Source of the DNA: an uncultured Elusimicrobia bacterium
Lineage (GTDB): Bacteria; Elusimicrobiota; Elusimicrobia; Elusimicrobiales; UBA9959
NCBI GenBank assembly: GCA_937870775.1
Contig: CALMZU010000180.1
Location: forward strand, 1 to 38,006
DNA: 38,006 nt
Direction of reading: 5' to 3'
How positions within the stretch are numbered: the first letter of the stretch is position 1; each line of letters begins with the position of its first letter. Below are positions 1-38,006 of the stretch, in pieces. The notes under the pieces were generated by a model. It saw only the letters and a list, made by a program, of their open reading frames with translations, was not told where the DNA came from and made no database searches. The position numbers and the translations under genes were made by a program.

Positions 1-204
1 GGTTATGCGGTCCTCCTGCTTGGTGCGGAGCGTGCGCTCGGCGCCGAGCTCGGCGAGCAGGCGGCGCGCGGCGGCGAGCCGCACCGGCTCGGCGGCGTCC
101 AGCGCCTCGGCGCGCGGGTCGCGCACGCCGGGGCCGTAGTCGGCCGTCTGCGCGGCGGCGGCGCCGGGCAGCAGCAGCAAAGAGAGAACCAGGACCTTGT
201 TCAT
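1..204 (-). CDS. Secreted protein, N-terminal fragment (continues beyond window start)
   Basis: ATG at 204 preceded by a strong SD (ggaggag); translates as MNKVLVLSLLLLPGAAAAQTADYGPGVRDPRAEALDAAEPVRLAAARRLLAELGAERTLRTKQEDRIT..., signal peptide followed by helical Ala/Leu-rich sequence. Open to the window edge, so absent from the ORF track. Confidence 0.7.
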   Translation of the reverse strand, partial: MNKVLVLSLLLLPGAAAAQTADYGPGVRDPRAEALDAAEPVRLAAARRLLAELGAERTLRTKQEDRIT

Positions 205-216
205 ATTCCTCCTCCG

Positions 217-1467
217 TTATAGCGGGGCGCCGGACCGGTCCACCAGGTCGGCTATGGCCACCCTGCTGGTATGCTCGGTACGTCCCCAGAAATCGTTGCC
301 CCTGAAAACGCCGGCCACGAAGACCGGCACCCGGAGCGAGCCGAGCACCGGCTGGGCCAGGTAGCCCAGCGCCAGCTCGGGGGCCGCGCGCTCCATCAGC
401 AGCGAGGCCGCCGGGTACACGAAGAGCGGCACCAGCGACAGGGTCTTCATCGTGAGTTCCGCGCCGGGCAGGGCGGCGTACAGCCACGTCACCAGGTTGA
501 ACGAGCCGCTGGTCAGCCAGACCAGCAGCGCCGCCAGCGCGCCGGCGCCTATCTTGTAGCTCTGCAGGCAGTAAAGGGAGCTTTCGGCCGCGGCGGCGTC
601 GCCGCGCAGCGCCTGGCGCAGCAGCGCGGGCAGGTTGCGGCGCGCCACGTCCAGGGAACCGCGGGTCCAGCGTATGGAGCGCTTCACGTACTGCGGCAGC
701 GTCTCGGGCTGCTCGTCGTAGGCCACCGCGCCGGGCACCAGGAGCACGCGGCCGCCGCGGCGCACCACGCACATCTGCATCTCCAGGTCCTCGGTCAGGG
801 CCGCCTCGTCCCAGCGGTAGCGCGCGGCGGCGTCGGCGGTGAAGCACATCCCCTTGCCGGTGAGCGAGACCGAAAGCCCGGCGGCGTGCTTGGGGAACTG
901 CGAGAAGCGCCCGAACACCAGCAGGCCGGAGGCCAGCGTGCGGGAGATCCAGTTGCCGTGGTTGCGGGGCAGCACGCGGCCCTGCAGCACCTGGCCGCCG
1001 GCCTCCAGCGCGTCGTTCATCGCGCCGAGGAAATCCGGATGCGCCAGCGAGTCCGCGTCGAAATAGCAGTAGGCGTCGTAGCCGCCGGCGGCCAGCAGGC
1101 CTTCCACGGCCCATTTCAGGGCGCGGCCCTTGCCGGCCTTCAGCCCCGGGCCGGCGTGTTCCAGCACCCGCGCGCCGGCCGCGGCGGCGCGGGCGGCGGT
1201 GGCGTCGGAGCAGTGGTCGGCCACGACGAACACGTCGAAAAGTTCGCGCGGGTAGCGCATGCCGACGAGGCTCTGCACCGTCAGCGCTATGCCGCCCTCC
1301 TCGTTATAGGCCGGCACCAGCACCGCGAAACGGCGGCGGCGCGCGGCGCGCGGCGGCGCGGCGGGGCGCCTGAAGCCGAAGAAGCTCAGGAAAAGGTAGA
1401 AAAGGCCCAAGAGCAGCAGCGAGAACTGCAGCGTATTGGAGAGCGCCACCAGAAAAGTTTTCCCCAT
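217..1467 (-). CDS. Family 2 glycosyltransferase, membrane-associated (cellulose-synthase-like)
   Basis: FAVLVPAYNEEGG, DVFVVADHCSD, YFDADS, LTEDLEMQ and RSIRWTRG motifs (D, DxD, D, RxxRW) with terminal TM segments. The start at MGKTF (1467) is preferred over the GTG at 1515, but this is uncertain. Confidence 0.85.
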   Translation of the reverse strand: MGKTFLVALSNTLQFSLLLLGLFYLFLSFFGFRRPAAPPRAARRRRFAVLVPAYNEEGGIALTVQSLVGMRYPRELFDVFVVADHCSDATAARAAAAGARVLEHAGPGLKAGKGRALKWAVEGLLAAGGYDAYCYFDADSLAHPDFLGAMNDALEAGGQVLQGRVLPRNHGNWISRTLASGLLVFGRFSQFPKHAAGLSVSLTGKGMCFTADAAARYRWDEAALTEDLEMQMCVVRRGGRVLLVPGAVAYDEQPETLPQYVKRSIRWTRGSLDVARRNLPALLRQALRGDAAAAESSLYCLQSYKIGAGALAALLVWLTSGSFNLVTWLYAALPGAELTMKTLSLVPLFVYPAASLLMERAAPELALGYLAQPVLGSLRVPVFVAGVFRGNDFWGRTEHTSRVAIADLVDRSGAPL

Positions 1468-1530
1468 AATAGACCGGCCGCGCTTGCGCCGGTATGGATA
1501 TCGATAATTATACACAAAAAGCCGCGCGTG

Positions 1531-1559
1531 TTGACTTGCGGCTTTCCTGTTGTTATATT
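1531..1559 (+). promoter_or_regulatory. Sigma70-type promoter TTGACT-N17-TATATT
   Basis: TTGACT at 1531-1536, 17-nt spacer, TATATT at 1554-1559; the -10 ends 6 nt before ATG 1566. Confidence 0.75.
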
Positions 1560-1565
1560 ATCCTC

Positions 1566-2438
1566 ATGGAAACAGAACAGAAGAAGTCCGGCTGGAAGAT
1601 CTGGGTATACCTGACCCCGGTCTACATCATACTCGCCATACCGCTGGTAAAATGGACGATGCGGATAAATTCCGGCGACGTGGACCTTTCCAAGGACGAA
1701 TACAGCGCCTTCAACGCGCAGGACGGCGAAGTTAAGAAGGCCGACACCGCCGATTACGACCCCGGCCTCAGGGACGTCGGCTATACCGTGCGCTACCGCT
1801 CGGGCGACGACCAGGAGGAATCGCCGGCGCCGCAGGCCGGGGAGAGGCAGCCCCAGGCCAGGCCGGCCGGGCAGCAGCCTCAGCAGCAGGCCCGCGCTCA
1901 GGCGCAAGCGCAGCCCCAGCCACGCCAGCAGCCCCAGCAGCAGGCGGCGCAGGCCGGCACGCCCGAGCAGAACAAGACCAACCAGAGCTACGGCTCGCGC
2001 AAGGGCTACCTGACGCTGGCCGTCGGCAAGCTGATGAACAATCCCAAGGCCGTGAAGGCCATGATGAACAACGACTGGATCGTGAAGGGCTTCATGGCCA
2101 GGTCCACGGTAAAGGACGCCACCGCCAGCCCCCAGGCGCTCAAGAACTACCTGCAGACCTCCCCCACGGTCACGGCCTTCCTCAGCAACGGCATAGTGCA
2201 GGCCGCGATGAACAACCCCGAGATAGCCACGGCCTTCGCCTCCAGCGAGATGGCCTCGGCGCTGCTCTCCACGCCCGGCGTGCAGGGGCTGCTGGAGGAC
2301 CCGGAAGCGGTGCAGTCGCTGGTCAACAACAACCCGCAGGCCATGCAGCTGCTCACCAACCCCAACGTTATGAACGCCCTGGCCAGCAACCCCAAGACGG
2401 CCGGCCTCCTGGGCGGCATGGGCGGGGACCAGAGGTAG
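1566..2438 (+). CDS. Membrane-anchored protein with Gln/Pro-rich linker and C-terminal STI1-like Asn-Pro repeats
   Basis: METEQKKSGWKIWVYLTPVYIILAIPLVKW (one TM), a Q/P/A-rich linker, then repeats such as AAMNNPEIATAFASSEMASALLSTPGVQGLLEDPEAVQSLVNNNPQAMQLLTNPNVMNALASNPKTAGLLGG. Followed by an intrinsic terminator. Confidence 0.8.
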   Translation: METEQKKSGWKIWVYLTPVYIILAIPLVKWTMRINSGDVDLSKDEYSAFNAQDGEVKKADTADYDPGLRDVGYTVRYRSGDDQEESPAPQAGERQPQARPAGQQPQQQARAQAQAQPQPRQQPQQQAAQAGTPEQNKTNQSYGSRKGYLTLAVGKLMNNPKAVKAMMNNDWIVKGFMARSTVKDATASPQALKNYLQTSPTVTAFLSNGIVQAAMNNPEIATAFASSEMASALLSTPGVQGLLEDPEAVQSLVNNNPQAMQLLTNPNVMNALASNPKTAGLLGGMGGDQR

Positions 2439-2453
2439 CGGATACCCGCTCCG

Positions 2454-2480
2454 AAAGGCCGGGGCCGCCCGGCCTTTTTT
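2454..2480 (+). terminator. Rho-independent terminator
   Basis: AAAGGCCGGG-GCCG-CCCGGCCTTTTTT, 16 nt after the stop codon of 1566..2438. Confidence 0.85.
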
Positions 2481-2496
2481 GCGCCCCGCCGCGCGG

Positions 2497-2525
2497 TTGA
2501 CACAAGTCAATAAAAGTCCTATAGT
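2497..2525 (+). promoter_or_regulatory. Sigma70-type promoter TTGACA-N17-TATAGT
   Basis: TTGACA at 2497-2502, 17-nt spacer, TATAGT at 2520-2525; SD caggaga precedes ATG 2561. Confidence 0.8.
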
Positions 2526-2560
2526 CCTTAATAGTCGTAACCCTTTCGCAGGAGACTGAC

Positions 2561-3766
2561 ATGAAAAAGACAGCCTTAATACTGGCCGCGCTGATGTTCT
2601 CTTCGTCCGCGGCTTTCGCCTCGCAGAAGATCATCACCTTCGACCGCGCCTACAAGGGCTCCATAGACAAGAGCATAGAGCAGATAGGCGGCAAGGTCAC
2701 CCGCCATTTCCGCGTGATAGACGCGGTAGCGGCCGAATTCCCCGACGACACCAAGAACGCGAGCATCTACTCGCTCAAGGGCGTCAACACCGTGGAAGAG
2801 GACAGCTACATACGCTGGATAGAGTCCGCCCCGGCCACCCTCTACACCATGCCCCTTCCCACCGTGGAGAGCGCCATCTCCATGATCGGCGAGGGCGCGC
2901 TGCCGGAAGTGCCCGCTGTCGGCGCCTTCAGGGCCGACCCCGCCGCCGAGCAGAAGGAGATCCCCTGGGGCGTGAAACGCCTCAACGCCCCCGCGGCCTG
3001 GGACTACAACCAGGGCCAGGGCGTGAAAGTGGCCGTCATAGACACCGGCATGGATTTCACCCACCCCGACCTTAAGGGCAATTACAAGGGCGGCTACAAC
3101 GCCGTTACCCCCGGCACCGACCCCATGGACGACCAGGGCCACGGCACGCATGTTTCCGGCACCATCGGAGCCGTGCGCAACGCCGTCGGCGTGGCCGGCG
3201 TGGCCCCGAAGGCCAGCCTGTACGCGGTCAAGGTGCTCGACAAGAACGGCTCCGGCCAGTACTCCTGGATCATAGACGGCATCGAGTGGGCCATCACGAA
3301 CAATATGGACGTGGTCAACATGAGCCTCGGCGGCGGCCAGGGCAACGAGGCCCTTAAGCAGGTCATGCAGAAGGCCGGCGAGGCCGGCGTGACGGTGGTC
3401 TGCGCGGCCGGCAACGACTCCGGCCCCGTGAACTACCCGGCCAAGTACCCGCAGGCCATAGCGGTCTCGGCCTCCGACAACACCGACAAGATAGCCTCCT
3501 TCTCCTCGCGCGGCGCGGAGATAGCCGTGATAGCCCCCGGCGTGAACATCTACTCCACCCGCAAGAGCGGCGGCTACACCACGATGTCCGGCACCTCCAT
3601 GGCCTGCCCGCACGTGGCCGGCCTCGCGGCCCTCGCGGTAGGCGCGGGCGCCAAGAGCCCGGACCAGGTGCGCAAGGCCCTGACCGGCGCGGCCTCGAAG
3701 CTCCCCAACCTGAAGCCCACCGACCAGGGCGCCGGCCTGGTGGACGCCTTCAAGCTGGTCCGCTAG
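2561..3766 (+). CDS. Secreted S8 (subtilisin-like) serine protease with I9-like propeptide
   Basis: Signal peptide; AVIDTGMDFTHPDL (Asp), DQGHGTHVSGTIGA (His), GTSMACPHVAGLAAL (Ser); propeptide-like KIITFDRAYKG...VEEDSYI. Confidence 0.93.
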   Translation: MKKTALILAALMFSSSAAFASQKIITFDRAYKGSIDKSIEQIGGKVTRHFRVIDAVAAEFPDDTKNASIYSLKGVNTVEEDSYIRWIESAPATLYTMPLPTVESAISMIGEGALPEVPAVGAFRADPAAEQKEIPWGVKRLNAPAAWDYNQGQGVKVAVIDTGMDFTHPDLKGNYKGGYNAVTPGTDPMDDQGHGTHVSGTIGAVRNAVGVAGVAPKASLYAVKVLDKNGSGQYSWIIDGIEWAITNNMDVVNMSLGGGQGNEALKQVMQKAGEAGVTVVCAAGNDSGPVNYPAKYPQAIAVSASDNTDKIASFSSRGAEIAVIAPGVNIYSTRKSGGYTTMSGTSMACPHVAGLAALAVGAGAKSPDQVRKALTGAASKLPNLKPTDQGAGLVDAFKLVR

Positions 3767-3782
3767 TCCCCGACGGGACAAT

Positions 3783-3811
3783 AAAAAAGCCCCGCTCGGC
3801 GGGGCTTTTTT
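3783..3811 (+). terminator. Rho-independent terminator (poly-A on one side and poly-T on the other, so possibly bidirectional)
   Basis: AAAAAAGCCCCGC-TCG-GCGGGGCTTTTTT between convergent genes. Confidence 0.88.
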
Positions 3812-3828
3812 ATTTGTAAGGCCGGGCT

Positions 3829-4506
3829 CTACCAGCCGAAACCTTCGCCGGTCACCTGGTCCAGGCGCTGTTCCACTATCTTGGACTTGTTGGCCTTGCG
3901 CTTCTCCATGTTCTTGCGGAGCCGCACGATCTCCTTCTGCATGCGGGCCAGGCGCTGCTCCTGGCCGCCGGTCTTCAGGTCGAACAGTTCCGACAGCCTG
4001 GCGCGCAGGGTCTCCTTTATGGCCTTCCTCTCGGCCTCGGAGGCCTTGTCGTACTTCAGGCCCAGCTCCTTCACCTCGAACTCCAGCGACAGGCCGCGCA
4101 CCACGTTCTTCTGCATGCTCTCGTCCTGCTCCATCTTGGAGATGGACAGCGCGCGGCTCGACATCTGCACTATGCTCTTGTACTTGGCCGGGGCCACGCT
4201 CTTCAGGTCGTCGAGCTTCTTCGCGAAGCCGGCGTCGGTCTTCTTTATCAGGGCCAGGGTCTCGTCCTCGCCGAGCAGCACGGGGCCGCCCATGGCGGGG
4301 CCGTCGCCGGGCTCAAGGCCGAGCATGGCCTTATGGTTGCGGCCCTGCTTCATCCTGCCGTTGTCACCGCGGCCCTGCATGTCCGCCTGCGCCGGCCCGT
4401 CCAGCAGGTCCGGCACGTCGCCGTCCGGGCCTTCCTGTGCGGCCGCCAGCGCGGGCGCCGCCAGCATGGCGGCCAGCGCCGCCGTGAATATACGGTTCTT
4501 CCTCAT
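3829..4506 (-). CDS. Secreted charged coiled-coil protein, third gene of the ECF sigma operon
   Basis: Signal peptide MRKNRIFTAALAAMLAAPALAAAQ; long Lys/Glu/Arg-rich helical C-terminal half; SD aggagagg; directly downstream of the anti-sigma gene. Confidence 0.75.
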   Translation of the reverse strand: MRKNRIFTAALAAMLAAPALAAAQEGPDGDVPDLLDGPAQADMQGRGDNGRMKQGRNHKAMLGLEPGDGPAMGGPVLLGEDETLALIKKTDAGFAKKLDDLKSVAPAKYKSIVQMSSRALSISKMEQDESMQKNVVRGLSLEFEVKELGLKYDKASEAERKAIKETLRARLSELFDLKTGGQEQRLARMQKEIVRLRKNMEKRKANKSKIVEQRLDQVTGEGFGW

Positions 4507-4524
4507 AACCTCTCCTTTATCCCC

Positions 4525-5004
4525 TTAAACGCTGCCGCTCACGCGGCTGCTCTCGTCCTCGAGAGCGCTGTAACTGTAATCCCAGTCGCCGGACGAAGTC
4601 CCCACCTCGGTCTTTACCTGGTAGAGGCTCTCCTCCACCGAGTCCAGGCTGGTGTCGAGGCCGCTGTTCCAGGCCAGTTCGGAACTGGCGACCGGGCGGC
4701 CGGAGAAAGCGAACACTCCCATCATGACGGCCGCCAGCGCGCCGCTGAACAGAGCCTCGCGCCAGCCGAACCGGAAAGTCCGGGCCCTGCCGGCCGAACG
4801 CGCGGCGGCCATTACGGCGGCCACGGCCCGGGCGGGCGGCTGCACCCGCGCGGCGTCAAGCCAGTCCGAAGCCGCCGCCAGGGCGGCCAGCTCCCCGCGG
4901 CAGGCCGCGCAGCCGGGGAGGTGCGCTTCCACCTCGGCCCGCGCCGCATCCCCGGCTTCGCCGTAGAAGTAAAGGACCAGTTTCTCTCCGTATCCGCAGC
5001 TCAT
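4525..5004 (-). CDS. Anti-sigma factor with N-terminal zinc-finger (ZAS/zf-HC2-like) and one TM
   Basis: VEAHLPGCAACRGELAAL (H-x3-C-x2-C); TM around FSGALAAVMMGVFAF; adjacent to an ECF sigma gene. Confidence 0.85.
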   Translation of the reverse strand: MSCGYGEKLVLYFYGEAGDAARAEVEAHLPGCAACRGELAALAAASDWLDAARVQPPARAVAAVMAAARSAGRARTFRFGWREALFSGALAAVMMGVFAFSGRPVASSELAWNSGLDTSLDSVEESLYQVKTEVGTSSGDWDYSYSALEDESSRVSGSV

Positions 5005-5041
5005 ATGCTCTCCTGATAATTGAACGCGCGGGGGCGGCTTT

Positions 5042-5632
5042 TTATTGCCCGCCTTCCCCCAGCTCCCTGCGCAGCAGCGCGGCGGCCCGGCTCATGCGGG
5101 CCAGCACGGTGCCTATGGGCACCTTAAGCATGTCGGCTATCTCCCTGAAAGAAAGCTCCGAGTAATGGCGCAGGTAGAAAACCTCGCGCTGCTCCGGGGA
5201 AAGCAGCTCCAGCGCGGCCTTTATCCGCTCCCCCAGCGCCCCGTTCTCGAACTGCTTCTCCGGGCCGGGCTCGGGCGAGGCGGCGAAATCGGCCGCGCCC
5301 GGGGTCTCGCCGTCGCCCTCCAGCGGCAGCGCCGAGCGCAGCCGCTCGCGCCTGAAATGGTCCATCGCCGCGTTCCTGGCCACCGTGAACAGCCAGGCCC
5401 TGAACTTCTCCCTCTCGCCGTAGGCGGCGGGGTTCCTGACCAGTTTCAGGAACACCTCCTGGAACAGGTCCTCGGCGGCGTCGGGGCGCGAGGTGAGGCG
5501 CAGCAGATAGCCGTATACCGCGGCCTTGTGCCGTTCCATAAGCAGGCCGAGGGCCTCCGGATCGCCGTCCCGGAAGGCCGCCACCAGCTGAGCGTCGGTG
5601 AGTTCTTCGTGCATCCGTGCTTCAATTCGCAC
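5042..5632 (-). CDS. ECF-family RNA polymerase sigma factor (RpoE-like)
   Basis: Region 2 (DLFQEVFLKLVRNPAAY...FRAWLFTVARNAAMDHFRRER) and region 4 (LSPEQREVFYLRHYSELSFREIADMLKVPIGTVLARMSRAAALLRREL). Start is either GTG 5632 or ATG 5614. Confidence 0.92.
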   Translation of the reverse strand: MRIEARMHEELTDAQLVAAFRDGDPEALGLLMERHKAAVYGYLLRLTSRPDAAEDLFQEVFLKLVRNPAAYGEREKFRAWLFTVARNAAMDHFRRERLRSALPLEGDGETPGAADFAASPEPGPEKQFENGALGERIKAALELLSPEQREVFYLRHYSELSFREIADMLKVPIGTVLARMSRAAALLRRELGEGGQ

Positions 5633-5659
5633 CGTATAATTTCATACGATTATATTAAC

Positions 5660-7720
5660 GTGCGAAGAGCCTATCTTATTCTTTTCTTCCTGCTCTTTCA
5701 ATCCCGCCCGACGACGGCCGGCGAGGACGCCTACGCCCTTTACCTGAAAGGGGACCTGCCCGCCGCGGCCCGGGCCTACGAGGCGCTGGCCTCGGAACGC
5801 AAGGGCGACCCCAGGCCTTTCCTGAACGCCGCCGCCTGCCTGCGGCAGGCCGGCCGCTACTACGAGGCCGCCGGCGACCTGGTGCGCGCGCTGGAACGTG
5901 ACCCGCACGACCCGGACATCTACTGCGAGCTGGGCTGGCTGCGCTTCCACCAGGCCGACTACACCGGCGCGCGCTCGGCCTTCGAGACCGCGCTGCGCAT
6001 ACAGGAACTGCACGCCCGCGCGGAGCTCGGCCTCGCCAGCGTCTATTCCAACCTCGACGACAAGGCCGGCACGCTGGAGCATCTGGAGAAGTACCGCAAG
6101 CTCCGCCCCGACTTCGCCGGCGTCGACTACATCCTGGCCTGGAACTACATGAACTTCAAGATGTACGACGAGGCCGAGCAGGCGCTGATAGAGGCGCTCA
6201 GGAAGGACCCCACCTTCACCGAGGCCCGGCTGCCGCTCGCCGGCATATACGCGAGGCAGGGCAAGTTCAACGAGGCCTGGAACCAGTACTACCGCGTGCT
6301 GGACTACGCGCCGCACCACCCGGTGGCCTCCAAGATGATGAAGGTGCTCGAGGGCAAGCTCACCAAACAGCCCGAGGAGATCCGCCCGCCGTTCCGCATC
6401 ACCAAGCCGCTGGAGATGGCGCCGGTGGACGCCGCGGCCAAGCTCGCCCCGTCGGTGAAGATACGCGTCGGCATAGGCACGACCGGCACCGGCAAGCAGG
6501 GGCGCAACAACCTGCTCAAGATAAAGTCCTTCGAGGGCCTGCGCGTGTACGGCAAGGCCAGCGGCAAGCTCTTCGCCGAGATCCCGCCCGACGAGGCCTG
6601 GACGCTGGTCTTCGACGGCGGCCGCGTGGTGCTCAAGGACACGGCCGGCACCGTCTACGGCCGCTTCACAGGCACGCTGGTCGTAAAGCCGGCGGCCGGC
6701 GGCTCGCTGATCTTCGACGCGGATTCCCGCACGAAGAACCCGTGGTTCCGCGGCGCGGACCGCCAGTACCGCGGCTACATGGAATTCTACCCCATAGCGG
6801 ACCGCGGCATAGGCGTGGTCAACGTGATAGAGAACGAGCTGTACCTGCTCGGCGTCGTGCCCAGCGAGGTGGCGCCGCAGTGGCCGTACGAATCCCTGAA
6901 GGCGCAGGCCGTGATAGCCCGCACGCAGGTGCTGATACGCCGCGCCCGCGGCGGCCAGCACAAGGCCGACGGCTACCACCTCTGCGACGGCCAGCATTGC
7001 CAGGCTTACAAGGGCAAGTCCAACGAGGCCAACACCACCAGCCGCGCGGTGGTGGACACCGAGGGCCAGATACTCACCTACCACGGCCGCCCCGCCTACA
7101 CCTTCTACCACTCCAACTGCGGCGGCTGGATACAGGCCTCCAAGGAGGTCACCGGCTGGGGCGACTCGCCCTACCTGGTGACCCGCCCCGACTCCGCGCC
7201 GGGCAAGCCGGTGACGCCGCTGGACCCGTGGGACTGGTACCTGTGGATAACGGGCAACCCGCAGGCCAACTGCAACTACCCCGGCCGCGTGCGCTCGGCC
7301 GAGTTCCGCTGGATGAAGATCATCCGCCAGAAGGACATGACCTTCCGCGTCAACAAGGACTACGCCGTCGGCGAGGTGGTGGACATACTGCCGCTCAGGC
7401 GCGCCCCGTCGGGCAACGTCAACTCCATAAAGATCGTCGGCAAGAAGAAGTCGGTGATCGTGGACCGCGAGCACCTGATAAGGAACATCCTCGGCTTCAG
7501 CTCGCTCAAGAGCACGCTGTTCGAGATAGAGGTCAACCGCTTCCGCAACGGCAAGGTGCGCAACTACTGGATCTACGGCGGCGGCTGGGGCCACGCGATT
7601 GGGCTGTGCCAGAGCGGCGCGGCCGGCCTGGCCGGCAAGTACGGCATGGACTTCCGCGGCATACTGGACTTCTATTTCCCGGGCACCGACATACGGCGCA
7701 TACGCTACGTCAAAAAATAG
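5660..7720 (+). CDS. TPR repeat plus SpoIID/LytB-domain protein
   Basis: Signal-like N-terminus (GTG start proposed at 5660), several TPR units (AARAYEALASERKGDPRPFLNAAACLRQAGRYYEAAGDL...), then a SpoIID core (LYLLGVVPSEVAPQWPYESLKAQAVIARTQVLIRR ... YHSNCGGWIQ ... GGGWGHAIGLCQSGAAGLA). Confidence 0.88.
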   Translation: MRRAYLILFFLLFQSRPTTAGEDAYALYLKGDLPAAARAYEALASERKGDPRPFLNAAACLRQAGRYYEAAGDLVRALERDPHDPDIYCELGWLRFHQADYTGARSAFETALRIQELHARAELGLASVYSNLDDKAGTLEHLEKYRKLRPDFAGVDYILAWNYMNFKMYDEAEQALIEALRKDPTFTEARLPLAGIYARQGKFNEAWNQYYRVLDYAPHHPVASKMMKVLEGKLTKQPEEIRPPFRITKPLEMAPVDAAAKLAPSVKIRVGIGTTGTGKQGRNNLLKIKSFEGLRVYGKASGKLFAEIPPDEAWTLVFDGGRVVLKDTAGTVYGRFTGTLVVKPAAGGSLIFDADSRTKNPWFRGADRQYRGYMEFYPIADRGIGVVNVIENELYLLGVVPSEVAPQWPYESLKAQAVIARTQVLIRRARGGQHKADGYHLCDGQHCQAYKGKSNEANTTSRAVVDTEGQILTYHGRPAYTFYHSNCGGWIQASKEVTGWGDSPYLVTRPDSAPGKPVTPLDPWDWYLWITGNPQANCNYPGRVRSAEFRWMKIIRQKDMTFRVNKDYAVGEVVDILPLRRAPSGNVNSIKIVGKKKSVIVDREHLIRNILGFSSLKSTLFEIEVNRFRNGKVRNYWIYGGGWGHAIGLCQSGAAGLAGKYGMDFRGILDFYFPGTDIRRIRYVKK

Positions 7721-7764
7721 GCCTTTAATTAGTACAATTACATGACCGGCCGGACCGGACGAAC

Positions 7765-8691
7765 ATGATAAAGCGCTATAAGATAGAGGACCACCAGATA
7801 AAGCCCGTCGAGGCCGAGACCCCGTCGATATGGGTGGTCATAAGCCCCACCGAGGACGAGAAGAAGTGGCTGGTGGAGAACTTCAACCTCGACGAGCACA
7901 ATTTCAATTCCGCTTTCGACCCCGAGGAGCCGGCCCGCATGGAGCTGGAGCCCGACCATGTCGACCTGATCTTCAAGCGCCCGAAGAACTACTCCTCGAA
8001 GGACCATTTCATGTTCAAGGTCTCGTCGATGGGGCTGTTCCTGTTCAAGGACAAGCTGCTCGTCGCGCTGTCGGAGGACGTCAACCTGTTCTCCGGCAAG
8101 TACTTCAAGCAGGTCGGCGGCATCCGCGAGGTCTTCCTCAAGCTGATCTTCAACTCGATCTTCCATTTCATGGAGCACTTGAAGGTGATCAACATGATCG
8201 CCGACGAGATCGAGACCAAGATAACCTACTCGATGGAGAACAGGCATCTGATCAACATGTTCACCCTCGAGAAGAGCCTGGTCTACTACGTCAACGCCAT
8301 CACCTCGAACACCAGCGTGATAGAGCGCCTCAAGCACAGCGCCGACAAGATCGGCCTCTCCCCGCGCAGCGTCGAGTTCCTCGACGACATCATGATCGAG
8401 AACCAGCAGTGCTACAGGCAGGCGTCGATCTACTCCAACATCTTCGCGTCGCTCGTCGGAGCGCGCGCCTCCATCGTCAGCAACAACCTCAACATCCTGA
8501 TGAAGAACCTCAACGCCGTCGTCATCGCGGTGGCGGTGCCGAGCTTCTTCGCCGGCGTGGGCGGCATGTCCGAGTTCTCGGCGATGACCGGCATAGAGAA
8601 CTGGAAAATGGCCTATCCCATGTTCCTCTGCGCCATGCTGCTGATAGGCTGGATAACCTTCGTCCTGATAAAGCGCCTCGAGAAGCATTGA
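7765..8691 (+). CDS. CorA-like divalent cation transporter
   Basis: CorA-type N-domain, long helix, two C-terminal TMs. The loop reads FFAGVGGMSEFSAMTG in place of the canonical YGMN. Confidence 0.85.
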   Translation: MIKRYKIEDHQIKPVEAETPSIWVVISPTEDEKKWLVENFNLDEHNFNSAFDPEEPARMELEPDHVDLIFKRPKNYSSKDHFMFKVSSMGLFLFKDKLLVALSEDVNLFSGKYFKQVGGIREVFLKLIFNSIFHFMEHLKVINMIADEIETKITYSMENRHLINMFTLEKSLVYYVNAITSNTSVIERLKHSADKIGLSPRSVEFLDDIMIENQQCYRQASIYSNIFASLVGARASIVSNNLNILMKNLNAVVIAVAVPSFFAGVGGMSEFSAMTGIENWKMAYPMFLCAMLLIGWITFVLIKRLEKH

Positions 8692-8715
8692 TCCGCGGCG
8701 CGCCGCGCCATAGCC

Positions 8716-10029
8716 ATGCCTAAACTCTTCATCGTATCCCTGGGCTGTCCCAAGAACCTCTCCGACGCCGAAGTGATGGCGGGCGAGCTCGCCGCCGCCG
8801 GCTGGCAGCTCACCCCCGACGAGGACGGCGCCGACGCCGCCCTCCTCAACACCTGCGCTTTCCTCGGCTCGGCCGTGAAGGAATCCGAGGCCGAGCTGAA
8901 GCGCCTGCTGGGGCTGAAGGCCCGCGGCAGGCTCGCCAAGGTGATAGTGACCGGCTGCCTCGTCGAGCGCGAGAAGGAGCGGCTCCTCAAGCGCTTCCCC
9001 GGGCTGGACGCCGCCGTCGGCATACACGCGCTGGCCGAGGCCGCGCGCGCCCTCGACAAGGGCGGCGCCTACGTGCTGCCCGCCGGCGGGCCGCTTAACG
9101 CCCCGCGGCTCAAGGCGCGCCTTACCGCGCCGCACAGCGCCTACCTCAAGATCGCCGACGGCTGCGACAACCGCTGCGCCTACTGCCTGATCCCGTCCAT
9201 ACGCGGGCCCTTCACGTCCAAGCCCCTGGCCGACGTGGTGGAGGAGGCCGCGCGCCTCGCGGAAAGCGGCGCGAAGGAAATTTCGCTGATAGCGCAGGAC
9301 ACCACCGCCTACGGCACGGACCTGTACGGCCGGCCCTCGCTGGACAGGCTGCTGAAGGAACTTGTGAAGCTGAAGGACGTGCGCTGGTGGCGCCTGATGT
9401 ACGTGTACCCCGAGCGCGTCACGCCGGGGCTGATAAAGGCGATGGCCGCGAACAAGAGCGTCTGCCGCTACCTCGACATGCCGCTGCAGCACGCCTCCGA
9501 CGGGGTGCTCAGGCGCATGCGCCGCGCCTCCACGGCCAGGTCCATACGGGAGAAGATAGCCGAGCTGCGCCGCGCGATGCCCGACATAGCCCTGCGCACC
9601 AATTTCATAGCCGGCTTCCCCGGCGAGACCCGCGCCGAGTTCGAGGAACTGCTGGCTTTCGTGAAGGAGACCCGCTTCGACAACGTGGCGGTGTTCAAGT
9701 ACTCCCGCGAGCCCGGCACCGCGGCGGCCGCCATGGCCGGCCAGGTGCCTGAATCAGTGAAGACCGAGCGCGCCGAGGCCCTGATAGCCGCCCAGAGCGG
9801 CGTGGTGGACGAATTGAACGCGGAGCTGAAAGGGAAGCGCTGCACGCTGCTGATGGATTCGCCGCTGTTCGGCCGCACCTACCGCGACGCGCCGGACATA
9901 GACGGCCGCGTGGAACTGGAAACGCCGGCGGGCGCGCGCCCGCCGAAGCCCGGCGACCTGGTACCGGCCCGCATAGTGTCGGCCACCGGCTACCTGCGCC
10001 GGGCCAGGCCGGTCAAGAGAACGAAATAG
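8716..10029 (+). CDS. rimO: Ribosomal protein S12 methylthiotransferase RimO
   Basis: UPF0004 start VSLGCPKNLSDAEVM, radical SAM motif CDNRCAYC, SIRGPFTSKPL, RTNFIAGFPGET, C-terminal TRAM-like domain. Confidence 0.92.
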   Translation: MPKLFIVSLGCPKNLSDAEVMAGELAAAGWQLTPDEDGADAALLNTCAFLGSAVKESEAELKRLLGLKARGRLAKVIVTGCLVEREKERLLKRFPGLDAAVGIHALAEAARALDKGGAYVLPAGGPLNAPRLKARLTAPHSAYLKIADGCDNRCAYCLIPSIRGPFTSKPLADVVEEAARLAESGAKEISLIAQDTTAYGTDLYGRPSLDRLLKELVKLKDVRWWRLMYVYPERVTPGLIKAMAANKSVCRYLDMPLQHASDGVLRRMRRASTARSIREKIAELRRAMPDIALRTNFIAGFPGETRAEFEELLAFVKETRFDNVAVFKYSREPGTAAAAMAGQVPESVKTERAEALIAAQSGVVDELNAELKGKRCTLLMDSPLFGRTYRDAPDIDGRVELETPAGARPPKPGDLVPARIVSATGYLRRARPVKRTK

Positions 10030-10660
10030 AGAGGAGTTCGGACGCCGAGGAGAGCACCCGCGCCCCGGTGCGCTCCAGCCGCGCCCTGCTCTGGTGGCCG
10101 CCGGCCAGCAGCACGCAGTCCGCGCCTATGGCCTCGGCCGTCTCCAGGTCGTGCGCGGTGTCCCCCACCATCAGCACCCCGCCGCGGCGCGCGCCCAGCT
10201 CGGCCACCAGGCGGCGGCCCAGTTCCACCTTGCTAGGCGCGTATATGGTGTCCAGGCCGCAGAGCCTCTGGAAGTAGCCGGCCAGGCCGTAATGCCCGAC
10301 GGTCTCCTTGAGCAGCTCCGACGAATAGGCGGAGAGCACCGCCTGGCCTATGCCGAGACCGGCCACGGCGCGCAGCGCCCCGGCCGCGCCCTCGCGCAGC
10401 GGGCAGCCGTACTTGCGGCGCTCGTACTCGTCCATCCATTCGCGCCCCACGGCCTCGAAGCTCTCGCGGCCGAAGTCGAAACCGGCGGCCTCGTAATAGT
10501 CCTTCACCGGGAAACCGAAGATCTCGCGGTAGCGCTCCAGCGTCATGTGCGGCAGGCCGCGCTTCGCGCCTATCAGGTTGAAGACGTCCACGCAGAGCGC
10601 GGCGTCGTCCATCAGCGTGCCGTTCCAGTCCCACAGCACGTGGGAATACTTCCCCTTCAT
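10013..10660 (-). CDS. HAD-superfamily hydrolase (phosphoglycolate phosphatase-like)
   Basis: LWDWNGTLMDDA (DxxGT), GIGQAVLSAYS, VLMVGDTAHDLETAEAIGADCVLLAGGHQ. Convergent with and overlapping the rimO 3' end by 17 bp; start overlaps the OPT stop (ATGA). Confidence 0.88.
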   Translation of the reverse strand: MKGKYSHVLWDWNGTLMDDAALCVDVFNLIGAKRGLPHMTLERYREIFGFPVKDYYEAAGFDFGRESFEAVGREWMDEYERRKYGCPLREGAAGALRAVAGLGIGQAVLSAYSSELLKETVGHYGLAGYFQRLCGLDTIYAPSKVELGRRLVAELGARRGGVLMVGDTAHDLETAEAIGADCVLLAGGHQSRARLERTGARVLSSASELLSISFS

Positions 10661-12432
10661 CGCAGCACGCCCGCCACCACCAGCGCGGCTATCAGCACGC
10701 CCACCAGGCTCTCGCCGGCTATGAAGCCGGAACTCACCGGCACCACGAGTTTTTCGGCCGCGGCGGCGTTGCGGCGCTCTATCAGCAGCGCTATGCCGGC
10801 GCCGCAGAACATGGAGATGGTGTTGAAGGCCGGCGTCGTGAAGGCCAGGCCCAGGCCGGTGGCCGAAGGGATGTACTTCCTGTACTTCGGGAAGGCCTTC
10901 TCCAGCAGCACCAGCGCTATACCCAGCACCGCGCCCACGGCCAGCGCCGCCTGCGCCGTCGGGTGCAGCGTGTGGAAGCCCTTAGCCAGCAGCTCGGCCA
11001 CGCCCTTCCAGGTCTGCGCGCCGGGGGCCGGCCAGGCGTCGGTGCCCAGCACGTCGGCCGTCGGGATCAGCAGCCGGTAGGCCGGCACCACGAACAGCGA
11101 GCCCGCCAGCACGCCGAAGAACTGCGCCCAGAACTGCTGGCGCGGGTCCGCCTTCAGCAGGTAGCCGCTCTTCAGGTCGGTCAGCAGGTCGGCCGCGTGC
11201 AGGCCCACGCCGCCGGTGACGTTGGCGGTCATCAGGTTCGTCGTGATATTGGCCGGGGCCAGCGCGCCGAACGTGATCTGCGTTATCTTGCCGAGCGCGC
11301 CGGTCGGCGTGGTGTCGGTCTCGCCGGTGGCGCGGCAGGCCACGATAGCGATGAAGAAACCCAGGAATACCGACAGCACGCCCATCCACGGCTTTATGCC
11401 GAACAGGAACCATTCGAGGAAGACTACGCACGGCGACAGCAGCAGAAGGCCGGCGAAGAACCACAGCATAGGCACCTCGGCGGACTCGCCGTCGCCGGGG
11501 CCGCCGAAGGCCGCGCCCACGCTCTTAACGGCGCGCACGACGGTGCGCCACTGGAAGGCGAAGGCCAGCAGGCCGCTGGTCAGTATCATCGCCGAGCCGA
11601 ACCACACGCTCCACGCGACGATGTTCTTGTAGCCCAGCTTCGGGTCTATCACGCCGCTCTCGTAGAGCCGCGGCGCCAGCACGCCGAAGTTTATCGCCGC
11701 GCCGAGCAGCATGCTCCAGGCCGCGCGGAAGCCCATGATGGCGCCGGCGCCCAGCATGATCAGGCTGCCCTCGAAGGAGATCGTGTAGTCGGCGAGCGGC
11801 CTCCCGGCGAGGCGCATGAAAGGGATCTGCAGTTTCTCGGGCAGGTTCCAGGGCATCCACGGCGCCTTCGCGTCGCGCAGGAAGGCCACGCAGGCCCCGG
11901 CCGCGCCGCCCCAGCCCAGGAGCCGCGCCTTGCCGGCGCCGCCTTCGCCCTCGCCGTGCAGCGCCTTCAGCGTCTCGGCCGCGGCTATGCCGGTGGGGAA
12001 GCGCAGCTGCTCGACGTTGATCATCTGCTGCTTCATCGGTATCGCCATCACCACGCCGAGCATGGCTATCGAGGTGATCCAGAAGAACATCTGCCAGCCG
12101 CCCATCACCGTGCCGGTGATCATCATCAGCGCCGGTATCGCGGCCACGGTGCCGCCGCCGGTCATGTAGCCGGCCGCGCTCGCGACGCTCTGCATCGCGT
12201 TGTTCTCCAGCATGCCGAAGGCCCGGCGGACGACGCGCAGCTTGAGCAGCGCCGCGAAGATGGCGTAGGCCAGTATGCCGGCGGTTATCGACACGCCTAT
12301 GCTCCAGCCGGTCTTCAGCGCCACGTAGAGGTTGGACAGGCTCATGAAGCCGCCCAGCAGCATGCCCGCCACTACGGCGCGCGCGGTAAGCTGGCGCCTC
12401 GATCCCTCGGCCATCTCGTTGATGTCTTCCAT
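10657..12432 (-). CDS. OPT-family oligopeptide transporter
   Basis: Polytopic; LRFPTGIAAAETLKAL, GETDTTPTGALGKITQ, AADLLTDLKSGYLLKADPRQQFWAQFFGVLAGS. Confidence 0.88.
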   Translation of the reverse strand: MEDINEMAEGSRRQLTARAVVAGMLLGGFMSLSNLYVALKTGWSIGVSITAGILAYAIFAALLKLRVVRRAFGMLENNAMQSVASAAGYMTGGGTVAAIPALMMITGTVMGGWQMFFWITSIAMLGVVMAIPMKQQMINVEQLRFPTGIAAAETLKALHGEGEGGAGKARLLGWGGAAGACVAFLRDAKAPWMPWNLPEKLQIPFMRLAGRPLADYTISFEGSLIMLGAGAIMGFRAAWSMLLGAAINFGVLAPRLYESGVIDPKLGYKNIVAWSVWFGSAMILTSGLLAFAFQWRTVVRAVKSVGAAFGGPGDGESAEVPMLWFFAGLLLLSPCVVFLEWFLFGIKPWMGVLSVFLGFFIAIVACRATGETDTTPTGALGKITQITFGALAPANITTNLMTANVTGGVGLHAADLLTDLKSGYLLKADPRQQFWAQFFGVLAGSLFVVPAYRLLIPTADVLGTDAWPAPGAQTWKGVAELLAKGFHTLHPTAQAALAVGAVLGIALVLLEKAFPKYRKYIPSATGLGLAFTTPAFNTISMFCGAGIALLIERRNAAAAEKLVVPVSSGFIAGESLVGVLIAALVVAGVLR

Positions 12433-12440
12433 ACGCCGGC

Positions 12441-12797
12441 CTAGTAAAGGCCTTTCTCCTTAAGTTCCTCGTCGGTCATGCCGAAATAATGGGCCAGCTC
12501 GTGCATCACGGTGTGCCTCACGGCGCGCCGCAGCCCGGCCGCGTTCCGGCAGCCGGCCTCCAGGTTGTCCTTGAAAAGGGTTATCTTGTCGGGCATCGCG
12601 CCGCTGTAGCCCTGCGCCCGCTCGGGCAGCGGCACGCCCTCGTAAAGCCCCAGCAGGCCGCGGCCGAAGCGCCGCTCCTGCGCCGCCGTCGGGCGGGCGG
12701 CCACCGTCACCACCACGTTCTCGAGGCGCGCGCGCCACTCCGGAGGCAGGCGCTCCAGGGCGGCGGCGGTCTCTTTCTCGAATTCTTCCAGCGTCAC
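12441..12797 (-). CDS. Zincin-like metallopeptidase family protein (PF06262-like)
   Basis: HTVMHELAHYFGMTDEEL (HExxH); small protein with GLLGLYEGVPLPER typical of this family; GTG start. Confidence 0.82.
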   Translation of the reverse strand: MTLEEFEKETAAALERLPPEWRARLENVVVTVAARPTAAQERRFGRGLLGLYEGVPLPERAQGYSGAMPDKITLFKDNLEAGCRNAAGLRRAVRHTVMHELAHYFGMTDEELKEKGLY

Positions 12798-12834
12798 GGG
12801 GTTGCGGGCCGCCGGCGGGCCGGCGGCCGGGCTC

Positions 12835-14034
12835 TCAGGGCGGAGGCATCTGGCCGGGCAGCTGCGCCTCGGCGAAAGGCTTCTTCAGGTAAACGTCTAT
12901 CGACTCGTAGAAGCCCCACTCGTCCTTGTAGGCGCGGGCTTCCTTATAATAGGCCAGCGCCTTCGCGCGCAGGCCCTTCAGGTCGTAAACGTTGCCGAGC
13001 CGCACTATGGCCCAGACGCCCCAGCGGGCCGGGTGGGCCTTCGGGTCTTCCTTCAGCGTGGCCGCGGCCTTCGCGAACCAGTCGGCGGCCTCGTCGTACC
13101 TCTTCTCAACGAGGTACGTCGTGCCTATAGCGGTCATCACGCGCGGCAGGTAGCGGCGGCGGTAGGAGGGCTTGCCCTCCTCGACGGCCTTCAGGTAGGC
13201 CAGCGACTCGCGGCGGCTCTCGTCGTACTGCCGGTTCTCGTAAAGCGAGACTATCTCGACGAAATGCATCTGCGGGTGCACGGGATAGGCCTCGCGCAGC
13301 TCGCGCGACCACTTCACGGCCAGCTCGCGGTTCATGTACGGGCTGCCGGTGGTGGTGTAGATCTCTATCAGCAGCAGCTTGGCCGCCAGCGCGTTGAAGT
13401 AGCCCTTCTCCTTGCAGACGTTGAGCAGGCGTATGCCTTCCTTCGCGTCGCCGCGCAGGAAGAACTTGGCCAGTATCTTCACCACGCCGGACAGCGTGCC
13501 GGCGTAGTACTCGTACATGCCGAGGCCGAGGTAGGCGTCGTACATCTCGGGGTCTATCTTGAGCGCCATCTTGGTGTTGGAGATGGCCTTCTTGCCGTCG
13601 AAGTACGCCTTGATCCAGCGGTGCTGCAGCACCGCGAGGCGGGCGCGCAGGCCGTACATGCCGCCCAGGCACAGGTAGGCGTTGGCGTCGCCGGGGTGCT
13701 TCTTGATCCACTTCAGGCCGACGTCTATGGCCTCGTCGGTCATGGCCGCGTATTCCTTGTCCAGCTTGGGGTCCGACTCGTCCTCGAGGTACTCGAGCGT
13801 GGCCCACTTGGTCATGGCCATGCCGAAATGCGGGTAAGGATGGTCCGGGTACTTGGCCAGCGCCTCGGAGAAGTTCTTCCTGGCCTCGGGGATGTCCACC
13901 GAGTAGATGGCGTCTATGCCCTTCTTGGAGAGCAGCCGCAGGTCGTCGGGCAGGGGCTCGTACTTAGGGGTGCCGGCGGCCGCGTTGGCCGCGGCGCAGG
14001 CGCACAACAGCAGCGCTAACAGCGTCTTCTTCAT
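12835..14034 (-). CDS. Secreted TPR-repeat protein
   Basis: Signal peptide [21 protein letters not shown]; several TPR units ([27 protein letters not shown]...); ATGA overlap with the serS stop gives start 14034, so the longer ORF in the track is not used. Confidence 0.85.
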
Positions 14035-15320
14035 AACTTTATCACGTCCGTTCCCATGTAGGGGCGCAGCGCCTCGGGCACCACCACGGAGCCGTCGGCC
14101 TGCTGGTAGTTCTCGAGTATGGCCGCGAAGGTGCGGCCCACCGCGAGGCCCGAGCCGTTCAGCGTGTGGACGAACTCGGTCTTCTTCCCGTCGGCGCGCT
14201 TGAAGCGGGTGTTCATGCGGCGGCCCTGGAAGTCGGTGCAGTTGGAGCACGAGGAGATCTCGCGGAACACGCCCTCGCTCGGCATCCACACCTCGAGGTC
14301 GTAGGTCTTGGCCGAAGAGAAGCCCATGTCGCCGGTGCAGAGCTCCAGCACGCGGTACGGGATCTTCAGCAGCTTCAGCACCTTCTCGGCGTCGGCGCGC
14401 AGGGTCTCCAGCGCTGCCATGGAATCCTCGGGCTTGGTCAGCCAGACCAGCTCCACCTTGTTGAACTGGTGGTTGCGTATCAGGCCGCGGGTGTCCTTGC
14501 CGTAGGAGCCGGCCTCCTGCCTGAAGCAGACGGTGTAGGCCGTGAACTTCTTCGGGAGCTCGTCCTCCTTCAGCAGGTCGCCGCGGAACATGTTGGTCAG
14601 CGGCACCTCGGCCGTCGGGATCAGGTACATCGGCGGCTCGGCGGCTATCTTGTAGAGGTCCTCCTCGAACTTGGGGAGCTGGCCGGTGCCGGTCATGGTC
14701 TCCGGGGTAACGAGGTAGGGCGGGAAGATCTCGGTGTAGCCGTGCTCGCGGGTGTGCAGGTCCAGCATGAACTGGATGATCGAGCGCTCGAGCCTGGCGC
14801 CCTGGCCGCGGAGCAGCGCGAAGCGCGCGCCCGACAGCTTGGCGGCGGTGGCGAAATCCAGTATGCCCAGCTTCTCTCCCACGGCGTGGTGGTCCAGCGG
14901 CTTGAAGGCGAACTCGCGGCGGTTGGAGACGTCCTCGAAGACCACCTTGTTGTCCTGCGAGCCGCCGCCCTTCGGCACCTGCGGGTCGGGCAGGTTCGGC
15001 ACGGAGAGCAGCAGCGCGTTCAGTTCCTTCTCGAGCGCGGCGGTGAGTTCCTCGCGGGACTTCACGGCTTCCTTGGCGGCGTTGGCCTCGGCCATGGCGG
15101 CCTGGGCCGCGGCCTCGTCCTTGGAGGCCTTGGCGACCTGTATCTTCTTCGAGACCTCGTTGCGCTTCGAGCGCAGTTCCTCTATCTCGGCGAGGGCGGC
15201 GCGGTACGCGGCGTCCTTCTGGAATATCTGTTCGAGAACGGGCAGGTAGTTGCCGCTGCGGCCGCTCATCGCGAGCTTGGCTTTTTCGGGGTCGGCGCGC
15301 AGCGTCTTGATGTCCAGCAT
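14031..15320 (-). CDS. serS: Seryl-tRNA synthetase
   Basis: [21 protein letters not shown] start, N-terminal coiled coil, class II motifs ([65 protein letters not shown]). Confidence 0.97.
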
Positions 15321-15330
15321 ATGGCCTCCG

Positions 15331-15888
15331 TCAGGGTTTCGCCGTTTCCGGCGGGAGAATGTCTATCACGGCCTCGCGCATGATCGCGGCCGGGTCGTCG
15401 CCGAGCCTCGGCGAGATCATCAGCTCGGCTTTCAGCCCGGTGGGGACCAGGCCGGTGTTGCGCAGCTTCTTCAGCTGCTCGGCGAGCTCGAAACGTATCA
15501 GCTTCACCTGCCGGTCGGAGGAAGGGTTTATCTTGGTCACGCGCACTTCCTCGAAGTAGAACGGCACGGCCCAGAAGGCCTTTTCGGGCGAGTCGCCCTT
15601 CTTCAGCAGGCGCAGGCGCAGCGCGTAGCGCAGCACCAGGCCCTCCACCGGCTTCGCGGCCGGGTTGCGCAGCGTCACTATGGCGCGCAGGCTGTCGGTG
15701 AACTTCAGCTCGGGGGAAGCGCGCAGCTCGGTAACGGCCGAGAACGGGGCGCGTTCCTTGCCCTGTACGCGGGACACCTCCCAGCCCACCCCGGCGATCT
15801 GGGTCTGGGCGGAGGCGGCCGCGGCGGCGGCCAGCAGGGTCAGTGCGGCGAGACAGGGTGCGAGTATTTTCCTCATGAGCATCTCCAT
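15331..15888 (-). CDS. Secreted hypothetical protein
   Basis: Signal peptide [24 protein letters not shown]; no family recognised. Three closely spaced ATGs (15888, 15882, 15876) leave the exact start uncertain; tggag SD. Confidence 0.7.
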
Positions 15889-15923
15889 TAAAAGTCCCGG
15901 GGAACCCCGGGCGGATCTTGCGG

Positions 15924-16520
15924 TCAGGAACCGCTCTGCAGCGCCCCGGCGAGCGCCTCTTCCATGGCGTCGGGGATGACGGTCAGCACCTCGCTGCGCG
16001 TCACGTTCCCGTCGCACTCCAAATCCAGCGTCACCGCGACCAGGCTGTGGCGGGAACCGCGGTCCATCGAGGTCCACAGGGCTTCCAGCAGGAAGCGCGG
16101 CTCGCCCTGCACGCATTTCGGGACCGAAGGCAGGAAACTGCGCCCGAGGGCGCCCGACAGCGAGCCCACCAGCGCGTTGAGTATGATGTTGCCGAGCTCC
16201 GACAGCAGCAGCTCGTGCGCCTGGCTCAGCGTCGGCAGTTTCGAGAAGGAGAACCCGAGGAAGCCGCGGGAAAGTATCTCTATGTCGTCGGGGCGGAACA
16301 CCACCATCGACGCGAAAGGGCATTCCCCGCTCACGTCGAAATAGACGGCGGCGCCGGCGCCGGAAGGGGCCGAGGCTATGGCCTCCTCCATGCTGCGCAG
16401 CGAAACGGCGGCCTCCGCCACTTTCCACCGGCCCGCGGAGATGCGCGACAGCTTGGCCACGCACCTCTCCAGGCTCAGGAAGGCTATCCTTTCCAGGGCT
16501 TGTCTCGCTTTATCGTTCAT
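15924..16520 (-). CDS. CheC-like chemotaxis phosphatase
   Basis: HELLLSELGNIILNALVGSLSGALGRSFLPSVP matches the CheC active-site helix (ExxN); adjacent to a CheY-like receiver. Confidence 0.72.
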   Translation of the reverse strand: MNDKARQALERIAFLSLERCVAKLSRISAGRWKVAEAAVSLRSMEEAIASAPSGAGAAVYFDVSGECPFASMVVFRPDDIEILSRGFLGFSFSKLPTLSQAHELLLSELGNIILNALVGSLSGALGRSFLPSVPKCVQGEPRFLLEALWTSMDRGSRHSLVAVTLDLECDGNVTRSEVLTVIPDAMEEALAGALQSGS

Positions 16521-16526
16521 GCCTTG

Positions 16527-16880
16527 TCAGGCCAGGTCGCGCATCAGCGTCTTGAAATCCTCGAACGAGAACGGCTTGCGCAGTATCGCGCTCACGCCCT
16601 TGTCGGCGAGCCGCCTGTCTATCTCGTCCTGCTCCACGGCGGTTATCACCACGACGCGCGCCGCGGGGTCCACCGCGCGCAGGTCCTCGAGTATCTCGAC
16701 GCCGGAACGCCCCGGCAGTATCAGGTCGAGGAACACGACGTCGGGCTTGAACTCCCTGAAGTACTTCACGGCCCCGGCGCCGTCCTCGGCCTCGGCCACC
16801 ACCTCGTGGCCCAGCTTATCCAGCAGCGACTTTATCGTGTAGCGGGTAAGCGCGTTATCTTCAACCAGCAGTATCTTCAT
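16527..16880 (-). CDS. Single-domain response regulator (CheY-like)
   Basis: MKILLVEDNALTRYTIKSLL, VFLDLILPGRSGVEIL (phospho-Asp), VVVITAV, AILRKPFS (Lys); no output domain. Confidence 0.92.
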   Translation of the reverse strand: MKILLVEDNALTRYTIKSLLDKLGHEVVAEAEDGAGAVKYFREFKPDVVFLDLILPGRSGVEILEDLRAVDPAARVVVITAVEQDEIDRRLADKGVSAILRKPFSFEDFKTLMRDLA

Positions 16881-16901
16881 ATTTCCCCCTAGTGTACTAA
16901 G

Positions 16902-16936
16902 CGCGCCGGGACCGAACCCCCGTTGGCCCCGGCGCG
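16902..16936. repeat. 9-bp inverted repeat between metK and the CheY-like gene
   Basis: CGCGCCGGG (16902-16910) and CCCGGCGCG (16928-16936), 17-nt loop; no downstream U-tract. Confidence 0.7.
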
Positions 16937-16949
16937 TACCGTACGATCG

Positions 16950-18149
16950 TCAGCCGCAGCAGCAGGCGCACTCCGCCTTCGGCTCGGCGGCCGCCTTCTT
17001 CTTCAGCATGGCGGCGGCGTCGGTCTTCTCCCACGCGAAACCCGCGCGGCCGAAGTGGCCGTAGGCGGCCGTCCGGCGGAACACGGGCGCGCGCAGCTTC
17101 AGCGTCTTTATGATGCCGCGCGGCGTCAGGTCGAAGTTCGAGCGCACTATCTTCGAGAGCTTCTCGTCGGCGATGGCGCCGGTGCCGTGCGTGTCCACGT
17201 ACAGGCCCACGGGCTCGGCCACGCCTATCGCGTAGGCCAGCTGCACCGTGCACTCGCGCGCGAGCTTAGCCGCCACGATGTTCTTGGCGATGTAGCGGGC
17301 CATGTAGGCCGCGGAGCGGTCCACCTTCGTGGAGTCCTTGCCGCTGAACGCGCCGCCGCCGTGCGGGGCCACGCCGCCGTAGGTGTCCACGATGATCTTG
17401 CGGCCGGTCACGCCGGTGTCCGACTGCGGGCCGCCGACCACGAACTTGCCGGTCGGGTTGATGTAGATCTTGGTGTTCTTGTCCATCATCCGCTTGTCGA
17501 TGACCGGGGTGATTACCGCGTCGATGATCTCGCGGCGGCTCTTCTCGGTGATCTGGTGGCCGGACTTGTCGAGGATCTCCTCGGTGTGCTGCGAAGAGAG
17601 CACGATGGTCTCTATGCGCACCGGCTCGCCGTCATGGTATTCCACGGTGACCTGGCTCTTGCCGTCGGGGCCCAGGTACGGGAGGATGTTCTTCTTGCGC
17701 ACCTCGGCGAGGCGCATCGTCAGGCGCTGCGCCAGCTGCAGCGGCAGCGGCATCAGCTCCGGCGTCTCGTCGGAGGCGTAGCCCACCATCAGGCCCTGGT
17801 CGCCGGCGCCGCCGGTGTCCACGCCCTGGGCGATGTCCGGGCTCTGGCGGCCTATCACGTTGATGACCGCGCAGGTCTCGTGGTTGAAGCCGTACTTCGC
17901 GTCCGTGTAGCCTATGTCCTTTATCACCTGGCGCGCCAGCGTGTCCACGTCGACGTAGGTCTTAGTGGTTATCTCGCCGCCCACCACCACCATGCCGCGG
18001 GTGATGAAGGTCTCGCAGGCCACGCGGCCCGCCGGGTCCTTCTTCATGATCTCGTCCAGCACCGCGTCCGAAATCTGGTCGCACACCTTGTCGGGATGCC
18101 CCTCCGTCACCGACTCGGAACTCACGTACCTTTTGCCTTTGAAGTTCAT
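16950..18149 (-). CDS. metK: S-adenosylmethionine synthetase
   Basis: [63 protein letters not shown]. Start 18149 with SD aaaggag; the ORF-track extension to 18782 is spurious. Ends ...AECACCCG. Confidence 0.97.
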
Positions 18150-18160
18150 TTCTTTCTCCT

Positions 18161-19570
18161 TTATTTCTGCTCTACCAGTTTGAACGCCAAGTCCAGGAAC
18201 TTCTTCGTATTCTCCTGGCTGTCGGTCTCGGCGTAGGTCCGAAGCAGCGGCTCGGTGCCGGACGGGCGCATCAGCACCCACCAGTCGTTGTCGAGCACTA
18301 TCTTCAGGCCGTCTATCGTGTTGGTCTCCGTGATCTTGTGCCCGAGCAGCAATTTGGGCAGCTTCTTCTTTATCTTCACGGCGAACGAATGCTTGTTGGG
18401 GATAGCTTTTTCCAGGGCGAAGTCGCGGCGCACGAAGCAGGACTTGCCGTATTTCTTCTCGAGTTCGGCGTACAGCGCGGACACGGACTTGCCGGTCTTC
18501 GCCACCATCTCGGCTATGAACAGCGCGGTCAGCGCGCCGTCGCGCTCGGGCAGGTTGCCCTTCCAGGCGTAGCCGCCGGATTCCTCCACCGCGAAGGTGA
18601 CGTCCTCCTGCAGCATCTTCTCGGCCAGGTACTTGAAGCCGACGGGGGTCTCCTCGAAAGGCAGGGCCGCCGCGCGCGCTATGCGCTTGGTCAGGAAGCC
18701 CATCGAGACGGCCTGGACGATCTTGCCCTTGTACTTGCCCTTGGTCAGCAGGTACTCGAGCATCAGCGGGCCGGTCTGGCACGGGGTCATGTACTGCCCC
18801 TTGTCCGAGACCAGCGCGAAGCGGTCGGCGTCGCCGTCGAGGGCGGCGCCGAAAAGCGCCTTGTGCTTCTTCACGGCGTCCACCAGCGGCTGCAGGTTCT
18901 TCTCCACCGGCTCGGGGGCCACGCCGCCGAAAAGCGGGTCGTGCTTCTCGCGCAGCGGCAGCACGTTCTTCGTGCCGAACACGCCGGCGGTCTCCGCGCC
19001 GACGCCGTGCATGAAATCCACGGCCACCGGGCCGGGCAGCTTGGGCAGGACCTTGGAGGCCTGCACCTTGGAGGCCAGGTACTCGACGTAGGCCGGGCGG
19101 AAGTCCTTCATCGCCACAGCCGCGCCGTTGGGCTTCAGCGGCACGGCCTTGCCCACGTAGTTCTCCACCTCGGCGGTCACCGCGGGCGGGGCCGAGCGGC
19201 CGTTCTGCTTTATCTTTATGCCGTTGTAGAAATGCTTGTTATGGCTGGCGGTTATCATCACGCCGAGGCCGAAGCCTTTCGTGGTAAGCAGGCTGACGGC
19301 GGGGGTGGGCACCGGGGTCTCGGAAAGGGTGACGCTCAGGCCGTTGGCGGCCAGCACCTCGGCCAGCGTGCGGGCGAAGCGGTCCGACATGAAGCGGCGG
19401 TCGTAGCCCACGACTATCGTCGGCTTCTCGGTGCGCATGTACTTGTAGGCCACGTAGTCGGCCATGCCCTGCGCTATCTTGCGCACCACGTCGTAGGTGA
19501 AGTCCCGGGCTATGATCCCGCGGTAACCGTCGGTGCCGAAGGAGATCTGGTTTGACTGGTGGGAACTCAT
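18161..19570 (-). CDS. Phosphoglucomutase/phosphomannomutase family protein
   Basis: [37 protein letters not shown] (active-site Ser), ALDGDADRF (metal loop), [16 protein letters not shown]. Confidence 0.93.
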
Positions 19571-19663
19571 TTTTTCCTCGCTTATAGAAAACGGTGCGCC
19601 GGCCGCGGACGGCCGTTAACAGGGATATATAATAATAAAATTAGAGCCTCAAGAAAAGAGGCC

Positions 19664-20782
19664 TCAGGCCCGGCGGCCCAGGCCGGCCAGTATGGCCGGC
19701 AGGCCGGCGGCTACGGCCCGGCGCAGGGCGGCGGCCGGCGAGGGTTCCATTCCCGCCTCTATGACGCCGGCCACCCCCAGCCGGGACAAGGTCCGGCGGT
19801 CCTTTATCAGCGAGGAGCCGCATACCACCACGGCCGGCACCCCCAGCGCCCGCGCGGCGGCTATGGCCGCGCCCGGGGCCTTGCCGTAGAAGGTCTGCCT
19901 GTCGAAGCGGCCCTCGCCCGTTATCAGCAGGCCGGCGCGGCGCAGCAGCCGGCCGAAGCCGGCGCGCTCCAGCACATAAGCCGAGCCGTCCAGCAGCTCG
20001 GCGCCGAAGAAGGCGGCGAGCCCAGCCCCCAGCCCGCCAGCGGCGGCCCCGCCCTCGAGGCGGGCCACGTCCCGGCCGGGCCAGGCCTTCAGCACGGCGG
20101 CGTAGTTCCTGAGCCCCTCGTCTATGAGGCGCACCTCGCGCGGGCCGGCGCCTTTCTGCGGGCCGAACACGCGGGCCGAGCCCAGCGGGCCGAAAAGCCT
20201 GTTCTTCACGTCGGCGAGGCCGTACACCTTCACGCCGCGCAGCCGCGCGGCGCCGGTCCCGGGCAGCACGGCCGCCAGCGAGACCAGCCCACCAGCGCCC
20301 GGCCGCACGGGCCGCCCGTCGCGGCCCAGCAGCCTGAAGCCGAAACCCTCGGCGCAGCCGGCGCCCCCGTCGTTGGAGGCGCTGCCGCCGAGCCCCACCA
20401 CTATCTCGGTCGCGCCCAGCCGCACGGCCTCGGCCATCAGCTGGCCCACGCCTCGGGTGGTGGCGTCCATCGGCCGCAGCCCGCGGCCGTTCATATATTT
20501 AAGCCCGGAGGCCTCCGCCATCTCTATGACGGCGGTGCGGCCGGCCAGCAGCCAGCGCGCTTTCACGGGCTCGCCGAGCGGCCCGTCGACGGCGGTGCGC
20601 ACCAGGCGCCCGCCGAGCGCCGGGCGCAGGGCGTCCAGCAGGCCGTCGCCGCCGTCGGCTATGGCCAGGGCGTCCACCGCGGCCCGCGGCAGCGCGGACC
20701 TTACGCCGGCGGCCGCCGCGGCGGCGGCGCGCCGGGCCGTAAGCGTGCCCTTGAAGGCGTTCGGGGCTATCAAAATCCGCAT
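19664..20782 (-). CDS. Glycerate kinase (GarK-like)
   Basis: MRILIAPNAFKGTLTA, AIADGGDGLLDAL, EIVVGLGGSASNDGGAGCAEGFGF, ITGEGRFDRQTFYGKAP. Confidence 0.94.
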   Translation of the reverse strand: MRILIAPNAFKGTLTARRAAAAAAAGVRSALPRAAVDALAIADGGDGLLDALRPALGGRLVRTAVDGPLGEPVKARWLLAGRTAVIEMAEASGLKYMNGRGLRPMDATTRGVGQLMAEAVRLGATEIVVGLGGSASNDGGAGCAEGFGFRLLGRDGRPVRPGAGGLVSLAAVLPGTGAARLRGVKVYGLADVKNRLFGPLGSARVFGPQKGAGPREVRLIDEGLRNYAAVLKAWPGRDVARLEGGAAAGGLGAGLAAFFGAELLDGSAYVLERAGFGRLLRRAGLLITGEGRFDRQTFYGKAPGAAIAAARALGVPAVVVCGSSLIKDRRTLSRLGVAGVIEAGMEPSPAAALRRAVAAGLPAILAGLGRRA

Positions 20783-20788
20783 GTCTAA

Positions 20789-20794
20789 ATGATA
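20789..20794 (-). promoter_or_regulatory. Candidate -10 (TATCAT) of a leaderless glycerate kinase transcript
   Basis: Minus strand TATCAT-TTAGAC-ATG; 6-nt spacing and no SD. Confidence 0.5.
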
Positions 20795-20826
20795 GAATAA
20801 AGGGAAAGGGAGAAGCGAGGAAGGCG

Positions 20827-21477
20827 ATGAAAGAACGCACCATAGTCTACCGCCACGGCAACGGGCTCTACGTCAATCTGACGAACCGCTGCCCTAATTC
20901 CTGCGTCTTCTGCGTGCGCAACGCGTGGAAGATGGACTACCACGGCCACGACCTGAACCTCGGCGGCGCGGAGCCTTCCGCGGCCGAGGTGCTGCGCGAG
21001 GCCGGGCGCGAATGGGCGTCCGCCCCCTTCTCCGAACTGGTCTTCTGCGGCTACGGCGAGCCGACCATGCGCGTGGACGCGCTGCTGGAATGCGCGCGCG
21101 CCATAAGGTCCGGCGCCGCGGCCCCGCTGCCTGCCGGCCTGCGCATACGCGTCAACACCAACGGCCTCGCCAACGCGGTCTGGGGCCGCGACGTGGCCGC
21201 CGAGATGAAGGGGCTCGTGGACTCGGTGCACGTCAGCCTCAACACGCCCGACCCGGCCCAGTGGGCGGCGATCATGCGCCCCGAAGAGCGCTGGGCCGCG
21301 AACGGTTTCGAGAAGGTCAAGGAGTTCATACGCTCGGCGGCGGCCTCGCTGCCCGAGGTGTACGCCACCGCCGTGGAGGACAACGGCGTGGACACGGAGA
21401 AATTCAAGGCGCTGGCGGCGGAGCTGGGCGCGAAGCCCCGGCTGCGCCCCCGCCTGGACGACGGGGCGGACAAGTGA
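20827..21477 (+). CDS. Radical SAM protein (resembles the TatD-associated family)
   Basis: NLTNRCPNSCVFCVRN (Cx3Cx2C), FCGYGEPTMR, VNTNG; SD gaggaagg. Confidence 0.85.
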   Translation: MKERTIVYRHGNGLYVNLTNRCPNSCVFCVRNAWKMDYHGHDLNLGGAEPSAAEVLREAGREWASAPFSELVFCGYGEPTMRVDALLECARAIRSGAAAPLPAGLRIRVNTNGLANAVWGRDVAAEMKGLVDSVHVSLNTPDPAQWAAIMRPEERWAANGFEKVKEFIRSAAASLPEVYATAVEDNGVDTEKFKALAAELGAKPRLRPRLDDGADK

Positions 21478-21944
21478 TAGAACGCAAAGCGCTCCTCATG
21501 CTGCTGGCCGCGGCCGCCTTCGTGCTGGTCAGCGTGCCCAGCGTCATCGTGAACAACGCGGTGAAGAAATATTTCAATTTCGTCGGGCACTGGAGCGTGG
21601 CCACCGTCAAGCCGTCGCGCACCGCGCTGGTCCCGCCGGCGCACCAGCACCCTGTCCCGCAGGGCCCGCAGGAACCGCCGCAGCCCGAGCTGCGCTTCGT
21701 GAAGTTCACCGTCAAGATAGCCGGCGCGAAGGAAGTGAAGATAGCCGGCGACTTCAACCGCTGGAACCCCGACGCGCTGCCCATGATAAAGGCCGGCCGC
21801 GACTCGTGGGAGGCGCTGGTGCCGCTGCCGCCGGGCAAGTACAAGTACGTATGCCGCGTCGACGGGCAGGAGACGCTGGACCCGCTGAACCCTGACACGG
21901 CCGACGAGGCCGGCCGCAAGGTCTCGGTGCTCACCGTAAAATAA
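21474..21944 (+). CDS. Membrane-anchored CBM48/AMPK-beta-type glycogen-binding domain protein
   Basis: GTG start overlaps the upstream TGA (GTGA); one N-terminal TM, Pro-rich linker, then VKFTVKIAGAKEVKIAGDFNRWNPDALPM...WEALVPLPPGKYKYVCRVDGQETLDPLNP. Confidence 0.85.
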   Translation: MIERKALLMLLAAAAFVLVSVPSVIVNNAVKKYFNFVGHWSVATVKPSRTALVPPAHQHPVPQGPQEPPQPELRFVKFTVKIAGAKEVKIAGDFNRWNPDALPMIKAGRDSWEALVPLPPGKYKYVCRVDGQETLDPLNPDTADEAGRKVSVLTVK

Positions 21945-21951
21945 GGACCAT

Positions 21952-23622
21952 ATGAAAAAGACTTTATTCGCCACCCTGCTCTGCTGGGCAGGCGCCGCCG
22001 GAGCGCAGCAGGCCGTGCTCTGGGTACCCTCCTCGCTGTCCGGCTCCGACGCCGTGATAGCCGAGCTGGAGAAGAACAAGGCCCTGGCCATAACGGTCTC
22101 CGCCTCCGAGCTGCCGAAGGGCCTCGAGGAGCGTCTGCGCAGGCTGGAGAAGGAAGGCCGCCTCGAACTGGCGCTGCGCCCCGCCGGGGACGCGCCGCTG
22201 CCGCTGCTCTACGCCGCCGCTTCGCCCGACGTGAAATGGTCCGGCAAGCCTTCCACGGCCTCGCTCTCCTCCGACCAGTACTTCCTCGGCCTCAGGCTGG
22301 GCCTGGACAAGGAAGCCGCCGCCAAGGCCCTCGGGAAGGCCCCCTCCGGGCTGGCCGCCACGCCCGGCGGACTTACCGCCGATTACTTCCCGCTGGCCCG
22401 CGCTCTCGGCGTGAAATGGATAGCCTGCGGCCCGCTGGCCTCCACCGCCGCGGCCGTGCTGGAGAACGGCGGCGTCTACGCCGTGCCGTTCACCCTGTAT
22501 TCCTCCACCTCCCAGGCGGCCCCGTTCGTGGTCTTCGACGAGACCCTGCCGGGCGGGCTGGCCTCGTCGAGAGAGGCCCTGCTGGCCGAGCTGCGCGCGC
22601 CCGCCGCGCCGCGCCGCGTGACCGTGAGCGAGGCCCTGAAGACCGCCGTCTCCACCTCGCCGGCCGCCGCCGACATCTCGGCCGCGGCCTCGCCGTGGAG
22701 CGGCGACTATTCCGCCTGGGCCGCGGCGCCGGTGCAGGCCGGCGCGCTGGCCGCCATGGCGCAGACCAGGGCCGCGCTGTCGCTGCACCTCAATTCCTTC
22801 CAGGGTGACTACCGCCGGGCCCGGCAGGCCTTCGACGAGTATTTCGCCGCCGAGGACGGCGGCAAGCTGGCCGCGCTGGCCTCCGCCGACGCGGAGACCG
22901 CCTCCGAGGCCGAGGTGGAACTGCGCAGCGCCCTCGGCAACGCCTGGCGCGTGATGCAGAAAGCCCCGCCGCAGTGGGCCTTCTCCAGCCTCTCCGACGC
23001 CGTCTCCGGCGACGCGCAGGCGGAGAAGCTCTCGGTCTCGCTGTCAGCCGGCTCCTTCGAGATAAAGAACGTCTCGCGCAAGCCGGACGTGCCGGCCAAC
23101 GGGCCCAAGCTGTCCGCCGGCGCCGACCCCTACAAGGTCTGGAAGCTGGCCGCGCTGCGCGTGCAGGCCGGCCCCGACGGCACGACGTTCACGTTCACGC
23201 CGGCGGCCATCGACAATTCGCAGAAGAACCCTTCCGGCTTCAGCCACATAAGGCTGGACCTGTACATGGACATAAACGGCAGGCCGCGCGCGGGCATGAC
23301 CCGCCCGCTCGAGGGCAGGCCTCTCAGGCTTTTCCCCGACAGCGCCTGGGAGTACGCGCTGGAGGTCACCCCTTCGGCCGCGACGCTCTACCGCATCACG
23401 CCCAAGGGCCCGCAGCCGGCGGGCGTCTTCGCCCCCAAGGCCGAAGGCGGGGCGGTGACGGTGAGGGTCCCGGCCGCGGCGCTCAGGGGCAACCCCATGA
23501 ACTGGGGCTACGCCGCGCTGCTGCTGGCGCCGGCCGAAGGCGGCAAGTTCTCGCTGGCCGATCATATCGCCGACGACGTTTCCAACGGCTACATCTACGC
23601 GGTAAGGCCGGGCAAGCTCTGA
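21952..23622 (+). CDS. Secreted protein with degenerate GH57-like N-terminal region and glucodextranase-C-like C-terminal domain
   Basis: Signal peptide; RLELALRPAGDAPLPLLYAAASPD and APSGLAATPGGLTADYFPLARALGVKWIACGP resemble GH57 motif blocks with catalytic positions replaced; C-terminal DPYKVWKLAALRV...SHIRLDLYMDINGRP...NPMNWGYAALLLAP. ORF call firm, domain call inferred. Confidence 0.6.
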   Translation: MKKTLFATLLCWAGAAGAQQAVLWVPSSLSGSDAVIAELEKNKALAITVSASELPKGLEERLRRLEKEGRLELALRPAGDAPLPLLYAAASPDVKWSGKPSTASLSSDQYFLGLRLGLDKEAAAKALGKAPSGLAATPGGLTADYFPLARALGVKWIACGPLASTAAAVLENGGVYAVPFTLYSSTSQAAPFVVFDETLPGGLASSREALLAELRAPAAPRRVTVSEALKTAVSTSPAAADISAAASPWSGDYSAWAAAPVQAGALAAMAQTRAALSLHLNSFQGDYRRARQAFDEYFAAEDGGKLAALASADAETASEAEVELRSALGNAWRVMQKAPPQWAFSSLSDAVSGDAQAEKLSVSLSAGSFEIKNVSRKPDVPANGPKLSAGADPYKVWKLAALRVQAGPDGTTFTFTPAAIDNSQKNPSGFSHIRLDLYMDINGRPRAGMTRPLEGRPLRLFPDSAWEYALEVTPSAATLYRITPKGPQPAGVFAPKAEGGAVTVRVPAAALRGNPMNWGYAALLLAPAEGGKFSLADHIADDVSNGYIYAVRPGKL

Positions 23623-23639
23623 GCCGGCAAGGGGGATAC

Positions 23640-24395
23640 ATGGCAAAACGCGACGCGTTAGTGCGGTTCACCGATTCCTACCTGGATTCGTCCTCCGTCA
23701 AGGACGCTTCCCTGAACGGCCTGCAGTTCGAGGGTTCGCCCGACGTGAAGAAGATAGCCTTCGGCGTCTCGGCCTCGCTGGCCTGCATAGAGCGCGCGGC
23801 GGCCTGCGGCGCGCAGATGCTGATAACCCACCACGGCCTGCTGTGGGGCGAGGCGCGGCCTTTTTGCGGCCCGTTAAAGCGCAAGCTCGCGGCGCTGGTG
23901 GCCGCGGACATGTCGCTTTGCGCCTGGCATCTGCCGCTGGACCGCCACCCGGCCTGCGGCAACAACGCCATGCTGCTCAAGATGCTCGGCGCGAAGGGCC
24001 TCAGGCCTTTCGGTTCCTACAAGGGCGTGACCATAGGCTTCAGCGGCAGGCTGCCCAGGCCGCTGGAGATCGGCGAGATAGCCGCGGCGCTGGCCCTGAA
24101 GCTGGACGCCGAGCCGCTCTGCTTCCGCTTCGGCGCGAAGAAGATACGCACCGTCGGCGCCGTGAGCGGCGGGGCCTCGTCGATGTTCGACCAGGCGGCT
24201 GAGGCGGGATTGGACCTTTTCATCACCGGCGAGGCCGGCGAGCCGGCGCAGGAGTACGCGCGCGAGACCCGCTCCAACTTCATAGCGGCCGGCCACTACA
24301 ACACCGAGAAGCCCGGCGTGCAGGCGCTGGCCGCGGTGCTGGAGAGGAAGTTCGGCGTGAAGACCGAGTTCATAGACATCCCGAACCCGGCCTGA
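23640..24395 (+). CDS. Nif3-like dinuclear metal center protein
   Basis: GLQFEGSPDVKKIAFGVSAS, LITHHGLLWG, AWHLPLDRHPACGNNAML, FITGEAGEPAQEYARE, AAGHYNTEKPGVQAL; ATG 23640 with SD. Confidence 0.92.
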   Translation: MAKRDALVRFTDSYLDSSSVKDASLNGLQFEGSPDVKKIAFGVSASLACIERAAACGAQMLITHHGLLWGEARPFCGPLKRKLAALVAADMSLCAWHLPLDRHPACGNNAMLLKMLGAKGLRPFGSYKGVTIGFSGRLPRPLEIGEIAAALALKLDAEPLCFRFGAKKIRTVGAVSGGASSMFDQAAEAGLDLFITGEAGEPAQEYARETRSNFIAAGHYNTEKPGVQALAAVLERKFGVKTEFIDIPNPA

Positions 24396-24412
24396 CCCCG
24401 GCGGCCAGACAA

Positions 24413-24445
24413 GAAAAAGCCCCGCGGTCGCGGGGCTTTTCTTTT
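24413..24445. terminator. Bidirectional rho-independent terminator
   Basis: GAAAAAGCCCCGCG-GT-CGCGGGGCTTTTCTTTTT between convergent genes. Confidence 0.88.
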
Positions 24446-24459
24446 TGACGCCGGTGCGC

Positions 24460-25686
24460 TCAGGCGGTCTTCACCCGCGGGATCAGCAGCACCACGCAGG
24501 ACAGCGCCAGCACGGCGAGGCCGTTGAAGGCCAGGCAGAAATCCACCGAGAAGCGCTCGGCCAGCAGGCCGTTCACCATGAAGCCCAGCGGCATCACGGC
24601 GTAGGCCAGCGTGGTGAGCACCGAGAAGAACCGGCCCTTCATCTCGTCGGGCACGGCGCCCTGGAACAGCGTAAGGGCCAGCGCGTTGCCGCCGCCCAGC
24701 GCCGCGCCGCCCATGAAGAGCACGGCGCAGGCCAGGTAGCGGTCGGAGAAGAAGTATAAGCCGCCGAAGGTCAGTCCCACCAGCAGCACCGAAAGGAACA
24801 ACTTGCCGTAGAAGCCGCCGCGCGCCTCCCTGAAGCTCAGCCAGGCGGCCAGCGCCGCGGAGCCGCCGGCGAAGAAGGTCTCGAAGACGGCCAGCCAGGT
24901 CACCGACGCCGCCAGCTTGAACTTCACTATCATCGGTATCAGTATGAGTATCGGCGAGACGAAGAAGTTGAAGGCCGCGAAGGTCAGTATCAGCGCCAGC
25001 AGCGGCCGGTTGCCGAAGGTGTAGGCCAGGCCTTCCTTGAACTCGGCGATGAAGGAGCTTTCGGTCCGGGCCTCCGGCTTCAGTTCCGTCCTTATCCCCC
25101 ACACCGCGGCGAACGAGACCAGGTAGCCGCCGGCGTTGAACAGGAAGGCGCCGGCCACGCCGGCCGCGGCCATCAGCACGCTGCCGAGGGCCGAGCCTAT
25201 GACGTTGGACATCTGCAGTATCGAGGAGTCGGCGGCCACCGCCTGCGGCATCTTCTCTTCCGACGTGAGGCGCAGTATGGACGCCGCCTCGGCGCTCTCG
25301 AACAGCGGGCCGAAGCCGGAGATCAGGAAGCACACCGAGTACAGCCAGTAAAGGTTCAGCCGCCCGCTCCATAAGAGCAGGCCGAGCAGCAGCACCAGCG
25401 CGGCGCGCGCGGCGTCGGCGGCCAGCATCACGCGGCGCTTGTCCGAGCGGTCGGACAGCGTGCCCAGCAGCGGTCCGAAGATTATCACCGGCAGCACGTT
25501 CACCGCCATCACCAGCCCGAGGTGGAACTTGGAGCCCTCTCCGGCCGACGAGAGCACCCACCAGGCTATGGCTATGGAGAAGAACTTGTCGCCCACGGCC
25601 GACACCGACCGCCCGACGAAGAGCCGGCGGAAATCCGGGAACAGGAACAGCGGGTGGCCTTTCAGGGCGGAGTTCATCTGGAGCAT
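24460..25686 (-). CDS. MFS transporter
   Basis: About 12 TM segments; FRRLFVGRSVSAVGDKFFSIAIAWWVL and GPLLGTLSDRSDKRRVML (MFS motif A). Confidence 0.88.
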   Translation of the reverse strand: MLQMNSALKGHPLFLFPDFRRLFVGRSVSAVGDKFFSIAIAWWVLSSAGEGSKFHLGLVMAVNVLPVIIFGPLLGTLSDRSDKRRVMLAADAARAALVLLLGLLLWSGRLNLYWLYSVCFLISGFGPLFESAEAASILRLTSEEKMPQAVAADSSILQMSNVIGSALGSVLMAAAGVAGAFLFNAGGYLVSFAAVWGIRTELKPEARTESSFIAEFKEGLAYTFGNRPLLALILTFAAFNFFVSPILILIPMIVKFKLAASVTWLAVFETFFAGGSAALAAWLSFREARGGFYGKLFLSVLLVGLTFGGLYFFSDRYLACAVLFMGGAALGGGNALALTLFQGAVPDEMKGRFFSVLTTLAYAVMPLGFMVNGLLAERFSVDFCLAFNGLAVLALSCVVLLIPRVKTA

Positions 25687-27437
25687 CTTATTCCTTTATA
25701 GCCGCAGAGCCTCTCGACGTCGCGCATGAAGAGCGCCACGCCGTTGGCGGCGGAGCAGGGACCGCTCATCTCGGCCCCGCGCAGGTAGCGCGAGGCTTCG
25801 GCGCGCAGCGCCCGCAGCGGCACGCCGCCGGCCGCGAGCGGCGGCACGATGTTTATCAGGTCGCCGGGCCGCAGCCACTTGTACTCATGCGCCGCCAGCC
25901 AGCCGGCCGGCACGGCGGAGCGCCGCGCCAGCACGGCGATCTTCACGTCCCAGTACACCACGGCCCAGTCGCGCCGCGGCAGGTAGAAGAGGTAGTCGGG
26001 GCGCCACAACATAGCGGTGCCGCCGCCGGGCATGGTCTGCTTCACCGGCACCTGCGGCCCGCCCAGCTGCAGCACCACCAGGCCGAAGCCGTATTTTTCA
26101 AGGAAGGGCTTCCAGTTGGCGCTGTTCTCGGTAAGGCCTATGGCCTCGGGGATCTTCTCGTGGAAAAGGTAGCGGCCGTCCATGAACACCTTGTAGTCGG
26201 GCCCCAGCTCCCAGCCCAGCCAGCCGCCCCAGCCCCAGGGGTTGTACATGCGCAGCCCGGCGAGCGTGCCCTTCTCCGCCTTCAGGAAAGAGGCGAGCCC
26301 CTCGGAGGCGTTCTTGAAATCCGTGGCGCCGGGCGCGTAGTTGCGCCAGACGAAGCGGTTGTAATAAAGCCCGGTGAGCAGCAGGAAGGCCGCCGCGCCG
26401 GCGGCCGCCAGGGCGCGGCCGCGGCCGGAGAGCCGCACGCTCTCCCAGGGCAGCGCCAGCGTATAGGCCAGGCCGGTCAGCACGAAGAAGGGGATATGGC
26501 GGGCGTGGTTGGCCGAGGCCCAGGCGAAGAAGATCAAAGCGGCCAGATGCGCGTAGCGCACGTGGCGGCGGCGCAGCAGGAACCAGGCGAAGCAGCCGAA
26601 CACCGCCGGCAGCGCCAGCACGTAGGGCCACTGGTAGGCGTTCAGCAGGTCGAAGGTATGCCATTCCTGTATATAGGCCTGCAGGTCGGCCATGTACTTC
26701 TGGTGGTTGGCCAGCACGCCGTATATGTTCCAGCCGTAGGGGTTCACCAGGCTGGCCGCGAGGCCGGCCGCGAACAGCCGCATATGCCAGAGGGCGCGGG
26801 CCGGGCGGGCGAAAGGCGCGCGGCCGTATATAAAAGGCAGTTCCTCTTCCAGGAATTCCCCCGCCGCGTAAAGGCCTATCAGCGCCAGGCCGTACATGTA
26901 GCCGGCGTGCAGATTGGTCCACAGCGCGAAGAAGACGAAGGCGGCGGCCGCCGGCTTCCAGCCCGGCGCCAGGCCTTTCAGCCGCGCCCGCTCCAGCAGG
27001 TACAGCGTCACGGTGAAGAAGAGCAGCGTGAAGTTCTCGGGGCGCAGGTCGCTGTTGGACATCAGCGCGGCGGCGAGAAAGGGCAGCGCCGGCACCAGCG
27101 CGGCGCGGCGGCCGTACATCAGCGCGCAGGCCCTGAACACGAGCAGCAGCAGCACGAAGACCGCGGCCTTCAGCGCCAGCAGCGCGGGGAACCCGCCGGC
27201 TTTATAAAGGAGATAATAGAAGCCCTGGGTCAGCCATTCGAAATCCACCCACGGCGCCCCGTTCATGGTCCACGAAAGGGAGTCGGCGCGCGGCGGGCCG
27301 AAATGCTGCGCGGCCCAGCGCCCCGCCGAGAGATGCCAGAAAAGGTCGGGGTTTATGACCGGCAGCAGGAACACCGAGCAGGCGAAGGCGAAGGCCCCCC
27401 AGCCGAGTATGTTCAGCGTTCTTTCGCGGTCATGCAT
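25674..27437 (-). CDS. Polytopic membrane protein, possibly GT-C-like
   Basis: Many TM segments; early INPDLFWHLSAGRWAAQHFGPPRADSLSWTMNGAPWVDFEWLTQ typical of uncharacterised polytopic membrane families; overlaps the MFS gene by 13 bp. Confidence 0.75.
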   Translation of the reverse strand: MHDRERTLNILGWGAFAFACSVFLLPVINPDLFWHLSAGRWAAQHFGPPRADSLSWTMNGAPWVDFEWLTQGFYYLLYKAGGFPALLALKAAVFVLLLLVFRACALMYGRRAALVPALPFLAAALMSNSDLRPENFTLLFFTVTLYLLERARLKGLAPGWKPAAAAFVFFALWTNLHAGYMYGLALIGLYAAGEFLEEELPFIYGRAPFARPARALWHMRLFAAGLAASLVNPYGWNIYGVLANHQKYMADLQAYIQEWHTFDLLNAYQWPYVLALPAVFGCFAWFLLRRRHVRYAHLAALIFFAWASANHARHIPFFVLTGLAYTLALPWESVRLSGRGRALAAAGAAAFLLLTGLYYNRFVWRNYAPGATDFKNASEGLASFLKAEKGTLAGLRMYNPWGWGGWLGWELGPDYKVFMDGRYLFHEKIPEAIGLTENSANWKPFLEKYGFGLVVLQLGGPQVPVKQTMPGGGTAMLWRPDYLFYLPRRDWAVVYWDVKIAVLARRSAVPAGWLAAHEYKWLRPGDLINIVPPLAAGGVPLRALRAEASRYLRGAEMSGPCSAANGVALFMRDVERLCGYKGIRCSR

Positions 27438-27443
27438 GCCTCA

Positions 27444-27449
27444 ATTCTA
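27444..27449 (-). promoter_or_regulatory. Candidate -10 (TAGAAT) of a leaderless transcript for 25674..27437
   Basis: Minus strand TAGAAT-TGAGGC-ATG; 6-nt spacing. GAGG lies in the spacer but is only 2 nt from the ATG. Confidence 0.5.
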
Positions 27450-27496
27450 TAAAATAGGGGCTTCCATTTATAATATAATTGTCCTTGGGGAAAAGA

Positions 27497-28813
27497 ATGG
27501 CATATTTCAAAAAATTGAAAGCGGACCTCGCCGCGGCGGCGTCCGGCGGCATTATCACGCCCGAGCAGGCCGACAAGGTCTGGCAGGACGCCTACGCCCG
27601 CCGCCCCATGGCCGGCTTCAAGGCCGTGCATTTCATAGCGGCCGCCGCCGGTCTCTTCATAGCGCTGGGCTTCATACTGGTGGCCGCGCATAACTGGGAC
27701 AAGCTCGGCGCCATGCTGAAGATGGGCGTTTTCCTGCTGCTCCTCGCCGGCGTGGCCGAGGCCGCCTTGCGGCTGGACGAAAAGCCCGCCGCCGCCATCC
27801 CCCTCGAGACCCTCTGGTTCTTCATGCCTATACTGGGGATCGGGCTTTACGCGCAGATCTTCAACCTGAGCGGCGACCCGGTGAAGCCCTACCTCGCCTG
27901 GGCCGCGCTGTCCGCGCCGCTGGCGCTGCTGTCGCGCCGGCCGCTGGCGGCCAGCCTGAATTCCATACTGCTTTTCACCGTGCTGTTCTGGGGCACGCTG
28001 AACCAGGCCAGCCTGCTCTCTCTCACCTCCGGCTACGGCCGCCCGCCGCAGCCGCTCTGGCACTGGGCCGCGGCCCTGGCCGTGCTGGCCGCCGGCGCGG
28101 CGCTGTACCCCGGCCGCAAGACCGGCCTGCCGCTGGGCGCGGCCTGCGTCTGGACCTTCATCATGCTGGCGGCTGATACCGCGCTGAAGACCGGTTCCGG
28201 CACGCTGCTGCTGATGGCCGGCATGTCGCTTTCGGTGCTGTGGCTGGCCTGGGGCGGCCCCGCCGACGAGCTGCGCACCGGCCTGCCGCTCAAGATCTGG
28301 CTGGGTTCCGTTTACATGATGACCTTCTTCTGGCACCACACCGCCGGCGCGAGGGAACTTTTCCACGGCGCCACCTGGGCCGGCGCCGTTGCGGCCTGGG
28401 TCCTTTTCGCCGGCGCGCTGCTCACCATAGCCCTGCGCGGACAGCGGCTGCTGCCCGGCGGCAAGCAGGCCGACATGATCTCGAAGCTGCTGCTGGCCGT
28501 TTCGGTGCTGTCCTCCTTCCTGCTCTTCGGCGCCGACGACGTACAGCTGAAGGTGCTGGCCGCGCTGGCCAACTTCATACTGATAGCCTACGGCGCCGCC
28601 TGCATAGTGGGCGGCTCGGAGAACGCCGACGAGAAGGCCATAAACCGCGGCGTGCTGGTGATCACCCTCACCGCCATAACCCGCTTCGTGGACCTGTTCG
28701 GCGGCCTGCTGGCAAGCGGCGAGGCCTTCATAGTCACCGGCCTGGCTTTCGCGGCCCTGGCCTATTTCATCAATAAGGGCAGGAAGGCCCTTATAGAGGC
28801 GGCTAAGAAATGA
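27497..28813 (+). CDS. DUF2157 domain membrane protein
   Basis: N-terminal ASGGIITPEQADKVWQDAYARRP then a polytopic membrane region (FIAAAAGLFIALGFILVAAHNWDKLGAMLKMG...); ATG at 27497. Confidence 0.82.
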   Translation: MAYFKKLKADLAAAASGGIITPEQADKVWQDAYARRPMAGFKAVHFIAAAAGLFIALGFILVAAHNWDKLGAMLKMGVFLLLLAGVAEAALRLDEKPAAAIPLETLWFFMPILGIGLYAQIFNLSGDPVKPYLAWAALSAPLALLSRRPLAASLNSILLFTVLFWGTLNQASLLSLTSGYGRPPQPLWHWAAALAVLAAGAALYPGRKTGLPLGAACVWTFIMLAADTALKTGSGTLLLMAGMSLSVLWLAWGGPADELRTGLPLKIWLGSVYMMTFFWHHTAGARELFHGATWAGAVAAWVLFAGALLTIALRGQRLLPGGKQADMISKLLLAVSVLSSFLLFGADDVQLKVLAALANFILIAYGAACIVGGSENADEKAINRGVLVITLTAITRFVDLFGGLLASGEAFIVTGLAFAALAYFINKGRKALIEAAKK

Positions 28814-29325
28814 CCGGCCAGCAAAAGCTCCGCGTTTTCCTCGGCGCCCAGCTCCTGTTCTTCGCCGCCTGGGGCGCCTGGCTGATGTATTCCCGCTCGG
28901 CCGCTTCCGCCGAATTCGCGCTGGACACCGTGCCGGTCGACCCCAGGGACCTGGCCAGCGGCACCTACGTGGCGCTGAACTACCAGATCTCCTCCCCCGA
29001 AGCCTGCCGCCCGCTGCTCGAAGCCGGCGCCGCCGAGGCTTTCGTCGAGCTTAAGGACAGCGGCCGCCGCCAGAACACCGCCGCCGGCACGCTCCCGGTT
29101 TACCAGGCCGCGGGCTGCGCCGCCGCCCCGGGCGCCGGGGTCTGGGCCCGCGCCGAGATATACGGCGGCTTCGCCGGGCGCATCAACGCGCGCTACGGGA
29201 TAGAACGCTTTTACGTCAACGAGAACGACCCGCTGAAGAACTCGGCGGCGGGCTCGGTGGCGGCCAGGGTTAAGCTCGGGCGGGGCAACCGCCTGACCAT
29301 CCTCGGCCTCGAAAAAAAGATCTGA
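28810..29325 (+). CDS. GDYXXLXY-family protein
   Basis: ATGA overlap with the DUF2157 gene; DPRDLASGTYVALNYQIS (variant GDYxxLxY) and YGIERFYVNEND. Confidence 0.82.
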   Translation: MTGQQKLRVFLGAQLLFFAAWGAWLMYSRSAASAEFALDTVPVDPRDLASGTYVALNYQISSPEACRPLLEAGAAEAFVELKDSGRRQNTAAGTLPVYQAAGCAAAPGAGVWARAEIYGGFAGRINARYGIERFYVNENDPLKNSAAGSVAARVKLGRGNRLTILGLEKKI

Positions 29326-29327
29326 AA

Positions 29328-29386
29328 CGCCGGCGGACGCCAGTCCGTATTGCCTCCCGCCGGCGCGAGCCGCCCGGGCGGTTCGC
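29328..29386. repeat. Two inverted repeats sharing one base in the pyrB leader
   Basis: CGCCGGCGG (29328-29336)/CCGCCGGCG (29357-29365), and GCGAGCCGCC-CG-GGCGGTTCGC (29365-29386, one G-U). Confidence 0.7.
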
Positions 29387-29405
29387 CCTAAAAAAAGGAG
29401 CCCAC

Positions 29406-30464
29406 ATGCAGAGAACTCAGGAGATGACCAGCGTGCAGCCGGACTGGGAGACCTTTCACGCCCTTCCCGAAAGCGAGAAGATACCGTTCTTCTCCCGCGA
29501 CGGGCGCATGTACGACTGCCTGTTCGCGCAGCAGTTGAACCGGAACCTGCTGGAGCACCTTTTCAAGGTGGCCGACCGGCTGCGCGACGTCACGCAACAG
29601 AAGGCCGGGGCGGACCACGTCTCGTCCCTGCTCTCGGACAAGCGCGCCATGCTCTACTTCGCCCAGCCCTCCACGCGCACGTTCATGTCCTTCCTGAACG
29701 CCTGCCATATCATGGGCCTCAAGACCAGCGAGATCCGCGACACCAGCACCTCCTCCGAGGTGAAGGGCGAGACGCCCGAGGACACGGTGCGCACCTTCTC
29801 GAGCTACGTCGACATGATCATCATGCGCCACCCGGCGCCCGGCTTCGTCGAGAAGACCGCCTGGCTGATGAACCGCACCGGCCGCCCGGTGCCGGTCTTG
29901 AACGGCGGCTCCGGCAAGGACCAGCACCCCACGCAGGCGCTGCTGGACGTCTACACGCTGTACCGCAGCTTCAACGGCGACCTGGACAACAAGCGCATAG
30001 TGATGGTGGGCGACCTGAAGCGCGGCCGCACGGTGCGCTCGCTCTCCTACCTGATGCGCAACTACAAGAACCCCAGCCTGGTCTACGTCTCGCCGAAAGA
30101 GTTCAGGATGGAGGCCGACATACTGGAGTTCCTCAGGCGCAACAACATAAAGCACGAGGAGACCGAGGACTTCCGCGGCGCGCTCAGCGGCGCCGACGCC
30201 GTGTACATGACCCGCATACAGGACGAGCACGACAAGAACGGCGAGTCGAAGGGCGTGGACTACTCGCCCTTCTACTTCAAGAAGGAGCACCTCGGCCTGA
30301 TAAAGAAGAGCTGCGTCATCATGCACCCGCTGCCCCGCCGCCACGAGATAGAGGTGGCCGTGGACGACGACCCGCGCGCCATGTACTGGCGCCAGGAACG
30401 CAACGGCATGTGGGCCCGCGCCGCCCTGATCTCCTACGTCTTCGGCGTCGACGAGAGGATATAG
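29406..30464 (+). CDS. pyrB: Aspartate carbamoyltransferase
   Basis: PSTRTFMSF, DQHPTQALLDVYT, VGDLKRGRTVRSLSYL, MHPLPRRHEIEVAVDDDPRAMYWRQERNGMWARAALI; SD aaaggag. Confidence 0.88.
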   Translation: MQRTQEMTSVQPDWETFHALPESEKIPFFSRDGRMYDCLFAQQLNRNLLEHLFKVADRLRDVTQQKAGADHVSSLLSDKRAMLYFAQPSTRTFMSFLNACHIMGLKTSEIRDTSTSSEVKGETPEDTVRTFSSYVDMIIMRHPAPGFVEKTAWLMNRTGRPVPVLNGGSGKDQHPTQALLDVYTLYRSFNGDLDNKRIVMVGDLKRGRTVRSLSYLMRNYKNPSLVYVSPKEFRMEADILEFLRRNNIKHEETEDFRGALSGADAVYMTRIQDEHDKNGESKGVDYSPFYFKKEHLGLIKKSCVIMHPLPRRHEIEVAVDDDPRAMYWRQERNGMWARAALISYVFGVDERI

Positions 30465-30501
30465 CGGGGAAATAATCGAGTTATCGAGCAGCGTCCCCTA
30501 A

Positions 30502-30537
30502 AATAAAAAGGCCGCCCGGAGGCGGCCTTTTTATTTA
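30502..30537. terminator. Bidirectional rho-independent terminator
   Basis: AAATAAAAAGGCCGCC-CGGA-GGCGGCCTTTTTATTT between convergent genes. Confidence 0.9.
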
Positions 30538-30545
30538 CTTTACTT

Positions 30546-32819
30546 TTAGTCGGTGAGGGTGGAGGGGTCGGCGAAGCGGTCGCGCATCTGGTTGACCTCG
30601 GAGATCGTCTTGTCGAAGTTGTTGTCGCGATCGTTGAAGAACTCGTAGGTCTGGGTCACGTCGGCCTCGCCCTTCACGCGCTTGTCGGTGTGCACGTACA
30701 CCGAGGCGGAGATGTCGGAGGGGTTCACCAGCTGCACCACGACCTTCAGGAAGTCCTCGTAGCCCAGGCCGCTCTTGCCGCCGCCGGCCGCCACCTTGGA
30801 GAAGCGCTCGGACTGGTCCTTCCAGTTGGAGGCGTTCTTCACGGAGGAGATATCGCGTATAACCTGGGTGGCCGCGTAGGCCAGGTTGCGCACGATGTCC
30901 AGGGGGTTGGTGCCGTTGTCGTAGTTGTCGAAGGCGCTCACGCCCAGGCGCTTCTGCACGGCCTTGTAATCGTAGTCGACCTTGCCTTCCTTGTCGATGG
31001 TGAACAGGTCCATCACCTTGTCGACGATCTCGCTCTCGACCTCGCGCATCACGTTCATATAGGCCTTCATGATGGCCTGCGCCGGGGCGAAGATGATCTC
31101 CTGCACGCCGCGCTCGTTGATCATCAGCTTGAAGCTCATCACCGCGCTCTTATAGGTCTTGGAAGGGGTGGTCTCGAAGCCGTCGGCGTCCGTCTCGGAA
31201 GGGAGCGGCGGGAAGATCTCGGTGGAGGGCAGGGTGTTGGCAAGGTCGGTGCCGTTGCCGTTCACGCCCACGTAGCGCAGAACGCCGTTGGCCTTCTCCA
31301 GCATGTAGCGGGCGGTGCCGTCGCCTTCCTTCACGAAGCCTTCGTACTGCTGGTACAGGAAGGCCGGGCGGGTGGCGGTGCCGTCGGTGCTCTCCTTGTT
31401 GATCACGTAGACGTTCTTGTTGGAATCGTACTTCATCACCTTGCCGACGAAGGGGATGTTGAGCGAGCTGCCGTTGGAGGTGCGGGCGTTCTGCTGCACG
31501 TGTATGGTCTCGCCGTCCTTCTCCAGCGACTGGTAGCGGTTGTAGGAGGAAGCCCAGGTGGTGTCGTGGGTGTGGATGACCGGCACCTGTATGTGCAGGT
31601 TGTTGGAGGTGCCGTGGTAGATGTCGGTGCCGGCGAAGGAAGGGGAGGCGCCGAGGGCGCTGCCGGCCGCGGTGGCCGCGCCGGCCAGCTCGCCGACGCC
31701 GCTGGAGGCCTGGTCTTCCTCGGAGAAGTGGTTGAACTTCAGGCCCATCTCTATGAAGCGCTTCAGGATGCCGAAGTCGCCGCGCAGGAACTTAACCAGG
31801 TTGTCCATCTGCTGGGGATCGTTGGCGTCCAGCAGGAACTCTATCATCAGTTTCTTGCCGACGGTCTTGGAATGGCCGAAGGAGAGCTTGGCGGCCAGGT
31901 ACTCGTTGATCTCCTTGGAAACCTGCCTGTTGATCTCCTTGTTGAGCAGCTTGGACACGGCGTTCTCGCCGCCGATAAGGCCCAGGTCCACCATCGGGAT
32001 CTCCACGGTGCCGGCCGACACGCCGACGCTGCGGACCATCACGCGGTCCAGGCGCATGCGCAGGCGGAGGGTGTCCTTGTCCATGCGGTAAAGGGTAACG
32101 GAGGGCTTGGAGTCGCGGCTCTGGCCGGCCGACACGGAAACGTTCAGGACCTCGCTCAAGGTGGCGCCGGCGCCCACGCTGAAGCCGAAGTGCAGGGTGA
32201 CGGGCAGCTTCCAGATCTCGCCCACGGCCATGCCGGTTATGCGCTTCTCGTTGACGGGGAGTACGGTCTTGACCTGGTAAAGCTTAACAAGGGTGTCCAG
32301 CTCGCGGCAGTACTTGTCGCTCTCGAGCGGGCGCACCACTATGGAGGTGCCCTCGGCCTTGGCCGAGACGCTGACGTTCACCGGCAGGGAGCCGCCGGGG
32401 TTGGCCACCTCGTGGCCGTAGGAACCGCCCACGCTCACGCCCACCTCGTCTATCAGGGCCACCTTCTCGCTGGGGAGCTTCTTAAGGTAGCGCTTGAACT
32501 TGCCGCCCACCACAAGGGCGTCGCCGGCCAGCTTGCCGTCCTCGTTGAGCTTTATCTGCGCCTGCTTGCAGATGCCGTCCACGGTGTCTTCCTTGAGGTT
32601 CTCCCAGAAATGAGCGAACTCGGCCGACAGGCCGCCGGTGGAGGCGGTGGACACGGTGGGGGCCTTGATGTCGGCCGAGGAGGCCTTCAGGCCGTTCACC
32701 ATGTCGCCGAGCGAGCCGACGCCGCGATCGAAGTCGAAAGCGGCGGCGGAAGAGGCCAACAGGGCTACGGAGAACAACGCGGAGGAGATACCGAGGAACG
32801 TGGGTTTGGTATTTCGCAT
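30546..32819 (-). CDS. Large secreted protein of unknown function (about 757 aa)
   Basis: Signal peptide MRNTKPTFLGISSALFSVALLASSAAAFDF at ATG 32819; no recognised domain; downstream terminator. Confidence 0.82.
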   Translation of the reverse strand: MRNTKPTFLGISSALFSVALLASSAAAFDFDRGVGSLGDMVNGLKASSADIKAPTVSTASTGGLSAEFAHFWENLKEDTVDGICKQAQIKLNEDGKLAGDALVVGGKFKRYLKKLPSEKVALIDEVGVSVGGSYGHEVANPGGSLPVNVSVSAKAEGTSIVVRPLESDKYCRELDTLVKLYQVKTVLPVNEKRITGMAVGEIWKLPVTLHFGFSVGAGATLSEVLNVSVSAGQSRDSKPSVTLYRMDKDTLRLRMRLDRVMVRSVGVSAGTVEIPMVDLGLIGGENAVSKLLNKEINRQVSKEINEYLAAKLSFGHSKTVGKKLMIEFLLDANDPQQMDNLVKFLRGDFGILKRFIEMGLKFNHFSEEDQASSGVGELAGAATAAGSALGASPSFAGTDIYHGTSNNLHIQVPVIHTHDTTWASSYNRYQSLEKDGETIHVQQNARTSNGSSLNIPFVGKVMKYDSNKNVYVINKESTDGTATRPAFLYQQYEGFVKEGDGTARYMLEKANGVLRYVGVNGNGTDLANTLPSTEIFPPLPSETDADGFETTPSKTYKSAVMSFKLMINERGVQEIIFAPAQAIMKAYMNVMREVESEIVDKVMDLFTIDKEGKVDYDYKAVQKRLGVSAFDNYDNGTNPLDIVRNLAYAATQVIRDISSVKNASNWKDQSERFSKVAAGGGKSGLGYEDFLKVVVQLVNPSDISASVYVHTDKRVKGEADVTQTYEFFNDRDNNFDKTISEVNQMRDRFADPSTLTD

Positions 32820-32825
32820 GTAGAT

Positions 32826-32831
32826 AGTATA
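32826..32831 (-). promoter_or_regulatory. Candidate -10 (TATACT) of a leaderless transcript for 30546..32819
   Basis: Minus strand TATACT-ATCTAC-ATG; 6-nt spacing and no SD. Confidence 0.6.
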
Positions 32832-32910
32832 GCGTTCCCCGGCCTTTTTCATAAGAGGCCGAGTGCCTATATTCCCGATGTTTTAAGGCCTATGAAAACC
32901 GAGCCCGGCA

Positions 32911-32953
32911 GGGCCCAGGCGGCCTAGGCCCTTGGGACCGGCCGCCTGGGCCC
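32911..32953. repeat. 14-bp perfect inverted repeat
   Basis: GGGCCCAGGCGGCC (32911-32924) / GGCCGCCTGGGCCC (32940-32953), 15-nt loop. Confidence 0.85.
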
Positions 32954-32956
32954 AAG

Positions 32957-32988
32957 CAAAAGGCCCCGGTCGCCCGGGGCCTTTCTTC
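32957..32988 (-). terminator. Rho-independent terminator downstream of phosphoketolase
   Basis: Minus strand GAAAGGCCCCGGGCGACCGGGGCCTTTT. Confidence 0.8.
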
Positions 32989-33013
32989 GCAAGGTTATTT
33001 ATATACGCCCGCG

Positions 33014-35392
33014 TTAACGGGGCGCCTTCCACTTCCAGTTCTTCACCTCCGGCATGTCCTCGCCGTGCTCGTATATATATTCCTTGTGGTCCACCAGCTT
33101 GTCCCGCATCTCCTGCTTCAGGTAGTCGCCGCGGCCGCCAAGCTGCGGCAGCCGGTCTATGGCGTCCTCCACCAGGTGGAAGCGGTCCATGTCGTTCATC
33201 ACGGCCATGTCGAAAGGCGTGGTGATGGCGCCCTCCTCCTTGTAGCCGCGCACGTGTATGTTGCCGTGGTTGGTCCGGCGGTAGGTCAGGCGGTGTATCA
33301 GCCAGGGGTAGCCGTGGTAGGCGAAGATCACCGGCTTGTCCTTGGTGAACAGCGCGTCGAAGTCCCCGTCCGAAAGCCCGTGCGGGTGCTCGCCGGCCGG
33401 CTGCAGCCGCATCAGGTCCACCACGTTCACCACGCGTATCTTAAGCTCCGGCAGCCGCTCGCGCAGTATGGAAACCGCCGCCAGCGTCTCCAGCGTGGGC
33501 ACGTCGCCGGCGCAGGCCATCACCAGGTCCGGCTCATGGCCGTTGTCGTTGCCGGCCCAGGGCCAGATGCCTATGCCCGACGTGCAGTGCCGCACCGCGG
33601 CGTCCATGTCCAGCCACTGCGGGGCCGCGTGCTTGCCGGCCACCACCACGTTCACGTAATGGCGGCTCCTCAGGCAATGGTCCATCACCGAGAGCAGGCA
33701 GTTGGAATCGGGCGGCAGGTAGACGCGCACGATGGAAGCCTTCTTGTTCACCACGTGGTCTATAAAGCCCGGGTCCTGGTGGGTGAAGCCGTTCTGGTCC
33801 TGGCGCCACACATGCGAGGCCAGCAGGTAGTTGAGCGAAGCCACCTTGCGGCGCCACGGCAGGCCCAGCGTAACCTTAAGCCACTTGGCGTGCTGGTTGA
33901 ACATCGAGTCCACTATGTGTATGAAGGCCTCGTAGCTGTTCAGCAGGCCGTGGCGGCCGGTGAGCAAATAGCCCTCCAGCCAGCCTTCGCACTGGTGCTC
34001 GCTCAGCATCTCCAGTATGCGGCCGTCGCGGGCCTGGCCGTCGTCGGTCTTTATGATGTCGCCCATCCACTGCCGCTGCGTCACCTCGAAGAGGCCGGTC
34101 AGCCTGTTGGAGGCCGTCTCGTCGGGGCCGAACACGCGGAAGTTGCGTGACTGGTCGTTAAGCCTGGTCACGTCGCGCAGGAAATTGCCCAGCACGCGGG
34201 TGTCCTCGGCCTCGACGGAACCGGGGAAAGGCACCTTCACCGCGTAATCGCGGAAGTCGGGCATGCGCAGGTCGCGCAGCAGTATGCCGCCGTTGGCGTG
34301 CGGGTTGGAGCCCATGCGGCGCGCGCCCTTGGGCGCCAGCGCGGCGAGCTCCGGCTTCAGCCTGCCTTCCTTGTCGAAGAGCTCCTGCGGCTTATAGCTC
34401 TTCATCCATTTCTCGAGCAGCTTCAGGTGCGCGGGCTTGGCCGCCAGCTCCGAGAGCGGCACCTGGTGGGACCTGTAGGTGTCCTCCACCGGCTTGCCGT
34501 CCACTTCCTTCGGGCCGGTCCAGCCCTTGGGCGTCTTCAGCACTATCATGGGCCAGCGCGGGCGGTCCTTAACGCCGTGCTCGCGGGCGTCACCCTGTAT
34601 TTTCTTTATCGAGGTTATGGCCTCGTCCACGGCGGCGGCCATGGCCCGGTGCATGGGCATGGGGTCGCTGCCTTCCACGAAGATGGGCTCCCAGCCGCAG
34701 CCGCGGAAGAACTGTTCCTGCTCCTCGCGGCTGATGCGGGCGAACACCGTGGGGTTGGCTATCTTGTAGCCGTTCAAATGCAGTATCGGCAGCACCGCGC
34801 CGTCGGTGGCGGGGTTCAGGAACTTGTTGGAATGCCACGACGTAGCCAGCGGCCCGGTCTCGGCCTCGCCGTCGCCCACAACGCAGGCCACTATCAGCCC
34901 CGGGTTGTCGAAGGCCGCGCCGAAGGAATGGCTGAGCGAATAGCCCAGCTCGCCGCCCTCGTGTATGGAGCCGGGGGTCTCGGCGCCCACGTGGCTGGGC
35001 ACGCCGCCGGGGAAGGAGAACTGCTTGAACAGCCTCTTTATGCCCAGCTCGTCCTGGCTGACGTTCGGGTAGATCTCGCTGTAGGTGCCTTCAAGGTAAG
35101 TGTGCGAGGTCAGGGCCGGGCCGCCGTGGCCGGGGCCGGAGATGTAGATCATGTCCAGGTCGTACTGGTTTATGGCGCGGTTCAGATGGGTATAGATGAA
35201 GGTCTGGCCCGGCGTGGTGCCCCAGTGCCCCAGCAGGCGCGGCTTTATATGCTTGAGCGCCAGCGGTTCCTTAAGCAGCGGGTTGTCGTAAAGATATATC
35301 TGGCCCACCGACAGGTAGTTGGAGGCGCGCCAGTAGGCGTCCATCTTCTCCAGCAGGTCCTGCGGCAGCGCCGTCTTCTCGTTCTTTTTCAT
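33014..35392 (-). CDS. Phosphoketolase (xylulose-5-phosphate/fructose-6-phosphate)
   Basis: [112 protein letters not shown] aggagg. Confidence 0.97.
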
Positions 35393-35440
35393 TCTGCCTC
35401 CTTGGCTCTAAGCGGATTCTATTAAACCTCCGCCCCTTTT

Positions 35441-36082
35441 TCAATCCTTATGCGGCAGGCCGCGCCGCTGCCAGGCCAGAGCCGCGCGGGCGGCTATAAG
35501 CCCGGCGAGGAACAGCCCCATGAGCGGCCAGGCCGAGTCCCCGCCCACGGCCGGCGAGGCCGCGGCGAAGCGCACCATGTCGCCGCCGTCGCGCGGCTCC
35601 ACGGCCTGCGAGCGCGGCGCCGAACCGGGGCGGGCCAGGCCCGGCAGGTAGACCATGCGCAGCGTGCCCTGCCGCACGCGGCAGTTCACGGCGGGCTTGT
35701 CCTCGCAGGCGTAGCCGCCGTACACGTTCACGCGCAGCGCCGAAACCGCCGCTCCGGCGGCCAGCAGCGCCAGCAGCAGGCCGAAGCTGAAAGTGAGCGC
35801 CCGCGCCTCGGGCGAGCCATCGCCGCCCGGCCTGAAGCCCGCGGCCTTAATACAGCCGCGCGGCAGGGCGCCGGAAAAGAAAAGATATATCAGCAAGCCG
35901 GCCGAGCAGGCCAGCCACAGCCAGGCGCCGGCGGCCAGCGCCCCGGACAGTTCATAAAGCTTCGCCAGCACCGGCGGGCGGGCCAGCATCTGCCCTTCGC
36001 CGCCGGCCAATTGCAGCCCGAAAGAAAGAGCGAGGCCGGCCAGCGAACAAGCGGCGGCGGACCAGATCAGCGTCTTCTTCAT
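35441..36082 (-). CDS. Membrane protein of unknown function
   Basis: About four hydrophobic segments; ATG 36082 with SD aaaggag; no recognised family. Confidence 0.7.
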   Translation of the reverse strand: MKKTLIWSAAACSLAGLALSFGLQLAGGEGQMLARPPVLAKLYELSGALAAGAWLWLACSAGLLIYLFFSGALPRGCIKAAGFRPGGDGSPEARALTFSFGLLLALLAAGAAVSALRVNVYGGYACEDKPAVNCRVRQGTLRMVYLPGLARPGSAPRSQAVEPRDGGDMVRFAAASPAVGGDSAWPLMGLFLAGLIAARAALAWQRRGLPHKD

Positions 36083-36137
36083 GGAACTCCTTTCCTCTCC
36101 CCGCTAAATTCTACTATTTTCTCCGGCGGCTCCGCCG

Positions 36138-36166
36138 TGGACAAAGCCGTATTATTTGTTTAGAAT
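36138..36166 (+). promoter_or_regulatory. Sigma70-type promoter TGGACA-N17-TAGAAT
   Basis: TGGACA 36138-36143, 17-nt spacer, TAGAAT 36161-36166; SD aaggag before ATG 36190. Confidence 0.65.
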
Positions 36167-36189
36167 AAATCTACCTTAAGGAGCCAACC

Positions 36190-38006
36190 ATGTCCAACCC
36201 GCAGGCAGCAGGAAAGTTCCAGCCCTTCATCCCCGACTCGAAACTGATACCCGAATTCACCGTCAAGTCCATATTGCTAGGCGCGATGTTCGGCGTCATC
36301 TTCGGCGCTTCCACCGTGTACCTGGCGCTCAAGGCCGGCCTCACGGTGTCGGCGTCCATACCGATAGCCGTGCTGGCCATCTCCCTCGGCCGCAAGGCTT
36401 TCAAGACGACGATACTGGAGAACAACATCATACAGACCACCGGCTCCGCCGGCGAGTCCATAGCCGCCGGCGTGGTGTTCACGCTGCCCGGCTTCCTGTT
36501 CCTCTCCGCCGGTTCCAACGGCGCGGGCTTCTTCAACTACTGGACCATCTTCACGCTGGCCCTGTTCGGCGGCGTGCTGGGCACGCTGATGATGATACCG
36601 CTCAGGCGCTCCCTCATCGTGCAGGAGCACGGCACCCTGCCCTACCCCGAAGGCACGGCCTGCGCCTCGGTGCTGATAGCCGGCGAAAAAGGCGGCGACT
36701 TCTCCAAGACCGCCTACCAGGGCCTGGGCTTCGCCTTCATCTACGCCACGCTGCAGAAGGTGTTCGGCCTTATAGCCGAGTGCCCGGCCTGGGTGACCTC
36801 GCAGGCCAACAAGTACTTCCCCTCCGCCACCATCAACGGCGAGATAACGCCGGAATACATGGGCGTGGGCTACATAGTTGGCCCGAAGATAGCGGGCGTG
36901 CTGGTGGCCGGCGGCGTGCTGGCCTGGCTGGGCCTCATACCGCTCCTGGCCACGCTGGTGCCGCCCGACATGATAGCCGCGCAGCTCGTTAAGCTGGGCT
37001 ACCTCAAGGACGTGCTCACCGCGGGCGGCCCCGGCGGCTGGGACCCCTTGACCCACCAGTTCGCCGACACCGCCGGCGCGGTGTACAAGGCCTACGTGCG
37101 CCAGATAGGCGCCGGCGCCGTCGCGGCCGGCGGCTTCATGACGCTCCTGAAGACCATGCCCACCATAGTGAGCTCCTTCAAGGGCAGCGTGGCCTCGCTG
37201 AAGAACCGCAAGGCCGCCCACGAGGTCTCCCGCACCCAGAACGACCTGTCCTTCCTCACCGTGATAGGCGGCTCGCTGGCGCTGGTGCTGCTGATAGCCG
37301 TGCTGCCCATGATACCCGGCAGCTCGCTGCTCGGCAAGCTGATGCTGGGCCTGCTGATCATAGTGTTCGGCTTCTTCTTCGTCACCGTGTCCAGCCGCAT
37401 CGTCGGTCTCATCGGCTCTTCGTCCAACCCCATCTCGGGCATGACCATAGCCACGCTGATGGGCACCGCGCTGATCTTCATAGCGGTGGGCTGGACCGGC
37501 ATGGTGTACGAGCCCATGGCCCTCGTGGTCGGCGGCATGATCTGCATAGCCGCCGCCAACGCCGGCGCCACCTCGCAGGACCTGAAGACCGGCTACCTGG
37601 TGGGCGCCACGCCGCGCTACCAGCAGATAGCGCTGTTCATCGGCGCGGTGTTCTCCGCGGCCGTCATAGGCTGGACCGTGAAGATACTGGACACGCCCAC
37701 CGCCGAGATGGCCGCGCAGGGCATAGCCCACGCCATAGGCACCGACAAGTTCCCGGCGCCGCAGGGCACGCTGATGGCCACGCTGATAAAGGGCCTGCTG
37801 TCGTTCAACCTGGACTGGCAGTTCGTCATCGTCGGCGCCTTCATCTCCATCACCATGGAGTTGTGCGGCATCAACGCGCTGTCCTTCGCGGTGGGCCTGT
37901 ACCTGCCGCTGTCCACCACGCTGCCCATCTTCGCAGGCGGCATGGTTAAGGGCGCCACCACCTGGATACGCTCCCGCCGCGGCGAGGGCCAGGAAGACGC
38001 CGAGCT
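36190..38006 (+). CDS. OPT-family oligopeptide transporter (3' end beyond window)
   Basis: MSNPQAAGKFQPFIPDSKLIPEFTVKSILLGAMFGVIFGASTVYLALKAGLTVSASIPIAVLAISL...LPYPEGTACASVLIAGEKGG...SQDLKTGYLVGATPRYQQIALFIGA. Open reading frame to the window end; absent from the ORF track. Confidence 0.92.
   Translation, partial: MSNPQAAGKFQPFIPDSKLIPEFTVKSILLGAMFGVIFGASTVYLALKAGLTVSASIPIAVLAISLGRKAFKTTILENNIIQTTGSAGESIAAGVVFTLPGFLFLSAGSNGAGFFNYWTIFTLALFGGVLGTLMMIPLRRSLIVQEHGTLPYPEGTACASVLIAGEKGGDFSKTAYQGLGFAFIYATLQKVFGLIAECPAWVTSQANKYFPSATINGEITPEYMGVGYIVGPKIAGVLVAGGVLAWLGLIPLLATLVPPDMIAAQLVKLGYLKDVLTAGGPGGWDPLTHQFADTAGAVYKAYVRQIGAGAVAAGGFMTLLKTMPTIVSSFKGSVASLKNRKAAHEVSRTQNDLSFLTVIGGSLALVLLIAVLPMIPGSSLLGKLMLGLLIIVFGFFFVTVSSRIVGLIGSSSNPISGMTIATLMGTALIFIAVGWTGMVYEPMALVVGGMICIAAANAGATSQDLKTGYLVGATPRYQQIALFIGAVFSAAVIGWTVKILDTPTAEMAAQGIAHAIGTDKFPAPQGTLMATLIKGLLSFNLDWQFVIVGAFISITMELCGINALSFAVGLYLPLSTTLPIFAGGMVKGATTWIRSRRGEGQEDAE

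What the first reader, a model, noticed from the sequence alone, without database searches (positions are those of the whole stretch)
20780..32831. A shared TANNNT-N6-ATG architecture at four unrelated genes
Four starts in the window have a -10-like hexamer exactly 6 nt before ATG: TATATT-ATCCTC-ATG (1566 +), TATCAT-TTAGAC-ATG (20782 -), TAGAAT-TGAGGC-ATG (27437 -), TATACT-ATCTAC-ATG (32819 -). None has an SD at normal spacing. The identical spacing across unrelated genes suggests a defined class of leaderless mRNAs in this lineage. Only the first has a convincing -35.
Basis: partly seen in the sequence, partly recalled or inferred. Interest (0 to 1): 0.68.

Follow-up and report, generated by a model that had tools for sequence, protein, structure and literature searches.

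The report
Leaderless gene starts in Elusimicrobia bacteria
About one in ten genes of this uncultured Elusimicrobia bacterium, including the four in the window, carry their promoter box exactly where transcription would start on the start codon itself, so their messages probably have no leader; this is a known bacterial strategy, for which I found no earlier report in this group.

Summary
In 736 kb of the same genome, TANNNT before in-frame start ATGs peaks sharply at N6 (53; shuffle mean 10.9, sd 3.1, maximum 19), with a shoulder at N7 (32), and no peak at out-of-frame ATGs. Whole-genome counts are TATAAT-N6/7-ATG 63 against N12/13 13. The sites concentrate in first-of-operon and divergent genes, lack Shine-Dalgarno motifs (0 of 67), and have a pyrimidine just before ATG in 43 of 45 N6 cases, as expected if transcription starts on the A of ATG. 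All four window promoters are conserved in same-genus genomes, mostly with N6 or N7 spacing. The signature is clear in most families of the same class, weak or absent in other classes of the phylum. Best explanation: a sigma-70-type, mostly -35-less class of leaderless mRNAs coexisting with SD-led genes, i.e. the TA-led/-10-motif class known from Deinococcus-Thermus and Actinobacteria, here in Elusimicrobiota. No start-site data exist, so leaderlessness is inferred.

The parts
1531..1536 (+). -35 element TTGACT of the 1566 gene, 17-nt spacer to the -10
   Evidence: read from sequence; TTGACT conserved in 9 of 9 same-genus orthologs
1554..1559 (+). -10 element TATATT, N6 before ATG
   Evidence: TATATT (TATAGT in one) at N6 or N7 in 9 of 9 orthologs
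1566..2438 (+). predicted leaderless gene A; C-terminal ubiquilin/STI1-like repeat match, otherwise uncharacterised
   Evidence: gene call, Pfam
20789..20794 (-). -10 element TATCAT of glycerate kinase gene, N6 before ATG
   Evidence: 13 of 13 orthologs
20785..20801 (-). 17-bp conserved block TTTATTCTATCATTTAG containing the -10 and its AT-rich extension
   Evidence: present with at most 1 mismatch in 21 of 21 genus genomes; verified upstream of glycerate kinase in 13
20793..20798 (+). TAGAAT, candidate divergent -10 for the radical SAM gene at 20827 +, sharing TA with TATCAT on the other strand
   Evidence: read from sequence; radical SAM gene adjacent in all 13 loci; promoter function inferred
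19664..20782 (-). predicted leaderless gene B, glycerate kinase
   Evidence: Pfam Gly_kinase E 3.3e-104
27444..27449 (-). -10 element TAGAAT, N6 before ATG
   Evidence: TAGAAT at N6 in 6 of 9 close orthologs, start displaced in 3
27441..27456 (-). conserved block TATTTTATAGAATTGA
25674..27437 (-). predicted leaderless gene C, protein with no Pfam match (587 aa, hydrophobic)
32826..32831 (-). -10 element TATACT, N6 before ATG
   Evidence: TATACT, TAAACT or near variant at N6 or N7 in 12 of 12 relatives tested
32850..32868 (-). conserved upstream block AGGCACTCGGCCTCTTATG (genus form GGGCACTTGGCCTCTTATG); its end gives a weak -35 17 nt from the -10; rest a possible activator site
   Evidence: function inferred
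30546..32819 (-). predicted leaderless gene D, probably secreted protein with no Pfam match; start 32819 rather than the upstream ATG at 32852
   Evidence: upstream ATG not kept in several relatives while the -10/N6-7/ATG is; Pfam

Best explanation
The four sites are sigma-70-type promoters whose -10 element (TANNNT, consensus TATAAT, preceded by a 6-7 nt AT-rich block often ending in T or TG, mostly without a recognisable -35) lies 6 nt before the ATG. RNA polymerase would then start on the A of the start codon, giving an mRNA with no 5' leader and no Shine-Dalgarno site, which the ribosome engages at the 5'-terminal AUG. The four genes belong to a genome-wide class, about 10% of genes and about 19% of first-of-transcription-unit genes, that coexists with ordinary SD-led genes and is clear in most sampled families of this class of Elusimicrobiota. 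Shown: the positional motif, its genome-wide peak, lack of SD, association with first genes, pyrimidine at -1, conservation in orthologs and lineage distribution. Inferred: transcription start on the A, sigma-70 recognition and leaderless translation.
For: N6 peak at in-frame start ATGs: 53 (N7 32) against about 11 at other spacings, shuffles 10.9 +/- 3.1, and none at out-of-frame ATGs. Whole genome TATAAT-N6/7-ATG 63 against N12/13 13. First-like genes 63 of 258, divergent genes 44 of 132, internal genes 21 of 372. No SD in 67 of 67; AT-rich block plus TATAAT logo; few -35. Pyrimidine at -1 in 43 of 45 N6 cases against 265 of 464 other ATG genes. Hexamer and spacing kept in orthologs of all four window genes. 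Same peak in other families and another order of the class.
Against: No transcription-start or N-terminal data. In three orthologs of gene C the start codon is displaced from the conserved -10 block, and some paralogs of gene D have SD leaders instead. Individual sites cannot be told from chance by motif alone: about 11 of the 53 N6 matches are expected by chance. Class families f4, f6 and f9 show little of the signature.
Confidence: 0.9

Rival explanations
1. The TA-rich motif is a translational signal (unstructured, A/U-rich 5' UTR, for example bound by ribosomal protein S1) in mRNAs with longer leaders, not a promoter.
For: AT-rich stretches before starts in non-SD genes have been interpreted this way as an alternative (PMC5397173).
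Against: A sharp hexamer at fixed N6-7, bias to first and divergent genes, pyrimidine at -1, GC-rich DNA just upstream of the block, and a divergent pair with only 23 bp between the two ATGs.
Confidence: 0.05
2. These are -10 elements but transcription starts a few bases upstream or downstream, so the mRNAs have leaders of 1-5 nt rather than none.
For: N7 shoulder in this genome and displaced starts in some gene C orthologs.
Against: N6 is the mode in three orders/families sampled and the -1 pyrimidine/+1 A initiator fits a start on the A.
Confidence: 0.15
3. The four sites are chance matches in the window.
For: In-window enrichment is marginal.
Against: Genome-wide peak far beyond shuffles, and conservation of all four promoters in the genus.
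Confidence: 0.01

Closest known systems
TA-led leaderless genes of bacteria (Zheng et al. 2011, PMC3160421)
   Same: TANNNT core with its first T about 12 bp upstream of the start, statistical excess over dinucleotide shuffles, coexistence with SD-led genes, no SD at the TA-led genes.
   Different: The paper's list of groups with leaderless genes does not name Elusimicrobia. In that survey high-GC genomes keep only TANNNT; here, at 63-66% GC, positions 4-5 of the hexamer and an upstream AT block are well conserved.
-10-motif genes of Deinococcus-Thermus (PMC12340547)
   Same: TANNNT a few bp before the ORF, mostly no -35, tested there as an RpoD promoter of leaderless genes.
   Different: Lower share of genes here (about 10% against about 30% there); not tested experimentally here; AT-rich block upstream of the hexamer.
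Bidirectional promoters with symmetric -10 elements (Warman, Grainger and colleagues; PMC12825309)
   Same: The glycerate kinase/radical SAM pair and the pair in L110 have -10-like hexamers on both strands sharing a central TA.
   Different: In L110 both genes appear leaderless with only 23 bp between the ATGs; divergent start sites were not measured.

Membership tests
TA-led leaderless genes / -10-motif genes | TANNNT at fixed distance, first T about 12 bp before the start codon | tested here: met
   N6 peak
TA-led leaderless genes / -10-motif genes | Excess over dinucleotide-preserving shuffles of upstream regions | tested here: met
   53 against 10.9 +/- 3.1, maximum 19 of 200
TA-led leaderless genes / -10-motif genes | No Shine-Dalgarno motif at these genes | tested here: met
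   0 of 67
TA-led leaderless genes / -10-motif genes | Mostly no -35 element | tested here: met
   TTGACA match of 5 or more at spacer 16-18 in 7 of 67, against 0-2 at control spacings
TA-led leaderless genes / -10-motif genes | Transcription start coincides with the start codon | not testable with these tools
   no transcript data; -1 pyrimidine in 43 of 45 N6 cases is indirect support
TA-led leaderless genes / -10-motif genes | Hexamer works as an RpoD-dependent promoter | not testable with these tools
   needs reporter or in vitro transcription
Bidirectional symmetric -10 promoters | -10-like hexamers on both strands sharing bases in one core | tested here: met
   ATTATATAAT between divergent starts in L110; ATTCTATCAT in the window block; two cases, not a statistical test
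Bidirectional symmetric -10 promoters | Divergent transcription from both strands observed | not testable with these tools
   no transcript data

The most novel reading that the evidence does not exclude
One class of Elusimicrobiota uses a distinct AUG-specific initiation mode: an AT-block-plus-TATAAT promoter with no -35, fixed so that polymerase starts on the AUG, compact enough that two divergent leaderless genes can share one palindromic core of about 22 bp. Some cores (the 17-bp glycerate kinase block, present in all 21 genus genomes) would be frozen because they serve both strands or also bind a regulator. The weak or absent signature in sister classes would mark a gain or loss of the strategy inside one phylum.
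Probability: 0.3. Interest if true: 0.58.

Novelty: new member of a known kind. Interest (0 to 1): 0.47.

Why it matters
It extends predicted leaderless expression to a little-studied, mostly uncultured phylum and gives a phylogenetic contrast (most of one class with it, other classes with little or none) in which gain or loss of leaderless initiation can be studied. In practice it affects gene-start annotation in these genomes: for the 32819 gene my coding-potential caller chose an upstream ATG that overlaps the conserved promoter region.

Tried and rejected
GTG/TTG starts as part of the class: no peak. The upstream block of the 32819 gene as a known RNA element: no Rfam match in the window. 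The same block as a multi-gene regulon: at most 2 hits per genome, so no broad regulon shown. The blocks of the 20782 and 27437 genes as one shared regulatory motif: they share only ATTCTAT/ATAGAAT and otherwise fit the general promoter logo. The literature search found no paper on leaderless genes in Elusimicrobia; only openly licensed papers could be searched, so an earlier report elsewhere is not excluded.

Full report
Setting. The window is one contig (G000:C180) of a 2.64-Mb, 361-contig assembly, 97.7% complete. Its seryl-tRNA synthetase is 85% and 76% identical to those of two Elusimicrobia metagenome-assembled genomes, so it is a member of Elusimicrobiota. The window is 66% GC.

Observation. 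All four sites are exactly as described. The window has six matches to TANNNT-N6-ATG in all; the two others are antisense inside called genes. Six against 2.65 expected, with 5 of 100 shuffles reaching six, is only marginal, so the window alone could not settle the matter.

Genome-wide test. I fetched about 698 kb of other contigs and, with the window, called 678 genes using a home-made hexamer coding model that uses no upstream signal. Counting all ATGs without gene calls, TATAAT-N6-ATG occurs 18 times and N7 9 times, against 0-4 at other spacings; GTG/TTG shows no peak. Anchored on in-frame ATGs near gene starts, TANNNT occurs 53 times at N6 and 32 at N7 against about 11 at other spacings; out-of-frame ATGs in the same regions give 5 and 4, their background level. 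Dinucleotide shuffles of the upstream sequences give 10.9 +/- 3.1, maximum 19 of 200. The whole genome has 63 TATAAT-N6/7-ATG against 13 at N12/13. Part of the fetched contigs came from a list made by a motif search, but the whole-genome counts do not have that bias.

Character of the class. The sites sit at first or divergent genes: 63 of 258 first-like and 44 of 132 divergent, against 21 of 372 internal. After subtracting background this is about 19% of first-like genes and about 10% of all genes. None of 67 good cases has an SD motif at 3-11 nt, although the genome as a whole uses SD clearly. Aligned on the hexamer, the promoter is T-A-T(55%)-A(78%)-A(82%)-T, where the two Ts at the ends and the first A were required by the search. 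It is preceded by a 6-7 nt AT-rich block (T 72% three bases upstream, TG in a share of cases) inside GC-rich DNA; only 7 of 67 have a good TTGACA-like -35 at 16-18 nt. The base before ATG is a pyrimidine in 43 of 45 N6 cases against 265 of 464 other ATG genes. This property was not used in choosing the set and fits a transcription start on the A of ATG.

Conservation. In same-genus relatives (protein identity about 40-70%) the promoters of all four window genes are kept. Gene 1566: TTGACT and TATATT (TATAGT in one) with N6 or N7 in 9 of 9 close orthologs; a few more distant ones lack it. Glycerate kinase 20782: TATCAT at N6 in 12 and N7 in 1 of 13, two of them with GTG, inside a 17-bp block that occurs with at most one mismatch in 21 of 21 genus genomes; pairwise identity is about 0.8 in the last 20 nt against 0.3-0.4 further upstream. 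Gene 27437: the -10 block is kept in nine close orthologs with small changes, N6 in six; in three the start codon is displaced. Gene 32819: TATACT, TAAACT or a near variant at N6 or N7 in 12 of 12 tested, while other paralogs have SD leaders; the ATG at 32852 that my caller preferred is missing in several relatives, so 32819 is the likely start.

Lineage. Pattern counts in 150 genomes of the phylum give N6/7 to N12/13 ratios of 3.2 in the genus, 1.7 in the rest of the family, 2.3 in the other family of the order (40 of 43 genomes above 1.5) and 2.0 in other families of the class, though families f4, f6 and f9 show little. The 79 genomes of other classes give 1.09. Gene-anchored profiles agree: N6 peaks in G014 (29, with T at -1 in 24) and G097 (23, with C at -1 in 16), none in G041 of another class (5). 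The small pooled excess in other classes is not zero, so 'weak or absent' is the fair statement.

Mechanism. The best reading is a sigma-70-type promoter with an AT-rich extension, placed so that transcription begins at the start codon; the mRNA is leaderless and translated from its 5' AUG. A translational A/U-rich signal does not explain the sharp hexamer spacing, the first-gene bias, the -1 pyrimidine, or divergent genes whose ATGs lie only 23 bp apart (L110 9228-9250, core ATTATATAAT).

Comparison. This matches the TA-led class of Zheng et al. 2011 (PMC3160421), whose list of bacterial groups does not name Elusimicrobia, and the experimentally tested -10-motif genes of Deinococcus-Thermus (PMC12340547). 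I found no earlier report for Elusimicrobia, within the limits of the library. It is therefore a new lineage for a known kind. Added points are the well-conserved hexamer and AT block in a GC-rich genome, the class-level contrast within the phylum, and promoter cores shared by divergent genes.

Limits. No transcript or protein data exist here; leaderlessness is an inference from sequence and evolution.

Noticed in passing
L110:9228-9250 (G000:C191): Two divergent genes whose ATGs are 23 bp apart share a palindromic core ATTATATAAT with N6 on one side and N7 on the other; both appear leaderless, a minimal bidirectional promoter.
   Followed up: partly
window 20783-20826: The 17-bp block between glycerate kinase and the divergent radical SAM gene is nearly invariant across 21 genus genomes, more than a -10 alone would need; it holds -10-like hexamers on both strands.
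   Followed up: partly
window 32850-32868 -: Conserved block GGGCACTTGGCCTCTTATG upstream of the 32819 gene in relatives, a possible activator site; one related copy in the same genome lies at L111:11278-11296 -, 17 nt before a TATAAT.
   Followed up: partly
whole genome G000: The palindrome-like pattern GAAGGCC-N6-GCCTTC (2 mismatches) occurs 887 times against 144 for its reversed control; probably codon usage, not checked.
   Followed up: no
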